This document shows, piece after piece, positions 1 to 64,000 of a stretch of DNA of 64,000 nucleotides. The notes beneath the pieces were generated by a model that did not search any database, was not told where the DNA came from, and saw only the letters and a program-made list of their open reading frames with translations. Location: the NCBI RefSeq assembly GCF_000152745.1, contig NZ_CH672428.1, positions 988,916-1,052,915 on the forward strand, written 5' to 3'. Numbering within the stretch: position 1 is the stretch's first letter; each line of letters starts with the position of its first letter. Source of the DNA: Oceanicaulis sp. HTCC2633. Lineage in GTDB: Bacteria > Pseudomonadota > Alphaproteobacteria > Caulobacterales > Maricaulaceae. The translations under genes were made by a program, and so were the position numbers.

Positions 1-213
1 GATCCGGCCCTTGGGCAGACCGCCCACGCCCAGCGCGATATCCAGGCCCAAGGAGCCGGTGGAAATCGCCTGAATATCCTGGTCCGGCTTGGCGCCCAGC
101 TTCATCACCGAGCCCTTGCCGAAGGCGCGATCGATTTGAGTCAGGGCCGCTTCAAGCGCTTTTTGTTTATCCATGTCGCCGTCTTTCACCACGCGCAGAT
201 TTGACTGTGCCAT
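1..213 (-). CDS. recA: RecA recombinase, N-terminal 71 residues (runs off window)
   Basis: Only the start of the gene is present; it continues beyond base 1. The reverse-strand translation begins [13 protein letters not shown] and contains [10 protein letters not shown] and [21 protein letters not shown], the conserved RecA N-terminal region just ahead of the Walker A motif. A strong ribosome site (AAGGAGGG) lies about 9 bases before the ATG at 213. RecA is the DNA strand-exchange and SOS co-protease protein. A GTTC-N7-GTTC SOS box lies about 72 bases upstream, so LexA control is likely. Identification is secure from the sequence although the ATPase core is outside the window. Confidence 0.96.
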
Positions 214-284
214 CAGGTCGGCCCTCCTTATTTCACGCCCGACCGAGTCGGGCAATGAAGCCAACCGTACTTATTTTGTTCCGG

Positions 285-299
285 GAACGCAACAGGAAC
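285..299 (-). promoter_or_regulatory. LexA/SOS box of recA
   Basis: The plus strand reads GAAC-GCAACAG-GAAC, that is GTTC-N7-GTTC on the recA-coding strand, which exactly matches the known alphaproteobacterial SOS box. It sits between the divergent-side end of cckA (stop at 346) and the recA start (213), where a recA promoter would be expected. Confidence 0.85.
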
Positions 300-345
300 A
301 TATTCCGCGGTGGAACACCCGCTTCCGCCCAGCGCAATCAGCGTC

Positions 346-2949
346 TTAGGCCCGCTGGCGCGCCGCGAGCTCTTCCTTCACGCGCTCGGCGAGCTGCTGG
401 ATGTCGAACGGCTTGGGCAGGAAGGAAATCTCGAGATCGTCCGACAGCGTGTCGGAAAACTCTTCCTTGGCGTAGCCGGAAATGAAGACGATTCGCGCAT
501 TGCCCAGGAGATGCCGCGCCTCCTTCAGAAGGCCCGGACCATCCAGCCCCGGCATCACCACGTCGGAAATCAGAAGATCAAAGCTCTCGGGCTCTTCCTC
601 GAGGATTTCCAGCGCTTCCTCGCCATCACAGGCCTCGACGACCTCATAGCCCCGCCGCACCAGCGTCTTGGCGGCGATGGCGCGCACGGCGTCCTCGTCC
701 TCCACGAACAGGATACGCCCCTTGCCGGCGAGATCGGACGGCACGGGTTCGGCGGTCTTGGCCGCTTCCTCGCGCGCCAGCTCGGTCTGCTCTTCCTCGC
801 TCGGCACATGGCCGGGCAGGTAGATGTGGAAGGTCGTCCCCTTGCCAACCTCGGAGTCCACGAACAGGAAGCCGCCCGATTGCTTGACCACCCCATAGAC
901 GGTCGCAAGCCCCAGCCCTGTGCCCTGCCCGGCTTCCTTGGTGGTGAAGAACGGTTCGAAGATCTTCTTCAGCGTCGCCTCATCCATGCCGGCGCCGGTA
1001 TCGGACACATGGATCGCGGCCCAGTCGCCATCCTTGGGGTTCGGCGCCCCGGCGCGGGCCACATCCTCGGCGGAGACCGCTGCGGTGGTGATGGTCAGCA
1101 CGCCGCCGCCTTGGGACTTCATGGCGTCGCGGGCATTGGTGGCGAGGTTCACGAGCACATTGTCGATCTGGTTGCGATCCGCGCGCACCAGCGGCAGGTC
1201 GCGGCCATGCTTGATATCGAGCCGCACGGTCTCTTCCAGGATCTGGCCCAGCATGATCGAGCAGTCCGACAACACATCTGAAATATCGAACACGGTGTTG
1301 CGGAAGGTCTGCTTGCGCGAGAACGCCAGAAGCTTGCGCACCAGCCCTGCCTGACGGGTGACGGTGGAGTTGATCTGCTGCAAGTCCTGATAGGACGGAT
1401 CGCCCACCGGGTGCCGGTTCAGGAGCTCGCCGACATTCAGGCGGATCGCGGTGAGCATGTTGTTGAAATCATGCGCCACGCCGCTGGCGAGCTGGCCCAC
1501 CGCCTGCATCTTGCCGGCCTGGGCGACCTGTTGCTCGAGCGCCTTCCAGGACGAGATATCGACCACATAGGCGACCCGCTTGCCCTCACGCGACGGCGAC
1601 AGGAAGACCTGCACCGCGCGCTCGCCATCCTCGCCCGCCTTCAGGCGCACTTCGCTGGGCTCGCCGCGGCCCGCGAGCGCGGAGGCGAGCACATTGTCGA
1701 TCCGGCCATCCCCGCCGATTTCGAACAGGGATTCAAAGGTCGCGCCGGGCACCGCCGCGCCGCCCGAGAGCTTGAGAAGCGCCGGATTGGCGTCCTCGAT
1801 CACCGCCACGGCGGGATCGGCGTCATCCAGTCGCGCCACGCCGAACGGCGCAGTGGCGAACATTTCATCAAAGGACCCGCCCGCAAGCGAGGTTCCGACC
1901 GGAGAGGCTTCCTGCACGGCGTGCGGAACCGCCACGCCCGGAGGCGCGCCTGTGACGGAAAGCTCATAAACCACCGCGCGCGCCTTGGCGGGGCGGTCGT
2001 CATTCCAGCTGACGCAGATGACCACAGGGCTTTCCTCGCCATCGAAATGCCTGAGCCGCGCATCCAGGCGCGTCACCCCGTCGGCGCCGCGCGATTGGGC
2101 AAAGGCGGAGGCGGTGTCGCCCGACGTGATGTCCTGCAGCTTCAGCACGGCTTCCTCGCTGACGCCGAGCCAGCGACGCAAGGTGGCGTTCGCTGCGAGG
2201 ATCCGGCCTTCGGCGTCCGCGCTGAACAGACCGGCCGGCGCATGATCGGCCCAGTCGGGCGTGTCCTCGGCCTCAAGCGGCCCCTCGTCGCGCAGCTCGG
2301 AAAAGCGCCAGAGCACGCCGCCATCCTCCAGCACGGAGACATCGGCGGCATAGACCACGCTCTCTCCGCCCCCCAGCGGAATGCGTCCAACCACTTCACG
2401 CGCCCGTTCGCCTGCACTCGCAGCCCGATTGAGACGATAGACGGCCCCCGCCCCGGCGCCGCTGAACAGGCGTTCGGGCGCGGCCGGCGTCTTGTCGGCG
2501 CCGACTCCCGCCAGCGCCTCGGCCAGCTTCACATAGGCGGCGTTCGCCCAGGCGACCCGCCCCTGGGGGTCGGTAATCAGCACGGGGTCCGGCCAGACCG
2601 CCATGGCGTGCGCCGCCTGGCCGCCCGCAGCGCGTTTGCGTTCCGTCGGTTCGATCAGGGACCGGCCCGCCGTCTCGCCCGCCGCCAGCGCATACATCAG
2701 CAAGAGCGCCACCGATGCGATGCCGGACAGCAGGATCACGCCATTCCATCCCGCTCCGGCGCCTGCAAAGATCGCGACCGCCGCCGCAATCAGCGCGCCC
2801 AGACTCGCGGTCCAGAAGATCAGCCGGGTCAGCGGTCGGGTCAGAGGGCTCTCGGCGGGGGCGGACTCGGCCTCCCGCCCGATCTCGGCGGAGGGCGAGG
2901 CCTCCGAAGCGGACGGAGCGCGTTGAGCGGAAAGCGGGAGGTCTGACAT
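346..2949 (-). CDS. cckA: Cell-cycle hybrid histidine kinase CckA
   Basis: 867-residue membrane hybrid histidine kinase. Two hydrophobic segments lie at about residues 40-95, followed by a long PAS-like sensor region (about 110-470). The kinase core has the phospho-acceptor His493 in GVAHDFNNML, then N-box NLATNARDAM, G1 DTGAGM, F-box FEPFFTTK and G2 GTGLGL. A receiver domain (about 745-860) carries the acceptor Asp796 in ISDVVMPG. HDFNNML, the receiver fused to the C-terminus and the flhB-fliR-fliQ neighbourhood match CckA, which phosphorylates CtrA and CpdR through ChpT in Caulobacter. The protein is longer than the roughly 690-residue Caulobacter form, mostly in the N-terminal sensor part. 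A TTAACC palindrome lies 72 bases upstream. Confidence 0.93.
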   Translation of the reverse strand: MSDLPLSAQRAPSASEASPSAEIGREAESAPAESPLTRPLTRLIFWTASLGALIAAAVAIFAGAGAGWNGVILLSGIASVALLLMYALAAGETAGRSLIEPTERKRAAGGQAAHAMAVWPDPVLITDPQGRVAWANAAYVKLAEALAGVGADKTPAAPERLFSGAGAGAVYRLNRAASAGERAREVVGRIPLGGGESVVYAADVSVLEDGGVLWRFSELRDEGPLEAEDTPDWADHAPAGLFSADAEGRILAANATLRRWLGVSEEAVLKLQDITSGDTASAFAQSRGADGVTRLDARLRHFDGEESPVVICVSWNDDRPAKARAVVYELSVTGAPPGVAVPHAVQEASPVGTSLAGGSFDEMFATAPFGVARLDDADPAVAVIEDANPALLKLSGGAAVPGATFESLFEIGGDGRIDNVLASALAGRGEPSEVRLKAGEDGERAVQVFLSPSREGKRVAYVVDISSWKALEQQVAQAGKMQAVGQLASGVAHDFNNMLTAIRLNVGELLNRHPVGDPSYQDLQQINSTVTRQAGLVRKLLAFSRKQTFRNTVFDISDVLSDCSIMLGQILEETVRLDIKHGRDLPLVRADRNQIDNVLVNLATNARDAMKSQGGGVLTITTAAVSAEDVARAGAPNPKDGDWAAIHVSDTGAGMDEATLKKIFEPFFTTKEAGQGTGLGLATVYGVVKQSGGFLFVDSEVGKGTTFHIYLPGHVPSEEEQTELAREEAAKTAEPVPSDLAGKGRILFVEDEDAVRAIAAKTLVRRGYEVVEACDGEEALEILEEEPESFDLLISDVVMPGLDGPGLLKEARHLLGNARIVFISGYAKEEFSDTLSDDLEISFLPKPFDIQQLAERVKEELAARQRA

Positions 2950-3020
2950 GACAGGCTCCGAAGGGTTCAGGCCGGGGTTGGCGCGGTGGCGAGTCCACGA
3001 TTCGAACGCGCATCATCACA

Positions 3021-3036
3021 GGTTAAAGTTAACCAT
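3021..3036. promoter_or_regulatory. TTAACC inverted repeat upstream of cckA (possible CtrA half-sites)
   Basis: GGTTAA-AG-TTAACCAT lies in the 139-base gap between flhB and cckA, about 72 bases before the cckA start. TTAACC is the CtrA half-site, but here the halves are inverted and 2 bases apart rather than the direct TTAA-N7-TTAA arrangement. CtrA control is therefore only a possibility. Confidence 0.3.
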
Positions 3037-3088
3037 ACTTCAGCGTCAGGGTCCGCAAACGCCCGTCGCGCGCATTCGAGCGCTGCGG

Positions 3089-4165
3089 TCAGGATTTGGG
3101 TCCCTTGCCCGCCAGCATCAGAACATACCCGATAATCTTCGCCACCGCAGTGAAGTGTTCGGGCGGGATGACTTCCTCCAGCTCGACGCTGGCGAACAGG
3201 CCGCGCGCCAGAGGCGGATCCTCGACAATGGGTATGTCGTGCTCTTCCGCCAGCGCCCGGATGCGCAGCGCCACCTCGTCCGTCCCCTTCGCGACGCAGA
3301 TCGGGGCGGGCGTCCGGCCCTGCTCATATTCAAGCGCCACGGCGTAGTGGGTCGGGTTCGTGATCACCACGGCCGCGTCCGGCACCCGCGCCATCATCCG
3401 GCGCTGCGCCCGCTCCTGCCGGATCTGGCGCAGCTTGGCGCGGATCATCGGATCACCTTCGGTGTCCTTCATCTCGTCGCGGATTTCCTTCCGGCTCATC
3501 TTGTGCCGGTCGATGTACTGCTTGCGCTGGAACAGGAAATCGAGGACGGCGATGGCGGTGTAGGCGATCAGGGCCGCGATCATAAGCTGGATGGCGGCGG
3601 AATAGACCTCTTGCAGAATGCCGATCGGCGCCACGCCCGGCAGCACCGCGAGCTCGTTGCGCCGGGGCCAGAGCACGGCGGCGATGGCGAGACCGACAAT
3701 GGTCATCTTGCCGACGCCCTTGAAGAAATTCATCCAGCCCTCGGGCCCGAACATGCGGGTCAGCCCCTTGATCGGATCGAGCTTGTCGAGCTTGGGCGCG
3801 ATCTTCTTGGGGGTGAACATCACGCCGGTCTGCACCAGATTTCCGAAGATCGCCGCGACCAGAAGGGTGGCGAAGGCCAGTCCCACCACCAGCACCAGAC
3901 GCATGGCGGTCGCCGCCGCCAACGTCACCGCCCCGGTCGGGTCCACCGCCAGCTCGTGGGGCTGGGCCAGAAACACCAGAAGCATTTCGGCCAGATTGGT
4001 CACCATCCCCGGCGCCAGGAAGGCCAGCATGGCCAGCCCCGCGGTCAGGGTGAACCAGCCCGACACTTCCTGGGATTTGGGAACATCGCCTTCTTCCCGC
4101 GCCTGTCGCAGCTTGCGGTCTGTCGGTTCTTCGGTCTTTTCTGACTTGTCCTCGCCTTCGGCCAT
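3089..4165 (-). CDS. flhB: Flagellar export switch protein FlhB
   Basis: 358-residue inner-membrane protein of the flagellar type III export gate that switches substrate specificity from rod/hook to filament. The N-terminus DKSEKTEEPTDRKLRQAREEGDVPKSQE is typical. It is followed by four membrane segments and a cytoplasmic domain with the autocleavage motif N270-P-T-H273 in VVITNPTHYAVALEY. The length is normal. It is the last gene of a tight fliQ-fliR-flhB unit, 10 bases after fliR. The gene order with cckA downstream resembles Caulobacter. Confidence 0.96.
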   Translation of the reverse strand: MAEGEDKSEKTEEPTDRKLRQAREEGDVPKSQEVSGWFTLTAGLAMLAFLAPGMVTNLAEMLLVFLAQPHELAVDPTGAVTLAAATAMRLVLVVGLAFATLLVAAIFGNLVQTGVMFTPKKIAPKLDKLDPIKGLTRMFGPEGWMNFFKGVGKMTIVGLAIAAVLWPRRNELAVLPGVAPIGILQEVYSAAIQLMIAALIAYTAIAVLDFLFQRKQYIDRHKMSRKEIRDEMKDTEGDPMIRAKLRQIRQERAQRRMMARVPDAAVVITNPTHYAVALEYEQGRTPAPICVAKGTDEVALRIRALAEEHDIPIVEDPPLARGLFASVELEEVIPPEHFTAVAKIIGYVLMLAGKGPKS

Positions 4166-4175
4166 CGCGCCCGCC

Positions 4176-4934
4176 TCAGTTCAGCGTCGAGGCGAACCGC
4201 TCGTAGCGATCCGTCCACAGCATCACCATGGCGCCCAGCGACATGGCCATGATGGAAAAGCCGATCAGGATGTTGAGCGGCATGGCGATGAAGAAGATCT
4301 GCGCCTGCGGCATCAGACGCGAGAGCACGCCCAGCCCCAGATAGAAGACCAGACCAAAGACGATCAGCGGGCTGGCGATCTGGACCCCGATGACGAAGGC
4401 GTCGATGAAAAGCTCCAGCGCCCAGTAGGCGGCGTCGCCCCACATGGGCGGCTGCCCCGCCGGCATCAGCTCATATGACCCCGCCGCCGCCAGCAGCATC
4501 TCCTGGTGCAGCGGCGTCACCAGAACGATGACAATGAAGATGAGGTTCAGGAACTGGGCGGGCAGCACGCCGGCCTGCCCCTGTGCGGGGTCAAACGATT
4601 GCGCCATGGCGAGGCCGGTCTGATAGCCGATGATCTGGCCGGCAATGGCGCCCGCCGTCAGAAGGATGCGCGAGGCCGCGCCGATCATCACGCCGATCAG
4701 GGTTTCCAGGCCGACCGTGATGGCGACCCCGGCGAGCGTATCCGGCGGCGCGGGAAGCGACGGCGCGACGATCGGACCGATGACGAAGGAAAAGGCCAGG
4801 GCGAAGGCCAGACGCAGGCGCACGGGAATCGAGGTTTCGCCAATGCCCGGCATCAGCATCAGGATGCCGCCCATGCGGGCGAACACCATGGCGGCGGCGA
4901 AGATGGTCAGGGAGAGGTCAAAACCGGCCAGCAT
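4176..4934 (-). CDS. fliR: Flagellar export gate protein FliR
   Basis: 252-residue polytopic membrane protein. Family features visible are FARMGGILMLMPGIGE near residues 18-34, repeated hydrophobic segments, and the C-terminal part with GLVFYLGLGVLSRLMPQAQIFF and AMPLNILIGF. FliR forms the export gate with FliP and FliQ. It lies 5 bases after fliQ and 10 bases before flhB, consistent with one operon. Start ATG at 4934. Confidence 0.96.
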   Translation of the reverse strand: MLAGFDLSLTIFAAAMVFARMGGILMLMPGIGETSIPVRLRLAFALAFSFVIGPIVAPSLPAPPDTLAGVAITVGLETLIGVMIGAASRILLTAGAIAGQIIGYQTGLAMAQSFDPAQGQAGVLPAQFLNLIFIVIVLVTPLHQEMLLAAAGSYELMPAGQPPMWGDAAYWALELFIDAFVIGVQIASPLIVFGLVFYLGLGVLSRLMPQAQIFFIAMPLNILIGFSIMAMSLGAMVMLWTDRYERFASTLN

Positions 4935-4939
4935 GGCCG

Positions 4940-5203
4940 TCAGCCTGCGACGATTCGGTCGGCGATGGTTTGCATGAAGCCGTTCAGGAGCGCGCCCATC
5001 ATGGGCAGGAAGATCAGCAGCGCCAGAAAGATGACGATGATCTTCGGCACGAAGACCAGCGTCATTTCCTGCACTTGCGTCAGCGCCTGGAACAGGGCGA
5101 TCAGAACGCCCACCGCCAGCCCGATCAGCATGACGGGGGCCGCCATGCCCAGCATGACCCAGATGGCCTCTGCGCCGATATCAAGGACTTCGCCCGCGGT
5201 CAT
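4940..5203 (-). CDS. fliQ: Flagellar export gate protein FliQ
   Basis: 87-residue protein with two membrane segments. It shows the FliQ pattern: MLIGLAVGVLIALFQALTQVQEMTLVFVPKI (in part) and a C-terminal GALLNGFMQTIADRI. It is the first gene of the fliQ-fliR-flhB unit. A partial CtrA-like site lies about 100 bases upstream, consistent with early (class II) flagellar control seen for fliQR in Caulobacter. Confidence 0.95.
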   Translation of the reverse strand: MTAGEVLDIGAEAIWVMLGMAAPVMLIGLAVGVLIALFQALTQVQEMTLVFVPKIIVIFLALLIFLPMMGALLNGFMQTIADRIVAG

Positions 5204-5305
5204 CCTGCGCTTCCTTCTGATGCGCGCTCACTTGTGGGACCTTCATGCACGGATTCTATGAAAAAACGCAAAGGCGGAACGCGCCGCGCCGCGTTGGCGC
5301 TTGCC

Positions 5306-5322
5306 GGTTAAAGTATTTGTCA
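5306..5322 (-). promoter_or_regulatory. Candidate CtrA site upstream of fliQ
   Basis: On the minus strand the sequence is TGAC-AAATACT-TTAACC. The right half-site matches TTAACC exactly at the correct N7 spacing; the left half matches TTAA at only two of four positions. It lies about 100 bases before the fliQ ATG. In Caulobacter fliQ is a direct CtrA target, which supports the idea but does not prove it here. Confidence 0.45.
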
Positions 5323-5404
5323 TGTTCGCTCTCATTGGCGCGCGCACCGCAAAGGTGCAGCATGACGCCAACCACGCGGTCCGGGGGCCGCCCAAGGGGA
5401 GACC

Positions 5405-7288
5405 ATGATGATCAAGCTTCTTCTTTGCAGTGCGGCCTCAGCCGCGCTCATGACCGCCGCAGGCCACGCCCATGACGGCGCGCACATGGCCGCGAACGCC
5501 GCCAGCGTCAGCAGCGCCGCCGCGCAGGCCGAAACCCAGGCCGAACAGACCGAAACCGAGCGTCTCTACGCCTACTTCCAGCAAGTCTTCATGGACGAGG
5601 TGGCCCGCTCGCCCGAAACCCAGACCTATCTGGGCATGATTGAGGACACCGAAGCATACGGCCGCTGGGACGATCGCTCGGACTCCGCCCAGATCGAGAA
5701 TTACGAACGCGGCCAGCGCCAGACCGAGGAGATGCAGGCCCGCTTTGACCGCGAGGCGCTCACCGACGCCGGCAAGGTGTCCTATGATTTCGCCATCCAG
5801 CTGTCGGAAAACGATGCGCGCCAGTTCGCTGTCCGCGACAGCCGCTATGTCTTCTCCCCGATGGGGGATTCGGTCTCGGAACTGACGACCTTCCTGATCA
5901 ACAATCACCGGGTCGGCTCCCAAGCCCATGCCGAAGCCTATGTGTCTCGCCTGGAAGGCATTGGCGAAGTCATCGACACGCTCACCTCTCAGGCCGAGGC
6001 GCGCGCCGCCAACGGCGTCACCCTGCCGCTCTTCGCCTATCCGCGTCTGACGGCGTCCGCCCGGTCCCAGCTCACCGGCGCGCCGTTCGAGGAAGGCGCC
6101 GAGGACAGCGCGCTGTTCGCCGACTTCAAGAGCAAGGTCGACGCGCTGGAGATCGATGACGCCGCCAAGGCGGATCTGATCATGCGCGCCGAGGACGCCC
6201 TTTTGAACGTCTATGTTCCCGCCATGGAACGGTATCTGGCCGCGCTGGATCGCATGGAAGCGATCTCAGATGATCGCGCCGGGGTCTGGAAGCTGCCCAA
6301 CGGCGAAGCCGCCTACGCCGCCTCCCTGGCGCAGTTCACCACCATTCCGGACATGACCGCGGAGCAGATCCACGAACGCGGCCTCGCCGAAGTGGAGCGA
6401 ATCCATGGCGAGATGCGCGAGATCATGGCCGAAGTGGGCTTTGAAGGCTCGGTGCAGGACTTCTTCGCCTATATGCGCACCGCAGAGCAGTTCCAGCTGC
6501 CCAACACGCCGGAAGGCCGCCAGGAATATCTCGATCGCGCCACGGCGGTGATCGACCATGTGATGGAGGTCGCCCCCGCCTATTTCGACACCCTGCCGGA
6601 AGCGCCGCTGGAAGTACGTGCGGTGGAAGCCTGGCGTGAAGCGACCGCAACCGGCGCTTTCTACAACCAGCCGGCGCTCGACGGTTCCCGTCCCGGCTAT
6701 TACTATGTCAACCTGTCGCAAATGCAGGACAATCCGACCTATCTGCTGGAAAGCCTCTCCCTGCATGAAGGCGCGCCGGGCCACCATTTCCAGATCGCCC
6801 TGACCCAGGAACTCGAGGATGTGCCGATGTTCCAGCGCTTTGCCTGGAACTCCGCCTATGGCGAGGGCTGGGCGCTCTACACCGAATGGCTGGGCAAGGA
6901 GATGGGCTTTTACGAGGATCCGTATTCGGACTTCGGTCGCCTGTCCTATGAGGTGTTCCGCGCGGCGCGCCTGGTGGTGGATACCGGCATTCACCACTAT
7001 CAGTGGACGCGTGAGCAAGCCATTGACTACATGCTGGAAAGCACCCCAATGACGGAAGGTGACATCACGCCGGAAGTCGAGCGTTACATCGTCTGGCCCG
7101 GCCAGGCGGTATCGTACAAGACCGGCATGATGTTCATCCAGGACCTCCTGTTCCACGCTCAGGAAGAACTCGGCGATGAGTTCACCTGGGGCGGCTTCCA
7201 CGACGCGGTTCTGACCGCCGGGCCGCTCCCGCTTCCCATGCTGGAAGAGCGAGTGAACGCCTGGATCGCGACGGTGAAAGCGGGCTAG
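5405..7288 (+). CDS. Secreted DUF885-family metallopeptidase-like protein
   Basis: 627 residues. The N-terminus MMIKLLLCSAASAALMTAAGHAH looks like a type I signal peptide (cleavage near GHA), so the protein is probably periplasmic or exported. The mature part belongs to the DUF885 family. It carries the zinc-peptidase-like motif HEGAPGHH (His454, Glu455, His460, His461) and further conserved stretches AYGEGWALYTEWLGKEMG and YIVWPGQAVSYKTG. DUF885 members are regarded as predicted metallocarboxypeptidases; the substrate is unknown. A good ribosome site (AAGGGGAGACC) precedes the ATG. It is a single gene with its own terminator at 7321-7353. Confidence 0.88.
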   Translation: MMIKLLLCSAASAALMTAAGHAHDGAHMAANAASVSSAAAQAETQAEQTETERLYAYFQQVFMDEVARSPETQTYLGMIEDTEAYGRWDDRSDSAQIENYERGQRQTEEMQARFDREALTDAGKVSYDFAIQLSENDARQFAVRDSRYVFSPMGDSVSELTTFLINNHRVGSQAHAEAYVSRLEGIGEVIDTLTSQAEARAANGVTLPLFAYPRLTASARSQLTGAPFEEGAEDSALFADFKSKVDALEIDDAAKADLIMRAEDALLNVYVPAMERYLAALDRMEAISDDRAGVWKLPNGEAAYAASLAQFTTIPDMTAEQIHERGLAEVERIHGEMREIMAEVGFEGSVQDFFAYMRTAEQFQLPNTPEGRQEYLDRATAVIDHVMEVAPAYFDTLPEAPLEVRAVEAWREATATGAFYNQPALDGSRPGYYYVNLSQMQDNPTYLLESLSLHEGAPGHHFQIALTQELEDVPMFQRFAWNSAYGEGWALYTEWLGKEMGFYEDPYSDFGRLSYEVFRAARLVVDTGIHHYQWTREQAIDYMLESTPMTEGDITPEVERYIVWPGQAVSYKTGMMFIQDLLFHAQEELGDEFTWGGFHDAVLTAGPLPLPMLEERVNAWIATVKAG

Positions 7289-7320
7289 CCCCCTCAAACC
7301 AGCCTGCTTTCGCACAGAAG

Positions 7321-7353
7321 CCCCGCAAGGACTGCAGCCTTGCGGGGTTTTTC
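7321..7353 (+). terminator. Rho-independent terminator of the DUF885 gene
   Basis: Perfect 10-base stem CCCCGCAAGG...CCTTGCGGGG with a 7-base loop, followed by a run of T, 32 bases after the stop codon. Confidence 0.9.
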
Positions 7354-7451
7354 ATGCCCGGTTGTCGCGCAATGGCGCCCCACCATGAGGCACCCCGAAT
7401 ACCCCCATACGTTCGGACAATTTTGGCCTTGCCGACCCTTCCCTAACCTGT

Positions 7452-7468
7452 CCAAAGTTTCACTTTGG
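7452..7468 (+). other. Short inverted repeat in the TonB-receptor leader
   Basis: CCAAAG-TTTCA-CTTTGG, a perfect 6-base inverted repeat centred about 50 bases before the ATG of the receptor. It could be an operator or a leader hairpin. The rest of the 221-base gap 7289-7509 holds only the upstream terminator and no recognisable gene. Confidence 0.4.
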
Positions 7469-7509
7469 CCTGAAGTTTAACGAAACCGGGCCCAAATGGG
7501 GAAAGACTT

Positions 7510-10500
7510 ATGACTGAATTTACCAAGAGCCGAGGCCTTCGGGCCCTCGCCCTGGCCGGGGCTTCCTTGAGTGCGCTCATCGCAGCGCCAGCCTTTGCGC
7601 AATCTGCGGAAGACGAGACTGCAGATGAGGCCCAATCCCGTGACACCATTGTGATTACGGGTTCGCGCATCCAGAGCGATGGCACCCTGGAGGCGCCGAG
7701 CCCGGTTGTCGCTGTCGGGGGCGACGATATCCGGACGTCGGGCCAGATCGACATTACCGCCTTGCTGCGCGAATCACCCCAGCTGCAGGCTTCGCTGCCG
7801 GGCACCTTCTCCGCCTTCAACGGCACGCCGCTGGGCGCCTCGCTGCTCAACCTGCGCAATCTGGGCACCACGCGGACGCTGGTCATCGAGAATGGTCGCC
7901 GCCATGTGGCCGGCATTGAAGGCACGTCCTCGGTGGATGTGAACACCATCTCCACCGCGCTTCTGAGCCGTGTTGAGGTGCTGACGGGCGGCGCTTCGGC
8001 CGTCTATGGCGCCGACGCCGTGACCGGGGTCGTGAACTTCATCATGCGTGACGGCGCCTCGTTTGACGGCATGGAAGTCCGCACCCAGGCCGGCATTTCG
8101 AGCGAAAGCGACGCGGAAGAGTACTTCATCTCGCTGGCCAACGGTTTCGAAAGCGCGGACGGCCGCGCCGACATCGTGTTTGCGGCGGAATATCAATCCA
8201 CCGAATCCATCGAGGCGGGGGATCGCGATTTTGGCGGCACAGGCCTCTTCTCGCTGGTGCCCAACGGCCCTGCGACCGGCATTGATCCGCGCTTCTCCAA
8301 TGTCTGGCTGCCCAATTACCGGCTGCCGATCTCGAGCCATTACGGCATCATCGCCCTGGGCGATGGCGGCGCCAGCGCCTTTGTCGAAGCGGTCTCCAGC
8401 GGCGGCGTGCCCGGCTGTGACACCCTCGGCCTCGCCGGCATCCCGACCTGCCAGATCGTTGACGAGACCGGCACGCTGCGTCCGTACAATCCGGGCGATA
8501 TCTTCATCGACGGCTTCAACGCAAGCGGCGGCGACGGCGTCTTCGCCGAGCCCGATGACGAGCTTCTGCTGCCCCAGACCGACCGCTTCCTGTTCCAGAC
8601 CGCATTCAGCTATGAGCTGACCGAGAATGTCGAGTTCTTCGCGGACGCCAAATACGTGTTCACGGAAACGATCGAGAGCAATCAGGTCAACGGCTTCAAC
8701 GACGATATTCCGATCTCCGAGGACAACCCCTTCATTCCGGCCGCCCTGCGCGCCCAGCTCGCCACCTTGCGGGCGGAAGGCATTGACCCGGTGATCGCGA
8801 TTTCCCGCGATGTTCTGGACACCACCACCCGCTCCAACCCTGTGGCGGAGCGCAAGACCATGCGCGGCGTGGCCGGGTTCCGCGGCTTCATCCCGCAGCT
8901 CGGGTTTGATTGGGAAATGTCCTACACCTACGGTCGGACCGATGCGGACATCACCTCGCGTCTGCGTCTTGAAGACCGTTACTTCGCCGCCATTGACGCA
9001 GTGATCGATCCGTCGACCGGCGACATCGTCTGCCGTTCCGACATCGATCCCACGGCGAACGTGCCGCCGTCCTCGCCCTATCCTGCGCAGAACGCCGGCT
9101 TCCAGATCACGACCTTCACGCCGGGCGACGGCCAGTGCGTGCCGATCAACATCATGGGCGCGAACTCGATCAGCCAGGAAGCGGCGGACTTCATCTTCCA
9201 GCCCGCAACCGCGCAGAACGAGATCGAACAACGTGACTTCCTGGCGACCCTGTCGGGCACGTCCGAGCAGTTCTTCTCCCTGCCCGCCGGCCCGATCGGC
9301 TTCGCTCTAGGCTATGAGTACCGCAAGGAAGAAAGCGCCTTCACGCCGGACGCCTACAGCGCGGCAGGCCTGACGTTCGGCACCATCAACTCCAATGGCG
9401 GTCCGACCAATGCGTCTTCGGGCCTCATCGAAGTGTCCGAATTCTTCGGCGAGCTTCAGGTTCCGATCATCTCCGATGTCCCGTTCATCCAGGACTTCGA
9501 GCTGAACGGTGCCTATCGCTATTCCGACTATGACACATTTGGCGAGACCGACACCTGGTCGGTCGGCGCACGCTGGACGATCATCGACTCACTGACTGTC
9601 CGGTCGACCCTGTCCCGCGCCGTCCGGATCCCGAACATCACCGAGGCCTTCTCGCCGAACTTCACGGTGTCGCTGGGCGCCAGCAACGACCCCTGCAACC
9701 CGCAGTTCATCGATGCAGGCAGCCAGTTCCGCCGGGCGAACTGTGAGGCGCTGATCGGCATTCCGATCGACACCTACAATTCCACCGATTACGTCTCCGC
9801 GCGTATTCCGGGCCAGAGCGGCGGCAACCCGGACCTCGAGCCGGAAGAAGCCGACAGCTTCACCCTGGGCGCGATCTGGCGTCCGGTGGAGGATTTCGGC
9901 GGCCTGTTCGACGGTCTGACCGTCACGGTCGACTACTACAAGATCGAGATCGACGGGCTGATCGACCAGCTCGGCGCGTTCGACATCGCCCAGAACTGCG
10001 TGGACGCTCCCACGATCAACAACCAGTTCTGCGCCGCGATCGACCGTGATCCGACCATCGGCTTCATCACCGGCTTCCGTTCGGGCTTCGTGAACCTTGC
10101 GGCGGTTGAGACCAGCGGCATTGACTGGCGCATCGAGTATGCGTTCGACATGCCCTCGATCCTCGGCCTTGAGGACGCCGGCGAACTGCGCCTGTCCTCG
10201 CTGGGCACCAACTTCCTCTCCAATGAGGAAACCCGCGATGTGTCCGCGCCGGATGAAATCACCGACGTGCTGACGACGATGAGCCGTCCGGAATGGATCT
10301 TCAATCTCAACGCCACCTGGGCGATCGGCGATCTGTCGCTGGGCTGGAAGGGTCGTTACGAATCCGAACAGCTGCTGGGCGGCATTGAGCTCGATGACCT
10401 CGAGAGCGATCCGAACTTCGCCAACATCACCCATGCCGACGGCGCCTGGGTGCATGATTTCTCGATCTCCTACTTCCTCAAGGACGAGCTGGAGATCTAT

Positions 10501-10608
10501 GGCGGCATCAACAACGCCTTTGATGAAGAACCCTATCTGGGTCAGTACTCGCGTCCCGCCGGGCCGCGTGGCCGCTTCTTCTACGCTGGCGTTAACGCCA
10601 CCTTCTAG
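7510..10608 (+). CDS. TonB-dependent outer-membrane receptor
   Basis: 1032 residues. Signal peptide with cleavage near AAPAFAQS, then a TonB-box-like DTIVITGSRI, the plug domain (about residues 55-190, including LNLRNLGTTRTLVIENGRR and GGASAVYGADAVTGVVNFIM) and a long beta-barrel ending in aromatic Phe (YAGVNATF). The plug signature and barrel region LTVRSTLSRAVRIPNITE are typical of the large receptors abundant in marine alphaproteobacteria that import oligosaccharides, peptides or siderophores; the ligand cannot be read from the sequence. It stands alone between two terminators. Confidence 0.93.
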   Translation: MTEFTKSRGLRALALAGASLSALIAAPAFAQSAEDETADEAQSRDTIVITGSRIQSDGTLEAPSPVVAVGGDDIRTSGQIDITALLRESPQLQASLPGTFSAFNGTPLGASLLNLRNLGTTRTLVIENGRRHVAGIEGTSSVDVNTISTALLSRVEVLTGGASAVYGADAVTGVVNFIMRDGASFDGMEVRTQAGISSESDAEEYFISLANGFESADGRADIVFAAEYQSTESIEAGDRDFGGTGLFSLVPNGPATGIDPRFSNVWLPNYRLPISSHYGIIALGDGGASAFVEAVSSGGVPGCDTLGLAGIPTCQIVDETGTLRPYNPGDIFIDGFNASGGDGVFAEPDDELLLPQTDRFLFQTAFSYELTENVEFFADAKYVFTETIESNQVNGFNDDIPISEDNPFIPAALRAQLATLRAEGIDPVIAISRDVLDTTTRSNPVAERKTMRGVAGFRGFIPQLGFDWEMSYTYGRTDADITSRLRLEDRYFAAIDAVIDPSTGDIVCRSDIDPTANVPPSSPYPAQNAGFQITTFTPGDGQCVPINIMGANSISQEAADFIFQPATAQNEIEQRDFLATLSGTSEQFFSLPAGPIGFALGYEYRKEESAFTPDAYSAAGLTFGTINSNGGPTNASSGLIEVSEFFGELQVPIISDVPFIQDFELNGAYRYSDYDTFGETDTWSVGARWTIIDSLTVRSTLSRAVRIPNITEAFSPNFTVSLGASNDPCNPQFIDAGSQFRRANCEALIGIPIDTYNSTDYVSARIPGQSGGNPDLEPEEADSFTLGAIWRPVEDFGGLFDGLTVTVDYYKIEIDGLIDQLGAFDIAQNCVDAPTINNQFCAAIDRDPTIGFITGFRSGFVNLAAVETSGIDWRIEYAFDMPSILGLEDAGELRLSSLGTNFLSNEETRDVSAPDEITDVLTTMSRPEWIFNLNATWAIGDLSLGWKGRYESEQLLGGIELDDLESDPNFANITHADGAWVHDFSISYFLKDELEIYGGINNAFDEEPYLGQYSRPAGPRGRFFYAGVNATF

Positions 10609-10631
10609 GCGGCGCTGCATCCAAAAAGAGA

Positions 10632-10658
10632 CCCCCGGAGCCTGGCTCCGGGGGTTTT
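10632..10658 (+). terminator. Bidirectional terminator between TonB receptor and fliE
   Basis: Stem CCCCCGGAGCC / GGCTCCGGGGG with TTTT on the plus side. An AAAAAG stretch on the other side gives a T-run for the minus strand, so it can also end the flgB-flgC-fliE unit. The core is identical to the terminator at 27156-27184. Confidence 0.88.
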
Positions 10659-10706
10659 CTTTTGCACACGCTGCCGGGAAAGTCCGGCTGGCTCCGCCAG
10701 ACGCCT

Positions 10707-11021
10707 CTAGATCGGCATGCGCAGGATTTCCTGGTAGGCGCGGATCACCTGGTCGCGGACAGCGACCACGCTCTCCAGCTGCACCTCGGCGGCGGCGACT
10801 GCGGTCACGACGTCCACAAGCTCCGCCTGGCCGGTGGCGGCCTGCGCCGTCAGGGTTTCAGACTGCTGCAGCGTCTGCTGAACAGATTCCACCGCATTCA
10901 TGACCATATCGCCGAAATCGCCGCCCTGGGCTTCATTGACGGGATTGGTCTGGGATGCAGGTTGTACGCCGGCAGCCTGTTGAGCGGCGGCGGTATAGGC
11001 GCGGATGGCGGCGAGATCCAT
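10707..11021 (-). CDS. fliE: Flagellar hook-basal body protein FliE
   Basis: 104 residues, normal for FliE, which links the MS ring to the proximal rod. The C-terminal half shows the family pattern: [33 protein letters not shown] in part, with [13 protein letters not shown] diagnostic. It is the last gene of flgB-flgC-fliE, and GAAAGGGG precedes the ATG. Confidence 0.95.
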   Translation of the reverse strand: [104 protein letters not shown]

Positions 11022-11058
11022 GGGTCAGCCCCTTTCTAGAGCCCGAATGACCGGAAAC

Positions 11059-11475
11059 TTATCGGCGCAGCAGGTCGAGCGTGCGCTCGAGCATGCGACG
11101 GGTGCCCTCCACCATGGTCAGATTCGCCTCGTAGGACCGCTGTGCATCGCGCATGTCCATCAGCTCCACGAGCGAGGAGACATTGGGGTATTTCACATAG
11201 CCCTCGCCGTCCGCCGCCGGATGGCCCGGCTCGTAGACCATGCGGAAATCGGACTCATCAAGCGCCACATCATTCATGCGCACCAGCTCGGTTCCGACCT
11301 GACGGTCGAACTCGGATTCAAACACCGGGATCTGACGCTGATAGGGGTTTTCCTCGGGCGTGCGCGCGGTGGATTCCGCGTTCGCCACGTTCTCGGCGAT
11401 GACCCGCATGCGCGAGGATTGCGCGCGCAGGCCGGCCGCAGAGATCTGCAGGGTTTCAGAGACGCGATCAACCAT
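11059..11475 (-). CDS. flgC: Flagellar proximal rod protein FlgC
   Basis: 138 residues. The N-terminal rod motif is SAAGLRAQSSRMRVIAENVANAEST and the C-terminal motif LVELMDMRDAQRSYEANLTMVEGTRRMLERTLDLLR is typical of FlgC. It lies 30 bases after flgB and 37 bases before fliE. Confidence 0.96.
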   Translation of the reverse strand: MVDRVSETLQISAAGLRAQSSRMRVIAENVANAESTARTPEENPYQRQIPVFESEFDRQVGTELVRMNDVALDESDFRMVYEPGHPAADGEGYVKYPNVSSLVELMDMRDAQRSYEANLTMVEGTRRMLERTLDLLRR

Positions 11476-11505
11476 AGCCGTTTGCCTTTCTGGCGTTGCT
11501 TAGGA

Positions 11506-11922
11506 TCACTGACCCGGCGAGCGGCTCGCCATGCGGATCATGTTCAGGCTTTTCTGATAGAGGCTCAGCGCCGTCTCGAACCGCATCCGGTTCTCGTTGG
11601 CGTCCACCATCTGCTCCTCGATGACGACCGAGTTGCCGTTGACGGTGGTTTCACTGTCCGGCGCGCGTTCGGTGCGGAACTGCGCCGACCCGCCGCCCGT
11701 CTCACCGCCATAGTGCTGGGCGTGCGTGGTGCGCAGACCGACGGCGCCCAGCCCCTGCTGTCCGGCGAGCACCCGCTCGAATTCACTGCGAGGAATGTCG
11801 TTCGGCGTGTATCCGGGCGTATTGGCGTTGGCCACGTTTTCAGCAATCACGCGCTGACGGGCGCCATGATAGCCCATCGTGTCGCGCAGCATGGCCAAGA
11901 GCGGTATGTCATCCGGGCGCAT
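11506..11922 (-). CDS. flgB: Flagellar proximal rod protein FlgB
   Basis: 138 residues from the ATG at 11922, chosen because GGAGG lies 5 bases before it; an upstream ATG at 11958 in the same frame has a poorer site. The rod motif RQRVIAENVANANTPGY is followed by a variable middle and the C-terminal ETALSLYQKSLNMIRMA. It is first in flgB-flgC-fliE, divergent from fliO. A perfect CtrA box lies 52 bases upstream. Confidence 0.94.
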   Translation of the reverse strand: MRPDDIPLLAMLRDTMGYHGARQRVIAENVANANTPGYTPNDIPRSEFERVLAGQQGLGAVGLRTTHAQHYGGETGGGSAQFRTERAPDSETTVNGNSVVIEEQMVDANENRMRFETALSLYQKSLNMIRMASRSPGQ

Positions 11923-11973
11923 TGGCGCCTCCGCCAGAGTTAACTTTGCATTCATCACCCTGCGCTGCGCCGG

Positions 11974-11988
11974 TTAAGGAGAGCTTAA
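11974..11988. promoter_or_regulatory. CtrA box between flgB and fliO
   Basis: TTAA-GGAGAGC-TTAAC exactly matches the TTAA-N7-TTAA CtrA consensus. It lies between the divergent flgBC-fliE and fliOP units, 52 bases from the flgB start and about 51 bases from the proposed fliO start, so it could serve either or both. Confidence 0.75.
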
Positions 11989-12038
11989 CTCCCCCGCCGA
12001 CTCCCGTTAGGGCTTGTAGGCTCAGGAGACGCGCCTGC

Positions 12039-12449
12039 GTGTCCGGACCTCGCGAACAGGACGAAGCGACTTTGGACCAGCTTGATATCATTCGCTATTT
12101 CGCCGCCCTGATCCTCGTCTTGGGACTTCTAGGCGGATTCGCGGTGCTCGCCAGACGCGCGGGCTGGACCGGCGCGCTGCCAGCCCTGGATCGCTGGTCG
12201 CCGCAGGCGCGCAAGCGACGCCTGTCCGTCACCGAGACGCTGATCCTGGATCCGCGGCGCAAGGTGGTGATCGTCAGGGTCGACGACACCGAGCATGTGC
12301 TGCTGCTGGGCGGGGAGCGCGAACAGGTGCTCGAACGCGGCCCCGCTCCTGCAGAGCCTGTGTTCGAACCCGTGGCGCCTGATCATGATGAAGCAGAGGA
12401 CGACGACACTCAGATCGCCTCCGTGACACGGCTGGGAGGCGGGCAATGA
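12039..12449 (+). CDS. fliO: Flagellar biosynthesis protein FliO
   Basis: About 136 residues from a GTG at 12039 (AGGAGA 9 bases upstream); a TTG at 12072 is the alternative, and no suitable ATG exists. One membrane segment is followed by the FliO core RRLSVTETLILDPRRKVVIVRVDDTEHVLLLGG (in part), then a low-complexity acidic tail. FliO helps assemble the FliP ring of the export gate. Its stop overlaps the fliP start (ATGA), indicating translational coupling. Confidence 0.87.
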   Translation: MSGPREQDEATLDQLDIIRYFAALILVLGLLGGFAVLARRAGWTGALPALDRWSPQARKRRLSVTETLILDPRRKVVIVRVDDTEHVLLLGGEREQVLERGPAPAEPVFEPVAPDHDEAEDDDTQIASVTRLGGGQ

Positions 12450-13222
12450 TCCGCCTGCGCTGGCTGCAGATCGGAAGCGCTGTCCTGATCGGCCTTCTGG
12501 CGCTTCTGCTCGCGCCGGACGCGCACGCCGCCGCCACCGGGCCGGGCCTGTCGATCTCGCTGGGCGGCAATGACACCGCCCTGACCGAGCGCGTGCTGCA
12601 GATGATCGCGCTGCTGACCGTGCTCAGCCTGGCGCCCTCCATCCTTATCATGACCACGAGCTTTATCCGGATCGTGGTCGTACTCTCCCTGCTCAGGACC
12701 GCGATGGGCCTGCAGCAGAGCCCGCCCAATGCGGTGCTGATCTCGCTGTCGCTGTTCCTGACCGCCTTCATCATGGCGCCGGTGTTCACCCAGGCCTATC
12801 AGGATGGCGTGGAGCCGCTCCTGTCGGGCCAGCTGAGCAATCAGGAAGCCTTCAGCGCCGCGGCGCAACCGGTGAAGACCTTCATGCTGGCCCATACCCG
12901 GGAGGAGGATCTGGGCCTGTTCCTGAACATTTCCGGAGAAGAGCCCGAGACGGCGCAGGACACCCCGGTGCATGTGGTGGCGCCCGCCTTCATGATCTCT
13001 GAATTGCGGCGCGCCTTCGAGATCGGCTTCCTGCTATTCATCCCCTTCCTGATCATTGACCTCGTCGTGGCGAGCATTCTGATGTCGATGGGGATGATGA
13101 TGCTGCCGCCCGTGATCATCTCGTTGCCGTTCAAGCTCATCTTCTTCGTGCTTGTGGACGGGTGGTCGCTCGTGATCGGCTCGCTGGTGCAAAGCTTCGA
13201 GCGAATGCCTCCGCCCGGCTAG
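12446..13222 (+). CDS. fliP: Flagellar export gate protein FliP
   Basis: 258 residues with a signal peptide (MIRLRWLQIG... cleaved near DAHAA) and four membrane segments. Conserved motifs include LLTVLSLAPSILIMTTSFIRIVVVLSLLR (in part), FLTAFIMAPV, AFMISELRRAFEIGFLLFIPFLIIDL (in part) and MGMMMLPPVIISLPFKL. FliP forms the core pore of the export gate. It is coupled to fliO and converges with the large TPR gene, leaving only 7 bases between stops. Confidence 0.97.
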   Translation: MIRLRWLQIGSAVLIGLLALLLAPDAHAAATGPGLSISLGGNDTALTERVLQMIALLTVLSLAPSILIMTTSFIRIVVVLSLLRTAMGLQQSPPNAVLISLSLFLTAFIMAPVFTQAYQDGVEPLLSGQLSNQEAFSAAAQPVKTFMLAHTREEDLGLFLNISGEEPETAQDTPVHVVAPAFMISELRRAFEIGFLLFIPFLIIDLVVASILMSMGMMMLPPVIISLPFKLIFFVLVDGWSLVIGSLVQSFERMPPPG

Positions 13223-13229
13223 GTCTCGC

Positions 13230-16200
13230 CTAGCTTTCGGGGCCAGCCTCGTCATAGCGGCCAAAGCCCGCCATCAGCGCATCGGTCCTCTGCACATTCG
13301 CGATCTGGCCCACCAGAGCGCTGAGGCGGCTGTCGCCCGGCGGCACGCTGCGATTGGCGACCGTGCTGAACGCTGCGGCGTGCTCGGTCTGCCCCATGGC
13401 CTGGCCGTAGCGCGCGACGACCCGGTCCATGCCGGCCTCGTCCTGGACCAGGGCGTAGGCGATCAAAGCCCGCAGCACGTCATGGGCCTCTGCCGGGTCG
13501 AGAGGACGGTCGCTGCGCCAGCGATCGCCCAGCAGGGTCTCCATCAGACGCCCGGCCTCGGACCAGTTGCGGCCGTCCCAGGCAATGTCAGCGCGAAGGC
13601 GATCCGCCTCCGGCCCCTGATCATAGGCGACCAGCTCTAGGGCGTGCTCGGTTCGTCCCAGCGCCGCAAGCGCACGCGCCTGCAGGACCCGGCGCTCATC
13701 CACAAGATCGGTCGGCAAGCCGGCGATCCGCGTGCTGTCGAGCGCGCGCAGGGCGTCCGCCGCCCGATTGTCGATCAGATAGACCCGCGCCAGATCCGCC
13801 GCCACCTGGGCGCGGGCCAGAGCGGTCATGGTGATGTTGCGCTCGAACACCTGGTGCGCCAGCAGCTCGGAGGCCGGCTCGAGAAGATCCACCTCCACCA
13901 GCCGCGCCGCGATCCGGCGCGCCATGCGCAAACCGTCCGGCCCTGGCGGGGTCAGGTCCTGATGCTCGTACCAGAGCGCCAGCGCCTCCATCGGGTCCAT
14001 CCGATCGCCATCGCCGTTCAGGAAGATATCCCGGAACAGGGTTTCCAGACGCACGCTCAGACGGCGCGCCTCGGGCGTGTTGGAAAAGCGCGACAGGGCG
14101 TTGGTCATGGTGTCGAGCGCCTCGGCGTAACGGCCCGCCTCGGCATACACCTCGCCCAGCATGGTGGAGGCTTCCACTTCCACGTCATCGCCGCGCCAGC
14201 GGAACCGCAGGCTTTCAAGCATCTCGACCGCTTCATCGAGCGGGATGCGCTCATCAGCGACTTCAAGCCGGACCTTTTCCAGCAGCGCCCGCGCATGCGC
14301 AGGGCGCCAGTCAGACCGGCTGAGTTCATCGTAGAGCGCAATCGCCTGGTCGATATTGCCGGAGGCGGCCGCCAGGCCCGCTTCAACCAGCCCCGCCTCC
14401 GCACGCGCCTCGGGATCGTAATCCTCGGCGATGACCACGTTCAGCAAGGGTTCGACCGCGCCCAGATCATTGGTCTTGAGCGCGGACATGGCGTGAAGCG
14501 CCGTCAGACGCGCGCGCCAGACCGGATCCATGAAATAGATGGCTTCCCGCCCCTGCTCGAAGCGGCGGCGCGCCAATGGCCAATCGCCCAGCTGGGCGGC
14601 CGTCGCCCCCCGCCAGGGCTGGGCGGCCGGGTCGTTCACCAGGACCGGGTTGGAGAAATACCGCTCCGCATCCTCATAGCGCCCCATCATGTAGCTCGCC
14701 ACGCCCCGCAAGGCGGCGATCTCCGGGGTCGCATCCAGCGAGGGGTTCTCCTCGACCGCCAGTTCGACCAGGCCCAGCGCCTCGGCCGAGAGCTGCCAGC
14801 CCAGCTGGAAGCGCGCGAGATTGAGAATGGCTTCCGGGTCCAGACTGGACGCCCGTCTCTGCAGCATCACCTTGCCGTCACGATACGGGCGCTCGCCGCG
14901 ATAGCTGGCCAGGTCCAGAAAACCGGGCGTGACCGGACGGTCGAGCGAGCCCGAAAGCCCCGGGCTGGCCGCCCGCGTCAGAGCGAGACCCCCGGGCCGG
15001 GTCAGATCGGCGCCGCCGGGACGCACCGTGAATTCCAGATCATCGGCCAGGGGTTGCAGCGCCACGCCCTGGGTGGAGGGCAACATGATGGCTTCCACAT
15101 ACTGACGCGGTGAGATGACCCCGTATTTCTCGCCATCACTGGTGAGCACCAGAAGCGTGTCGCCGACGACCGGATCCGTCACTTCGCGCACGCTGCGCGC
15201 TCCGTTGAAATTGAAGCGCAGGCGGGCGGGCCGGTTCACGCCGGTTTCGCGCAGCACGCGGATGGGCGCAGGCGGCTGATCCACGGTTTCGCCAAAGGTC
15301 AGAACCCAGCTTGTTCCCACCGGACGCACATCGGTCTGGGTGGAAGTCGGCGCCTCGATCCGGATCGCGGTGTAGTCCGGCCCTCTCAGCACGTCAAAGC
15401 TGCGGATGTGCCGCCCCGCGAGGGCGGACAATTCGCCCACGTCCAGATCCGCCGCAGCGTCAAAGACCACCCAGATCGCCGCGCCGCGCCGGAACACCGC
15501 CGCGCCGGGAAGCGACTCCCAGGGGACGCTGAGCACGACATCGGTTCCGTTGCGCCGCGCCTCAAGCGGCACGACGCCCGAGGCTGGAACCGGGTCAACG
15601 CGATCCTCGATGACGGGCGCGCCCTCATCGCCTAGTCCCTCTGCAGGGTCTTCCGCGATGGACGGATCGTCCTCGCTCTCGCTCTGAGACGCCTGAGTCG
15701 ACTGCGCCTCCATCTGGTCTGCATAGTCCGACAGGGCGGCAAGAACGGATTCCGCACCGCCTGCCGCGCCCACAGACACGTCAAACACCACGCGGCCCGG
15801 CTCATCAGACCAGACCCGCGCCTCTGCGCCCGGAGACAGCAGGAAGGACAGTGACAGGGATTCCGCATCCCTTTGAGTGACCGCATCAATGAAACGCGGC
15901 GGAGACGCCGTGAGCTCAGACAGATTGATCTCGGCGGCGCGTGAAAAGGTCAGCACGGCCCGGTCATCGCCCTGTTCGAGCGAATAGGTGACCTCTTGCG
16001 GCCACTGGAAGACCAGTCTCGTGTACTCCGTCGCCTCCCCGACCCGCAGATCGACCGGCAAGGCCGGCGGCGGAGCCGCAGCGGCGGCCGCAGCCGCGGC
16101 GGCGCGCGCCTGCGCCTGCCGTTCGCGCTCCCTCTGGGCCAGCTCATAGGGGCTGACGACATCCGGCAGGGGGGTCGCGCCAGGCGGGGCGATATCGATG

Positions 16201-16565
16201 GCGATGATGTTGTGTGACACCGAGACCCGGCCTTCCAGCGTGCGGTTCAGCGCCAGACGCAGGGTCCGGCCATCGGGATCAAGCCGCGCCATGGCGACAT
16301 AATCCGGCAAGGCGCTCGTGATCTCGGCCGTGTCCGCCTCAATGGCCTCGGACAGACGCGCCACGAGCACCGCGCCGGCGGCGACCTCGGCATTGGCGGT
16401 CAGGCCTTCGCCCTCGCTTTCGGGCAGACTTATCTGAACGCGCGCGGTCGGCCCCTGACGCGACACGTCGATGCGCGCCGGCGCCTGAGCCAGCGCAGAC
16501 GCGGACATCACGACGCCCAGCGCCGCTCCGGCAAGCAGCTGGAGCCGGTTATCCCGCCGCCGCAT
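13230..16565 (-). CDS. Large exported tetratricopeptide-repeat protein of the flagellar operon
   Basis: About 1111 residues from the ATG at 16565 (GGAGG 9 bases upstream; overlaps the motE end by 17 bases). The signal peptide is LLAGAALGVVMSASALAQA. The first 550 residues look like repeated beta-rich modules, each with FRV/VVFD-like strands (for example ATEYTRLVFQWPQEVTY, GRVVFDVSVG, AIWVVFDAAADL), AMIN-like in appearance. The C-terminal 500 residues are alpha-helical TPR-type repeats (AEAGRYAEALDTMTNALSRF, ALGRTEHALELVAYDQ). No enzyme motif was found. As the last gene of fliL-fliM-DUF6468-motE it may be a periplasmic scaffold related to motor or stator assembly. This role is inferred from context only. 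Confidence 0.85.
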   Translation of the reverse strand: MRRRDNRLQLLAGAALGVVMSASALAQAPARIDVSRQGPTARVQISLPESEGEGLTANAEVAAGAVLVARLSEAIEADTAEITSALPDYVAMARLDPDGRTLRLALNRTLEGRVSVSHNIIAIDIAPPGATPLPDVVSPYELAQRERERQAQARAAAAAAAAAAPPPALPVDLRVGEATEYTRLVFQWPQEVTYSLEQGDDRAVLTFSRAAEINLSELTASPPRFIDAVTQRDAESLSLSFLLSPGAEARVWSDEPGRVVFDVSVGAAGGAESVLAALSDYADQMEAQSTQASQSESEDDPSIAEDPAEGLGDEGAPVIEDRVDPVPASGVVPLEARRNGTDVVLSVPWESLPGAAVFRRGAAIWVVFDAAADLDVGELSALAGRHIRSFDVLRGPDYTAIRIEAPTSTQTDVRPVGTSWVLTFGETVDQPPAPIRVLRETGVNRPARLRFNFNGARSVREVTDPVVGDTLLVLTSDGEKYGVISPRQYVEAIMLPSTQGVALQPLADDLEFTVRPGGADLTRPGGLALTRAASPGLSGSLDRPVTPGFLDLASYRGERPYRDGKVMLQRRASSLDPEAILNLARFQLGWQLSAEALGLVELAVEENPSLDATPEIAALRGVASYMMGRYEDAERYFSNPVLVNDPAAQPWRGATAAQLGDWPLARRRFEQGREAIYFMDPVWRARLTALHAMSALKTNDLGAVEPLLNVVIAEDYDPEARAEAGLVEAGLAAASGNIDQAIALYDELSRSDWRPAHARALLEKVRLEVADERIPLDEAVEMLESLRFRWRGDDVEVEASTMLGEVYAEAGRYAEALDTMTNALSRFSNTPEARRLSVRLETLFRDIFLNGDGDRMDPMEALALWYEHQDLTPPGPDGLRMARRIAARLVEVDLLEPASELLAHQVFERNITMTALARAQVAADLARVYLIDNRAADALRALDSTRIAGLPTDLVDERRVLQARALAALGRTEHALELVAYDQGPEADRLRADIAWDGRNWSEAGRLMETLLGDRWRSDRPLDPAEAHDVLRALIAYALVQDEAGMDRVVARYGQAMGQTEHAAAFSTVANRSVPPGDSRLSALVGQIANVQRTDALMAGFGRYDEAGPES

Positions 16566-17277
16566 CAAGGCGGGCCTCCGCTTCCGCGGTGGTTTCTGGC
16601 GGTTCGGCGCGCATGCGCAGCATGTAGGTCAGCTCGGCGGCGAAGCTGGGCTGCATCTCCGCCATGATGGCTGCGAATTTCCGCGCATTGGTGTTCTGAA
16701 GCTGCTCGGCGACCAGCAACAAGGTGGTCTGATCGGTTTCCCGCATGGAGGTGAGGATGTCGGCAGCAGCAGGCGGTTCGAGCTGGGAATACACCGCCAC
16801 GATCGCGTCGATCTGTTCCTGGCGACGCTCGTCCAGCATGCCCAGCAGGCCGCGGACCTCGTCGCGCAGCGCTTCAAGTTCGCTCACCCGGTCATCCACG
16901 CGCTGCTCGGCCACGGTCAGCAACTGCTCACGGGTATCAAGCTCGGCCTCGCGCTGGTCCAGAGACCGGCGACGCTCCGCCAGACGACGCTCAAGGCCCA
17001 GCTGGGCCGTGGTCGGCGCGGCGCGCAAGGCCGGATTGGCCGAGGGCGGCGGCGCAGCAGGCGGCGCCGGGCCTTCATCAACCTCTTCAGCAGGCTCATC
17101 CGCGCCATGTGCGTCATCCCCGCCGCCGCCATGGCCGTCATCGGCCGGCGGCGCGCTCGCCGCTTCGGCGCGTTCGGAAATCAGCGTCGCCGCCTCATCC
17201 GCCAGCGACAGGGCCTTCAGGCCCAGCAATCCGCCCAGAACGACGGTCAGCAACATGAGTGGACGAACAGCGGTCAT
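16549..17277 (-). CDS. MotE-like flagellar motor chaperone
   Basis: 242 residues: an N-terminal membrane anchor (LMLLTVVLGGLLGLKAL), a Pro/Ala/His-rich linker, a coiled coil (about 95-155, ERRLAERRRSLDQREAELD...) and a C-terminal MgtE-N-like helical domain with LEPPAAADILTSMRETDQTTLLL and TNARKFAAIMAEMQPSFAAEL. This architecture matches MotE proteins of alphaproteobacteria, described as periplasmic chaperones for motor proteins. It lies 2 bases after the DUF6468 gene and overlaps the next gene, so it is in the fliL-fliM operon. Confidence 0.85.
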   Translation of the reverse strand: MTAVRPLMLLTVVLGGLLGLKALSLADEAATLISERAEAASAPPADDGHGGGGDDAHGADEPAEEVDEGPAPPAAPPPSANPALRAAPTTAQLGLERRLAERRRSLDQREAELDTREQLLTVAEQRVDDRVSELEALRDEVRGLLGMLDERRQEQIDAIVAVYSQLEPPAAADILTSMRETDQTTLLLVAEQLQNTNARKFAAIMAEMQPSFAAELTYMLRMRAEPPETTAEAEARLDAAAG

Positions 17278-17279
17278 GA

Positions 17280-17678
17280 TCAGCGCAGCGCCTTCAACGC
17301 ATTCAGCCGACGGCGGGACCGAGTGGCTTCCGGGTCATCGTCCTGGGGCTGCGGCGCCTCACGCCGAGGACGCTGCGTCAGCCGTTCCGCGCTGAGTTCC
17401 GCCTCGCCGGACAGGAAGCGCAGCTCATCAGCCAGCTTGCGCGCCCGATCGACCTCCTCGCGCAGACTCTCGCCGCCGTCCCGCGTGGCGCGATCCAGCG
17501 CGCTCAGCGTGGCGCGGGCGCGCTCAACCGCATCATTGAGACCCGTGATCGTGCCAACCAGCCCGTCCTGACCGCTGCGCAGGGCGCGCAGGCGCCGGTC
17601 CACGCGCCAGCACATGATGACGGCCATCAAGAGTAGAACACAGACAAGCGCCTCAAAGGCGAGACCGGCGAGCGTCAT
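17280..17678 (-). CDS. Small membrane coiled-coil protein of the flagellar operon (DUF6468-like)
   Basis: 132 residues: one N-terminal membrane segment (EALVCVLLLMAVIMCW), then a helical region RVDRRLRALRSGQDGLVGTI and DREEVDRARKLADELRFLSG-type coiled coil, ending in an Arg/Pro-rich tail. It resembles the DUF6468 family, usually encoded between fliM and motE in alphaproteobacteria. The start overlaps the fliM stop by 4 bases. Function is unknown; a motor accessory role is suggested only by context. Confidence 0.8.
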   Translation of the reverse strand: MTLAGLAFEALVCVLLLMAVIMCWRVDRRLRALRSGQDGLVGTITGLNDAVERARATLSALDRATRDGGESLREEVDRARKLADELRFLSGEAELSAERLTQRPRREAPQPQDDDPEATRSRRRLNALKALR

Positions 17679-18832
17679 GAGAACCCCATCAAACTTTTCT
17701 TCGCCGTCGCGCTGAGCGGACGGTCGAGGCGAACGCCTATGTTGTGCCCGATTCGGCCCATATGGCCGTGCGCCAGGGGAACCGTGCCGCAGCGCAGCTC
17801 GATCAGGCCGTCCGGACCGGCGTCCAGCATCAGCGTATCCCCGACCTTGAGCTGCATCACTTCGCCCAAGGGCTTCTGCATCTCGTCGAGCACCGCGCTG
17901 ACTTCCATCTTGGTGGACCAGAGCTCGGTCGCGAGGTGGCTTTCCCAGATATTGTCGCGGCCGAACTTCTCACCCATGAACTGCTGCAGCAGCATTTTCC
18001 GGATGGGTTCGAGCGTGGCGTAGGGCAGCAGCAATTCGATGCGCCCGCCCCGGTCCTCCATGTCGATGCGCAGCTTCACCAGGATCGCGGCGTTCGCCGG
18101 GCGTGCAATGGCGGCGAAGCGCGGATTGGTCTCGACGCGGTCGAGGTCGAAATCCACTTCCGTCAGCGGCGCGAACGCCTGGCGCGCATCGGCCAGCACC
18201 ACCTCGATCATCCGCTGCACAAGCGTGCGTTCGATCGTGGTGTAGGGACGGCCTTCAACCCGCATGGCCGAGGTGCCGCGGCGACCGCCCAGCAGCACGT
18301 CCACGATCGAGTAGATCAGGTTGGAGTCCACCGTCAGCAGGCCATAATTGTCCAGCTGCTTGGCGCGGAACACCGCCAGAATGGCCGGCAGCGGAATGGA
18401 GTTCAGATAATCCCCGAACCGGATGGAGGAGATGTTGTCCAGACTCACCTCCACGTTGTCGGACGTGAAGTTTCGCAAGCTGGTCGTCATCAACCGCACA
18501 AGGCGGTCAAAGACGATCTCCAGCATCGGCAGGCGCTCATAGGAGACCAGCGCGGAGTTGATGATCGCCCGGATGCCCGAGCGCTCATTGGCGTCGTCAT
18601 CAGAAACCGAGAAGCCCAGAAGGGAGTCGATCTCTTCCTGATTGAGGATGCGCTCGGGGCCGGAAGACTGGTGCTGGGGCAGGAAGGTCTCGCCGTCCCC
18701 GTCGACCATGGCCTCCCATTCGGACGCCAGATCATCGCCGTCATCGCCCAAGGAGTCGAAGTCAGGCTGTTCGCCCGCAGCAGCGGCCTCCCATTCAGCC
18801 GCCATCGCATCCTGATCGATTTCGTCGCTCAA
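17675..18832 (-). CDS. fliM: Flagellar motor switch protein FliM
   Basis: 385 residues. The conserved CheY-binding motif ILNQEEIDSLLGF lies at residues 62-74, unusually far from the N-terminus; it is preceded by an acidic leader with two similar units, AAEWEAAAAG and ASEWEAMVDG. The central CheC-like domain (RLMTTSLRNFTSDNVEVSLD, IPLPAILAVFRAKQL) and a C-terminal SpoA domain (LKVGDTLMLD) are normal. FliM forms the C ring that reverses rotation. It follows fliL by 13 bases and overlaps the DUF6468 gene. Confidence 0.96.
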   Translation of the reverse strand: MSDEIDQDAMAAEWEAAAAGEQPDFDSLGDDGDDLASEWEAMVDGDGETFLPQHQSSGPERILNQEEIDSLLGFSVSDDDANERSGIRAIINSALVSYERLPMLEIVFDRLVRLMTTSLRNFTSDNVEVSLDNISSIRFGDYLNSIPLPAILAVFRAKQLDNYGLLTVDSNLIYSIVDVLLGGRRGTSAMRVEGRPYTTIERTLVQRMIEVVLADARQAFAPLTEVDFDLDRVETNPRFAAIARPANAAILVKLRIDMEDRGGRIELLLPYATLEPIRKMLLQQFMGEKFGRDNIWESHLATELWSTKMEVSAVLDEMQKPLGEVMQLKVGDTLMLDAGPDGLIELRCGTVPLAHGHMGRIGHNIGVRLDRPLSATAKKSLMGFS

Positions 18833-18845
18833 TTCCGGTCTCCGA

Positions 18846-19442
18846 TTATTGCTGCATCACGAAACTGGGCAGTAGCACGCCGTCCACAGTTTTCGGGGCC
18901 AGCACCAGATTGGTGCGGCGGATCAACTCCATCCGAATGCGGTGTGATCCGGTCGATCCGTCAATGTCTTCCACCCGCAAGGCCCGGAAGAATTCCACAT
19001 ATTCGTCGCGCAGGAGCATCTGGACGTCCTCGCGGTGCAGCATCTCGCCCACTTCCGGATCGGAAAAGGCCAGCGCGATGCGCACTTCCAGTAGAACCGA
19101 ACGATTGTCCGGACCGGACATGTCCACGATCAGCGGCTCTTCAAACTGGAAAAGCTCCGCCAGATGCGGGGCCTCATGACCGTCGCCGCCGCCATGGCCA
19201 TCGCCATGACCGTCAGCGGAGGCCTCGCCATGCGCCTCGCCATGCTCGCCCTCGGCCGCGGCTTCCTCATCGCCGCCGCCCAGGAAGAACAACGCGCCCG
19301 CCACCCCGGCCAGGATGACGAGGATCACCGGCAAGCCGATGAAAAGGATCATTTTCTTGAGGCCGCCTTTCTTGGCGCCCTCTTCACCTTCTTCGCCTTC
19401 GACGCCGTCTTCGCGGGTCTCGTCTTCGGTGTCTTCAGCCAT
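18846..19442 (-). CDS. fliL: Flagellar basal-body-associated protein FliL
   Basis: 198 residues from the ATG at 19442 (MAEDTEDETRED), preferred over an upstream start at 19550 that adds an unrelated N-terminus. There is an acidic cytoplasmic head, one membrane segment (MILFIGLPVILVILAGVAGALFF in part), a His/Gly-rich linker and the periplasmic FliL domain (VLLEVRIALAFSDPEVGEML, LLRDEYVEFFRAL). FliL surrounds and modulates the stator. First gene of fliL-fliM-DUF6468-motE-TPR. The 264-base gap upstream is shared with divergent flgF. Confidence 0.94.
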   Translation of the reverse strand: MAEDTEDETREDGVEGEEGEEGAKKGGLKKMILFIGLPVILVILAGVAGALFFLGGGDEEAAAEGEHGEAHGEASADGHGDGHGGGDGHEAPHLAELFQFEEPLIVDMSGPDNRSVLLEVRIALAFSDPEVGEMLHREDVQMLLRDEYVEFFRALRVEDIDGSTGSHRIRMELIRRTNLVLAPKTVDGVLLPSFVMQQ

Positions 19443-19534
19443 GAAGCTGATTCCCTTGGCTTGCGGATTTGCACTGTTCCGCCAACGATTAATCAGTGCT
19501 GCGGTTAACGATCCGTTTGGAAACGGCTTCGCTG

Positions 19535-19579
19535 GGCAGATTTTTCCCACGCCCTGCAGTCAGACAGGCAAGGCTCGCC
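19535..19579. promoter_or_regulatory. Two near-palindromes GGCA-N5-(T/C)(T/G)CC upstream of flgF
   Basis: GGCA-GATTT-TTCC (19535-19547) and GGCA-AGGCT-CGCC (about 19567-19579) each differ at one base from GGCA-N5-TGCC, the palindrome found three times before flagellin D and once before flgI. They lie about 80-125 bases upstream of the predicted sigma-54 start site, the usual distance for an NtrC-type enhancer such as FlbD. Confidence 0.5.
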
Positions 19580-19625
19580 GCCCAAAGCGCCTGATCTCCC
19601 AATCACATGTATATTTTTCAATGCG

Positions 19626-19633
19626 TTAACCAT
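19626..19633 (+). promoter_or_regulatory. CtrA half-site upstream of flgF
   Basis: TTAACCAT occurs immediately upstream of the sigma-54 -24 element. The paired half at N7 spacing reads TTTT, so it is only a half-site. If bound, it would overlap the sigma-54 promoter. Confidence 0.35.
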
Positions 19634-19647
19634 GGCACGGTGTTTGC
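19633..19647 (+). promoter_or_regulatory. Sigma-54 promoter of flgF-flgG-flgA-flgH
   Basis: TGGCAC-GGTGT-TTGC matches the -24/-12 consensus (TGGCAC-N5-TTGC) exactly. The predicted start site is about 19659, roughly 48 bases before the flgF ATG. Confidence 0.88.
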
Positions 19648-19706
19648 CATGAGTCTGGTGTCGCTGCCAGAAGCCGCAGCAATCGCGTTCAGAAGGACTA
19701 CAGGCG

Positions 19707-20441
19707 ATGGACAACACCATGCTGATCGGACTGACCCGCCAGCTGACCCTGCGTCGGCAGATGGATGTGGTCGCCAACAATATCGCCAACGCCAACACCC
19801 AGGGCTTCAAGGCCGAGCGCATGATGCTCGAGCCCGACACCTCCATGCGCGCCCGTCACCAGGATGGCCCCAACCGCGCCCGGTTCGTAGATGAATGGGC
19901 GATGGGCCGCGATTTCAGCCAGGGCGCCCTCACCCATACCAGCCGCCCGCTTGACCTGGCGCTGCAGGGCGACGGCTTCTTCATGCTGGAAACGGATGCG
20001 GGCGAACGCTTCACCCGCGACGGCGCCTTCACGCTGAGCCCGCAGGGCGAACTCGTCGCAGGCGATGGCGCCCGCGTTCTGGATGCAGGCGGCGCGCCGA
20101 TCATTCTGGATCCGGCGGCCGGTCAGATTTCAATCGGCGAAACCGGGATCGTCACCCAGAACGGCCAGCAGATCGCCCAGGTAGGCGTCGTCCGCTTCGC
20201 CGATCAGGGCGTTCTGAACAAGACCGGCGACAATCGCTATGTCGCCCCTGAAGACGCCGAACGCGTGATCGAGGACCTTCCGCAGGTCAAGCAGGGCTTT
20301 CTGGAAAGCTCCAATGTGCGACCGATGCTCGAAATCACGTCCATGATGGAAGTGAGCCGGGCCTACGCTTCGGTCAGCCGCATGATCAAAGACACCGACG
20401 AGCTTAGCCGCAAGGCGATCGATCGCCTCGGCCGGCCATAA
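19707..20441 (+). CDS. flgF: Flagellar proximal rod protein FlgF
   Basis: 244 residues. N-terminal rod motif LTLRRQMDVVANNIANANTQGFKAERMM (in part), central LQGDGFFMLET and ERFTRDGAFTLSPQGELV, C-terminal LESSNVRPMLEITSMMEVSRAYASVSRMI (in part). The shorter length and Met-rich N-terminus favour FlgF over FlgG, which follows 27 bases later. A perfect sigma-54 promoter lies upstream. Confidence 0.95.
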   Translation: MDNTMLIGLTRQLTLRRQMDVVANNIANANTQGFKAERMMLEPDTSMRARHQDGPNRARFVDEWAMGRDFSQGALTHTSRPLDLALQGDGFFMLETDAGERFTRDGAFTLSPQGELVAGDGARVLDAGGAPIILDPAAGQISIGETGIVTQNGQQIAQVGVVRFADQGVLNKTGDNRYVAPEDAERVIEDLPQVKQGFLESSNVRPMLEITSMMEVSRAYASVSRMIKDTDELSRKAIDRLGRP

Positions 20442-20468
20442 TTTTCTGTTCTGAAGGAGGGCGCTCAC

Positions 20469-21254
20469 ATGCGCGCACTGTCTACCGCCGCCACCGGGAT
20501 GGAAGCCCAGTCACTGGCCGTCGAGGTGATTTCCCACAACCTGGCCAACATGAACACGATCGCGTTCAAACGGCAGCGCGCCGAGTTCGAGGATCTGCTC
20601 TACCAGACGATCTCCCAACCGGGCGCCAACTCCTCGAACGCCGGCACCATCGTGCCCACGGGCGTTCAGGTCGGCCTCGGGGTGAACGCCGGTTCGGTCT
20701 ACCGCATTACCGAACAGGGCGGGATGAGCGAAACCAACAACCCCTATGACGTTGCGATTTCCGGCCAGGGGTATTTCCGGGTTCAGCTGCCGGACGGCAA
20801 TGACGCCTATACCCGCGCCGGCAATTTCTCCCTCAGCCCCAATGGCGAAATCGTCACCGCAGACGGCTATGCGGTCATGCCCGGCATCGTCATTCCCGCT
20901 GAGGCGCGGCAGGTGGTGATCAACAATCAGGGGCAGGTCCAGGTCCTTCTGGACGGCCAGCCCCAGCCTCAGGTCGTGGGCCAGTTCGAGCTCGCCACCT
21001 TCCCCAACGAGGCGGGCCTGGAGCAGATTGGCGACAACCTGCTTCTGGAAAGCGCGGCCTCGGGCGCGCCCAATCTTGGCGCCCCGACCGATCCGGGGTT
21101 TGGCTCCTTGCGCCAGCGCTTTGTGGAAGTCTCCAACGTGGATGCGGTGACCGAGATCACCTCTCTCATCCAGGCGCAACGCGCCTATGAGATGAATGCC
21201 CGCGTGATCACGGCGGCGGACGAGATGCTCGCCACCTCCTCCAACCTGCGCTGA
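20469..21254 (+). CDS. flgG: Flagellar distal rod protein FlgG
   Basis: 261 residues, the classic FlgG length. Motifs: MRALSTAATGMEAQSLAVEVISHNLANMNTIAFKRQRAEFEDLLYQT (in part), NPYDVAISGQGYFRVQLPDG, and C-terminal VEVSNVDAVTEITSLIQAQRAYEMNARVI (in part). An AAGGAGG site precedes the ATG. Confidence 0.97.
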   Translation: MRALSTAATGMEAQSLAVEVISHNLANMNTIAFKRQRAEFEDLLYQTISQPGANSSNAGTIVPTGVQVGLGVNAGSVYRITEQGGMSETNNPYDVAISGQGYFRVQLPDGNDAYTRAGNFSLSPNGEIVTADGYAVMPGIVIPAEARQVVINNQGQVQVLLDGQPQPQVVGQFELATFPNEAGLEQIGDNLLLESAASGAPNLGAPTDPGFGSLRQRFVEVSNVDAVTEITSLIQAQRAYEMNARVITAADEMLATSSNLR

Positions 21255-21268
21255 GGACGCGATAGGTC

Positions 21269-22216
21269 ATGCTCCGCACACTCACCCTTATTCTGGCGCT
21301 CTCGGCGGGCGCCGCGCAGGCGCAGGAGGTCGCAACGCCCGTGGTGCTCAAGGAGCGCCTGGTCAGCGCCGACGGCGTCATCACCCTGTCCGACCTTTTC
21401 GACAATGCCGGCGTCGCCGGCGACGTGCTGCTCGCCCGCGCCCCGGCGCCGGGCCGGTCGATTTCTCTGGACCCCAATTTCGTGCGCGATGTCGCCGCCC
21501 GTCAGGGGCTGCAATGGGCGAATGCGGGCGGCGTGCTGCGCGTCACCGTGGAACGAGAGGCCAGGACGGTCAGCGTTTCGGAAATCACCGCGATGATCGA
21601 GGAAGCCCTCTTTGTGGAGACCGGGCATGTGCATGCGGTCAACCTGTCCAGTCTGAGGCAGGATCTGTTTGCGCCCGTGGACACGCTTGGCGGACCGGAA
21701 CTGGTCAGCTTTGACCATGACGCCGGCACCAACCTGTTCCGCGCCCAGATCGCGCCCTATCCCGGCGGTGATCCGCTGACGGTTTCAGGCCGGGCGCAGC
21801 GTGTGGCCGATGTGCCGGTGCTGAACCGGACGATCGCCCGCGGCGACACCATCACCGCCGCCGATGTGGACTGGGTTCGCCTGCCTGAGAATCAGGTCCG
21901 TGGTGAAATCATCCTGGCGGAAACTGGCCTTGTGGGCATGACGGCGCGACGCGCGCTGACGGCTGATCGTCCGGTGCGCAGCTACGATGTGGAGCCTCCC
22001 GTCGTGGTGGAGCGCGGCGAGCTGGTCTCGCTGGTCTATCAGGTCGGCCCGCTGACCCTGAGCGCGCAGGCGCGCGCCCTGGAGAATGGCGGCGAAGGCC
22101 AGTTCATCCGTTTCGTGAACCTTCAATCGAACCGCACGGTCGAAGCCTGGGTCGAAGGCCCGGGCCGCGCGAGCGTTCTCGGCGGCCGGTCCGGCGCGTC
22201 ATCCGTGGAGTCCTGA
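21269..22216 (+). CDS. flgA: Flagella P-ring assembly chaperone FlgA
   Basis: 315 residues with a signal peptide (LILALSAGAAQAQ). A two-part body is followed by a C-terminal SAF-type domain (about 185-310): VLNRTIARGDTITAADVDWVRLP (in part), GLVGMTARRALTADRPVRSYDVE and FIRFVNLQSNRTVEAWVEGPGRA. FlgA chaperones FlgI in the periplasm. It sits 14 bases after flgG and 3 bases before flgH. Confidence 0.93.
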   Translation: MLRTLTLILALSAGAAQAQEVATPVVLKERLVSADGVITLSDLFDNAGVAGDVLLARAPAPGRSISLDPNFVRDVAARQGLQWANAGGVLRVTVEREARTVSVSEITAMIEEALFVETGHVHAVNLSSLRQDLFAPVDTLGGPELVSFDHDAGTNLFRAQIAPYPGGDPLTVSGRAQRVADVPVLNRTIARGDTITAADVDWVRLPENQVRGEIILAETGLVGMTARRALTADRPVRSYDVEPPVVVERGELVSLVYQVGPLTLSAQARALENGGEGQFIRFVNLQSNRTVEAWVEGPGRASVLGGRSGASSVES

Positions 22217-22219
22217 GCC

Positions 22220-23020
22220 ATGACCTTCAAACGCATTCTTCTCGGCGGCGCCGTCATTCTGGGCGCGTTTTCACTGACCGCCTGCGCCACAACCGACCGG
22301 CTCTCCTATGTGGGCCAGACACCGCCGATGCACGATATCGACAATGCGGCGGCGCTGACAGGACAAGCAGGGGCCAATGGCCCGACCGCGGGTCAGGCGG
22401 AAGCCGCACGCCTCGCGCGCGCCCGCGCTATTGCGGAAGCCCGCGCCCAGAGCAACAATCCCAATTCGCTCTGGCGCGCCGCCAATTCCACCACCTTCTT
22501 CGGGGATCCGCGCGCCGCGCATGTGGGCGACATCCTGACGGTGAACATCGACATCTCGGACAGCGCCCAGGTCTCCAACCAGACGACCCGTTCGCGCACC
22601 ACATCCGAGGATTCGAACCTGACGAGTTTCTTCGGCGGAGAAGCAGCGCTCGACCAGTTCTTCAATGACGCGGTCGACCCGGCGAGCCTCGCCAGCTTCG
22701 GTTCGGCCTCCTCCACCCAGGGCGCAGGCAATATCAACCGCTCCGAGAGCATCACGCTGACCGCCGCGGCCATCGTGGTCGACGTCCTGTGGAACGGCAA
22801 TCTGGTCATCCATGGCCGCCAGGAAGTGCGCATCAACAACGAGGTGCGCGAACTCCTGATCTCCGGCATCGTGCGTCCCCAGGACATTGCCGCGGACAAT
22901 ACCATCGACCATCAGCAGATCGCCGAAGCGCGGATCTCCTATGGCGGCCGGGGACATATTTCCGAAATGCAGCGTCCGCCGGTGGGCCAGGAGCTCTACA
23001 ATCTCCTCTGGCCTTTCTAG
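22220..23020 (+). CDS. flgH: Flagellar L-ring lipoprotein FlgH
   Basis: 266 residues. Signal peptide II with lipobox LTAC (Cys22). The FlgH core includes SLWRAANSTTFFGDPRAAHVGDILTVNIDISDSAQ (in part), a Ser/Thr-rich middle, and VLWNGNLVIHGRQEVRINNEVRELLISGIVRPQDIAADNTI (in part) with a C-terminal aromatic residue. It forms the outer-membrane L ring. Last structural gene of the flgF operon. Confidence 0.96.
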   Translation: MTFKRILLGGAVILGAFSLTACATTDRLSYVGQTPPMHDIDNAAALTGQAGANGPTAGQAEAARLARARAIAEARAQSNNPNSLWRAANSTTFFGDPRAAHVGDILTVNIDISDSAQVSNQTTRSRTTSEDSNLTSFFGGEAALDQFFNDAVDPASLASFGSASSTQGAGNINRSESITLTAAAIVVDVLWNGNLVIHGRQEVRINNEVRELLISGIVRPQDIAADNTIDHQQIAEARISYGGRGHISEMQRPPVGQELYNLLWPF

Positions 23021-23028
23021 GTGCGCTG

Positions 23029-23460
23029 ATGAGTCTGTCAGTTGAACGGACCGAATATGCTGAAGGCCGCGTGCTGGGCATCCACATGCAAGGCCTGAAC
23101 AAGGCCGAACACAGCCTCATCAACGCGCCCAAACTGTGCGAGCGCGTCAGGACCCATGGGTATGAAGGCCTGATCATGAACTATCAGGGCTGCCGGTTTG
23201 ATCACACCGTCAGCCAGTTCGCCAAGGTCGCCGAGATACTGAGCTCAGGCATGCCGCCCGCCCTGCGCATCGCCTATGTCTATGACGAGACGAACCTGAT
23301 GCATGCCGCCTACATCACCCGGCTGATGAAATCAGCCGGCCTGAACGCCAGGGCGCTTGGCGGCTTTGAAGATGCGCTGGCCTTCGCATCCGGGGAGGCG
23401 GATGACACGTCCGAGACTGTGAAGGCTCAAGGCCCGACCAAGCCCAACCTGCTTCCCTGA
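23029..23460 (+). CDS. Small STAS/SpoIIAA-like protein, copy 1
   Basis: 143 residues, starting at the ATG at 23029, 8 bases after flgH, so probably in its operon. The layout is a short beta-alpha domain: YEGLIMNYQGCRFDHTVSQF, PPALRIAYVYDETNLMHAAYITRLMKSAG (in part), ARALGGFEDALAFA. This is like a STAS/SpoIIAA-type fold used in protein-protein signalling. No signal peptide or catalytic motif. It is clearly related to the next gene (FDH, RIAYV, MKSAG/LSSSG, DAL motifs align). Function unknown. A terminator follows at 23493. Confidence 0.8.
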   Translation: MSLSVERTEYAEGRVLGIHMQGLNKAEHSLINAPKLCERVRTHGYEGLIMNYQGCRFDHTVSQFAKVAEILSSGMPPALRIAYVYDETNLMHAAYITRLMKSAGLNARALGGFEDALAFASGEADDTSETVKAQGPTKPNLLP

Positions 23461-23492
23461 GTCCGCCAGAAGCGCTCAGGCCCCCGCACAAG

Positions 23493-23521
23493 GCGTGCCC
23501 CTCCCTGGTCACGCTTTTTTT
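23493..23521 (+). terminator. Terminator after the first STAS-like gene
   Basis: GCGTG...CACGC stem (12-base loop) followed by seven T residues. It probably ends the flgF-flgG-flgA-flgH-STAS transcript and separates it from the second STAS-like gene. Confidence 0.72.
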
Positions 23522-23630
23522 GTGCAAGCCCTGGTCGATCCTCGCTAATCCCATTCACTGTAAGGCTTTATCAAGGACGTATGCGTTAGAATTCCATAGC
23601 GTCCCAGTCATCAGACAGGCAATTCCAAGC

Positions 23631-24029
23631 ATGACACCTCACGGCCTCGAACGCATAGAAATGCCGGAGATCGGAGTATTGCGGTACAATATCACCGGGC
23701 TGGAAACCAACGCCGAGACCGAACCCGGACTGGTCAATATCTGCCGTCGCCTGGAAGCGGAACCTCAATGGACGGGCGTCCTGTTCGACCACAGCCAGTC
23801 CCAGATCAGTTACACGCTCGCTGAATTCAGCGAGCGCGTGGACTACGCGATCAAGCATTTTCCGCGACGCGTCAAAATCGCTTACGTCTTCAATCCGCAG
23901 ACCTTCGTGGTCTCGGCGCGGGCGTCCAAGCTGCTCTCGAGCTCCGGCATACAGGCGCAAGCCTTCCCGAACGCCAAGGATGCGCTGGACTATCTCGTGT
24001 CGACGGAAAACTGGGTCAGACGGGCCTGA
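23631..24029 (+). CDS. Small STAS/SpoIIAA-like protein, copy 2
   Basis: 132 residues from the ATG at 23631; the ribosome site is weak. It shares layout with the preceding gene: WTGVLFDHSQSQISYTLAEF, RRVKIAYVFNPQTFVVSARASKLLSSSGIQ (in part), FPNAKDALDYL. It is transcribed separately, after a terminator and a 170-base gap, and converges with dksA 5 bases away. No known function; the pair probably arose by tandem duplication. Confidence 0.78.
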   Translation: MTPHGLERIEMPEIGVLRYNITGLETNAETEPGLVNICRRLEAEPQWTGVLFDHSQSQISYTLAEFSERVDYAIKHFPRRVKIAYVFNPQTFVVSARASKLLSSSGIQAQAFPNAKDALDYLVSTENWVRRA

Positions 24030-24034
24030 CAGCC

Positions 24035-24466
24035 CTAGTCGTCGCGATGGACGCGCTCTGAACGCTCGTGACGTTCCTGGGCTTCAAGGCTCAGCGTCGC
24101 TACCGGACGCGCATCCAGACGCGCCAGGGAGATCGGCTCACCCGTCTCCTCGCAATAGCCGTACTCGTCTTCCTCAATACGGCGCAGGGCTGCTTCAATC
24201 TTCGAGATCAGCTTGCGCTGACGGTCCCGGGCCCGCAGCTCCAGAGCGCGATCGGTCTCGGTCGAGGCGCGATCCGCAAGATCGGGCAGAGCGCCGATAT
24301 CTTCCTGAAGGTTTGATAGGGTCGAACGGCTTTCGCGGAGGATCTCCTCCTTCCAAGCCAGAAGCTTACGCCGGAAATATTCTTTCTGGCGTTCATTCAT
24401 GAAGGGTTCGGACTCGCTGGGACGGTAGCCCGTCGGCAGCTCAATGCTTGAATCCATAACACTCAT
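24035..24466 (-). CDS. dksA: DksA/TraR-type RNA polymerase-binding regulator
   Basis: 143 residues: an N-terminal helical coiled coil (NERQKEYFRRKLLAWKEEIL, SRSTLSNLQEDIG, DLADRASTETDRALELRARDRQRKLI in part) and a C-terminal domain with YGYCEETGEPISLARLDARPVA. Coiled-coil-tip acidic residues (LADRASTETD) fit DksA. Only one of the four zinc-finger cysteines is obvious (CEET in place of CxxC), a pattern common in alphaproteobacterial DksA. It tunes transcription with ppGpp during starvation. Confidence 0.9.
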   Translation of the reverse strand: MSVMDSSIELPTGYRPSESEPFMNERQKEYFRRKLLAWKEEILRESRSTLSNLQEDIGALPDLADRASTETDRALELRARDRQRKLISKIEAALRRIEEDEYGYCEETGEPISLARLDARPVATLSLEAQERHERSERVHRDD

Positions 24467-24619
24467 GAGACCGTCTCCGTATGCAGCCCCCGCCGGCCTG
24501 AGCGCGGCGGAGAATATCGACCGTCAAGGTCAAGTCAATCTGCTCATACGGTTGCAACGTTAATTCAGCAGCGTCATGAACAAGCTGTGACAGACGTATT
24601 GACCTTTGTCACAAGGGGA

Positions 24620-25039
24620 TCAGGAGCTTAGCTTGGCCAGCTCGACCGCTGCACGGATCTCCACCTCATCGAGCGCTGCTTCCAGACGCGGGTCATGAGT
24701 CGCATCGCGGCGCGATTGCAGGGTCTCCATCAGCTTGACCAGGGTCTCGCGCGGCAGGACGCCGTCGAGCAAGGCCAGCTTGAGATCATCAAGAATATCC
24801 AGCAATGAGAAGGCCCGCTGCGTGGCCTGGCGCTTGCCGGACAGGGCGTCGCCTGCGCCCTGAAGCGCGAGCAAGGCGTCAACCGAGCCGATGGCCGAAG
24901 CGCTGCTGAGCGCGGTCGTGGAGACCGGCCCGCCAGAAGAGGCTGCGCCTTCGGGCGCAAATGCGCTGGCGCTGGACGCGGAATCCTTCCGCTTCGCGCT
25001 GGATGCGCCCTGCAGGGGTCGGGAGGAATTGACCTTCAT
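24620..25039 (-). CDS. fliX: Flagellar assembly regulator FliX
   Basis: 139 residues: a Ser/Ala-rich N-terminal half and a helical C-terminal half with RAFSLLDILDDLKLALLDGVLPRETLVKLMETLQSRR (in part). The small size, the DLKLALLDG-LPRE motif and the position divergent from flgI match Caulobacter FliX. FliX is the trans-acting factor that couples basal-body assembly to the sigma-54 activator FlbD. FlbD itself is not in the window. A perfect CtrA box lies 51 bases upstream, as expected for a class II gene. Confidence 0.87.
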   Translation of the reverse strand: MKVNSSRPLQGASSAKRKDSASSASAFAPEGAASSGGPVSTTALSSASAIGSVDALLALQGAGDALSGKRQATQRAFSLLDILDDLKLALLDGVLPRETLVKLMETLQSRRDATHDPRLEAALDEVEIRAAVELAKLSS

Positions 25040-25089
25040 GATGCCCTTCGAGTCCTCTCAAAGCATGCGGACAGTGTGCTTAATCAAAC

Positions 25090-25104
25090 TTAACGACTGC
25101 TTAA
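25090..25104. promoter_or_regulatory. CtrA box upstream of fliX
   Basis: TTAA-CGACTGC-TTAA, an exact TTAA-N7-TTAA site, 51 bases before the fliX ATG. An additional TTAA a few bases further toward fliX (25081 region) has N6 spacing and is less likely to count. Confidence 0.78.
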
Positions 25105-25115
25105 ACCGAGCCATG

Positions 25116-25167
25116 GGCAGGTATTGCCCACCCCGGACAAGCTGGAGGCTGGGCGGCAAGGTTTTCC
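25116..25167. promoter_or_regulatory. GGCA-N5-TGCC palindromes upstream of flgI (candidate activator sites)
   Basis: GGCA-GGTAT-TGCC at 25116-25128 is a perfect palindrome of the type also seen upstream of flagellin D. A second site, GGCA-AGGTT-TTCC at 25155-25167, has one mismatch. They lie about 70-120 bases upstream of the predicted sigma-54 start site, and just beside the fliX CtrA box. Confidence 0.55.
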
Positions 25168-25210
25168 CACTCCTGGTCATTAAAGATCAAATACTTACGG
25201 GCGCCCAAAC

Positions 25211-25225
25211 TGGCATGTTTCTAGC
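25211..25225 (+). promoter_or_regulatory. Sigma-54-like promoter of flgI
   Basis: TGGCAT-GTTTC-TAGC retains the essential GG and GC at correct spacing and matches TGGCAC-N5-TTGC at all but two positions. Predicted start about 25237, ahead of the flgI ATG at 25271. Confidence 0.68.
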
Positions 25226-25270
25226 AACAGGATCGATGTAGAAATTTTCTTGTCGGAGAACTCCGCCAGC

Positions 25271-26374
25271 ATGACCCGGCTTTTCGTAACGCTTGCCCTG
25301 CTCTTTTGCCTCGCCGCCCCGGTCGCCGAGGCGAATCCGCGAATCAAGGATATCGCGGATGTGGAAGGGGTTCGTGACAACCAGCTGGTGGGTTACGGCC
25401 TGGTGGTGGGCCTCGACGGCTCCGGCGATACGCTGCGCAATGCGGTGTTCACCCGTCAGGCGCTGAACTCCATGCTGGAGCGTTTCAACATCAATGTGCG
25501 TGAAGCCGACCTGCGCACGGGCAATGTGGCGGCGGTGATCGTCACCGCAGAGCTGCCGCCTTTCGCCATGCAGGGCTCTCGCGTGGACGTCACGGTCTCC
25601 GCCCTGGGCGATGCGGACAGCCTGCAGGGCGGCGTGCTGATCGCCACCCCGCTGATGGCGGCCAATGGCGATGTCTATGCGGTCGCCCAGGGGTCCCTTG
25701 CTGTCGGCGGCTTCTCTGCAGAGGGTGACGGCGCCTCCATCACCCGCGGCGTGCCCACCAATGGCCGCATCGCCAATGGCGGCGTGATCGAACGCGAGCT
25801 CGAATGGGATCTGGCCGGCCAGGCGCAGATCCGCCTGGCCCTGCGCAATCCTGATTTCACTACGGCGCGTCGCATGGCGCAGACCATCAACGCCTATCTG
25901 GGCGCGGACGCCGCGGCGGCGCAGAACCCTTCCACAGTCGCGCTGACCCGCCCGCTCTATTTTGACGGCGACATGGTCGCCCTCCTCGCCGAAGTCGAGC
26001 AGCTGCGCGTCGAGACCGACATGCGCGCCCGCGTCGTCATCGATGAATCCACCGGCACCATCGTGATGGGCGAGGATGTCCGCGTCTCCACAGTGGCCAT
26101 TGCCCAGGGCGGTCTGACCATCACGGTGACGGAAAGCCCGGAGGTCAGTCAGGCCCTGCCCTTCGCCGATGGCGGTCAGACGATCGAGGTGCCCCGCACC
26201 AATGTCACCGCCGAGGAAGAGCTGCGCGAGTTCGGCGTGCTCAACGGCACGGTCAGCCTGCGCGAGCTTGTGGATGGTCTGAATGCGCTCGGGGTCAGCC
26301 CGCGCGACATGATCACCATCCTGCAAAGCATCAAGGCGGCGGGCGCGCTGCAAGCTGAAATCGAGGTGCTGTAA
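25271..26374 (+). CDS. flgI: Flagellar P-ring protein FlgI
   Basis: 367 residues from the ATG at 25271, where a good signal peptide (TRLFVTLALLFCLAAPVAEA) begins; a TTG at 25250 would add seven residues. Family motifs: RIKDIADVEGVRDNQLVGYGLVVGLDGSGD (in part), PFAMQGSRVDVTVSALGDA, GGVLIATPLMAANGDVYAVAQG (in part), and C-terminal LNALGVSPRDMITILQSIKAAGALQAEIEVL (in part). Periplasmic ring protein. First gene of flgI-flgJ(N)-flbY. Confidence 0.97.
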   Translation: MTRLFVTLALLFCLAAPVAEANPRIKDIADVEGVRDNQLVGYGLVVGLDGSGDTLRNAVFTRQALNSMLERFNINVREADLRTGNVAAVIVTAELPPFAMQGSRVDVTVSALGDADSLQGGVLIATPLMAANGDVYAVAQGSLAVGGFSAEGDGASITRGVPTNGRIANGGVIERELEWDLAGQAQIRLALRNPDFTTARRMAQTINAYLGADAAAAQNPSTVALTRPLYFDGDMVALLAEVEQLRVETDMRARVVIDESTGTIVMGEDVRVSTVAIAQGGLTITVTESPEVSQALPFADGGQTIEVPRTNVTAEEELREFGVLNGTVSLRELVDGLNALGVSPRDMITILQSIKAAGALQAEIEVL

Positions 26375-26700
26375 TGGACGGACTTCTCGACGCCCAGATG
26401 CAGAACGCCATGCTCGCCGCGCGCGGCACGGCGTCCACTTCCCGCCCGAACGGTGCGCAATCGCCCGAACAGATGCGCAAGACCGCCGAGGACTTCGAAG
26501 CGGTCTTCCTCGCGCAGATGATGGAGCACATGTTGGGCGAGACGACAGAGTCCACTTTTGGCGGCGGCCCCGGCGAGAGCGCCTTCAAATCCATGCTCAA
26601 TGAAGAATACGCCAAGGTGATGGCCAAGGCTGGCGGCATCGGCCTGGCTGACTCCGTCATGCGTGAAATGCTGGCCCTGCAAGAAGGAGGCGCAGAATGA
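26374..26700 (+). CDS. flgJ: Rod-binding protein, FlgJ N-terminal domain type (CheL-like)
   Basis: 108 residues, so only the rod-binding domain of FlgJ is present; the muramidase half is absent, as in many alphaproteobacteria. Motif: KTAEDFEAVFLAQMMEHMLG, FGGGPGESAFKSMLNEEYAK and the GIGLADSVMREML C-terminus. It caps the growing rod. The ATG shares one base with the flgI stop, and the flbY start overlaps its stop by 4 bases. In Caulobacter the equivalent gene is called cheL. Confidence 0.92.
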   Translation: MDGLLDAQMQNAMLAARGTASTSRPNGAQSPEQMRKTAEDFEAVFLAQMMEHMLGETTESTFGGGPGESAFKSMLNEEYAKVMAKAGGIGLADSVMREMLALQEGGAE

Positions 26701-27134
26701 CCGAACTCGCGGCCGCCAACCCGACCGAACGCGCCCAGGCGCTGATCCAGCTGACGGGACGCCTGACCGAACTGCTCGAGCAGGAAACCGAACTGTTTGA
26801 AGCCCACATGCCCCACAAGGCGGTGGAGTTTCAGGCCGAGAAGACCAAGCTCGCCACGCTCTATCGCACCGAGACCAAGCTTGCGAGCAAGGACCGTTCG
26901 CGGCTGTCCGGCCTTGCCCCCGAGCTGAAGGCGCGCCTGAAAGCCTCCACCCAGACTTTTGAAGCCGCTCTCGCCCGCAATGGCGATGCGGTGGAAGCGC
27001 TCAAAACGCTGACCGAAGGCCTGGTGAAGGCCATCGCGGATGAAGCTGCGCGCCAGCAGCAAACAGCCGCCGGGTACGGCCCGGGCGCAAAGAGCGCTGG
27101 CGTTTCGGCCCTCGCCTACAACCAGACTGTCTGA
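26697..27134 (+). CDS. flbY: FlgN/FlbY-like flagellar chaperone
   Basis: 145 residues, almost entirely helical: LIQLTGRLTELLEQETELFEAHMPHKAVEFQAEKTKLATLYRTE (in part) is the FlgN-like core. The C-terminus SALAYNQTV resembles FlgN tails. The position after flgI and the rod-binding gene matches flbY of Caulobacter. Proposed role: cytoplasmic chaperone for hook-filament junction proteins. Followed by a strong terminator. Confidence 0.82.
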   Translation: MTELAAANPTERAQALIQLTGRLTELLEQETELFEAHMPHKAVEFQAEKTKLATLYRTETKLASKDRSRLSGLAPELKARLKASTQTFEAALARNGDAVEALKTLTEGLVKAIADEAARQQQTAAGYGPGAKSAGVSALAYNQTV

Positions 27135-27155
27135 CCCAGAGACCGGACAGACAAA

Positions 27156-27184
27156 AGCCCCGGAGCCTGGCTCCGGGGCTTTTT
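27156..27184. terminator. Bidirectional terminator between flbY and the FlaEY-like gene
   Basis: AGCCCCGGAGCC / GGCTCCGGGGCT, a 12-base perfect stem, with TTTTT on the plus side and an A-rich flank on the other. It serves both convergent genes. The core is the same as at 10632-10658. Confidence 0.9.
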
Positions 27185-27206
27185 CATGTCTGCAGACGTC
27201 TTCGGA

Positions 27207-29975
27207 TCAGAACAGGCCGAGCGTGGATCCGCCGCCGCCGCCCAGCAGACGGTCCAGACCCGCCTGATAGTTCTGGACCTGCGCCGTCAGATAGGAGGGC
27301 ACGGCTCCGCCGCGCTTGCCCGCTTGCGGCCCGTCCAGAAGCGCTTTCAGGGCCGGGTCCGTCGTCAGGTCGCGATAGGCGCGCTGGATGACCGATTGCG
27401 CCTTGGTGAGGGCCTCGAGCGCCTTGGTCGCGGCGTCCTTGCTGGAGATGGACATCGAGGTCGGCAGCTCCATGGCGAAGATTTCGGGGGCGTCAGACGT
27501 GCTCTCATCCTTGTCCAGAAGCGAGCCCTTGCCAATGATCGACCCCTCAGGCAGGCCAAGGCCGGACAGCGCGTCACGGCCCTGATCGCCTGCGAAGAGT
27601 TCGATCTTCACGCCCTCACGCGGCTTGATGCGCAGCATGTCGCCATTGGCCGAACGGCGCACGTCAGACGTGCCGTCGAGCACCAGAACCGCATTCAGCT
27701 TGAAGGTCAGAGACCGCATGGTCTCATCCGCATCAATGGTGATCTTCTTCTTCCGGCCGCCATCCACGGAAATATAGAAATGGTCGCCTTCGCGCACGCT
27801 GGAGCGCGCCGTGATCACGCGACTGTCGGCATAGCGCACTTCGCCCGTCGGGAAGCCCAGCTTGTCGAGCGCGTTATCGCCGGTGGGATCCACCACAACC
27901 GCATTCGCCTCGGCCAGACCGCCGCGACCTGACAGCTGCTGGGTGAAGGTCACCGCGCCGCTGGTGGTGTCGAACCCGGCCACAAAAGCGTTCCGGTCCC
28001 CGGTCTGGGTCTGCCCAGGCAATGCGCCTGAGGTCTTGCCCGACACATAGGCGACGCCATTGCTGACCGTGACAGAGCTGGCGGAATTGTCTTCGGCCGA
28101 GCCCAGGAAGGTGGTGAAATCCACGCTGGCGCTCGGGCCGTCGGAAATCTTCATCAGGAAGGCGTCGCGTCCGCCGGCATTGGCCGTCAGGGGAGCCGAA
28201 GGCGCAAAGCCCGCGCCCGCGGCGCCCGCCAGATAGATCGCGCCATCATCGCCCACGGTGACTTCGCCAATGCGACCGCCATCCAGATCGCCCAGGTCCA
28301 TGGACCACACCGCAGCGCCCGTTCCGTCATCGCCAGCGGCATACTTTGTCAGGACCGCGCGGCCTTCAACCTCGCTGGCGATGATAAGGCCGCCATCGGC
28401 CGCCTGGGCGATGGACTGGGCGCTGTCTTCCCCCGCGCTGGCGCCTGCCGCACGCGTATAGATGACATTGCCGTCGCCATCGATGGCGCGCAGATAGCCG
28501 TCGGACTTGCCCGCATTGACCACGCCGCCCAGGGGGGCGTCGGTCTGACCCGCGACATAGATGGTCCCGTCTGCGCCGACGCTGACCGCCGTCGCGCTGT
28601 CATCCTGATTGCCGCCAAAACGCTTGGTCCATTGCTCGACGCCATCGGCGGAGAATTTGGACACCAGCGAGTCCGAACCGCCCAGCTGGGTCGTGTCGCC
28701 CAGCTCGCCCTCGATGGACCCGGCGACGACGACATTGCCATTGGCGTCCAGTGCAATGGACGCGCCTTCCGCGCTGCCCGCAGCGCCCAGCGTCCGGGCC
28801 CAGACCTGCTTGCCGGTCGTGTCATAGCGCATCAGGATCAGATCCTGTTCGCCCTTGATCGTCTGACCGGCCACGCCATTGGAGGCATAGCCCACCACAT
28901 ACAGGCCGCCATCTGCGCCCTGCACGGAATCAAGGATGCGCAAGGGATTGGATTCGGTCTTGGTGCGGGTCTCGGTTTCGCCCTCTTCGCCGCCCGGCAC
29001 CGCCACATCTTTCGTCGTGACGCTGCCTTCGGCCTCGATGCGACGCATGAACGCCGCCTCGCCGCCATTGGCGATATCGACATACTTGGTCAGCTGTCCG
29101 CCCGCGCCCTCGCGGTCGCCGGACACCCCGACCATATAGACCGCCGGATTGCCGCTGGCGGGCTCAAAACTCAGGGTCTCCGTCAGAATACCCTTGATCT
29201 TGAAGCCGAAATCATTGCCGGGAATGATTCCGTTCTCGTCCTTCTCACCAATCTTTACCCGCTCGATCCGGCTCAGCATGCCGGCGGCTTCAAGCTCGGT
29301 ATTGATGTAATCGGCGACATTGTCGAGCGTGCGCGGGGTCGCGCCCATATTCGCCAGATCAATGGCGACAGGGGTGCTGACGCCGGACTTCTTCACATTG
29401 ATGGTGAAGGAGACATCGCCCTGGAAATTGTCCACTTCCGCATCAAATGCGCCCGAGTGGACAATACCGGTCGTGTATTCGGAAACGCCGCGGGAAATGG
29501 CGAGCGTGCTCTCCGCCTTGGACAATTCCTCACCCTTGAGGACAGTCACGCCTTCAAGATCGAGTTCGCCAAAGAAACTGTTGAGCTGCTCAAGCCCTTC
29601 CTGGAACCGGCGGTTCAGGAAATCACGGCGCGTGTCGGTGGTCGTCTTCTCGGTCGCTTCCGCCCCGAGCGCCTGCAAACGACGCAGGCCCTGATACATG
29701 GCGAAGAGCTGTTTTTCGTCCTCGCCGACATCGAGCTTGGCGAAATCACCCAGCTTCTTGTCAAAGAAGACGCCGTTTGCGAGGGCGCTGCGCTTGAGCA
29801 CATCCAGCGCCTCGATCTCGCCGCGGGCATCCCAGGGCGGCAACACCTCGCTCGACCGGGACTGGCTGGCGTTCTGGGCATTGGACGCAGAGGAGGAGAA
29901 CGCTGTCGTCCGCGACAGCGCCACTGCACTCTGCGCGCCATACCAGGCGCTGAGAAGGTTGGACGAAATGACCAT
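27207..29975 (-). CDS. FlaEY-like flagellar protein with internal beta-propeller
   Basis: 922 residues. The N-terminal helical part (about 1-150) begins MVISSNLLSAWYGAQSAVALS. Next is a hook-type beta domain (DVSFTINVKKSGVSTPVAIDL, TLDNVADYINTELEAAGMLSRI in part). Residues about 340-690 form tandem propeller blades with repeats such as GGSDSLVSKFSADGVEQWTKRFGG and GGLYVVGYASNGVAGQT (SBBP-like). After that a second hook-like region (LRIKPREGVKIELFAG, DALSGLGLPEGSI) and a helical C-terminus with Gly-rich end. No signal peptide. It resembles FlaEY of Caulobacter, encoded beside the flagellins and needed for normal filament formation; export with the filament is inferred. Confidence 0.78.
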   Translation of the reverse strand: MVISSNLLSAWYGAQSAVALSRTTAFSSSASNAQNASQSRSSEVLPPWDARGEIEALDVLKRSALANGVFFDKKLGDFAKLDVGEDEKQLFAMYQGLRRLQALGAEATEKTTTDTRRDFLNRRFQEGLEQLNSFFGELDLEGVTVLKGEELSKAESTLAISRGVSEYTTGIVHSGAFDAEVDNFQGDVSFTINVKKSGVSTPVAIDLANMGATPRTLDNVADYINTELEAAGMLSRIERVKIGEKDENGIIPGNDFGFKIKGILTETLSFEPASGNPAVYMVGVSGDREGAGGQLTKYVDIANGGEAAFMRRIEAEGSVTTKDVAVPGGEEGETETRTKTESNPLRILDSVQGADGGLYVVGYASNGVAGQTIKGEQDLILMRYDTTGKQVWARTLGAAGSAEGASIALDANGNVVVAGSIEGELGDTTQLGGSDSLVSKFSADGVEQWTKRFGGNQDDSATAVSVGADGTIYVAGQTDAPLGGVVNAGKSDGYLRAIDGDGNVIYTRAAGASAGEDSAQSIAQAADGGLIIASEVEGRAVLTKYAAGDDGTGAAVWSMDLGDLDGGRIGEVTVGDDGAIYLAGAAGAGFAPSAPLTANAGGRDAFLMKISDGPSASVDFTTFLGSAEDNSASSVTVSNGVAYVSGKTSGALPGQTQTGDRNAFVAGFDTTSGAVTFTQQLSGRGGLAEANAVVVDPTGDNALDKLGFPTGEVRYADSRVITARSSVREGDHFYISVDGGRKKKITIDADETMRSLTFKLNAVLVLDGTSDVRRSANGDMLRIKPREGVKIELFAGDQGRDALSGLGLPEGSIIGKGSLLDKDESTSDAPEIFAMELPTSMSISSKDAATKALEALTKAQSVIQRAYRDLTTDPALKALLDGPQAGKRGGAVPSYLTAQVQNYQAGLDRLLGGGGGSTLGLF

Positions 29976-30087
29976 CGTCTACAGCCTGAATCCCGAACGA
30001 ACGACGCACCTTTTGCATCGAAAGGCAGATTACGCCCCGACGAGCAAACAAATCGTTAGGATTTAGAGTAAACGCCCCGGCAAGCCT

Positions 30088-30876
30088 TTATGCGGCGAAG
30101 GGAAACCGCATGGGGCGGGTTTCAACGCTGGCGCGCTCAGAGGACACCAGGCGCGCATAATCCACCCGGTCGGCATTGAGCTCGCTCAGATCGGGGCGCC
30201 GCAGGCAGAGCGCCGCGATTTCCGCTGCGCTCGCCATCAGGGCCTTGCCTCCCAGCTCGGCGAACAGCGCCTGCAGGAAGGCGGCGTCCTCCGGCGTCTC
30301 AAGCATCCAGCGCAAATGCTCCAGCCCGCCGCCCGGCCCGGTCAGGTTGGCGCGGGTCAATCCGTGATGGCGGCGGATCCAGCCGGTCACCGAGCGGCGT
30401 TCGGCCAGCGTATCGGCCTTGCGATCGGCTTCCGCCAGGAGAATCGCTGAAAACGCTTCACAATCAAGTCCATGGGGAAAACGCGCCGGCATGGTGTTGG
30501 AGGCGTAATCCGCGCTGGCGTCAGTCAGAAGCGCCAGAACGCCTCCAGCGATCACCGGATCGATCAGCGGGCACTGGCTGGTGATGCGCACCACGGTTTG
30601 CGCTTCCGCCTCCCGCGCCGCCTGAGCCATCAGTCCCAGAGGGTCAGCCGCAGGGCCGCGCACGACCATGACGGCGCAATCTGCGGCCTCTTCAGCGACA
30701 AGATCATGGTCCCGATCATCCGGCGCCGCACAGACGACAAGGTCTACGCCGGGAATGCGGCGAGCGCGCTCCAGCGTGCAGGCCAGTGCAGAGCGGTCGC
30801 CCAGGAAGACAAGCTCGCGGTCGGGCAATGCGTTAAGGCCGCCCCCCGCCTGTACGATCACTGTCGCGCCCATCAT
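30088..30876 (-). CDS. SpsF/CMP-sugar cytidylyltransferase-like protein
   Basis: 262 residues of the SpsF/NeuA nucleotidyltransferase fold. Motifs VVRITSQCPLIDP, DYASNTMPARFPHGLDCEAFS and SVTGWIRRHHGLTRANL fit the SpsF family. The N-terminal nucleotide-binding signature, usually QARxGSxRLPGK, reads VQAGGGLNALPDREL here and lacks the Arg and Lys. It is therefore unclear whether it still transfers CMP. The true PseF homologue is a separate gene at 51320. It is divergent from pseB across a 131-base gap, and the FlaEY-like gene follows. Confidence 0.78.
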   Translation of the reverse strand: MMGATVIVQAGGGLNALPDRELVFLGDRSALACTLERARRIPGVDLVVCAAPDDRDHDLVAEEAADCAVMVVRGPAADPLGLMAQAAREAEAQTVVRITSQCPLIDPVIAGGVLALLTDASADYASNTMPARFPHGLDCEAFSAILLAEADRKADTLAERRSVTGWIRRHHGLTRANLTGPGGGLEHLRWMLETPEDAAFLQALFAELGGKALMASAAEIAALCLRRPDLSELNADRVDYARLVSSERASVETRPMRFPFAA

Positions 30877-31007
30877 GTCCCCCGAGGCTGGAAAGCTGTC
30901 GCTTCCTTCGAATCCCAGTATCAGTTTTACCCGCCTAACGGGCCGTTAACCGACACCACTGATCGTGGCCTGAATACTTGATCCATGAATGATGGAAAGT
31001 CGTCTCG

Positions 31008-32099
31008 ATGAGCCAGCCGCCGAATAGCCCGAAACGCGCGTCTGATGACGTGGATCGCCTGTTTCTCGGGCGCGACTTTCGCAGCCCCCGCATCGACCTG
31101 AATGGCAAGACCATCCTCATCACGGGGGGCACGGGTTCTTTCGGGCATCATTTCGTCCAGACCGTCATCAACGAGTACAAGCCAAAAAAGCTGATCGTGT
31201 TCTCGCGCGACGAGCTCAAGCAGTACGAGATGGCCCAGCGCTTCAATCCCGAAGAGCACCGCTTCATGCGCTATTTCATCGGCGATGTGCGCGATGAGGG
31301 CCGGCTCGACATGGCCATGCGCGGCGTGGATGTCGTGGTTCACGCGGCTGCGCTGAAACACGTGCCGATCGCCGAGTACAATCCGTTTGAATGCATGCGC
31401 ACCAATGTGTTCGGCGCCGAGAATGTCGTCCGCGCGGCGATCAAGCGCGGCGTGAAGCATGTGTGCGCCCTGTCCACCGACAAGGCGGCGAGCCCGATCA
31501 ATCTGTATGGCGCGTCCAAGCTGGCGTCTGACAAGATCTTCACCGCGGCCCAGCATATGGGCGGGGAAGACGGCCCGACCTTCTCGGTCGTGCGCTATGG
31601 CAATGTGGTCGGCTCACGCGGGTCGGTCGTGCCCTTCTTCAAGAAGCTGGTGGCCGAAGGCGCAGACCATCTGCCCATCACCGATCCGCGCATGACGCGC
31701 TTCTGGATCACGCTCGAGCAGGGCGTGAACTTCGTGCTGTCCGCGCTGGAAATGGCCAAGGGCGGCGAGGTCTTCGTGCCCAAGATCCCGTCCATGAGCA
31801 CGGTGGATCTGGCTCGCTCCATCGCGCCGAACCTGCCGCACAAGATGGTTGGCATCCGCCCCGGCGAGAAGCTGCACGAGGTCATGGTGCCGGCGGACGA
31901 TTCCCGCGCCACGGTGGAGCTGGAGGATCGCTATGTGATCCTGCCGCACAATTCAGAACGCCTGCGGGCGGAATGGTTCGCTGACGGCGCCGTGCCGGTG
32001 CCCGAAGGTTTTGAATACCAGTCCGATTCCAACCCCGAGCGCCTCGATGCGCGGGCGCTGCAAAGCATCCTCAACGAAAAACTCGCCCTGAAGGCCTGA
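31008..32099 (+). CDS. pseB: UDP-GlcNAc C6-dehydratase/C5-epimerase PseB
   Basis: 363 residues, extended SDR family, about 30 residues longer at the N-terminus than usual. NAD-binding TGGTGSFG at 39-46, KLIVFSRDELKQYEMAQRF, GDVRDEGRL, HAAALKHVPIAEYNPFE and the active-site region LSTDKAASPINLYGASK, VRYGNVVGSRGSVVPFF are diagnostic of PseB (FlaA1/FlmA type). It performs the first step of pseudaminic acid synthesis, with inversion at C5. The methylase gene follows after 3 bases. Confidence 0.94.
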   Translation: MSQPPNSPKRASDDVDRLFLGRDFRSPRIDLNGKTILITGGTGSFGHHFVQTVINEYKPKKLIVFSRDELKQYEMAQRFNPEEHRFMRYFIGDVRDEGRLDMAMRGVDVVVHAAALKHVPIAEYNPFECMRTNVFGAENVVRAAIKRGVKHVCALSTDKAASPINLYGASKLASDKIFTAAQHMGGEDGPTFSVVRYGNVVGSRGSVVPFFKKLVAEGADHLPITDPRMTRFWITLEQGVNFVLSALEMAKGGEVFVPKIPSMSTVDLARSIAPNLPHKMVGIRPGEKLHEVMVPADDSRATVELEDRYVILPHNSERLRAEWFADGAVPVPEGFEYQSDSNPERLDARALQSILNEKLALKA

Positions 32100-32102
32100 T
32101 CC

Positions 32103-32732
32103 ATGTCCCATGATCCCGTGAACACCTGGTCGGGCGAATTCGGCGACGAATACACCCAGCGCTGCAGCCCGGAGGAATTCCGCATCCGGGCGCGCACGCG
32201 TCTGTGGTCGCGCTGGCTGGACGCCTTTGGCACGCGTGAACCGCAGACCATTTGCGAAGTCGGTTGCAATCTGGGGCTCAATCAACGCGCCCTGCAGCGC
32301 CTGTGCGACGCCGAGCTGTTCGCGATCGAGCCCAATGACAGCGCCCGCGAAACCGTGATCAAGGATGGCGTGCTGCCCGAGAGCCATATCCGCGCTGGCC
32401 GCGGCGAGGATCTGCCCTTTGACGACGCGAGCATGGATCTGGTCTTCACCAATGGCGTGCTTATCCATGTCCATCCCGACAATCTCGGTCAGGTCGCCGA
32501 CGAGATGTATCGCGTCTCCAGGCGTTTCATCCTGGTGTCGGAATATTTCAATCCGGATCCCGTCGAGCTCGTCTATCGCGGCATGACCGACCATTTGTGG
32601 AAGCGCGACTTTGCAGGCTTCTTCCTGGACCGGTTCAAGGACCTTGAAGTGGTGGCTGACGGCTTTGCCTGGAAACGCACCAGCGGTCTGGACAACCCCA
32701 CCTGGGCGCTGATGGAAAAGCGTCCCGCCTAA
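32103..32732 (+). CDS. Pseudaminic-acid-biosynthesis-associated SAM methylase
   Basis: 209 residues. Class I methyltransferase: WSGEFGDEYTQR at the N-terminus, SAM motif EVGCNLGLN (about 52-60), LFAIEPNDSA, DLVFTNGVLIHVHPDNL and VSRRFILVSEYFNPDPVELVYRG (in part). The WxGxFGDEYxxR start and the FNPxPVExxYRG segment match the family found beside pse genes (TIGR03587 type). Target unknown; O-methylation of a sugar is plausible. It forms a unit with pseB; its last 4 bases overlap the convergent pseC. Confidence 0.88.
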   Translation: MSHDPVNTWSGEFGDEYTQRCSPEEFRIRARTRLWSRWLDAFGTREPQTICEVGCNLGLNQRALQRLCDAELFAIEPNDSARETVIKDGVLPESHIRAGRGEDLPFDDASMDLVFTNGVLIHVHPDNLGQVADEMYRVSRRFILVSEYFNPDPVELVYRGMTDHLWKRDFAGFFLDRFKDLEVVADGFAWKRTSGLDNPTWALMEKRPA

Positions 32733-33904
32733 AGCCCCAGAACGACCTTCAGCGCTGAAACCACCCGCTCCGGGTCTTCGTCCGCCATCATCGGATAGAG
32801 CGGCAAAGACAGCGTGCGCGCGTAATGATGCTCGGCTCCCGGCAATGTCCGCTCCCCGTTCAGCCGCACATAATAGGGGTGCTGGTGCACAGGGATGTAG
32901 TGAACCTGGGTCCCGATACCCTGCTCGCGCAGCTCGGTCATCACCTGGGCGCGCGGCTTGCCGAGGGCCTGAAAATCGATCCGGATATTGTAGAGATGCC
33001 GGCAGGGATCAACGCCAGCGCGCCCGGCAGACGGCGCTAGGTGCGCCCCCTGCCCCTCCAGCAAATCGTCATAGGCGCGCGCCAGCTGGCGTCGGCGGGA
33101 CGCGAACAGCTCCAGCTTGTTGAGCTGGGACAGTCCGAGCGCCGCATTGATGTCGGGCATGCGGTAGTTCCAGCCCAGCGCCTGCATCTCGTACCACCAG
33201 GGCTCGTCCGCGCGTGCGGACCGTTCGAACCGGTCAGCCTCGCGCACAATGCCGTGAGAGCGCGCCAGCGCCATGCGTTCGGCCAGCGCCGCATCCCGTG
33301 TCGTCACCATGCCCCCCTCCCCGCACGCCAGCGTCTTGACCGGGTGGAAGGAGAACACGGCAGCGTCCGAATGCGGGCAGGCGCCAGTGGGCGAGCCGGC
33401 CTCATCCAGACTGCCGACCGCGTGGGAGGCGTCCTCGACAACCGACAGGCCGTGCGCCCGCGCCAGCGCTGCGAGTGCGGGCATGTCACAAGGCACGCCG
33501 GCCAGATGGACCGGCGCGACCAGGCCCGGACGGCCCTCCAGTTGCTTCAGCGCCTCAGACAGCGTGTCCGGCGTCATCAGTCCGTTATCGGGATCCACGT
33601 CGCACACGATGACATCCGCACCGCAATACCGTGCGGCGTTGGCGGTGGCGACAAAGGTGATCGCGGGCACGATGGCGCACTGGCCCGGCCCCAGCCCCAG
33701 CGCGTCATAAGCCAGGTGCAAACCAGCCGTGGCCGAGTGACAGCTCACGGCGTGGGGCGCCTGAACGACAGTCGCGAACGCGCGCTCGAAAGCGGAGACG
33801 GCAGGTCCCGTCGTCAGATAGTCCGACTTGAGGCAGGTCGTGACGGCTTCGATATCCGCGTCGTCAATCCACTGGCGTCCGTAAGGCAGAAAGCCGTCGC
33901 TCAT
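32729..33904 (-). CDS. pseC: PLP-dependent sugar aminotransferase PseC
   Basis: 391 residues of the DegT/DnrJ/EryC1 fold. It begins FLPYGRQWIDDADIEAV, has SDYLTTGPAVSAFE, VVEDASHAVGS, the PLP-binding Lys190 in FSFHPVKTLACGEGGMVTT, and C-terminal QVHYIPVHQHPYY. These features fit PseC (FlmB), the UDP-4-keto-altrosamine 4-aminotransferase of the pathway. It is transcribed toward pseB and the methylase from the flagellin side; flagellin A lies upstream. Confidence 0.92.
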   Translation of the reverse strand: MSDGFLPYGRQWIDDADIEAVTTCLKSDYLTTGPAVSAFERAFATVVQAPHAVSCHSATAGLHLAYDALGLGPGQCAIVPAITFVATANAARYCGADVIVCDVDPDNGLMTPDTLSEALKQLEGRPGLVAPVHLAGVPCDMPALAALARAHGLSVVEDASHAVGSLDEAGSPTGACPHSDAAVFSFHPVKTLACGEGGMVTTRDAALAERMALARSHGIVREADRFERSARADEPWWYEMQALGWNYRMPDINAALGLSQLNKLELFASRRRQLARAYDDLLEGQGAHLAPSAGRAGVDPCRHLYNIRIDFQALGKPRAQVMTELREQGIGTQVHYIPVHQHPYYVRLNGERTLPGAEHHYARTLSLPLYPMMADEDPERVVSALKVVLGL

Positions 33905-33966
33905 TCCATCCGCTCCCTGAGGCTTCGCATCAGAGTGTGCTGAGTCCGCCCCGCCCTGAAAACAAC

Positions 33967-33998
33967 AAACCGCCCGACATCGGGAGAAGTCGGACGGC
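33967..33998 (-). terminator. Terminator of flagellin A
   Basis: On the minus strand CCGTCCGAC...GTCGGGCGG (9-base stem, one wobble) is followed by TTTGTTGTTTT, just after the flagellin A stop and ahead of pseC. Confidence 0.78.
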
Positions 33999-34027
33999 TC
34001 GCCGTGGTGGTGATGTCAGAAAGGCGA

Positions 34028-34861
34028 TTAGCCGCCGAAAAGATTGAGGATTATCTGAGGCTCGGAGTTGGCGATCGACAGCGCCTGAACGCCCAGCTGC
34101 TGCTTGACCTGAAGGGCCTGCAAGCGTGCGGATTCCTTGGCGAGATCGGCGTCCACCAGATTGCCCACGCCTTCGGTCAGACTGTCAGTCAGCTTGCCCA
34201 CAAAGGTGCGGTGGGCTTCCATCTTCTTGAGGTCTGAGCCCAGATTGGCCAGCGCCTGGTTCACATTGTCGAGGCTGGTCTGGATGGCGCTGACCACATT
34301 GCCCGCCAGCGTGACGGTCCCGAGGCTGGCGTTATTGGCCAGGGTGATGATCGCGCCGGAAATGGACAGGTTCTGGCCTTCAAGCGTCACGGACCGCGTC
34401 GCGTCCGCATCGGCAAGGAAGGCAATGCCGTTCGTCAGGGAGCCATTGAGCAGGTTCGCGCCGTCGAATTCGGCGTTGGTCAGGATGACCTGCACCTGAT
34501 CCAGCAGCTCCTTGAAGTCGCTGTCATAGGCCTGACGGGAGAAGGTGTCGATTGAAGGGTCCAGCGCCGCGGTCGCCTTCTCCCGCATCTGGATGAGAAG
34601 GTCTGAGATGGACTCCCCGGCCGCGATGGCCACGTCGCCGATCGAGACCGCCCGGTCGAGCGAGGACTTCACAGAGCCCAGTGCGCCGATATCCGAGCGC
34701 ATGCCCTGCGCCACAGCGTACACCGAGGAATTGTCCTTCGCGCCCGCAACGCGCAGGCCGGTGTTGATCTTGTTCTGAACGCCCTGGATGTCCTCATTGG
34801 TCTTGTTGAGGTTCTGCAGGGCGATCATCGCCGAGGTGTTGGTGTGGACGCTGAGCGCCAT
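34028..34861 (-). CDS. Flagellin, divergent paralogue A
   Basis: 277 residues from the ATG at 34861 (GGGAGA upstream); an upstream start at 34954 adds an unlikely N-terminus. Conserved D0/D1 regions: SVHTNTSAMIALQNLNKTNEDI, AGAKDNSSVYAVAQGMRSD and C-terminal DADLAKESARLQALQVKQQLG, LSIANSEPQIILNLF. It is the most diverged of the five flagellins in the middle and at the N-terminus. It has its own sigma-54 promoter and lacks the two-hairpin leader of copies B-E. Minor or hook-proximal flagellin is a possible role. Confidence 0.95.
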   Translation of the reverse strand: MALSVHTNTSAMIALQNLNKTNEDIQGVQNKINTGLRVAGAKDNSSVYAVAQGMRSDIGALGSVKSSLDRAVSIGDVAIAAGESISDLLIQMREKATAALDPSIDTFSRQAYDSDFKELLDQVQVILTNAEFDGANLLNGSLTNGIAFLADADATRSVTLEGQNLSISGAIITLANNASLGTVTLAGNVVSAIQTSLDNVNQALANLGSDLKKMEAHRTFVGKLTDSLTEGVGNLVDADLAKESARLQALQVKQQLGVQALSIANSEPQIILNLFGG

Positions 34862-34920
34862 TGGTCTTCTCCCGATTGCAATTCTGCGCCGCATTCGACG
34901 GCCGCTCATCACAGTTAGGA

Positions 34921-34935
34921 GCAATCCATGGGCCA
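34921..34935 (-). promoter_or_regulatory. Sigma-54 promoter of flagellin A
   Basis: Minus strand TGGCCC-ATGGA-TTGC; the GG and GC pairs and spacing are correct. Predicted start near 34909, 48 bases before the ATG. Confidence 0.78.
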
Positions 34936-35064
34936 ATTCGGCCAGAGCGCTCAAGTCGCAATTAAAACAATGCTTTGAATCAAAATCTCGTCGAGCCGCG
35001 ATCCGCAGCCGACGACCTGCATGGTTAATTTTTGCCGATGCGCCGGTTCAAATCTGCCGACAGG

Positions 35065-35448
35065 TCAGACCCGCTCATCCACCACGCCGCCCTGCTGGTC
35101 CTTCAGGAAGGCGATCAGGTCGAGATACTTCTCTGGCGGCCAGCGCCGCATGACCTCGCCGGTCTCCGGATCGAACAGGCGGTAGATGAATTTACCGCTC
35201 TCTTCTTCGCGATCGATCTGCAAACGGGTCCGAAGGCTCGCATTCACACGATCGCGCAGCGACTCGATGCGTTCGAGGTCTGCGGATTTCTGAACCACGG
35301 CCGAGCCCTGCTCGGCGACCGACTTGTCGGTCTCTTCTCCGCCGATCTGGCCCCGTTTCGACAGCGAGGCGACAGCCTTCTCTGACGGATCAGGTTCAGG
35401 GGCGACGCCCTGGGCGTTGGTAACCGGTAAGATGTTGCCGATATTCAT
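35065..35448 (-). CDS. flaG: FlaG-family protein
   Basis: 127 residues. The C-terminal FlaG domain is clear: LQIDREEESGKFIYRLFDPETGEVMRRWPPEKYLDLIAFLKDQQG (in part). The N-terminal half is variable and charged. FlaG is a small cytoplasmic protein linked to filament length in other bacteria. It lies between flagellins A and B on the same strand, with a hairpin at 35527-35563 upstream; no clear promoter of its own was seen. Confidence 0.88.
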   Translation of the reverse strand: MNIGNILPVTNAQGVAPEPDPSEKAVASLSKRGQIGGEETDKSVAEQGSAVVQKSADLERIESLRDRVNASLRTRLQIDREEESGKFIYRLFDPETGEVMRRWPPEKYLDLIAFLKDQQGGVVDERV

Positions 35449-35526
35449 GTTCTTCTCGTCGACGCTTTGGCGGCGTCGGCGCCTCCTACTTTCTCCCTAT
35501 GCTCTCTGACATGTCACCTGGGAAAG

Positions 35527-35563
35527 TCGGCCGGGGCGGAACCCCACGTTACACCCCGGCCGA
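35527..35563 (-). terminator. Hairpin after flagellin B
   Basis: TCGGCCGGGG / CCCCGGCCGA 10-base perfect stem with a 17-base loop, just downstream of the flagellin B stop. The T-run on the minus side is short (CTTTCC), so termination may be partial and flaG may be reached by read-through. Confidence 0.62.
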
Positions 35564-35575
35564 TTTCACTATGGA

Positions 35576-36403
35576 TTACCGGAAGTAACCCAGGATGTTG
35601 CTCGGCGCAGAGTTCGCGATCGAGAGCGCCTGGGTACCCAGCTGCTGCTTGACCTGCAGCGACTGGAGACGGGCGGATTCTTTCGCCAGGTCTGCGTCGA
35701 CCAGGTTGCCGATGCCTTTTTCCAGAGAGTCAGACAGTTTGCCCACGAAGGTCTTGTGGACTTCCAGAGACTTCGAGCCGGTGCCCAACTTGGCCAGAGC
35801 CGTGTTGAGGTTGTCCAGCGAGGTTTCAATGGTGGCAACCAGACCGGAGGCCGCCGCGGCCGTGGTGAACGACGCCGTCGCCGCCACAGTCACGTTGGTG
35901 CCGCCCAGCGACATGATTTCCTGACCCACATTGAGGGTGTTGGAGCCGTCAGCATTGGCCAGAGCCGAGATGCCGCCGGTTTGCGTGCCGTTGATCAGGT
36001 TGGTGCCATTGAATTCGGCATTCGCCACGATGGTGCCGATCTGGTCACGCAGCGCCTTGAAGTCTTCGTTCAGGGCATTGCGCGATGCGGTATCCAGAGA
36101 GGAGTCCGCGCCAGCCAGCGCCTTTTCCTTCATTTCCACCAGAAGATCGGAGATCGCTTCACCTGCAGCCAGAGCCACGTCCACAGTGGACTGCGCCAGG
36201 TCGAGAGACTGACCCACCGCTTTGTAGCCCGCCACGTCGGCGCGCATCGACTGGGCGATGGCGAACACGCCGCCATTGTCCTTGGCCGAGCTGATCGCCA
36301 GGCCGGTGTTGATGCGCTGTTGAACCTGCTGCAGATCCTTGTTGGTCTGGTTCAGGTTCTGGAGGGCGACCATGGCCCCCGGGTTGGTATTGATCGTCGC
36401 CAT
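35576..36403 (-). CDS. Flagellin, paralogue B
   Basis: 275 residues. Starts MATINTNPGAMVALQNLNQ and ends SLQVKQQLGTQALSIANSAP; both D0/D1 ends are nearly identical to copies C and D. The middle (about 150-190) differs. The AAGGAGCCAAGAA ribosome-site segment is shared with C and close to that of D. It is the last gene of the tandem D-C-B set, and no sigma-54 promoter was found in the 107 bases in front of it. No cysteine. Probably a major filament subunit. Confidence 0.97.
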   Translation of the reverse strand: MATINTNPGAMVALQNLNQTNKDLQQVQQRINTGLAISSAKDNGGVFAIAQSMRADVAGYKAVGQSLDLAQSTVDVALAAGEAISDLLVEMKEKALAGADSSLDTASRNALNEDFKALRDQIGTIVANAEFNGTNLINGTQTGGISALANADGSNTLNVGQEIMSLGGTNVTVAATASFTTAAAASGLVATIETSLDNLNTALAKLGTGSKSLEVHKTFVGKLSDSLEKGIGNLVDADLAKESARLQSLQVKQQLGTQALSIANSAPSNILGYFR

Positions 36404-36424
36404 TTCTTGGCTCCTTCAAAATTT

Positions 36425-36459
36425 CCGTTTCTACGGGTACGACGCACTTTTTGTGCGAC
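36425..36459 (-). other. Two-hairpin flagellin leader, copy before flagellin B
   Basis: In the mRNA sense: hairpin 1 CGCAC-AAAAA-GTGCG (36443-36457) then hairpin 2 CCGT-AGAA-ACGG (36425-36436), followed 14 bases later by the ribosome site. Both stems are perfect. The loops match those before flagellins C and D, while hairpin 1 stem bases differ in compensating pairs. Confidence 0.7.
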
Positions 36460-36464
36460 ACTTC

Positions 36465-36498
36465 CGAAGGCGGGCCATTTTCTATGAGCCCGCCTCCG
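36465..36498 (-). terminator. Imperfect hairpin between flagellins C and B
   Basis: AGGCGGGC / GCCCGCCT 8-base stem with further pairing after one mismatch, just after the flagellin C stop. It lacks a T-run, so it may be an RNA-stability or processing structure rather than a true terminator. Confidence 0.45.
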
Positions 36499-36510
36499 AA
36501 GCCTTAGGGA

Positions 36511-37335
36511 TTACCGGAAGTAACCCAGGATCGAGCTCGGCGCAGAGTTCGCGATCGAGAGCGCCTGCGTGCCCAGCTGCTGCTTGACCTGCAGCGACTG
36601 AAGACGGGCGGATTCTTTCGCCAGGTCTGCGTCGACCAGGTTGCCGATACCGCGCTCCAGTGCGTCAGACAGTTTGTTGACGAACGTGGAGTGGATCTCC
36701 AGAGACTTCGAGCCGGTGCCGAGGCGGGCCAGCGCGGAGTTCAGATTGTCCAGAGAGGTCTCGATCGCAGACACCGCAGCATTCGCCAGGGTGGTCGTGT
36801 TGATCTGGGAACCCGCCGTCAGCGTGATCGTGGTGCCGGTCAGGCTGAGGTCTTCCGCACCGATGGTGATGGTGTTGGAGCCGTCAGCATTGGCCAGCGC
36901 CGTGATGTCGGTCGCGCCATTCTGGATGAGGTTGGTGCCGTTGAACTCCGCGTTCGCCACGATGGTGCCGATCTGGTCACGCAGCGCGGTGAAGTCTTCG
37001 TTCAGGGCATTGCGGGACGCGGTGTCCAGCGAGGTGTCTGCAGACGCCAGCGCCTTCTCTTTCATTTCGACCAGCAGGTCGGAGATGGCTTCGCCGGCGG
37101 CCAGCGCCACGTCCGTGGTGGACTGGGCCAGATCCAGCGACTGGTTGACGGCCTTGTAGCCCGCCACGTCTGCACGCATCGACTGGGCGATGGCGAACAC
37201 GCCGCCATTGTCCTTGGCCGAGCTGATCGCCAGGCCGGTGTTGATGCGCTGTTGAACCTGCTGCAGATCCTTGTTGGTCTGGTTCAGGTTCTGGAGGGCG
37301 ATCATGGCCCCCGGGTTGGTATTGATCGTCGCCAT
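36511..37335 (-). CDS. Flagellin, paralogue C
   Basis: 274 residues, closest to copies B and D: MATINTNPGAMIALQNLNQTNKDLQQVQQRINTGL (in part) at the N-terminus and SLQVKQQLGTQALSIANSAPSSILGYF (in part) at the C-terminus. The middle carries SLTGTTITLTAGSQINTTT. Middle gene of the D-C-B array, preceded by the two-hairpin leader but by no recognisable sigma-54 promoter. Probable major filament subunit. Confidence 0.97.
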   Translation of the reverse strand: MATINTNPGAMIALQNLNQTNKDLQQVQQRINTGLAISSAKDNGGVFAIAQSMRADVAGYKAVNQSLDLAQSTTDVALAAGEAISDLLVEMKEKALASADTSLDTASRNALNEDFTALRDQIGTIVANAEFNGTNLIQNGATDITALANADGSNTITIGAEDLSLTGTTITLTAGSQINTTTLANAAVSAIETSLDNLNSALARLGTGSKSLEIHSTFVNKLSDALERGIGNLVDADLAKESARLQSLQVKQQLGTQALSIANSAPSSILGYFR

Positions 37336-37355
37336 TTCTTGGCTCCTTCAAGTGT

Positions 37356-37390
37356 CCGTTTCTACGGGTGAGACGCGCTTTTTGCGCGCC
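37356..37390 (-). other. Two-hairpin flagellin leader, copy before flagellin C
   Basis: In the mRNA sense: hairpin 1 CGCGC-AAAAA-GCGCG (37374-37388, extended to 37372-37390 with a wobble) then hairpin 2 CCGT-AGAA-ACGG (37356-37367). Compared with copy B, the A-T pair in hairpin 1 is replaced by G-C, a compensated change; loop bases are unchanged. Confidence 0.72.
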
Positions 37391-37446
37391 GGAGATCCGG
37401 CGACCGCGCCATCTTCTATGACGCCGCCGCCGAAACTGGGTTTGAA

Positions 37447-38271
37447 TTACCGGAAGTAACTCAGGATCGAGCTCGGCGCGGAGTTCGCAATCGAGAGCGC
37501 CTGCGTGCCCAGCTGCTGCTTGACCTGCAGCGACTGGAGACGGGCGGATTCCTTGGCGAGGTCCGCGTCGACCAGGTTGCCGATGCCCTTCTCGAGAGCG
37601 TCAGACAGCTTGGTGACAAAGGTGGAGTGGATTTCCAGAGACTTCGAGCCGGTGCCCAGGCGCGCCAGCGCCGAATTGAGCGTATCCAGACCCGCTTCGA
37701 TCGCCGCCACAGCAGTGCTAGCGGCCGCCACGGAGTTGATCTCGGTCGCCGTGCCGATGGACAGGGTGCCGCCGGTCAGGCTGAGGTCTTCCGCACCAAT
37801 GGTGATGGTGTTGGAGCCGTCCGCATTGGCCAGCGCCGTGATGTCGGAGGCGCCGTTGGCGATCAGGTTGGTCCCGTTGAATTCCGCGTTGGCGACAATG
37901 GTGCCGATCTGGTCGCGCAGCGCCTTGAAGTCTTCGTTCAGCGCATTGCGGGACGCCGTGTCCAGAGACGCATCCTTGGAGGCCAGAGCCTTTTCTTTCA
38001 TCTCGACCATCAGGTCGGAGATGGCCTCACCCGCCGCCAGAGCGACGTCGACCGTCGACTGGGCCAGGTCCAGCGATTGCGACACGGCGCTGTAGCCGGC
38101 CACGTCAGCACGCATGGACTGGGCGATGGCGAACACGCCGCCATTGTCTTTGGCAGAGGAGATCGCAAGACCCGTATTGATCCGTTGCTGGACCTGCTGG
38201 AGGTCCATGTTGGTCTTGTTCAGGTTTTGCAGGGCGATCATCGCGCCCGGATTGGTATTAATCGTCGCCAT
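37447..38271 (-). CDS. Flagellin, paralogue D
   Basis: 274 residues: MATINTNPGAMIALQNLNKTNMDL at the N-terminus, LQSLQVKQQLGTQALSIANS near the C-terminus. First gene of the tandem D-C-B array. It has the strongest promoter region of the set: a sigma-54 element at 38351-38365 and three palindromic sites further upstream. Probable major filament subunit. Confidence 0.97.
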   Translation of the reverse strand: MATINTNPGAMIALQNLNKTNMDLQQVQQRINTGLAISSAKDNGGVFAIAQSMRADVAGYSAVSQSLDLAQSTVDVALAAGEAISDLMVEMKEKALASKDASLDTASRNALNEDFKALRDQIGTIVANAEFNGTNLIANGASDITALANADGSNTITIGAEDLSLTGGTLSIGTATEINSVAAASTAVAAIEAGLDTLNSALARLGTGSKSLEIHSTFVTKLSDALEKGIGNLVDADLAKESARLQSLQVKQQLGTQALSIANSAPSSILSYFR

Positions 38272-38285
38272 TTCTTGGCTCCTGT

Positions 38286-38324
38286 AACGTTTCTACGTTT
38301 GATGTGACGTGCTTTTTGCGCGTC
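38286..38324 (-). other. Two-hairpin flagellin leader, copy before flagellin D
   Basis: In the mRNA sense: hairpin 1 GACGCGC-AAAAA-GCACGTC (38306-38324, one C-A mismatch) then hairpin 2 AACGT-AGAA-ACGTT (38286-38299). Hairpin 2 keeps the AGAA loop, but the stem changes from CCGT/ACGG to AACGT/ACGTT with both sides altered. Confidence 0.72.
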
Positions 38325-38350
38325 AGACCTTCTGGTCCGCGTACTAAGGA

Positions 38351-38365
38351 GCAAAGCTGGGGCCA
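38351..38365 (-). promoter_or_regulatory. Sigma-54 promoter of flagellin D (and probably C, B)
   Basis: Minus strand TGGCCC-CAGCT-TTGC, correct GG/GC spacing. Predicted start near 38340, about 68 bases before the ATG, so the leader RNA contains both hairpins. Confidence 0.8.
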
Positions 38366-38455
38366 GATTCACCCTTTGCTGCAGGATCGCCCCCTAAGCC
38401 ATTGATTGTTCGTCGAGCGGCACATGGAAATCCGTTTACCCTACGCGTGCAGCGC

Positions 38456-38510
38456 GGCAGTTCTTGCCGGTTCGAGCAGGCAAATATTGCCGGGCGCGGC
38501 ACTTTTTGCC
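38456..38510. promoter_or_regulatory. Three GGCA-N5-TGCC palindromes upstream of flagellin D
   Basis: Exact palindromes at 38456-38468 (N5 GTTCT), 38479-38491 (AATAT) and 38498-38510 (CTTTT), starts 23 and 19 bases apart. They lie about 115-170 bases upstream of the sigma-54 start site, in the expected enhancer position. They explain most of the structure in the 338-base gap 38272-38609, which holds no gene. Confidence 0.62.
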
Positions 38511-38560
38511 GAGAGAGGCGCGTCGCCAGACGTTTGATTTGGTTAATGAAATATTGAAGC

Positions 38561-38595
38561 AAAGAAAAAGCCGGGATTGCGGCAGCAATCCCGGC
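38561..38595 (-). terminator. Terminator of flagellin E
   Basis: GCCGGGATTGC / GCAATCCCGGC, 11-base perfect stem with a GGCA loop, followed on the minus strand by TTTTTCTTTG. It directly follows the flagellin E stop. Confidence 0.92.
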
Positions 38596-38609
38596 CCGAT
38601 CCGTTCGCC

Positions 38610-39437
38610 CTAGCCGAAATAGGACAGAATCGACTGCGGCTGCTGGTTGGCGATCGAAAGCGCCTGAGTGCCCAGCTGCTGCTTGACCTGCAGCGCCTGC
38701 AATTCAGCAGACTCCTTGGCCAGATCCGCATCGACAAGATTGCCGATCCCGACTTCCAGAGCGTCGGAAAGTTTTGTGACAAACGTGGAGTGGATCTCCA
38801 GCGACTTGGATTTGGTGCCCAGACGCGCGAGCGCCGAGTTCACCGAATCCAGCGTGGTGCCGATCTGAGAGGCGATATTGCTGGCCTGGGTGGCGGTCGC
38901 GAACGACGCCGTGGCCGACAGGGACACGATCGAGCCGGAGAGCGACATGTTTTCCGCACTCACGGTGATGGTGTTCGAGCCGTCCTGATTGGCCAGCGCC
39001 ACGAATGAGTTGGTCGAACCATCGATGAGGTTCACGCCGTTGAACTCGGCATTGCTGACGATCGTGGAAATCTGCTGACGCAGAGCTTTGAAGTCTTCAT
39101 TCAAAGCACTGCGGCTCGCCGTATCCAGGGATGCGTCTGACGCCGCCAAGGCCTTCTCATTCATCTCGATCAACAGATCCGAGATCGCTTCGCCGGCGGC
39201 AAGCGCAACGTCGAGCGTCGCTTCGCCCCGGTCCAGAATCTGACCGACAACCCCATAGCCTGAAACCTGGGAGCGCATGCGCTGGGCGATGGCGTAGATG
39301 CCGCCATTGTCCTTTGCGCTGGACACTTCCAGACCGGTGTTGATCCGGTTCTGTGTGGTTTGCAGGTCCATATTGGTCTTGTTCAGATTTTGGAGCGCGA
39401 TCATGGCTCCAGAGTTGGTGTTCACAGAAACGATCAT
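38610..39437 (-). CDS. Flagellin, paralogue E
   Basis: 275 residues from the ATG at 39437 (GAGGAA upstream, MIVSVNTNSGAMIALQ); an upstream start at 39530 is unlikely. C-terminal AELQALQVKQQLGTQALSIA and QPQSILSYFG. More diverged than B-D, including SASDASLDTASRSALNEDF and a distinct middle. It has its own sigma-54 promoter, leader hairpins and terminator. flaF and flbT lie upstream on the same strand. Confidence 0.96.
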   Translation of the reverse strand: MIVSVNTNSGAMIALQNLNKTNMDLQTTQNRINTGLEVSSAKDNGGIYAIAQRMRSQVSGYGVVGQILDRGEATLDVALAAGEAISDLLIEMNEKALAASDASLDTASRSALNEDFKALRQQISTIVSNAEFNGVNLIDGSTNSFVALANQDGSNTITVSAENMSLSGSIVSLSATASFATATQASNIASQIGTTLDSVNSALARLGTKSKSLEIHSTFVTKLSDALEVGIGNLVDADLAKESAELQALQVKQQLGTQALSIANQQPQSILSYFG

Positions 39438-39449
39438 TGTGGGGTTCCT

Positions 39450-39500
39450 CCGTTCTGGAAGCGAACGGCCTGTTCTTGGCCGGCGGACATTTTGTCCCGC
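39450..39500 (-). other. Two-hairpin flagellin leader, diverged copy before flagellin E
   Basis: In the mRNA sense: hairpin 1 GGAC-AAAAT-GTCC (39485-39497, with flanking GC pairs) then hairpin 2 CCGTTC-GCTTCCA-GAACGG (39450-39468), again directly before the ribosome site. The A-rich loop of hairpin 1 is kept; hairpin 2 keeps the position and stem but not the AGAA loop. Confidence 0.6.
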
Positions 39501-39510
39501 TCTAGCCAGA

Positions 39511-39525
39511 GCAATCCCCATGCCG
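39511..39525 (-). promoter_or_regulatory. Sigma-54-like promoter of flagellin E
   Basis: Minus strand CGGCAT-GGGGA-TTGC keeps GG and GC at the correct distance. Predicted start near 39499, 62 bases before the ATG. Degenerate GGCA/TGCC half-sites occur further upstream (39620-39648). Confidence 0.68.
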
Positions 39526-39655
39526 CGCACTGCGCGGGTGCGGCATAAATTACGGTATATTTTTCAGATGCTTGAAATTAGCCCACGCAGGCGCGAAGCC
39601 CTTGCACCCCGATCGGCCCGGCAATTTCGACCGGCTGGGTAAAAATGCCGCTCAA

Positions 39656-40012
39656 TCAGCCCCCCGAGGGGGAAAGGCCCTGCATGATGGTGCGGTTGAT
39701 ATCGATCAGCGTTTCGACATCGGTCTCGCCGCGCATCGCAGCGCTCGTCTCTTTGGAGACAAAAATGGACAGCGAGATGATCCCGGCGCGCAAGGAGTCG
39801 GGCAGATTATTGTGAGAGCTTGCGCAATCCGCCGCAAAGGCGGACCAGACCCGCCGGTTCCGGTCCAGCGCTGCAACGCGCTGGCGAATCTCGGACTTGG
39901 GCGCATCCCGCACTTCCATGAGCCCGCGCGTCACCTCGCCCAGCAGGCGGTATTCCGTCTGACGCGGATCTTCTGTGCGCGAAGATGCGGTTTTATAGGC
40001 CTGGTACGACAT
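39656..40012 (-). CDS. flaF: Flagellar biosynthesis regulator FlaF
   Basis: 118 residues. The FlaF family is recognised by YQAYKTASSRTEDPRQTEYRLLGEVTRGL (in part), RRVWSAFAADCASSHNNLPDSLRAGIISLSIFV (in part). FlaF is needed for flagellin production and acts together with FlbT. It follows flbT by 15 bases and probably shares its transcript. Confidence 0.95.
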   Translation of the reverse strand: MSYQAYKTASSRTEDPRQTEYRLLGEVTRGLMEVRDAPKSEIRQRVAALDRNRRVWSAFAADCASSHNNLPDSLRAGIISLSIFVSKETSAAMRGETDVETLIDINRTIMQGLSPSGG

Positions 40013-40027
40013 GAACGCTTCGCCTCT

Positions 40028-40429
40028 TTAAGCCCCGTCCGGTCCAGCCAGAAGCTTGGCTTCGTACTGGATCAGCTTCCGGCAACGCAGCAACGCCTTG
40101 TAGAACTCCCCCGCCATGACCTCGCGGCTTACTGACACGCATTCGGACAGGACTTCCGACGAGCCCACGGCGTTCATGAACTCTGTCATACGCAGGACGA
40201 ACTCGTCATATAATCCGTCCTGACTGGTTGATGAGAGGTACATCATCATGACCGGGAAATAGATGCGCTTGGCCGGGGTATCGACTTCATGCTCCTGCAT
40301 GATGTCCTTTTCCCGCAGGACGCTGGCCTTGTTCTGCAGCACCAGGGTCGCCCGGCGGTCCCCGTTTTCAACGACGGCGCCGTTCAGAACGAACTTCTCA
40401 CCCGGCTTCAAAGAAAGCTTTAGCGGCAT
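40028..40429 (-). CDS. flbT: Flagellin mRNA regulator FlbT
   Basis: 133 residues: MPLKLSLKPGEKFVLNGAVVENGDRRATLVLQNKASVLREKDIM (in part) is the FlbT core, then FPVMMMYLSSTSQDGLYDEFV. In Caulobacter FlbT is known to bind the 5' untranslated region of flagellin mRNA and to repress it until the hook is complete. The four hairpin leaders reported here are natural candidate targets. First gene of flbT-flaF. The 163-base gap upstream to the glycosyltransferase holds no gene. Confidence 0.96.
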   Translation of the reverse strand: MPLKLSLKPGEKFVLNGAVVENGDRRATLVLQNKASVLREKDIMQEHEVDTPAKRIYFPVMMMYLSSTSQDGLYDEFVLRMTEFMNAVGSSEVLSECVSVSREVMAGEFYKALLRCRKLIQYEAKLLAGPDGA

Positions 40430-40595
40430 GGCTGGTCTGACCCTTCATCGTCGGCGCGGCCCGACGGTCACCGACCTCGCCACTCAAGCAGGACAGAATG
40501 AAGAAACCGTTGCTGAGCCGCAGTCGCTCATTATTAGCACAACCTTAATCGAACCATCCGTTGCTGGCCTCGTAAACTGCAAGGGATAATGCGTG

Positions 40596-42398
40596 ATGAG
40601 CGAATTGCTCGATCTTGAAGCTGAGCTGGCGGCTGGAGAAGAAGAGGCCGTCCGCATCATTCAGGGCCGGCGCGACGAAGCCGCCTCCACAGAAGTTCAG
40701 CGCGCCCTGTCCTCGGCCAAGAGCAAGGACGACAATCTGCCCCCCAAGGCGATCGGCCTGCTCAAGCGCGCCATGAAGATTGTCGATGATGATCGCGCCG
40801 CAGCGGCGAAAGCCGCCAAGCTGTGTCTGGATGCGGTGGATATTGCGCCGGAAAGCTCTCTGGCGAACCATGCGCTCGCAATCTGTCTGGAAAGACTCGG
40901 GCGCCTGGCCAAGGCGCTGCAATTTTACGAACGCGCCTGGCAGTTCAATCCGCACAATTCGGAGATTTATCTCAACCTGGCCATGCTGGCGTGGAAGCTG
41001 GACATGCTGCCGGCGGCGGAAAAATTCCTGAGGCTGTTCGTGCAGATGGCGCCCAACCACCCTGCGGGGGTGATCAATCTGTCCGGCGTCCTGCGAGATC
41101 AGGGCAAGTTCGAGGATTCCATCGAGATTCTGCGCGCCGCGATCTACGCCAATCCCGAGGAGAAGGATTTCTGGAATTCTCTCGGCACGACGCTGCTCGA
41201 AAAGGGCGAACCCGATCAGGCCCTGACCTTCTATGCCGAAGCGTTGCGTCTGCAGCCCGACTTCGCGCGCGCCCACCATAACACCGCCTTCGCCTATGAG
41301 CTCCTGGGCGAACCGGAAAAGTCCGCCCATCATTTCCGCGAGGCCCTGAAGACCGCCGCCTCCCAGAAGGACGTGATCATCATGTCCCATGGCCTGGCCC
41401 AGTCCCTGCTGGCGCTCGGCGAGCTTGAAGAGGGCTGGGAGCTCTACAAGAGCCGGCTGGAGCCCGAATACTCCCAGGTCACCCATTTCCTGATCGACGC
41501 CCCCCGCTGGGATGGCGATGACGTCGATGCATTGCGCGGCAAGAAGGTGCTGTGGGTCGGCGAACAGGGGCTGGGCGACGAGATCCTGTTCCTGCAGCTC
41601 GGTCGGGACCTCATCGACGCCATCGGCCCGGACGGCCAGCTTTACATCGCCGTCGAAAAGCGACTGATGAGCATGGTTCAGGCTACCTATCCCGAAGCCA
41701 TCGTCGGCTCCCACCGCACCATCAAGCGCGAAGGCAAGGATTTGCGCGGCGTGACGGGCTTTGAAGACGGGCTGAAGTTCGATTTCTGGACGCCCTTCGG
41801 TCAGCCCGCACGCGCGTTTCGGACCTCGCTGGACTCTTTCGCCAAGACGCCGACGCTTCACCCGCCGCAAGCCGACGTGGATCACTGGCGTGAAAAGCTG
41901 GCGGAACTGCCCGAAGGCCTCAAGGTCGGGATTCTGTGGAAGTCGCTGAAGATGGACGCCAAGCGCTCCAAGCACTTCTCGGCCTTCGAACTGTGGAAGC
42001 CTGTCCTCAAAACGCCCGGCGTCACCTTCGTGAACCTGCAGTACGGGGATGCGGAAGAGGATATCGCCTTCGCCAGGTCAAAGTTCGGCGTGGATGTGCA
42101 CACGCTGGACGGCATCGATCTGAAGAATGACCTCGATCAGGTCACGGCGCTGGCAAAGGCCTGCGACATCGTCATCGGCCCCACCAATGCCACCACCTCG
42201 CTCGGCGCCGCGGCCGGCGGCAATATCTGGTATATCCACCCCCATGGCCGCATCTGGAGCCATATGGGCGCCGGCCGTTCGCCCTGGTTCCCCACGGCGC
42301 GATCCTTCTTCGGCAAGGGCTATGCGGACTGGATCGCGATCCTCAAACAGGTCGCGCGTGCGCTGGCTGAGGAAGTCGAAGCCGCAAGAGCCGCCTAG
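40596..42398 (+). CDS. FlmG-like TPR glycosyltransferase for flagellin
   Basis: About 600 residues from the ATG at 40596 (a GTG three bases upstream is an alternative; AAGGGA precedes both). Residues about 80-290 are TPR repeats (AKALQFYERAWQFNPHNSEIYLNLAMLAWKLDML in part, GTTLLEKGEPDQALTFYAEAL). The C-terminal half is a GT-B-like glycosyltransferase domain with WVGEQGLGDEILFLQLG, VGILWKSLKM and CDIVIGPTNATTSLGAAAGG. The same TPR plus transferase layout is known from Caulobacter FlmG, which attaches pseudaminic acid to flagellins. The location beside flbT-flaF and the pse genes supports this role. Confidence 0.88.
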   Translation: MSELLDLEAELAAGEEEAVRIIQGRRDEAASTEVQRALSSAKSKDDNLPPKAIGLLKRAMKIVDDDRAAAAKAAKLCLDAVDIAPESSLANHALAICLERLGRLAKALQFYERAWQFNPHNSEIYLNLAMLAWKLDMLPAAEKFLRLFVQMAPNHPAGVINLSGVLRDQGKFEDSIEILRAAIYANPEEKDFWNSLGTTLLEKGEPDQALTFYAEALRLQPDFARAHHNTAFAYELLGEPEKSAHHFREALKTAASQKDVIIMSHGLAQSLLALGELEEGWELYKSRLEPEYSQVTHFLIDAPRWDGDDVDALRGKKVLWVGEQGLGDEILFLQLGRDLIDAIGPDGQLYIAVEKRLMSMVQATYPEAIVGSHRTIKREGKDLRGVTGFEDGLKFDFWTPFGQPARAFRTSLDSFAKTPTLHPPQADVDHWREKLAELPEGLKVGILWKSLKMDAKRSKHFSAFELWKPVLKTPGVTFVNLQYGDAEEDIAFARSKFGVDVHTLDGIDLKNDLDQVTALAKACDIVIGPTNATTSLGAAAGGNIWYIHPHGRIWSHMGAGRSPWFPTARSFFGKGYADWIAILKQVARALAEEVEAARAA

Positions 42399-43042
42399 GC
42401 CGGCTTTGTCAGGTGAAGCTGAAAGGCCGCTTCGTCATAGACGGGGCGGCCATTTTGCAGCTCGGCCCCAGCCACGCGAACCCTGCGGCGGTCAAAGACC
42501 TGATCAATATCGAAGCCCTTGAACAGCGCCTTCAGTTCTTCCAGATCGTAGAAAACGCGATGGCCGAAGACCGGATCCTCCGAGCCGTCCCCCATCCGGG
42601 CATAGCCGTGATCAGTGCTGGCGATTTCGAAGAAGGCCCGCCCGCCCGGTTTGAGCGCTGTGAGCATTTCCTGCACATAGGCCGCCGCCAGAGCTTTCGG
42701 AATATGCTGCAGCGTAGCGCGCTCGATGATGACGTCGATGGATTGCGGGGCGAGCGCCAGCGCATCTCCGCTGACAAACAGGCCCAGACGCCCATAGGTC
42801 TGACGCCCCTTGATCAGGGCCTGCTCGGACACATCGCATCCCAGAAGCGCCGCATCCGGATACAACCCGCGCAGGAAGCCGAGATTCTGGGCATTGCCGC
42901 AGCCGAACTCGAACACGACGGCGTCCGGATTTCGCGCCAGCGCAATCAGGGCGAAGACCGTGGCGTCCGTATAGGGCACGCGCGTCTGGGAGGTCTTGTA
43001 AAACGCATCCCATTGACGGGCATTGTGGGCGCTCAGGCTCAT
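42395..43042 (-). CDS. Class I SAM-dependent methyltransferase
   Basis: 215 residues from the ATG at 43042 (GGAGAC upstream); an in-frame start at 43114 is less likely. SAM motif VVFEFGCGNAQNLGFL (about 46-60), LLGCDVSEQALIKG, VIIERATLQHIPKALAAAYV and LKPGGRAFFEIAS are typical. The N-terminal NARQWDAFYKTSQTRVPY matches small-molecule methyltransferases. Its end overlaps the FlmG-like stop by 4 bases (convergent). It may methylate the flagellin glycan; this is only a contextual guess. Confidence 0.85.
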   Translation of the reverse strand: MSLSAHNARQWDAFYKTSQTRVPYTDATVFALIALARNPDAVVFEFGCGNAQNLGFLRGLYPDAALLGCDVSEQALIKGRQTYGRLGLFVSGDALALAPQSIDVIIERATLQHIPKALAAAYVQEMLTALKPGGRAFFEIASTDHGYARMGDGSEDPVFGHRVFYDLEELKALFKGFDIDQVFDRRRVRVAGAELQNGRPVYDEAAFQLHLTKPA

Positions 43043-43131
43043 CTGACGCGGTCTCCATCTGGCTTCATTCTTAATGAACCAAGACTCCCCATAACAGTAA
43101 ACAAGCCCCCTCAACTGGCAGGAGCGTTGTC

Positions 43132-44193
43132 ATGGCCGCCCCCTCTTCCGTGTTTGACCAGATCGAGGATACGAGCCGCCCGCCCGTCATCGTGGCGGAA
43201 TTGTCGGCCAATCACAGCGGGGATCTGTCACGCGCGCTCGAGATCATCGATGCCTGCGCCGAAGCCGGCGCGGATGCAGTGAAGCTTCAGACTTACACCG
43301 CCGACACCATCACGCTCGACCATGACGGGCCGGGCTTTGTGCTGACAGGCGGGCTGTGGGACGGGCGCAAGCTGCACGATCTCTACGAGGAGGCGCACAC
43401 GCCCTGGGACTGGCATGCCGCCCTGTTCGAGCGCGGTCGCAAGCACGGCATGGAGGTGTTCTCCTCCCCGTTCGACTTCACCGCGGTCGACTTTCTCGAA
43501 CAGTTCGAACCGCCCGCCTACAAGATCGCATCCTTTGAGCTGATCGATCTGCCATTGATCACATGCGCCGCCCAGACCGGCCGTCCGCTGGTCATGTCCA
43601 CCGGAATGGCGACCTGGGACGAGATCATCGAAGCGGTGCTGACCGCGCGCCAGGCCGGGTGCGAGCGCCTGTGCATCCTGCATTGCACCTCGGGCTATCC
43701 GACCCCGATCGAACAGGCGGATCTGAGATCCATACCGGACCTGATCGCCCGTCTGCAGCTTCCCATTGGACTCAGCGACCATACCCCCGGCATTGCGGCC
43801 CCTGTCGCCGCGACCGCGCTCGGCGCCCGGATGATCGAAAAGCACGTTACAATGCGTCGCTCGGATGGCGGACCGGACGCCGCCTTCTCGCTGGAGCCGG
43901 ACGAGTTGGCGAGCCTTGTGAAAGAAACCCGCAACGCCCATGCCGCGCTTGGCGGCGTGCGCAAGGGTCTCGCCCAATCCGAAGTCGGTTCACGCACTGT
44001 GCGCCGCTCGCTCTATGTCACGCGCGACATCAAGGCGGGCGAGACCCTGACGGAAGACAATATCCGCTCGGTGCGTCCGGGCGGCGGTCTGCACCCGCGC
44101 GAATGGACCAGAGTTCTGGGCCGGACGGCGACCCGCGATCTCAAATTCGGCGATCCGCTGGACTGGTCAATGATTTCTGACAGAACCGCATGA
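43132..44193 (+). CDS. pseI: Pseudaminate synthase PseI
   Basis: 353 residues. NeuB-type TIM barrel: VIVAELSANHSGDLSRAL, ADAVKLQTYTADT, GMEVFSSPFDFTAVDFLE, YKIASFELIDLPLI, LHCTSGYPTP, IGLSDHTPG, and the PseI-type signature RRSDGGPDAAFSLEP. A C-terminal antifreeze/SAF domain (about 295-350) is present. It condenses the 2,4-diacetamido-trideoxy-altropyranose sugar with phosphoenolpyruvate. First gene of a tight operon through HisF; its stop overlaps the next start. Confidence 0.94.
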   Translation: MAAPSSVFDQIEDTSRPPVIVAELSANHSGDLSRALEIIDACAEAGADAVKLQTYTADTITLDHDGPGFVLTGGLWDGRKLHDLYEEAHTPWDWHAALFERGRKHGMEVFSSPFDFTAVDFLEQFEPPAYKIASFELIDLPLITCAAQTGRPLVMSTGMATWDEIIEAVLTARQAGCERLCILHCTSGYPTPIEQADLRSIPDLIARLQLPIGLSDHTPGIAAPVAATALGARMIEKHVTMRRSDGGPDAAFSLEPDELASLVKETRNAHAALGGVRKGLAQSEVGSRTVRRSLYVTRDIKAGETLTEDNIRSVRPGGGLHPREWTRVLGRTATRDLKFGDPLDWSMISDRTA

Positions 44194-45272
44194 CAGAGCG
44201 CGCAGAGCAAGCCCTCGCCCAGGCGTTTGACGGCGGACAGGCCATCCTGTTCGGACGCGCGCGCTCGGCCCATCTGGCGCTCTTTGAAGCGCTCGGCCTG
44301 CATGGCCGCTCCTGCATTCTGATCCCCTCAAACGCCTGCCCCAGCCTTCTGGCTTGCGCCTGGGCCAGCGGCGCTGAGGTCCGTCTGGCGCCCGTCAGCG
44401 CCGAGACCGGCGTGAACGCGGACGCGGCCCTCGCCAGACAGCTTCGCATCCTGTCCCGACCGGGGCGGAGGGGCGCGGTGCTTCTGACCCATCTTTACGG
44501 TTTCCGGCTCGACTTCACGCAGACCCGCAAGGCCGCGCAGGAACTGGGCTGGATCGCCATAGAGAACGATGCGAACGCCTCAAGCTTTGCGCCGAAGACG
44601 AAACTCGAGGATGCCGCGCGAATAGTCAGCTTTGGTCCCGGCAAGGTGCTGGACGCAGGCTCCGGCGGCGCCGTGATCACGCGTGACGCCAGGCTGGCCG
44701 AAGAACTCAGACGGATCGCCTCGCGCTATCCGGCTCTGGATGACTGGGCCGAGCGTGACGAGGAGAGGCTGATGCTCGATCGCCGCGCCCTGCGCAATGC
44801 CGGGCGATCTACAGAGATCGAGGCCACCCTCGTCCGGGAACTGCGCCAGCTTCGCTTCGGCTTCGACCCGGAGGCGGAAGAGCCGCTTCTGGGCGCCCTT
44901 GCCCACTTGCCGACCCGGCTGGCGGAACGTCAGGAACGGCGAGAGGCCTGGATCGAGGCGCTGAGCGGTCTGGAGCCCCAGCTTCAAATCGTTGACCTGA
45001 ATCAGACCGCGCCCTGGCGATTGATCGTACGGGCCAACCCGAAGGTGAGAGACCCCGTGGTGAACGCCCTGCGCAAGGCCGGCATCGATGCGGGAACCAA
45101 TTACCCGTCGCTTTCCCATTCTTTCCCTATGCTGACCCGAGAGGACGCGCATCCTGATGCGGACGCCTGGAGCCGGTCAGCCATCAATCTCTGGCTCGAT
45201 GCGCGGTATGATGCGGCGAGAATCAACACGGCGCGCACCGTGATCGAGACCGAACTGGAGGCGCTGACATGA
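44190..45272 (+). CDS. DegT-type PLP aminotransferase-like protein of the pse operon
   Basis: 360 residues with DegT/DnrJ/EryC1 layout: ARSAHLALFEALGLHGRSCILIPSNACPS (in part), LLTHLYGFRLDF, WIAIENDANASSF and the presumed PLP lysine K152 in SFGPGKVLDAGSGGAVITRD. It is far from PseC in sequence and has IENDAN in place of the usual VEDA(S/A)H. Overlaps pseI and pseG by 4 bases on each side, so it is translationally coupled. No standard pse step is left for it; it may make a modified derivative or act on another sugar. Confidence 0.75.
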   Translation: MTERAEQALAQAFDGGQAILFGRARSAHLALFEALGLHGRSCILIPSNACPSLLACAWASGAEVRLAPVSAETGVNADAALARQLRILSRPGRRGAVLLTHLYGFRLDFTQTRKAAQELGWIAIENDANASSFAPKTKLEDAARIVSFGPGKVLDAGSGGAVITRDARLAEELRRIASRYPALDDWAERDEERLMLDRRALRNAGRSTEIEATLVRELRQLRFGFDPEAEEPLLGALAHLPTRLAERQERREAWIEALSGLEPQLQIVDLNQTAPWRLIVRANPKVRDPVVNALRKAGIDAGTNYPSLSHSFPMLTREDAHPDADAWSRSAINLWLDARYDAARINTARTVIETELEALT

Positions 45273-46267
45273 CTTCGCTGATCATCCGCGTGGACGCCCT
45301 GCACGAGACCGGACTGGCTCACGCAGCGCGCTGTTCGCGGCTGCTGGAGCTCCTGCCCCAGCGCCCGACGGTTCATGTGCTGGGCCAGGGAGAAGCGCTG
45401 TCGGACTTCTTCCCCTATGACAAGATCGTACCGCTCAAGGGGCCGGTGGATGTCTTCCTCAAGGCGCTAGTTATTGAAACCGAGGCCCAGGCCGTCCTCG
45501 TCGACCAGCCGACGAAAGACCCGCTCCTGTGGTCCGCGCTCGAGGCTATGCCACAGCTCAAGCGCATACTGATTGATGATTTCGGGTCGGATGCGCCGGC
45601 AGACCTCGCCATAAACGGCACGGTCATTTCCGATTATCACGCCTATCCCAATCTGCGGGACGGCGGACAGGCGCTGTGTGGCGGAGACTACGCCCTGATC
45701 GCGCCGGTCTTCGCCAAATCCCGTCACGATGCGCCCCGCAAAGGCCCCGTCATTGCGGTGTGCGGCGGCGGCGAACGCGCGACAGATTGGGCGATGATGC
45801 TGGCGGAACACGGCCCGGCGCTCGCAAAGCCCCATCCCTTCATCATCATCGTAGGATCGAGCTTTCCCGACTTTGAGGCGCTCCGTCAGATGGCGGTCTA
45901 TAATGGCGGCATCGCCAAGCAGGGTTTGCCGGTTCACCAGCTCGCCAGCCATCTGGCCCGCGCGCCGGTCGCGATCATGACCGGCGGGATGGTTGTCTAC
46001 GAGGCCCTGGCCGCCGGAACGCCCGCCCTCGTCTTCCCGCAGCTTGAAAACCTGATCCCCGAAATCGACTGGTTCGCGGACCATGGCGCCCTGATCAATC
46101 TCGGGCATGAGAGCGGGGACAATCTCGAACAGCTCTCCTCGCACCTCAACAGCTTGCTCAAGAATGAAGACGCCATTCAGGCGCTCAGTCACAAAGGGCC
46201 CGAACTGATTGACGGGCTGGGCATGAGCCGCGCCGCCGAGGCGATCAGCGCCTTGCTCGAGAGTTAG
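45269..46267 (+). CDS. pseG: UDP-sugar hydrolase PseG-like
   Basis: 332 residues. GT-B fold hydrolase. It begins IIRVDALHETGLAHAARC, the degenerate equivalent of IRVDxxxxIGxGHVMRC with the catalytic His (H18) kept. Further signs are DDFGSDAPADLAINGT, CGGDYALIAPVF and MTGGMVVYEALAAGTPALVFP (in part). Its position between the DegT-like gene and HisH, and the order PseI-PseG, support removal of UDP from the altropyranose sugar. The sequence is more diverged than PseI or PseB. Confidence 0.83.
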   Translation: MTSLIIRVDALHETGLAHAARCSRLLELLPQRPTVHVLGQGEALSDFFPYDKIVPLKGPVDVFLKALVIETEAQAVLVDQPTKDPLLWSALEAMPQLKRILIDDFGSDAPADLAINGTVISDYHAYPNLRDGGQALCGGDYALIAPVFAKSRHDAPRKGPVIAVCGGGERATDWAMMLAEHGPALAKPHPFIIIVGSSFPDFEALRQMAVYNGGIAKQGLPVHQLASHLARAPVAIMTGGMVVYEALAAGTPALVFPQLENLIPEIDWFADHGALINLGHESGDNLEQLSSHLNSLLKNEDAIQALSHKGPELIDGLGMSRAAEAISALLES

Positions 46268-46269
46268 TC

Positions 46270-46902
46270 ATGACCATTGCGATCATCGACTATGGCATGG
46301 GCAATCTGACCTCTGTCCGGAACGCGTTGGCCCATCTCGGCGCGGATGTTGTGATCAGCCATGATCCGGGCGTGTTGCGCGCCGCGAAGGGCGTGGTCCT
46401 GCCCGGCGTCGGAGCGTTTGGCGAAGGCATGGCGCACCTGCAGGAGCTGGGTCTTGCTGCGCTTCTCAGAGACGAGATCGCAGGCCAGCACCGACCGCTT
46501 CTGGGCATTTGCCTCGGCATGCAGCTCCTGCTCGATGAGAGCTTCGAGCATGGCCAGCATCAGGGTCTGGGCATCCTGCCCGGCAAGGTGCGCCGTCTGG
46601 CTCCGCCGCCCCATGATCCGCCCTATCGCGTGCCGCATGTGGGCTGGAACCATGTGGAGGCGTCAAAGACCGACGGCCTGTTCAAGGGCCTGCCCGAGAA
46701 CGAAGCCTTCTACTTCGTGCATTCCTTTGTCTGCGAGCCTGAACGGTCAGACGACGCTGCAGGCTGGTCCGAGCATGGCGAGCGCTTTGTCTGCGCGCTG
46801 GAGCACGGCTCGGTCTGGGCGGCGCAGTTTCATCCCGAAAAAAGCCACAAGGCCGGCCTGGCCCTGCTGACCAACTGGCTGGAGTTCGTCGCCTCATGCT
46901 GA
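46270..46902 (+). CDS. HisH-like glutamine amidotransferase subunit
   Basis: 210 residues, class I glutaminase: IDYGMGNLTSVRNAL, LPGVGAFGEGM, nucleophile Cys81 in GICLGMQLLLDES, VPHVGWNHV, and the His-Glu pair in AAQFHPEKSHKAGL. It hydrolyses glutamine to supply ammonia. Because the HisF-like partner lacks Asp11 and lies in a sugar operon with a WbpG-type amidotransferase, the product is probably an acetamidino sugar rather than imidazole glycerol phosphate. Confidence 0.9.
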   Translation: MTIAIIDYGMGNLTSVRNALAHLGADVVISHDPGVLRAAKGVVLPGVGAFGEGMAHLQELGLAALLRDEIAGQHRPLLGICLGMQLLLDESFEHGQHQGLGILPGKVRRLAPPPHDPPYRVPHVGWNHVEASKTDGLFKGLPENEAFYFVHSFVCEPERSDDAAGWSEHGERFVCALEHGSVWAAQFHPEKSHKAGLALLTNWLEFVASC

Positions 46903-47681
46903 TGCCGCGTCTGATCCCGGTTCTCTTGCTGATGAACGGCCAGCTGGTCCGCTCTGAAACATTCACCACCCACCAGATCATCGGCGATCCGCTGCACGAG
47001 GTGGCGCGCTTCAACGAGTGGAAGGTGGACGAGCTCATTTATCTCGACATCTCCCGCACCGCCGGACTGGCGCAGGGCCGCCGGGATGCCGGCAATCGCG
47101 CCTATGCCGACGCGATGGACGTGCTCGAAGCGGTCGCCAGCCATTGCTTCATGCCTTTGACCTGGGGCGGGCATGTGACCTCCCTCGATCAGGTGCGCGA
47201 CATCTTCAAGCGCGGCGCCGACAAGGTCGCGATCAACACCGCCGCCTATGAAACGCCCGATCTCATCACCCAGGTCTCCAAACGCTTTGGCGCGCAGGCC
47301 ATGGTCGTCAGCATCGACGCGCGCCAGATCGAGAATGGCTATGAGGTGATGACCCAGGGCGGACGCACCGCGACAGGTCGTGATCCGGTGAGCTGGGCGA
47401 AAGAGGCGGAAGACCGCGGCGCGGGCGAGATCCTCCTGCAGAGCCTAGACCGTGATGGACGCGGCACGGGCTATGACACCACCCTGATCGAGCAGGTCTC
47501 ACAGGCTGTGACCATCCCCGTCATCGCCTGTTCCGGCGTCGGGGTTTACGAGCATTACGCCAAAGGCCTGAAGGCGGGCGCGGACGCGGTCGCCGCCGCC
47601 AATATCTGGCACTTCAAGGAACTGGCCGACCGCGGCGGCAAGCGCGCTTTGCAACGCGCCGGGTTCGATGTGCGGATGTAA
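46896..47681 (+). CDS. HisF-like ammonia-channelling barrel
   Basis: 261 residues, HisF-type barrel. The histidine-pathway motif IPCLDVKDG is replaced by IPVLLLMNGQLVRS; the catalytic Asp11 of HisF is Leu11 here. Other parts fit the fold: VDELIYLDISRTAG, PLTWGGHVTSLDQV, GADKVAINTAAYE, VSIDARQ, GAGEILLQSLDRDGRGTGYD, IPVIACSGVG and ANIWHFKELADRGGK. This pattern is the one found beside WbpG/PseA proteins in O-antigen and flagellin glycan clusters. The start overlaps the HisH-like stop. Confidence 0.9.
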   Translation: MLMPRLIPVLLLMNGQLVRSETFTTHQIIGDPLHEVARFNEWKVDELIYLDISRTAGLAQGRRDAGNRAYADAMDVLEAVASHCFMPLTWGGHVTSLDQVRDIFKRGADKVAINTAAYETPDLITQVSKRFGAQAMVVSIDARQIENGYEVMTQGGRTATGRDPVSWAKEAEDRGAGEILLQSLDRDGRGTGYDTTLIEQVSQAVTIPVIACSGVGVYEHYAKGLKAGADAVAAANIWHFKELADRGGKRALQRAGFDVRM

Positions 47682-47703
47682 ACGCCTTTACCCCTCTCAA
47701 AGC

Positions 47704-48000
47704 GTCATTCACCGGTTTATCCGGTGAACCCATGCCGTGACCTATAATACGACCAACCGGCATGGATCCCCCGCATGAAGCGGAGGATGACAGGCTGAGG
47801 ACATTTAAAAATGTTCTCTTTCCCGGCTAAGGCCGGGACCCAGCGATCATGGAACGCCACATATCCGTCTCTGGGTCCCCGCCTGCGCGGGGAAAGAGGT
47901 AAAATGACACGCCCTCGTCATCCTGACGAACGTCAGGACCCAGGGGATGGCAGGGCGTCGTATTTCCGGCTCTGGGTCCCGGATCAAGTCCGGGATGACG
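47704..48000. repeat. Three diverged palindromic repeat units (REP/MITE-like cluster)
   Basis: Three adjacent units at about 47704-47791, 47819-47895 and 47916-48000 (77-88 bases each) share one plan: a small hairpin, the motif GGACCCA(G) (GAACCCAT in the first), a variable core, the mirror CTGGGTCC (CATGGATCC in the first), and a second small hairpin ending GGATGAC or similar. The whole 330-base gap 47682-48012 is occupied by them. Short open frames here are not genes. The repeats resemble the GGGTCCCGGA-type palindromes dispersed in some alphaproteobacterial genomes. Confidence 0.72.
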
Positions 48001-48012
48001 AGAAAGAGTTCT

Positions 48013-48744
48013 CTAGCCAGACGCCAAAGCCGCCTGCGCCACGCCCAGATCCCGTGTCATCTCTCCGCACCCGCGCACGAGCTTCGCCGTGTCCGGGCCC
48101 AGATTGAACAGGGCGTCAACGATGGACAGGTTGGGGATGAAGGCCTTGCCCTGGCTGTATTCAGGCGGCGTGAACGCCTGCCAGTAATGGGTGACGCCCT
48201 TGGCGGAAAAACCCGCCTCATCCACATAGCTCGCAGCCCCCACATTGGAGACATAGGCGTCGGCGTTGGCCGCATGACACAGGGAAATGAGCCGGTCCTG
48301 GCCCTCGCCCTCATGGTTCAGCTCGGCGCTGTCGATAATCTGCGCCTCAAGCTCCAGGACGGCGCAGACATGCCGGATCAGCGCACAGTTGAGGTCTGAC
48401 AGGTTTTCGTACTCCGCCTCGATCAGCGCCTCGATGGCGGGAAAATACCCGTCGAAATGCGGGCGCTTTCCATAGACCTGTTTCAGCGTGGTCAGATGCT
48501 TCTTGCGCCAGGGCTCCTCGGCGATTTCGGTCTGGCGGATCGTGCGGCTGAGATCGCCGGATTTCTTCACCGGCACTGACAGGAAGATCGCGTCCTTGCC
48601 GTTCCGGACCCGGTTGCGCTGCTGCCAGCTATGGCGCTGGAACTGCACGTCCGGCAGCAGCACGAACACATCGCTCAGGGCGATCTTGTGAAACAGGATC
48701 AGCCCCGGCAGGTAGACCGGCTGGTGTGCGCTTAGGATCCGCAA
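48013..48744 (-). CDS. WbqC-family protein
   Basis: 243 residues of the WbqC family: ILSAHQPVYLPGLILFHKIALSDVFVLLPDVQFQ (in part), RNRVRNGKDAIFLSVPV, HFDGYFPAIEALIE, LISLCHAANADAYVSNVGAASYVDE (in part) and SIVDALFNLGPDTAKLV. Family members occur in O-antigen and glycan clusters, but the reaction is unknown. It is on the opposite strand to the sugar operon and divergent from the WbpG-like gene. Confidence 0.87.
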   Translation of the reverse strand: MRILSAHQPVYLPGLILFHKIALSDVFVLLPDVQFQRHSWQQRNRVRNGKDAIFLSVPVKKSGDLSRTIRQTEIAEEPWRKKHLTTLKQVYGKRPHFDGYFPAIEALIEAEYENLSDLNCALIRHVCAVLELEAQIIDSAELNHEGEGQDRLISLCHAANADAYVSNVGAASYVDEAGFSAKGVTHYWQAFTPPEYSQGKAFIPNLSIVDALFNLGPDTAKLVRGCGEMTRDLGVAQAALASG

Positions 48745-48864
48745 CGCCGCATCCTTCCCCTTTGTGGTGCATCGCTTGGGCTAAACTTAACGATTGAGGC
48801 GTTTTGTTACCCTTAAGCACGGCGATGATTCGCCGCCGCGATCGACCCAGCCAAGGGAAGCGCC

Positions 48865-50097
48865 ATGAGTGTCCAGTTCTGCAAGACCTGTTTTTACCCC
48901 AGCTCCTCAGCCGCGCCGCTGACCTTTGACGAGAACGGGGTGTGTTCAGGCTGCCGGGTGGCGGGCCAGACAGTGGATATCGACTGGGACGAGCGCTGGA
49001 CCATGCTCGAAGAGCTGGTCGCCGATTACCGCAACCCCAAAGGCTATGATTGCGTCATTCCCGTGGGCGGCGGCAAGGACAGCTATTACCAGACCCATCT
49101 GGCGGTTAAAAAGCTGGGCCTGCGCCCGCTATTGGTCACCTATCATGGCAACAACTTCCTGCCTGAGGGCGAGTATAATCTCCAGCTGATGCGCGAGGCG
49201 TTCGGCGCCGATCACATCATCTATCGCCCCGGCCTTGATACGCTGATCAAGATGAACCTTCTGGGGTTCAAGCTGCATGGCGACATGAACTGGCACAACC
49301 ATGCCGGCATCAAGACCTATCCGATCAAGCAGGCCGTGCTGCACAATATCCCGCTGATGCTGTGGGGTGATCATGGCTGGGTCGATCTGGGCGGCATGTT
49401 CTCTTATTCAGACTTCCCCGAGTTTACCGCCAAGACCCGTAAAGAGCATGATCTGCACGGGCTGGATTGGGATGACTTCACCGATGAAGGGCTGGAGCGC
49501 CATGGCCGCCCGGACCTGAAAATGGGGCTGACCGAGAAAGAGCTCGACTTTGCGATCTACCCCTCTGACGAGGAGATTGACCGGGTCGGCGTGCGCGGCG
49601 TGTATCTGGGCTTTTACGAAAAGTGGAACGGCAACAAGTGCGCCGCCGTGGCCGAAGCCGAATATGGCTGGAAGAAAGCCGAATACCCGTTCGAGCGCAC
49701 CTATCGGAAGATCTCCAATCTCGACGACATGCACGAGAACGGGATTCACGACTATCTGAAGTTCATCAAATTCGGCTATGGCCGCGCCACCGATCATGCC
49801 AGCCAGGACGTGCGGCTGGGGATCATGGACTACAAGACCGGGCTCGAAATGGTCAGAAAGCATGACCATGTGAAACCGCGCCGCGATCTCGAACGCTGGC
49901 TGAACTACGTCGATATGAGCGAGGCCGAGTTCGACCGGATCTGCGACACCTTTCGTGATCCGCGCGTCTGGCGCATCGAGAACGATCAATGGGTCAAGGA
50001 TGATGTCTGGGGCGGCGCGTCGAGCTATGGCCCGGTGCATCTTGAGCCCAATGATCCGCGTCGCGAGCAGTACATGGTCAAGGGCGCCGAGGTATGA
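48865..50097 (+). CDS. WbpG/PseA-type N-acetyl sugar amidotransferase
   Basis: 410 residues. An N-terminal zinc-ribbon-like set Cys6, Cys9, Cys27, Cys30 (CKTC...CSGC) is followed by the PP-loop PVGGGKDSYYQTH at 66-78 and the conserved LLVTYHGNNFLPEG, GLDTLIKMNLLGFKLHGDMNWH (in part), LWGDHGWVDLGGMFSY. Members of this family (WbpG, PseA, LegA-like) activate an N-acetyl group with ATP and use ammonia from HisH/HisF partners to form an acetamidino sugar. First gene of a three-gene unit; the next gene overlaps (ATGA). Confidence 0.91.
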   Translation: MSVQFCKTCFYPSSSAAPLTFDENGVCSGCRVAGQTVDIDWDERWTMLEELVADYRNPKGYDCVIPVGGGKDSYYQTHLAVKKLGLRPLLVTYHGNNFLPEGEYNLQLMREAFGADHIIYRPGLDTLIKMNLLGFKLHGDMNWHNHAGIKTYPIKQAVLHNIPLMLWGDHGWVDLGGMFSYSDFPEFTAKTRKEHDLHGLDWDDFTDEGLERHGRPDLKMGLTEKELDFAIYPSDEEIDRVGVRGVYLGFYEKWNGNKCAAVAEAEYGWKKAEYPFERTYRKISNLDDMHENGIHDYLKFIKFGYGRATDHASQDVRLGIMDYKTGLEMVRKHDHVKPRRDLERWLNYVDMSEAEFDRICDTFRDPRVWRIENDQWVKDDVWGGASSYGPVHLEPNDPRREQYMVKGAEV

Positions 50098-51317
50098 GCC
50101 GCACGACGACAGCCGAGTTCACCAGTTTCGCCGATGTGAATGTGCGCGGCCGGGGGCGCCCCATCGTGCTGGCGGGCGCCGGCAATATCGCCGACAAGAC
50201 CCTGCGCCGCATCAAAGGCGTGACGGGGATCGTCGACAACAATCCGAACCTTCATGGCGAGACCCAGGCCGGTCTGACCATCGCAACGCCCGACAGCCTG
50301 AATGGCGCGACGCCACGCCCCTTTGTCGTGATCTGCACGACTTCCTTTGTGGAAGTGGGCGAACAGCTGGCGAGCTTCGGCCTCACCCCGGGGCAGGACT
50401 TTGTCGTCAGCCCGGTGCTCAATGATCTGCGCATCATCGCGGAGATGGAGGGCCTGGAAGAAACCGTGCTCTTCACCTGCGGCCTGCCGCCGCTCGATGA
50501 TCCCGAAGCCGGCGGCGGTCTTTATGAGCTGACGATCTCCGGCGCGCGGCACAGCTTCCGCAAGGTCTTCAAGGGCAATTTCCACGGCCTGCGCCCCCAT
50601 GGCGAACATTTCATCGCCATTGATGACGAGCGCGGCCTGATCACCTTTGATCGCGACTACAATATCCTCAGAGCCTTCGCCCTGCCCCAGGGCGCGCGCT
50701 GTCATGGCGTGAGCTGGTCGGAAGAGAAGCGGCGATACTTCATCGCCTGCTCCTATCTTGATGCGATCCTCGTCTATTCAGAAGATGGCGACGAGATCGA
50801 CCGCATCCCGATCAGCCCCAAACAGGCGCGCTCCGGCTCGGCGCAACACCATTGCAATGACATTCTGGTGCTGGGCGACAGCGTGTACCTGTCCATGTTC
50901 TCCGCCACCGGCAACTGGAAGCGGGACGTGTTTGACGGCGTGGTGCTGGAATACGATCTGGCCGATCGACGCTGGGTCGGACCGGTGATCTCGGACCTCT
51001 GGATGCCGCACTCGATCGACTTTGTGGACGGCTCGCTGGTGGTGCTCGATTCCCTGCGTGGCCGCCTTCTGAAGAACAACGCCCAGAGCGTGGGGCAATT
51101 TCCGGGCTTCGCCCGCGGCCTCGCCCATGACGGCGCGCGCTTCTTCATCGGTCAGAGCCGGAACCGGAACTATTCCGCCGCCATGGGCGTGAGCCAGAAC
51201 ATCGCCATCGACACCGCCATCACCGTGTTTGACGAGCACACCAAGGTGTCCAAGAGCTTTCACCTGCCCTCCACGGTGTCGGAAATCCACGGCATCGCGC
51301 TGAACACAAAGCGCTGA
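50094..51317 (+). CDS. Rossmann-like plus beta-propeller (DUF4915-like) fusion protein
   Basis: 407 residues. Residues about 20-120 form a Rossmann-like unit: PIVLAGAGNIADKTLRRI, GIVDNNPNLHG, PFVVICTTSFVEVGEQLASFG. From about 130 onward lies a propeller-like region with repeated strands: NFHGLRPHGEHFIAIDDERG, CHGVSWSEEKRRYFIACSY, HCNDILVLGDSVYLSMFS, WMPHSIDFVDGSLVVLDSLRG (in part), GFARGLAHDGARFFIGQSRN. This second part resembles DUF4915-type propellers. No catalytic motif was recognised. Translational overlap with the amidotransferase and 2 bases to pseF suggest a role in the same sugar pathway. Function unknown. Confidence 0.78.
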   Translation: MSRTTTAEFTSFADVNVRGRGRPIVLAGAGNIADKTLRRIKGVTGIVDNNPNLHGETQAGLTIATPDSLNGATPRPFVVICTTSFVEVGEQLASFGLTPGQDFVVSPVLNDLRIIAEMEGLEETVLFTCGLPPLDDPEAGGGLYELTISGARHSFRKVFKGNFHGLRPHGEHFIAIDDERGLITFDRDYNILRAFALPQGARCHGVSWSEEKRRYFIACSYLDAILVYSEDGDEIDRIPISPKQARSGSAQHHCNDILVLGDSVYLSMFSATGNWKRDVFDGVVLEYDLADRRWVGPVISDLWMPHSIDFVDGSLVVLDSLRGRLLKNNAQSVGQFPGFARGLAHDGARFFIGQSRNRNYSAAMGVSQNIAIDTAITVFDEHTKVSKSFHLPSTVSEIHGIALNTKR

Positions 51318-51319
51318 GC

Positions 51320-52033
51320 ATGAAGATCGCGGTCATCCCGGCGCGCGGCGGCTCCAAACGCATTCCGCGCAAGAATGTGCGCCCCTTCCACGGCCGTCCC
51401 ATGATCAACTGGCCGATCTCGGCCGCGCTGGAGACGGGCCTGTTTGATCATGTGGTGGTCAGCACCGATGATCCTGAAATCGCCGAGGTCGCAAAGGCCG
51501 CCGGCGCCAGCGCGCCCTTCCTGCGTCCGGCGGAGCTTGCGGATGACTTTACCGGCGTCATCCCGGTGATCGCCCACGCCATGGCGGCGATGGAAGAGGT
51601 CACCGGCCAGGCGCCGGAGCTGGTCTGCGCGATCTACGCCACCGCTCCGTTTCTGAGCCCGACGGACCTGGCGCGCGGACATAACGCTCTGGTTGAAGCG
51701 CCAGAGCAGGATTACGCCATCTCGGTCACCCCCTTCGCCTTCCCGGTGCAGCGCGCGCTGAAAGCTGTCCACAGCAAAACCGGGCCCGGTCTTGCGCCCA
51801 TGTATCCTGAATTCATCAGCTCACGGTCGCAGGATCTCGAAGAGGCCTTCCACGACGCCGCACAGTTTTTCTGGTGCCGCCCCAAGGCCTTGAGCAATCA
51901 GGCTCCGGTCTTTTCACCTCGCTCCATACCGATCATGATTGCACCTGAACGCGTTCAGGATATTGATACCGAGTATGACTGGCGCCGCGCCGAGCTTATG
52001 TTCGAGGCGCTGCGCAAGGATGACGCGCGCTAG
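51320..52033 (+). CDS. pseF: CMP-pseudaminic acid cytidylyltransferase PseF
   Basis: 237 residues. Complete CMP-sugar synthetase signature IPARGGSKRIPRKNVRPFHGRPMI (in part, residues 7-30), FDHVVVSTDDPEIAEVA, VCAIYATAPFLSPTDL, SVTPFAFPVQRALK, and the PseF-type SSRSQDLEEAFHDAAQFFWC (in part) and PERVQDIDTEYDWRRAELMF (in part). It activates pseudaminic acid for transfer to flagellin. Last gene of the WbpG-like/fusion/pseF unit. Confidence 0.94.
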   Translation: MKIAVIPARGGSKRIPRKNVRPFHGRPMINWPISAALETGLFDHVVVSTDDPEIAEVAKAAGASAPFLRPAELADDFTGVIPVIAHAMAAMEEVTGQAPELVCAIYATAPFLSPTDLARGHNALVEAPEQDYAISVTPFAFPVQRALKAVHSKTGPGLAPMYPEFISSRSQDLEEAFHDAAQFFWCRPKALSNQAPVFSPRSIPIMIAPERVQDIDTEYDWRRAELMFEALRKDDAR

Positions 52034-52124
52034 ACCCACCGCTAGAGTGCACACGAATGCGCTGCAACCGGTCGTGGGGGACGACCGGACGAGAGAGAAC
52101 ACAAAACAGGGAAAACACCCGATC

Positions 52125-52967
52125 ATGCGTTTTGAAGGCACCAAGGATTATGTGGCCACCGAAGAGCTGGCCGCTGCAGTAAACGCCGCCATCATTCTCG
52201 AACGCCCGCTGCTGGTGAAGGGCGAGCCGGGCACCGGCAAGACCGAGCTGGCGCGTCAGGTCGCGGCCTCGCTCGGCGCGCCGCTGATCGAGTGGCACAT
52301 CAAGTCCACCACCAAGGCGCATCAGGGCCTTTACGAGTATGACGCCGTGGCGCGCCTGCGCGACTCCCAGCTGGGAGACGACAAGGTCCACGACGTCAAA
52401 AACTATATCCGCAAGGGCAAGCTGTGGGAGGCGTTTGATTCCGATGTCCGCCCGGTCCTGCTGATCGACGAGATCGACAAGGCCGATATCGAATTCCCCA
52501 ACGACCTCCTGCAGGAGCTCGATCGGATGGAATTCTACGTCTACGAGACCGGCGAAACGATCAAGGCCGAGCAGCGTCCCATCGTGATCATCTCGTCCAA
52601 TAACGAAAAAGAACTGCCGGACGCCTTCCTGCGTCGCTGCTTCTTCCACTTCATCGCCTTCCCGGACGAGGAGACGATGGAGCAGATCGTCAATGTCCAC
52701 TTCCCGGGCATCAAGGGCGATCTTCTGGCCGAGGCTCTGGAGATGTTCTTCGAGGTGCGCAGCGCGCCGGGCCTGAAGAAGAAGCCCTCCACCTCCGAAC
52801 TGCTGGACTGGCTCAAGCTGCTGCTCGCCGAGGATATTGATCCCGCCATCCTGCGCGAACGCGACACCCGCAAGCTGATCCCGCCGCTCCACGGCGCCCT
52901 GTTAAAAAACGAACAGGATGTTCAACTCTTCGAGCGCCTGGCTTTCATGACGCGTCGGGAAGGGTAA
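52125..52967 (+). CDS. MoxR-type AAA+ ATPase
   Basis: 280 residues from the ATG at 52125, the start of the normal domain; a longer frame from 51939 overlaps pseF. Walker A GEPGTGKTE (33-41), Walker B VLLIDEIDKADIEFPNDLLQELDRMEFYV (in part), sensor 1 IVIISSNNEKELPDAFLRRC (in part), then the helical lid. It pairs with the VWA protein two genes downstream; such MoxR/VWA pairs act as chaperones for metal-centre or complex maturation. The target is unknown. Confidence 0.92.
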   Translation: MRFEGTKDYVATEELAAAVNAAIILERPLLVKGEPGTGKTELARQVAASLGAPLIEWHIKSTTKAHQGLYEYDAVARLRDSQLGDDKVHDVKNYIRKGKLWEAFDSDVRPVLLIDEIDKADIEFPNDLLQELDRMEFYVYETGETIKAEQRPIVIISSNNEKELPDAFLRRCFFHFIAFPDEETMEQIVNVHFPGIKGDLLAEALEMFFEVRSAPGLKKKPSTSELLDWLKLLLAEDIDPAILRERDTRKLIPPLHGALLKNEQDVQLFERLAFMTRREG

Positions 52968-53012
52968 GGCTCGGATCATCAGAGCCTTTTCCGAGTTCCC
53001 CGACTGAAAGCC

Positions 53013-53843
53013 ATGTTTATGAAGCCTCTCCTCCTCGCCGCCGCCCTGAGCCTGTCAACGCAGCCGGACCCCAGCTTCATGGAGCCCCTGCGCGGCGCCA
53101 TGCAGGCGATGTTCGCCAGCCAGTACGAACAGGCTGAGGAACAGGCCCTGCTAGCGCTGGATGCGGCGCCGGACGCGCTGTCGCAATACCGGGTCCGGCA
53201 CATGCTGACCGATATCAATGCGCGTCAGTCCGATTGGGAAGAGGCCGCGATGCACGCAGCCGCCGGCCGGGACATCCTGAGCGAAATGGGGGAGCTGCCG
53301 CCTCCTCTCGCGGCCAACCCCGCCCATCTCGCCGCCGAGCAATGGCGCGGCGTGGCCATGGCCGGCGGAGACGGGACGGCGCTGACCGCGCAATTCGTCA
53401 GCCTGCATCCCGAGAATGCGGGTTGGCATGCGGACGCCAATACGGCGGTGCATGACCAGCTCAGCTGCGCGATGATGGAGGACGGCTTCCTGCTGTTCGA
53501 CATCTACGAAGCGCCGGGCTGCCAGTACTGGTCTCTCGATGATTTCGGCCTGCGGGTGCAGTTTGTGGACGCTGACGACAGCCCCGACGCAATGGACGCC
53601 CTTCTGAACGCCATTCCCGAGGCGCGCCGCGAGAGCTGGACCGAGCTTGAAAGCGCGGATGGCGTCAACATGTATGAGCGCGTGTTCGAACATCCCGCGC
53701 CGACCGGCGTGCAACGGGTGGTTCTGGGGACGCGCACCCATGACGGCGCCCTGGCCGCGTATATGATGCGCTATCCGGCAGCAGACCAGGACGCGGCGCG
53801 CGCCGATCTGTTCGCCCTCGTGGACACCTTGCTCGCGGAGTAG
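53013..53843 (+). CDS. Hypothetical exported protein between MoxR and VWA genes
   Basis: 276 residues. A short hydrophobic N-terminus (KPLLLAAALSLSTQ) suggests export. Then a helical repeat-like part (ASQYEQAEEQALLALDAAPDALSQYRV in part, TPR-like) and an alpha/beta C-terminal half. No recognised domain or catalytic motif. The start could be at 53013 or at the second Met (53019). The 2-base gap to the VWA gene indicates co-transcription. Confidence 0.75.
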   Translation: MFMKPLLLAAALSLSTQPDPSFMEPLRGAMQAMFASQYEQAEEQALLALDAAPDALSQYRVRHMLTDINARQSDWEEAAMHAAAGRDILSEMGELPPPLAANPAHLAAEQWRGVAMAGGDGTALTAQFVSLHPENAGWHADANTAVHDQLSCAMMEDGFLLFDIYEAPGCQYWSLDDFGLRVQFVDADDSPDAMDALLNAIPEARRESWTELESADGVNMYERVFEHPAPTGVQRVVLGTRTHDGALAAYMMRYPAADQDAARADLFALVDTLLAE

Positions 53844-53845
53844 CC

Positions 53846-55033
53846 ATGGCTCTTTTCCACCGCTTCTTCACCGATCTGCGCGCCGCCAAGATTCCGGTCT
53901 CCACCCGGGAATATCTCACCCTGCTCGAAGCCCTGAAAAAGGGCGCGATCGAGCAGGAGGTGGACAGCTTCTATGCCGTCAGCCGGGCGGCGCTGGTCAA
54001 GGATGAGCGGAATTTCGACAGGTTCGACAAGGTCTTCGCCCATCATTTCGAAGGCATCGAGGCCCTGGGGGATCTCTTCAAGTCTGACGAGATCCCCGAG
54101 GACTGGTTGACCGCCCAGATGAAGCGCCATCTCACGAAAGAGGAAATGGAAGCGCTTCAGGAAATGGACTTCGACCAGCTCATGAAGACGCTCCAGGAGC
54201 GCCTGAAAGAGCAGGAGAAGCGCCATGAGGGCGGCAATAAATGGATCGGCACCGGCGGCACCAGCCCCTATGGCAATTCAGCCTGGAGCCCGAACGGGGT
54301 GCGCATCGGCGGCAAGTCCAAGAACAAGAAGGCCAGCAAGGTCTGGGAGAACCGCCGCTTCAAGGACCTTGATTCCGAGCGTGAGCTGGGCACCCGCAAT
54401 CTGAAGGTGGCCTTGCGCCGTCTGCGCCAGTTCGCCCGTGACGGGGCCGAGGAAGAGCTCGATCTTGAGGGCACCATCCGGGCCACCGCCAACAAGGGTT
54501 ATCTGGACGTCCAGATGCGGCCCGAGCGGCGCAATGCCGTGAAGGTGCTGGTGTTCTTTGATGTGGGCGGGTCCATGGACCCCTATATCGACCTGACCGA
54601 ACGCCTGTTTTCGGCGGCGCGGGGCGTGTTCAAGAATCTTGAGTATTTCTACTTCCACAACTGCATCTATGAGGGCGTGTGGAAGTCCAATCTGCGCCGC
54701 CGCACCGAAACCCGCTCCATGTGGGACGTGCTGCACAAATACCCCAGCGACTACAAGGTCGTGATCGTGGGCGACGCCGCCATGTCGCCCACCGAGATCA
54801 CCCATCCGGGCGGGTCTGTCGAGCACTGGAACGAGGAAGCCGGCGGGGTCTGGCTGCGGCGGATCAAGGAAACCTATCCGCACATGGTGTGGCTGAATCC
54901 CACGCCCGAAGGCTGGTGGCCGCATACCTATTCGGTTCAGCTGGTGCGCGAGATCATCGGTGATGAGCGCATGTTCCCGCTCACCCTGTCCGGCGTCGAC
55001 AAGGCGATGAAGGAACTGGCCAAGCGGCGCTAG
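53846..55033 (+). CDS. VWA domain (CoxE-like) protein
   Basis: 395 residues. N-terminal helical DUF58/CoxE-like region (FFTDLRAAKIPVSTREYLTLLEAL in part, AVSRAALVKDERNFDRFDKVF), a charged middle with GTGGTSPYGNSAWSPNGVRIGG, and a C-terminal von Willebrand A domain with the MIDAS motif FFDVGGSM at about 237-244 (Asp239), HNCIYEGVWK, VVIVGDAAMSPTEI. Pairs with the MoxR ATPase. Ends with a good terminator. Confidence 0.9.
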   Translation: MALFHRFFTDLRAAKIPVSTREYLTLLEALKKGAIEQEVDSFYAVSRAALVKDERNFDRFDKVFAHHFEGIEALGDLFKSDEIPEDWLTAQMKRHLTKEEMEALQEMDFDQLMKTLQERLKEQEKRHEGGNKWIGTGGTSPYGNSAWSPNGVRIGGKSKNKKASKVWENRRFKDLDSERELGTRNLKVALRRLRQFARDGAEEELDLEGTIRATANKGYLDVQMRPERRNAVKVLVFFDVGGSMDPYIDLTERLFSAARGVFKNLEYFYFHNCIYEGVWKSNLRRRTETRSMWDVLHKYPSDYKVVIVGDAAMSPTEITHPGGSVEHWNEEAGGVWLRRIKETYPHMVWLNPTPEGWWPHTYSVQLVREIIGDERMFPLTLSGVDKAMKELAKRR

Positions 55034-55043
55034 ACACAAGAAA

Positions 55044-55067
55044 GGGGCGATTGAACCGCCCCTTTTT
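55044..55067 (+). terminator. Terminator after the VWA gene
   Basis: GGGGCG...CGCCCC stem (7-base loop) followed by TTTTT, 11 bases after the stop. It also lies just beyond the end of the convergent glutathione transferase gene. Confidence 0.88.
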
Positions 55068-55087
55068 CAATGCCCGTTCAGCTCGCC

Positions 55088-55711
55088 CTATTCGGGGTCG
55101 CCATGCACGGCCGCCTGACCGTGCTCGATCCCCAGCGCGCTCTCCACCCGGCGCACCCAGCCGTTCACGGCCGGAAACTCCGAGAGGTCAAAGCCGCCCT
55201 CATCGGCGACGCGGGTATAGGCCACCAGCGCAATGTCGGCCGCGGTCATTTCCTCGCCCACCATGAAGCTCTGCGAGATCAGGTTCATCTCCATCACCCC
55301 GAGCGCGCGGCGCCCCTTGGCATAAAGATCCGGATCAAGATCGGCCTCGTTCGCGCCCTTGAAGCGCAGGGCGCTGCGACGCACCGCGATATAGGGCTCG
55401 TGGGAGTATTGCTCCCAGAACAGCCATTGCATCATCACCGCGCGCTTGAACGGATCGGACGGGATCAGTGCAGTGCCATCCAGCAGGTAGAGCAGAATGG
55501 CGTTGGACTGCGCCAGGGTGCGGCCGTCCTCATGGCGCAGCACCGGCACCTGACCGGCCGGATTCAGCGCCAGGAATGAGTCGCTGCGCGTCTCTCCGCC
55601 GAAAATGTCCACTTCAACCCACTCATGGGGCACGCTGGCGATCTTCGCCGCCCACAGGGTCTTCAGACAATTGCCGCTTTCGATGTTGCCATAAAGGGTG
55701 ACGGGCTGCAT
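55088..55711 (-). CDS. Glutathione S-transferase family protein
   Basis: 207 residues. N-terminal thioredoxin-like domain (VTLYGNIESGNCLKTLWAAKIA, ALNPAGQVPVLRHEDGRTLAQSNAILLYLL in part) with the conserved cis-Pro VPVL and the ES/QSNAI glutathione contact. Helical C-terminal domain with EEMTAADIALVAYTRV. Ser/Cys in the SGNCLK segment could be catalytic. Substrate unknown. Confidence 0.9.
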   Translation of the reverse strand: MQPVTLYGNIESGNCLKTLWAAKIASVPHEWVEVDIFGGETRSDSFLALNPAGQVPVLRHEDGRTLAQSNAILLYLLDGTALIPSDPFKRAVMMQWLFWEQYSHEPYIAVRRSALRFKGANEADLDPDLYAKGRRALGVMEMNLISQSFMVGEEMTAADIALVAYTRVADEGGFDLSEFPAVNGWVRRVESALGIEHGQAAVHGDPE

Positions 55712-55813
55712 GACGCTCTCCAGAAAACCTGATCCCGTTTTAGCTGCACCCTCGCGCGATGCAATGCGACGAAGGGGTTTGGAGCGCTGGAAGTTCAGCC
55801 TATAAACGCCGCC

Positions 55814-56158
55814 ATGACCTCACAGACGCCCCCTCATTTCGATCTCGATGACCTCAATGCCCGCACGGCGCCGGAAGCCTGCGAGACCATGATCGAGGTG
55901 CGCGATGGCGTGGACCGCATGGACCGGGCGCTGGTCGCTCTGATCGCCGAGCGCTCGCGCTACATGCAGGCCGCCGCCCGGATCAAACCCAGCCGGGATG
56001 TCGTCCGTGATGAAGACCGGATCGAGGATGTGGTCGCCAAGGTGCTGAAAGCGGCGGACGCCGCGGGCCTTCCCGCCGAGATCGCCGAGCCGGTCTGGCG
56101 CGAGATGGTCGAGCAGTCGATCGCCTACGAATTCAGGGTCTGGGACAAGACGCGCTAG
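55814..56158 (+). CDS. Chorismate mutase (AroQ type)
   Basis: 114 residues, all-helical: IEVRDGVDRMDRALVALIAERSRYMQAAARIK (in part), VVRDEDRIEDVVAKVLKAADAAGL, WREMVEQSIAYEF. The Arg, Lys and Glu/Asp positions of AroQ-type mutases are present (R in VRDGVDRMD, K in ARIK, R/E later). It converts chorismate to prephenate for Phe/Tyr. The 4-base overlap with the convergent Hpt gene is incidental. Confidence 0.88.
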   Translation: MTSQTPPHFDLDDLNARTAPEACETMIEVRDGVDRMDRALVALIAERSRYMQAAARIKPSRDVVRDEDRIEDVVAKVLKAADAAGLPAEIAEPVWREMVEQSIAYEFRVWDKTR

Positions 56159-56469
56159 CCGCGCACCGCCGCCATGGCGTTGCTGGCGCGGTCCGCTGCG
56201 GTCTCGACCGCCTGCATCGCCTCCGCATCCTTGTAACGCCCTTCGGCCAGCTCACACGCCTCGCCGAGCTCCATGGCGCCGACCCCGCGTGACGCGCCCT
56301 TCAGCGTATGCGCCGCTGTGCGCCACTCCGCCTCGCTCGTCGCCGCCTTCATGGCGCTGATGCAGGCTTCCATCTGGCTGGACAGAAGGCCGAAGAGCTC
56401 TGCTTCAAGCGCGGTGTCACCGGCGGTGTATTGTTCGAGATGGTCTCGATCCAGTACGGGTGCGCTCAT
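56155..56469 (-). CDS. Stand-alone Hpt phosphotransfer domain protein
   Basis: 104 residues, single Hpt domain with the phospho-acceptor His in AAHTLKGASRGVGAMELGEACELAE (in part). It may relay phosphate between a hybrid kinase and a response regulator. The partners are not next to it. It is not the ChpT type, which has a larger degenerate kinase fold. Confidence 0.87.
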   Translation of the reverse strand: MSAPVLDRDHLEQYTAGDTALEAELFGLLSSQMEACISAMKAATSEAEWRTAAHTLKGASRGVGAMELGEACELAEGRYKDAEAMQAVETAADRASNAMAAVRG

Positions 56470-56615
56470 GACGCCCAGGCCCTCCTTCCAGTCAGTGACG
56501 CCAGCCTAGGCGGAGGGCCGTTAACAGACTTTCACGCAGCAGTGAGGCTTGTTCAGCGTCTGTCAGGGCAGTAAGGCCAGTCCGGACCGCCATTCGTGCA
56601 AGAGGACGCCCTTTC

Positions 56616-56882
56616 ATGACGCTGACAGACATCATCGGACTGATGGGCGTGGCGTGCGTGCTGTCGGGCTATTTCCTGCTGCAGATCGAGAAGGTGAAAA
56701 GCGATGGTCTCGGCTATCTGCTGCTCAATCTGTGCGGCGCGCTCCTGCTGATCGTCTCGTTGATGGTGACGTTCAATCTCGCCAGTTTCGTGATCGAGGT
56801 CTGCTGGCTGTCCATTTCCATATTCGGTCTTGTGAAATGGGCGCTGAAGCGGCGCCGGAGCCAACAGTCTCTTGACGGTTAA
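56616..56882 (+). CDS. Small membrane protein, CBU_0592-like
   Basis: 88 residues with three hydrophobic segments (IIGLMGVACVLSGYFLLQI, LGYLLLNLCGALLLIVSLMV in part, FVIEVCWLSISIFGLVKWA) and a short basic tail. It resembles the CBU_0592 family of small bacterial membrane proteins; no function is known. The preceding 146-base gap has no other feature. Confidence 0.78.
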   Translation: MTLTDIIGLMGVACVLSGYFLLQIEKVKSDGLGYLLLNLCGALLLIVSLMVTFNLASFVIEVCWLSISIFGLVKWALKRRRSQQSLDG

Positions 56883-56906
56883 GGGCTTTAGCGTTCAAGT
56901 GACGCC

Positions 56907-57359
56907 ATGAGCTTGCTAGACACATACAAGGCCCGCGTGGGCCAATCGCACTCGTCGGACTGGTTTGAGGTGACTCAGGATCAGGTCAACGCCTTTGCGG
57001 ACGTGACCAGGGACCACCAGTTCATCCATGTGGACCCGGAACGCGCCCGGACGGAAAGCCCCTTTGGCGGACCGATCGCCCACGGCTTCCTGACCTTGTC
57101 CATGCTCAGCCATTTCGCCGAGCAGGCGCTGCCGCCTTTCGCCGAAGGCGTGATCGGCATCAATTACGGCTTCGAGAAGGTGCGCTTCCTGACCCCCGTG
57201 CGGGTCGGTTCAAAGGTGCGCGGCACGTTCACGCTGGCCAGCGTCACCGAACGCAAGCCCGGCCAGCTTCAGCTGGTTCAGGACGCCGTTGTGGAGATTG
57301 AAGGGTCCGAGAGCCCGGCTCTGATCGCCCAATGGCTCAGCCTGGTCGCTCAGGGCTAA
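56907..57359 (+). CDS. MaoC-family (R)-enoyl-CoA hydratase-like protein
   Basis: 150 residues, single hot-dog fold. Hydratase 2 motif FADVTRDHQFIHVDPERARTESPFGGPIAHGFLTLSML (in part) with the Asp and His of the active site. Typical substrates are (R)-3-hydroxyacyl-CoA intermediates; the exact one cannot be told. It may be co-transcribed with the small membrane protein 24 bases upstream. Confidence 0.92.
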   Translation: MSLLDTYKARVGQSHSSDWFEVTQDQVNAFADVTRDHQFIHVDPERARTESPFGGPIAHGFLTLSMLSHFAEQALPPFAEGVIGINYGFEKVRFLTPVRVGSKVRGTFTLASVTERKPGQLQLVQDAVVEIEGSESPALIAQWLSLVAQG

Positions 57360-57457
57360 AGCCTTTCCAGCGAGAGCGGGACCCGGCTTCGCGGTTCGGA
57401 GGCCCTGCCCTCAAGGCCTGTAGCCTGTCAGGTCGAATAAGATCGACCAGGGCGGCT

Positions 57458-57952
57458 TTATCGGTCGAACGCCTGCCCGACTTCATCCAGTTGCGCTTCC
57501 AGCTTGTCGAGCAGACTCATGAGCTGGTCGCGCTCCGCATCGGTAAAGGCTTCGAGCAGCTTCTTTTCATAGTTCAGGGCCAGAGGGGCGACTTCAGCGT
57601 AGATCGCCTGTCCCTCCGCGGTCAGCGACACATCGCTGGCGCGCCGGTCCTGCTTGTTGCGGATACGCATAACAAGTCCGCGCTCATCCAGCGCCCGGAT
57701 CGCGCGACTGACGCTCACCTTGTCCATGGCGGTCGCCTCGCAAACCGCCTGAGCCGTCATCGCGGCCCCTTCGCCCAGCACCGCAATCACCCGCCACTCC
57801 CAGATCGTCAGTCCGAACCGGGCCTGATAGGCCTTGGCGATCAGGCTCGACGCCTTGTTGGACGTCACCGACAGGCGGTAGGGCACATAGGACGGCAGGC
57901 GAAGGCTTGCGCCCTCGCCTGCGTCCGGGGTTATGCGGGCGTCTTCCGCCAA
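57458..57952 (-). CDS. MarR-family regulator linked to hpd
   Basis: 164 residues from a TTG start at 57952, since no ATG or GTG in frame covers the N-terminus well; the exact start is uncertain. The winged-helix core includes LTIWEWRVIAVLGEGAAMTAQAVCEATAMDKVSVSRAIRAL (in part) and the wing GLVMRIRNKQDRRASDVSLT. It lies 4 bases after hpd, so is co-transcribed. It probably represses the tyrosine/homogentisate genes in response to an aromatic ligand (inference). Confidence 0.88.
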   Translation of the reverse strand: MAEDARITPDAGEGASLRLPSYVPYRLSVTSNKASSLIAKAYQARFGLTIWEWRVIAVLGEGAAMTAQAVCEATAMDKVSVSRAIRALDERGLVMRIRNKQDRRASDVSLTAEGQAIYAEVAPLALNYEKKLLEAFTDAERDQLMSLLDKLEAQLDEVGQAFDR

Positions 57953-57956
57953 GTGC

Positions 57957-59021
57957 TTATTGCGCCGGCTCGGTCTTGATCACGCCGCGGCGGATCTGGT
58001 CGAGCTCGATGGATTCAAACAGGGCTTTGAAATTGCCCTCGCCGAAGCCTTCATTGCCCTTGCGCTGGATGATCTCGAAGAAGATCGGACCGATATTGGT
58101 CGTGGTGAAGATCTGCAGCAGCAGGCCATCGCCGGTTTCGGGATTGCCGTCCACCAGGATGGAGTTCTTCTTCAGACGTGCGAGATCCTCGCCATGGTTC
58201 GGCACGCGCTCGTCCACCAGCTCGTAATAGGTCTCCGGGGTCGACTGGAACACCACGCCATTTTCGCGCAGCTTCTCGACAGTCTCGTAGATGTTCGGCG
58301 TGGTCAGGGCGATGTGCTGGATGCCTTCGCCATTGTATTCACGCAGATATTCGGAAATCTGGGACTGGTCGTCGGAGCTTTCGTTCAGCGGAATCTTCAG
58401 CTTGCCGCACGGGCCGGTCATGGCGCGCGACAGAAGGCCGGTATGCTGGCCCTTGATGTCGAAATAACGGATTTCGCGGAAGTTGAAGACGTTCTCGTAG
58501 AAGCTCGCCCACTTGTTCATATTGCCGTTGATGACGTTGTGGGTCAGGTGGTCGAGCACCTCAAGGCCCACGCCGCCGGTGTCCTCGGCGCCCGGGAGAG
58601 CTTCGAACAGATCGTCATAGATCGTTTTCTCGCCATAGGTGTCGACCAGATAGAGGACCGAGCCGCCGATGCCGACGATCGCCGGGATTTCATCAGTCCA
58701 GACACCGTCGCCAAACGGCTCCGCGCCGCGCTCGATGGCGTCGGCATAGGCCTTCTTGGCGTCCTGCACACGGAACGCCATGGCGTTCGCGCTCGGGCCG
58801 TGCGCCTTGCGGAAATCCGCCGCCTGGCCGGTCTCTTCCTTGTTCACAAGGAAGGTAATGTCGCCCTGCTTGTAGCGGATGATGTTCTTGGTCTTGTGCT
58901 TGGCCACGGCGGTGAAGCCGAGGCTCTCAAACAGCGCTTCGAGCTTTTCCGGTTCCGGGCTCGTATACTCGACGAACTCGAAGCCGTCGGTGCCCAGCGG
59001 GTTCTCAAACAGATCGGCCAT
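57957..59021 (-). CDS. hpd: 4-hydroxyphenylpyruvate dioxygenase
   Basis: 354 residues. Two vicinal-oxygen-chelate domains. The iron ligands are visible: His158 in EVLDHLTHNV, His236 in EGIQHIALTT, and Glu316 in PIFFEIIQRKGNEGFGEGNFKALF (in part). It converts 4-hydroxyphenylpyruvate to homogentisate in tyrosine breakdown. AAGGGAG precedes the ATG. Divergent from maiA, which acts later in the same pathway. Confidence 0.96.
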   Translation of the reverse strand: MADLFENPLGTDGFEFVEYTSPEPEKLEALFESLGFTAVAKHKTKNIIRYKQGDITFLVNKEETGQAADFRKAHGPSANAMAFRVQDAKKAYADAIERGAEPFGDGVWTDEIPAIVGIGGSVLYLVDTYGEKTIYDDLFEALPGAEDTGGVGLEVLDHLTHNVINGNMNKWASFYENVFNFREIRYFDIKGQHTGLLSRAMTGPCGKLKIPLNESSDDQSQISEYLREYNGEGIQHIALTTPNIYETVEKLRENGVVFQSTPETYYELVDERVPNHGEDLARLKKNSILVDGNPETGDGLLLQIFTTTNIGPIFFEIIQRKGNEGFGEGNFKALFESIELDQIRRGVIKTEPAQ

Positions 59022-59110
59022 GGGGCGCTCCCTTAAATCAATCGTGATGCGCCGACAGGCTTGATCAGCCCGGTTTCGGCGCGCATCGTCGTGTGGCGGA
59101 AGATAGTATC

Positions 59111-59124
59111 ATTTGCAACTAAAT
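59111..59124. promoter_or_regulatory. Possible MarR operator between hpd and maiA
   Basis: ATTTGCAACTAAAT, an ATTT/AAAT inverted repeat around GCAACT, in the 151-base divergent region. It resembles the AT-rich TTGCAA-type operators of MarR regulators, but the match is short. Confidence 0.3.
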
Positions 59125-59172
59125 TCACCCCCTATCTCAGCGAACAGCCCCCAAACTGCGGAGAATTGATCC

Positions 59173-59817
59173 ATGAAACTGGTCCTGCACGGTTATTTTC
59201 GCTCCGGCACCAGCTATCGCACGCGCCTTGCGCTGAACTGGAAGGGCGTCCCGTATGAGTATGTGGGCGTGAATCTGGTGGAGGGCGAACAGCATTCGGA
59301 CGCCTACAAGGCCAAGAATCCGCAAGGTCTCGTCCCAGCGCTCGAAGTGGATGGGGAGATCCTGACCCAGTCGGTGGCGATTCTTGAATGGATCGAGGAG
59401 ACCTTCCCTGACCGCCCGCTGCTGCCCTCTGATCCGATCAAGCGTGCGAAAGTTCGCGCCTTCGCAGCCGCCATCGGCTGTGACATTCATCCGCTGCAGA
59501 ACCTGCGCATCCTGAAAAAGGCGCGCGAACTGGCTGGTGATGATCCCGAAGCCGGCCCCGCCTGGGCGCGTCACTGGATCAGCCTCGGGTTTGAGGCTCT
59601 CGAAAAGCTGGCGGAACAGGGGGATGGCCAGAACGGCTTCCTCTTTGGCGACGGGCCGACGCTGGCGGAAATCTATCTCTTGCCGCAAATGTTCAACGCC
59701 CGCCGCTTTGGCGTCGACCTCACGCCCTATCCTCGGCTCGTCGCCGCGGACGAGGCTGCGCGCGCCCAGCCCGAATTCGAGCGCGCCGCGCCCGAGAACC
59801 AGCCCGACGCGGTCTAG
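59173..59817 (+). CDS. maiA: Maleylacetoacetate isomerase
   Basis: 214 residues, zeta-class glutathione transferase. MKLVLHGYFRSGTSYRTRLALNWKGVPYEYVGVNLVEGEQHSDAY (in part), then NPQGLVPALEVDGEILTQSVAILEWIEE (in part), C-terminal helical domain with LAEIYLLPQMFNARRFGVDL. SGTSYR replaces the usual SSCS(W/Y)R motif, so the catalytic Cys of the classical motif is absent, though Ser is kept. Works after homogentisate dioxygenase, which is not in the window. Confidence 0.9.
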   Translation: MKLVLHGYFRSGTSYRTRLALNWKGVPYEYVGVNLVEGEQHSDAYKAKNPQGLVPALEVDGEILTQSVAILEWIEETFPDRPLLPSDPIKRAKVRAFAAAIGCDIHPLQNLRILKKARELAGDDPEAGPAWARHWISLGFEALEKLAEQGDGQNGFLFGDGPTLAEIYLLPQMFNARRFGVDLTPYPRLVAADEAARAQPEFERAAPENQPDAV

Positions 59818-60203
59818 CGTTTGAACCAGTCCCCGCTCTCGATCAGCCGGGCGCCCTCGACGCCCAGCACCCAGACATAGACCCAGGCGTCCCGGTCCGG
59901 CTCGATGAGCCGGACCTTGCGCCGCTCATAACGGGAGCGGGCCGGATCCTCGGGCCAGTAATCCTCGAACGCGTCCACGCGCGGCATCACCGACGGATCC
60001 CGGACCTCGAAGATTTCACCGATCACCTGCCCCTGACCTTCCACAAGGCCGGGATAGGCGCCCAGATCATAGAGCTGGCCGCGCAGGGTGCAGGGACCGA
60101 GCGGGGCGAAGGCCTCTTCCAGTCCGAATTGTGCGAAGCCGCTTTCCCCCGCCCTCAACAGGCCATAGACCGCGAAGGCGTCCCCGGTCCGGACGCTGTT
60201 CAT
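59814..60203 (-). CDS. Gamma-glutamylcyclotransferase-like protein
   Basis: 129 residues from the ATG at 60203 (an upstream in-frame start at 60263 lies inside the neighbour). AVYGLLRAGESG and LRGQLYDLGAYPGLVEGQGQVIGEIFEV (in part), FEDYWPEDPARSRYERRKV fit the AIG2/GGCT fold. The family acts on gamma-glutamyl or related amide compounds. The start overlaps the DUF418 stop (ATGA), showing translational coupling; the stop overlaps the convergent maiA stop. Confidence 0.85.
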   Translation of the reverse strand: MNSVRTGDAFAVYGLLRAGESGFAQFGLEEAFAPLGPCTLRGQLYDLGAYPGLVEGQGQVIGEIFEVRDPSVMPRVDAFEDYWPEDPARSRYERRKVRLIEPDRDAWVYVWVLGVEGARLIESGDWFKR

Positions 60204-61414
60204 GCCTCGGATTTCTTCATGAAGGGCTGGAGCTTGCCATAGCTGAGGCTCCGCCACAGCCACTCGAACGGACCAAAGCGGAACACGCTGAGCCAGATCG
60301 GCGAGACGATGAGCTGGATGATCCAGATCAGGATGACCAGCCGCGCCTGGTCAACGCGCTCAAGCTGGCCGAACAGGCCCAGGCCAACGCCGCCCACCGT
60401 CAGGAAGACCATGGTGATCGTCTGAGTGAGATAGTTGGTGAAGGCCATGCGCCCCGCCGCAGCCAGCGGCAGGCGCGCCAGCTTCAGCCAGGGCGCCTTG
60501 CAGGCGAGATTGATCAGCGCCGCATAGCCGAAGGCGACAAGCAGGCTGCCGGCGTAATTGGTGGCGGTGTGAAGCCAGAGCGTGTCCAGGGCGAAGTCAT
60601 GGGCGATCGCCTGTTGTCCGCCCCAGGCGACGATGGGCAGGCCGACGCCCAGACCGATGGCGGCTGCGATGACGTAATTTCGAACGCTCCACCGGCCGAG
60701 CAGAAAGCCGAGCTTGAAGAGCGCCATGCCGACCAGCATCACGCCGACAATCCGGCCGCCGAAGAACCCGAACATCAGGATATTGCCCAGGCCATTCAAG
60801 GCGTTGGGAATACGGCTCTGCAGATAGCCGCTCTGATAGGCGTTCACGAGATCGGCCAGCTGCTCATCGGTATAGGCCATGCCCACATCCACCGCTGTCA
60901 TGTTTTCGGGCAGCAGGACGAAGCTGGCGAAAATCGCCACCATCAGGAGCCCTGACAGCGTAATCCAGAACAGGCCCCAACCGATCAGCTTGGCGGGCGA
61001 CATGCGCCTGAAGAAGACGATGATGAACCCGGCCAGCGCGTAGGTGACGAGGATATCGCCGAACCACAGCCCGAACATGTGGATGAGACCGATCACAAGC
61101 AGCCAGGTCATGCGCGAGAAGTGCAGCTTGCGTGAGGCGTCCGGCTCATCGCCCACCATCAGCATCACCCCAGCGCCGAACAGGGCCGAGAAGATGGTGA
61201 TGAACTTCATCTCGAAGAAGACGTGCGTGAGAAACCAGACGGTCAGATTGGCGCCGGACACATCCATGTGCGCCGGCGGATAGACATAGGCGTTGGACGC
61301 CATGGTGAAGGCCTGGACATTGACCATCAGGATCCCCAGCACGGCGAGGCCGCGCAGGACATCAAGGCTTTCAAAGCGGTCCTTAACGGCCACTGGTGCT
61401 GTATGCTGGTTCAC
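60200..61414 (-). CDS. DUF418 family integral membrane protein
   Basis: 404 residues from a GTG at 61414 (GGGGGGCGTC upstream); the much longer frame to 61687 has no supporting start. N-terminal RFESLDVLRGLAVLGILMVNVQAF (in part) is the DUF418 hallmark, followed by about ten membrane segments with KFITIFSALFGAGVMLM, LHMFGLWFGDILVTYALAG (in part) and C-terminal GRMAFTNYLTQT, GPFEWLWRSLSYGKLQP. Function unknown in general; related YeiB-like proteins are predicted transporters or acyltransferase relatives. Confidence 0.9.
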   Translation of the reverse strand: MNQHTAPVAVKDRFESLDVLRGLAVLGILMVNVQAFTMASNAYVYPPAHMDVSGANLTVWFLTHVFFEMKFITIFSALFGAGVMLMVGDEPDASRKLHFSRMTWLLVIGLIHMFGLWFGDILVTYALAGFIIVFFRRMSPAKLIGWGLFWITLSGLLMVAIFASFVLLPENMTAVDVGMAYTDEQLADLVNAYQSGYLQSRIPNALNGLGNILMFGFFGGRIVGVMLVGMALFKLGFLLGRWSVRNYVIAAAIGLGVGLPIVAWGGQQAIAHDFALDTLWLHTATNYAGSLLVAFGYAALINLACKAPWLKLARLPLAAAGRMAFTNYLTQTITMVFLTVGGVGLGLFGQLERVDQARLVILIWIIQLIVSPIWLSVFRFGPFEWLWRSLSYGKLQPFMKKSEA

Positions 61415-61597
61415 GACGCCCCCCGTCTTCCTGTTCAGAGCCCTCAAGCTCGACGCATTTTGACCGATGCGCAAGACTGTTATCCGCCCCGAACCGGGCT
61501 TGCTTACCAAGAGTTCATGAAAATCCCGACCCTGTGAACTTGTATCCCGGAGGCGCTCGGCGCATAGATTTTTTGCGCATACATATCCGGTTCTGTC

Positions 61598-61918
61598 ATG
61601 ACGCTTCTGGTCGACATCGCACACATGATCCTCGCCGCGACCCTGTCCTTTCTCGGACTGGGATATGAGCGCGCGCAGGACGCCCATGCCGTCCAGGTGT
61701 CCCCCAAGGAAATCCGACAGGACATGGAAGGCGCCTTGCTCTCGCCGGCGACGTTGTCTGTCACGATCCAGAACGCCCAGAGCCTGTGCAGCCCGAACCT
61801 CGTGATCCAGGCCGACGCCGCCTGTTCACAGGAGCGTCCCCTGAACGCCACGGCGCAATTCATTATTCTTAATGATTGCGAAACCATACCGAGCCGACCG
61901 GCGCTTCCCACGCTTTGA
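61598..61918 (+). CDS. Small hypothetical, possibly exported protein
   Basis: 106 residues. A hydrophobic N-terminal segment (LLVDIAHMILAATLSFLGLGYERA) suggests a signal or anchor. Two Cys pairs (CSPNLVIQADAACS, NDC). No known family recognised; coding status is only moderately supported by frame and position. The gaps 61415-61597 and 61919-62046 hold nothing else that I can recognise. Confidence 0.45.
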   Translation: MTLLVDIAHMILAATLSFLGLGYERAQDAHAVQVSPKEIRQDMEGALLSPATLSVTIQNAQSLCSPNLVIQADAACSQERPLNATAQFIILNDCETIPSRPALPTL

Positions 61919-62046
61919 ACGACTCAGCATCTGGCTTTAAACACGAGGTCTGAACAAACAGGCCTGCAGAGCTGCGCGTTTCTGTTAGGATAGCCAATTC
62001 ACGGCGGTATCCGCATGTGCGAACGCGCCAAACCAGACGAGACGTC

Positions 62047-64000
62047 ATGGCTGCCAACGACTCGAAAGAGACTGAAAAGCTTGAGGAAAGCGTGATCACC
62101 GAAGCGTCCGGCGGCATGCTGGACACGGTTAACCGCAAACCCCTCGCTCCCTTGATGGATGCGCCAGCACCGAAGACCGAAGGCGGCGGATGGCTGGCCT
62201 TTGGCGGCGCGGCCTTTGGTCTTTTGTGGTTTGGCGGCGCCGCGGCCTATCTGGCCGGCTATACGGACCTGACGGCGCTGAGTCCGGCGCAGCTGGCCGG
62301 CCTGTCGGTCTTCGCCGCCGCGCCGGCTCTGTTGTTCGTACTGGCGGGGCTTCTGGGGCGTGAAGTCTCGCGCGCCGGGTCCCGCGCCCGGCGGCTGGAC
62401 GCCGCCGTCCTGCGCCTGGCAACCCCGACCGAGCATGCCGAAGAGGACGCCTCGCGCCTCGCAGACGCCATCACCATGCAGGTCGATCGGGTCAACAAGG
62501 CGATGGAAAGCGCCCTGGCGCGTCTTGCGGCCATGGAAGAGGTGATCACCCACCATGCCGAAAGCCTGGAGGACGGCTCCACCCGCGCCCGTGAGCGCGC
62601 CGAGCAGCTGACCCGGGAACTGCGCGAGGAACGCCTGCGCCTCAATGACGTCTCCGAGGGGCTCGATGACAAGGCGGCGATGATCGCCGCCGCCATTCAG
62701 GACCAGTCCAAGATGGTCGCCGCCGCCGCAGAACTGGCCGACGCCAAGGCGGCTGCGGGCGAACGCCTGATCAAATCGGGCGCCGAACGCCTGAGCGCCG
62801 CAGGCCAGGCCGCCGAGGAGGCTGGCGACCGCGTGGCGCTGTCGCTGGATGCCCGGGCGACCGAATTGCGCGATTTCTCCGACATGCTGCGCAACCGCAC
62901 GGACGGTCTGGAAGAGGCCTATCTCAAGCATCGCGACCGCTTGCAGGACGTGACCGAAACCCTGCGCAAGGAGCAGGAGAAGATCGGCGCGGCGCTCGAC
63001 TTCCACAAGGCCGAGCTGGAAACCATGACGCGCAAGGCGCGCGATGGCGCCGAAATCCTTGAAAGCACCGCCAAGAATTCCGGAGAGGTCTTCCTGGACG
63101 CAGTCGACAAGGCGCTCGGCCAGGCCAAGGATCTGGCCAATTCCCTGTCTGAACGAAGCGAGGAGGCCGCCCGCGCCCAGGAGCGCGCGCTGGACCGCAT
63201 GCGCGACGCCGCCCGGGCCGCACGTGAAGCCGCCGAGGAAGCGGGCGAGAGCCTCAAGAAACAGGCTGATGACGCAGAAGCGGCGCTGGAGCGCGTCAGC
63301 GAAAGCGGGTTTGAAGTGGCCCGACGCTCGGACGAGGCCTATCAGGCGCGTCTGCGAGAGGCCGAGGATCTGACCGCGCGAGCGGAGAAGGCCGCCGAGG
63401 AAGCCGCCGAGGCTGTGCGCAAACAGCTCTCTGAAACCCTCGACGCCGCGCGCCGCGAAAGCCGGCGCATCGAGGACGAGCTGTCCGGCCTGCGCAGCAA
63501 GCTTGAAGACGCGCCGGATGCGGCCCGCGACGCCGCCAAGGCCATGCAGCGCACACTGGAAGACGGACTGGCGCAGCTCAATGAGACCGCCCAGACCGCA
63601 TCCGACCAGGCGCGCGATATTGATGCGCTCTTCCAGTCGCGCATTCGCCAGAACTATGAGCTTCTAAGCGACTTCATCCTGCGTATGGGCGCCGTGGCGG
63701 GCGGACACAAACCGCTGGATCTCAACATCAATGAGCTGCCCGATCCGCTGAGTGCGCGTCGCAAGGACGAGGATGCGCCCAGAAAGGACGGCATCGACAA
63801 GAAACCGACCTCCAAACGTCTCGAGAGCGAGAAGCGCGACGAGGACTGGGAGGCGGCCAAGGTCGAGGAGCGCAAGGCCGAACGCGCTCGCCGCAAGGAT
63901 GAGACCAAACCGGCGCTTCGTTCGATTGAACCGGATCGCAGTCGCGAGGATGAAGAGAGTGAAGAGGCCGACTTCGTCGATGACGAGGACGATCCCGTGC
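62047..64000 (+). CDS. Membrane-anchored coiled-coil protein, possible TipN-like polar protein (incomplete at window end)
   Basis: At least 651 residues from the ATG at 62047; no stop before the window end. Residues about 50-75 and 85-103 are two membrane segments (WLAFGGAAFGLLWFGGAAAYLAG, GLSVFAAAPALLFVLAGLLG in part), followed by roughly 430 residues of Ala/Glu/Arg-rich coiled coil (SRLADAITMQVDRVNKAMES, ERAEQLTRELREERLRLNDV), ending in a highly charged linker rich in Lys, Glu and Asp. The layout of two N-terminal membrane helices and a very long coiled coil recalls the Caulobacter birth-scar protein TipN. Sequence homology was not tested, so this is an architectural comparison only. Confidence 0.72.
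   Translation, partial: MAANDSKETEKLEESVITEASGGMLDTVNRKPLAPLMDAPAPKTEGGGWLAFGGAAFGLLWFGGAAAYLAGYTDLTALSPAQLAGLSVFAAAPALLFVLAGLLGREVSRAGSRARRLDAAVLRLATPTEHAEEDASRLADAITMQVDRVNKAMESALARLAAMEEVITHHAESLEDGSTRARERAEQLTRELREERLRLNDVSEGLDDKAAMIAAAIQDQSKMVAAAAELADAKAAAGERLIKSGAERLSAAGQAAEEAGDRVALSLDARATELRDFSDMLRNRTDGLEEAYLKHRDRLQDVTETLRKEQEKIGAALDFHKAELETMTRKARDGAEILESTAKNSGEVFLDAVDKALGQAKDLANSLSERSEEAARAQERALDRMRDAARAAREAAEEAGESLKKQADDAEAALERVSESGFEVARRSDEAYQARLREAEDLTARAEKAAEEAAEAVRKQLSETLDAARRESRRIEDELSGLRSKLEDAPDAARDAAKAMQRTLEDGLAQLNETAQTASDQARDIDALFQSRIRQNYELLSDFILRMGAVAGGHKPLDLNINELPDPLSARRKDEDAPRKDGIDKKPTSKRLESEKRDEDWEAAKVEERKAERARRKDETKPALRSIEPDRSREDEESEEADFVDDEDDPV

Follow-up and report, generated by a model that had tools for sequence, protein, structure and literature searches.

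Hairpins with an ARAA loop in the structural flagellin leaders of Oceanicaulis sp. HTCC2633 as putative FlbT landing sites

The flagellin locus of Oceanicaulis sp. HTCC2633 raises the question of whether its flagellin mRNAs share a structured leader and, if so, which protein might read it. The window, a stretch of 64,000 nucleotides (contig NZ_CH672428.1, positions 988,916 to 1,052,915), carries the flagellin genes A to E on the minus strand, and the genes of both FlaF and FlbT were located close to them (39656-40429). The placement of FlbT at 40028-40429 in a preliminary description of this DNA could be confirmed by its PF07378 match. The genes and promoter-like sites were as follows.

34028..34861, minus strand, flagellin A gene (ORF, Pfam Flagellin_N)
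34921..34935, minus strand, sigma-54 promoter-like site of flagellin A (pattern match)
35576..36403, minus strand, flagellin B gene (ORF, Pfam Flagellin_N)
36511..37335, minus strand, flagellin C gene (ORF, Pfam Flagellin_N)
37447..38271, minus strand, flagellin D gene (ORF, Pfam Flagellin_N)
38351..38365, minus strand, sigma-54 (-24/-12) promoter-like site of flagellin D (pattern match)
38610..39437, minus strand, flagellin E gene (ORF, Pfam Flagellin_N)
39511..39525, minus strand, sigma-54 promoter-like site of flagellin E (pattern match)
39656..40012, minus strand, FlaF (PF07309, E 7.9e-36)
40028..40429, minus strand, FlbT, the proposed partner (PF07378, E 6.6e-45)

Flagellins B, C, and D are tandem copies with 82-88% identity, while B-E are 70-88% identical among themselves and flagellin A is 55-59% identical to them. 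The site at 38351..38365 probably serves a D-C-B operon, and pattern matching revealed no sigma-54 site belonging to the B and C leaders themselves. The following hairpins could be assigned to the leaders from the sequence and its predicted folds.

34888..34902, minus strand, flagellin A, lone hairpin with loop CGAAT, outside the ARAA class
36469..36494, minus strand, flagellin B hairpin 0, AGAAA tip (CAT-AGAAA-ATG)
36441..36459, minus strand, flagellin B hairpin 1, CGCAC-AAAAA-GTGCG (sequence and fold)
36425..36436, minus strand, flagellin B hairpin 2, CCGT-AGAA-ACGG (sequence and fold)
37406..37425, minus strand, flagellin C hairpin 0, CAT-AGAAG-ATG
37372..37390, minus strand, flagellin C hairpin 1, CGCGC-AAAAA-GCGCG
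37356..37367, minus strand, flagellin C hairpin 2, CCGT-AGAA-ACGG
38324..38339, minus strand, flagellin D hairpin 0, CGGACC-AGAA-GGTCTG, 11 nt past the -12 element
38306..38324, minus strand, flagellin D hairpin 1, GACGCGC-AAAAA-GCACGTC, single C-A mismatch
38286..38299, minus strand, flagellin D hairpin 2, AACGT-AGAA-ACGTT
39485..39498, minus strand, flagellin E hairpin 1, GGAC-AAAAT-GTCC; in the fold, A is paired to T, leaving loop AAA
39466..39482, minus strand, flagellin E hairpin 2, GGCC-A-AGAAC-A-GGCC, with an A on either side of loop AGAAC
39447..39461, minus strand, flagellin E hairpin 3, CTTCC-AGAAC-GGAGG, Shine-Dalgarno in the 3' arm

The preliminary description had proposed a leader of two hairpins, with an AAAAA loop in hairpin 1 and an AGAA loop in hairpin 2. 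Both hairpins were present in B, C, and D, and the compensated changes in their stems were real (an A-U pair replaced by G-C in hairpin 1 and a C-G pair by A-U in hairpin 2). The count itself fell short, as each of the B-E leaders has three hairpins and the 5'-most had been overlooked in B, C, and D. Hairpin 1 of flagellin D kept its stem and its AAAAA loop, with a C-A mismatch that had gone unmentioned. Both loops could be seen, not as two separate elements but as a single loop class, A-R-A-A(-N), common to all B-E leader hairpins. For flagellin E, a stem CCGTTC/GAACGG had been put forward; this stem (39450-39468) can form, but the minimum-energy fold has the three other hairpins instead, and since these are of the ARAA class, E shares the loop class of B, C, and D. 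In the set of leaders, 13 hairpins have GCTTCCA, the loop of the CCGTTC/GAACGG stem, and CCAGAA(N)GG was found in 47 of the 58 E-type leaders.

The element consisted of a stem of at least 4 pairs, usually with a C-G closing pair, and a loop A-R-A-A or A-R-A-A-N. Two or three hairpins in a row made up the typical array, with a commonest loop-to-loop spacing of 16-17 nt, and the last hairpin often adjoined or overlapped the Shine-Dalgarno, which lies outside it in the B, C, and D leaders of the window. Among 130 flagellin leaders (relatives and the window; 130 of 140 ORF rows used), 132 ARAA-containing hairpin loops were counted, compared to 9.85 on average after dinucleotide shuffling (20 rounds); the reverse-strand loop TTYT occurred once against 2.15. 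In a test anchored on the loop only, a stem of at least 4 pairs could be formed at 268 of the 491 ARAA sites that the B-E leaders of Caulobacterales contain, compared to a mean of 31.9 and a maximum of 49 in 300 permutations of the 3' arms. The corresponding values were 6 of 701 ARAA sites within the coding regions of these flagellin genes, and 6 of 76 TTYT sites (3.1 permuted). A tree-aware covariation test of 64 B, C, and D leaders ranked one hairpin-1 pair first (E 0.00, 100 simulations; CG 25, GC 22, AT 6); no second pair was significant in B/C/D, and none of the stem pairs reached significance in the E-type or A-type alignments. Across 1.245 Mb, comprising the window and 80 FlbT-centred loci, 124 of 126 tandem pairs fell no more than 110 nt upstream of a flagellin. 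Selection on RNA structure with a fixed loop, as claimed earlier, was well supported by the shuffles, the loop-anchored permutation, the tree-aware test, and the specificity of the tandem pairs: covariation was significant at one hairpin-1 pair, and the loop stayed fixed while the stems varied.

In the window, ARAA hairpins with stems of at least 5 pairs numbered 11 on the minus strand, seven of them at 36.4-39.5 kb; two of those seven (38464 and 38506) lie upstream of the D promoter, outside the leaders. Three further such hairpins occur on the plus strand, away from 36.4-39.5 kb.

The element was mostly confined to the structural flagellins. A leader census (306 leaders collapsed to 263, with 18 partial ORFs and 5 without a start removed) revealed at least one ARAA hairpin in 178/198 B-E leaders vs 7/65 A-type leaders. 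A-type leaders do carry the element to some extent, since 9 of their 57 ARAA sites were paired vs 2.6 when permuted (max 7). TTAACCAT motifs were present in 19/65 A-type upstream regions and in 7/198 for B-E. Flagellin A is a probable candidate for a regulatory FljJ-type paralogue, an identity drawn from its divergence and the TTAACCAT motifs, not from comparison with the Caulobacter sequence. Excerpts of one paper (PMC7591256) name FljJ as the sole flagellin found to bind FlbT and as controlling translation of the other flagellins.

A flagellin 5' UTR bound by FlbT in Caulobacter crescentus was reportedly described by Anderson and Gober in 2000, and part of the leader code for Caulobacter may be described there. 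Binding of FlbT to the 5' UTRs of flagellin mRNAs in this species is also stated in the portions of reviews consulted; these portions give no FlbT recognition motif and call the recognition and control of flagellin mRNA unresolved or unknown. The present locus resembles that system in having the same protein family beside the flagellins, the same target genes, and the same 5' UTR position. The structural flagellin genes here do have structured 5' UTRs, as found by the shuffles, the leader census, and the loop-anchored test. It differs in offering a repeated ARAA-loop hairpin defined by comparison, and such a loop code makes direct tests possible.

Association with FlbT could be evaluated across the class using 54 of the 58 FlbT-positive genomes outside Caulobacterales that have a flagellin, together with 46 of some 67 FlbT-negative ones. 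With one flagellin per genome, usually though not always the best-scoring, the ARAA element or its Shine-Dalgarno version was found in 28/54 FlbT-positive vs 1/46 FlbT-negative genomes (p 7.6e-9, ignoring kinship); by taxonomic family, the counts were 21/36 vs 1/36. FlbT presence tracks phylogeny, to which these p values are blind. The one leader examined lacked the element in 26/54 FlbT-positive genomes, which means that the code extends beyond ARAA or is not shared by all. The hairpin-bearing FlbT-negative genome was G089, where FlbT was not found even at E 10; its congener G219 has two FlbT. The start of flgK could be placed in only 14 of 30 loci. The preliminary description had named FlbT, or FlaF with FlbT, as the reader. 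The part concerning FlbT is supported by association only, as the element follows FlbT and is mostly missing in the FljJ-like A; no sign of RNA binding by FlaF was seen. The ARAA hairpins are probably landing sites for FlbT, which would explain how flagellin production is held back until export is possible. Several copies of the ARAA loop, mostly absent from the FljJ-type gene, provide a search signature for FlbT regulons.

It is likely that the hairpin arrays in the B-E leaders are bound by FlbT together with an FljJ-type flagellin to hold back translation. FlbT and the unexported FljJ-type flagellin, here probably A, would bind the loops of the B-E mRNAs, block initiation, and open these mRNAs to decay. 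With no such loops in its leader, flagellin A itself would escape FlbT. Once the hook-basal body is ready, FlaF would pass the FljJ-type flagellin to the export gate and FlbT would release the mRNAs, after which the structural flagellins could be translated.

The hairpins could instead be real RNA structures with a reader other than FlbT, such as another RNA-binding protein, an RNase, or a function as a stabilising 5' cap, the link to FlbT then reflecting common descent of a single flagellar system. An mRNA can be protected by nothing more than a hairpin at its 5' end, and the first hairpin probably begins at about the expected transcript start where a promoter is present (10-14 nt past the sigma-54 -12 element in 103/121 leaders). 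In addition, the FlbT co-occurrence is confounded by phylogeny, and G089 has the hairpin without detectable FlbT. However, a plain cap requires no fixed loop, whereas here the loop is fixed and the stems vary, extra hairpin copies extend down to the Shine-Dalgarno, and the FljJ-type gene is mostly without the loops though its promoter is often of the same kind (47/65 A-type leaders). A reader other than FlbT is considered unlikely.

DNA-level inverted repeats for the sigma-54 activator FlbD (ftr enhancers), possibly downstream of promoters, are a much less probable source of the pattern. The ftr arms are of the CGGCA..TGCCG type. Three GGCA-N5-TGCC palindromes (38455-38511) do resemble an array of this kind; they lie about 90-146 bp ahead of the D promoter, and two of them contain ARAA; a reference title also records downstream ftr elements in Caulobacter. 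Such sites in the leaders were disfavoured by the varying arms, the one-strand loop, and the placement at or after the expected transcript start: a DNA-binding protein needs fixed arms, whereas the leader arms vary with compensation, and only one strand has the fixed loop, with TTYT near background (1 vs 2.15; 6/76 vs 3.1). The leader hairpins lie at or past the expected transcript start, the B and C leaders being without a sigma-54 site of their own, and the two occurrences of CGGCA..TGCCG in the flagellin region (38455 and 38497) precede a promoter, with none in the leaders. Intrinsic terminators or attenuators between the tandem genes, or leftovers of a recent duplication, have the slimmest chance. 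Shared leaders could be inherited without function by tandem copies as similar as B, C, and D (82-88%), but the same elements, built on different stems, were present in other genera and families. Terminators at the leader hairpins were set aside, as a scan of 34-40.5 kb gave one minus-strand terminator-like site, located after E (38597-38568), and none at the leaders.

The flg-Rhizobiales RNA, which is linked to flagellin genes, provides one comparison. Both have three stem-loops, according to the excerpted description of that RNA (RF01736; PMC3765529), which comes from Rhizobiales (excerpt of PMC2864571). In the outer parts of its model alignment, two loops are visible, GGGA and UGCGC, and both differ from those here. 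RF01736 gave no match in the window at the gathering score and none in 34-41 kb at E up to 5, and Rfam revealed nothing relevant in either. Under stricter filters, 0/289 genomes of the class were above the cut-off, with two sub-threshold matches having different visible loops; the sample thus holds no true member for comparison.

A tandem-hairpin model (R1) was built from 17 windows picked for stems of at least 4 pairs, which makes its pair counts circular, and these were unused as evidence. In the own genome, it gave eight matches at E up to 10, of which the E leader was the best (E 0.011, hairpins 1 and 2); the fliK leader came next (E 0.30), and the remaining six matches were weaker. The B, C, and D leaders were missed at this threshold, so R1 is too insensitive to define a regulon. 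At E 0.05, matches were obtained in 12/289 class genomes, eight with FlbT and four without; three of the 12 (G000, G219, and G296) lay just upstream of a listed flagellin and nine matched none listed.

CsrA/FliW provides a second comparison, in which a small protein repressor uses hairpin-loop sites including the Shine-Dalgarno region and switches partners with flagellin, as proposed here. CsrA targets carry A(N)GGA in hairpin loops, and its fold is a domain-swapped beta dimer. The loops of the window B-E leaders are ARAA(N), no A(N)GGA loop of the CsrA type was seen in them, and the own genome (G000) gave no PF02599 (CsrA) match. FlaF/FlbT has been named a possibly analogous system in an excerpt of PMC4894983. 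A tentative reading goes further, treating FlbT as a diverged CsrA with an N-terminal RNA-binding domain of about 40 residues and a flagellin-sensing C-terminal region, the code having changed from A(N)GGA to ARAA(N); the hook-length gene fliK may also belong to the Oceanicaulis FlbT regulon. On this reading, which is given somewhat less than even odds, flagellin control in Alphaproteobacteria would lie with either of two relatives that nearly exclude each other, each with its own leader hairpin code. Comparison of the FlbT N-terminus with CsrA by hhalign gave a probability of 45% (E 2.2e-4), or 4% with a narrow alignment, and 0/150 column-permuted profiles reached the score. Outside the CsrA-like part, FlbT has some 90 further residues; it gave no CsrA match in Pfam or NCBIfam, and a PDB hmmsearch with the FlbT profile found neither a CsrA nor an FlbT structure. 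The loop code suggests that FlbT and CsrA offer interchangeable, perhaps related, ways of coupling flagellin synthesis to export. The two occurred together in 2/289 class genomes vs 19 expected. CsrA-like hairpins with A(N)GGA loops were present in 12/46 FlbT-negative vs 1/54 FlbT-positive leaders.

The flagellin genes of the window (A to E) and those that follow them were arranged as below.

34028-34861, minus strand: flagellin A
followed, all on the minus strand, by flagellins B, C, D and E, then FlaF and FlbT

The nearest FlbT to that of the window, among the 80 named loci listed, was that of Oceanicaulis sp. MMSF_3324 (97% identical). Pattern matching in the window revealed sigma-54 promoter-like sites before flagellins A, D and E and none upstream of B and C, and a terminator scan of 34-40.5 kb revealed a single minus-strand terminator-like site, 3' of E. 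Judged from these sites, flagellin E probably has a transcript of its own, and D-C-B probably form one operon.

The preliminary description had proposed two hairpins before flagellins B, C and D; both could be found where it placed them, including the two compensated stem changes, and each leader carried a third hairpin 5' of the pair, its tip again AGAA. For flagellin E, the proposed stem CCGTTC/GAACGG was retained as an alternative (its loop, GCTTCCA, occurred in 13 strong hairpins among 130 leaders), but the minimum-energy fold consisted of three hairpins, tipped by AAAAT, AGAAC and AGAAC, the Shine-Dalgarno sitting in the 3' arm of the last. The alternative stem (39450-39468, minus strand) competes with E hairpins 2 and 3, is also present in several relatives, and is a possible switch freeing or hiding the Shine-Dalgarno. 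Taken alone, the B, C, D and E leaders had folding energies better than those of shuffles by a moderate margin only (z -1.4 to -2.5); hence, the case for RNA structure rests on comparison.

The leader set was drawn from relatives' flagellin clusters and from the 80 named FlbT loci. With no loop preselected, the commonest strong-hairpin loops in 130 leaders were AAA (37), AGAA (27), AAAAC (18), AGAAC (17), GAA (16), AAAAA (14) and the GCTTCCA of E. Loops containing ARAA were observed 132 times compared to 9.85 in dinucleotide shuffles, while the opposite-strand version, TTYT, remained at background level, indicating a stranded signal. In an anchor test, every ARAA of 198 unique B-E leaders was taken irrespective of pairing, and a stem of at least 4 pairs was present at 268 of 491 sites, compared to 31.9 (maximum 49) in 300 permutations of the 3' arms, which leave the kinship between sequences in place. 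Within the coding sequences of these genes, the count was 6/701 (permuted 24.4); the control anchors yielded 12/217 for G[AG]AA (7.8), 5/98 for A[CT]AA (3.1) and 6/76 for TTYT (3.1). C[AG]AA (27/269; permuted 12.5, maximum 24) and T[AG]AA (11/109; permuted 5.1, maximum 11) were modestly raised, and ARAA sites were raised in A-type leaders too (9/57; permuted 2.6, maximum 7). The closing pair was C-G in 290 of 354 hairpins, and the loop-to-loop spacing was most often 16 and 17 nt. Tree-aware simulation of the B/C/D alignment revealed one significant pair, in hairpin 1 (CG 25, GC 22, AT 6, TG 2 of 64); in the E-type and A-type alignments, no stem pair reached significance.

The first hairpin started 10-14 nt past the -12 TTGC in 103 of the 121 leaders in which a recognisable promoter preceded a hairpin, a position predicted to be at about the transcription start. 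Among 126 tandem hairpin pairs found on both strands of 1.245 Mb (the window and the 80 loci, which are centred on FlbT, so that this is not a genome-wide rate), 124 preceded a flagellin start by at most 110 nt; the two away from flagellin starts were both GGCA-like. In the own genome, a covariance model built on the tandem recovered the E leader as top match (E-value 0.011) but missed the B, C and D leaders, and is thus insensitive.

When leaders were typed by best hit, the ARAA hairpin was absent from 58 of 65 A-type leaders, and one to four were present in 178 of 198 B-E-type leaders. Flagellin A shares 55-59% identity with B-E, which share 70-88% among themselves. The motif TTAACCAT, which we take to be CtrA-like, was observed upstream of 19/65 A-type genes compared to 7/198 B-E genes. 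Flagellin A can be read as a candidate FljJ-type gene. According to PMC7591256, the Caulobacter regulatory flagellin FljJ has 49% identity to the other flagellins, is expressed under CtrA, is the only Caulobacter flagellin binding FlbT in a two-hybrid assay, and controls translation of the remaining flagellins. Most likely, FlbT would bind the leader loops with unexported FljJ-type flagellin as putative co-repressor; loop-bound FlbT would stop ribosome loading and may promote mRNA decay, and would be released once the FljJ-type protein is exported. Such a mechanism would connect the biology already published for Caulobacter with a specific RNA code.

Beyond Caulobacterales, a single leader from each genome was compared between 54 genomes with detected FlbT and 46 without. 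ARAA hairpins were present in 24/54 versus 1/46 leaders and CCAGAA(N)GG at the Shine-Dalgarno in 9/54 versus 0/46; either element was present in 28/54 versus 1/46 with genomes counted as if unrelated, and in 21/36 versus 1/36 by taxonomic family. Neither element was found in the single leaders of 26 of the 54 FlbT-encoding genomes. The sole FlbT-less genome with an element (G089) has a relative in its genus with two FlbT genes. Hairpins with A(N)GGA loops are of the CsrA type; they occurred in 1/54 versus 12/46 leaders, all 12 FlbT-less ones in CsrA-encoding genomes (12/36 with CsrA, 0/10 with neither protein). In FlbT-less loci of CsrA-encoding genomes, flagellin leaders could bear GC-AGGA(A)-GC-like hairpins (12/36; e.g., L246, L250, L251 and L198), often with CCA(A/T)GTAGGAG at the Shine-Dalgarno, features to be expected of CsrA sites. 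Of 289 class genomes, 99 had FlbT and 56 had CsrA; only 2 (G146 and G266) had both, compared to 19.2 expected with genomes counted as if unrelated; 100 flagellated genomes were distributed as FlbT only 53, CsrA only 36, both 1 and neither 10. For the division of flagellin control between FlbT and CsrA, G146 and G266 are natural test cases.

The FlbT N-terminus, L-K-L-x-L-K-P-G-E ... V-L-R-E-K-D-I, resembles the alphaproteobacterial CsrA L-x-L-T-R-K-x-G-E ... V-L-R-R-E. Profile comparison with CsrA reached 4% probability using close FlbTs only and 45% (E-value 2.2e-4) using 30 diverse FlbTs; the latter comparison scored 25.4, above every one of 150 column-permuted profiles (highest 19.1; mean 10.7, sd 2.0). 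By part, the first 50 FlbT alignment columns reached 59% and the remainder 1%; FlaF reached 0.2% and FlbT without Caulobacterales 24%. The likeness was not seen in family libraries or a PDB profile search. Relatedness of FlbT to CsrA is best described as suggested, not established. FlaF/FlbT has already been likened to FliW/CsrA in PMC4894983. Among the matches listed from the open full-text literature on FlbT, there was no FlbT loop motif and no FlbT-CsrA homology; some of the structure of the Caulobacter leaders may already be in print.

The second match of the tandem covariance model in the own genome (G000) was the region before fliK (PF02120), with an E-value of 0.30, not significant alone.

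G000:C1:2803059-2803099 (L278), minus strand: fliK leader with two ARAA-kind hairpins, 3' of a sigma-54-like site; fliK is divergent from flgK

The fliK start would be the ATG immediately 3' of the hairpins. Across the genomes with a located flgK start (the own genome plus 11 relatives from its genus), the second hairpin tip GCAAAANGC could be seen by eye in 12/12, its stem mismatched; 4 of these genomes had a strict first hairpin. The first loop varies among the same-genus relatives (L296-L309) as AAAAN, GAAAG, CCAAA and TCAAA, and two loci from other genera, L310 and L311, did not show the pattern. The fliK leader is a candidate extra FlbT target, no more.

Three palindromes, CGGCAAGAACTGCCG, GGCAATATTTGCC and CGGCAAAAAGTGCCG, were observed at 38455-38511 (minus strand), approximately 90-146 bp upstream of the flagellin D sigma-54 site, and are a candidate FlbD (ftr) enhancer array. 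ARAA is present in two of the three, yet these stand outside the D leader. Divergent from flbT, a long TPR-like protein is encoded at 40593-42398 (plus strand); as a guess prompted by PMC7591256, it is a candidate FlmG-like flagellin glycosyltransferase.
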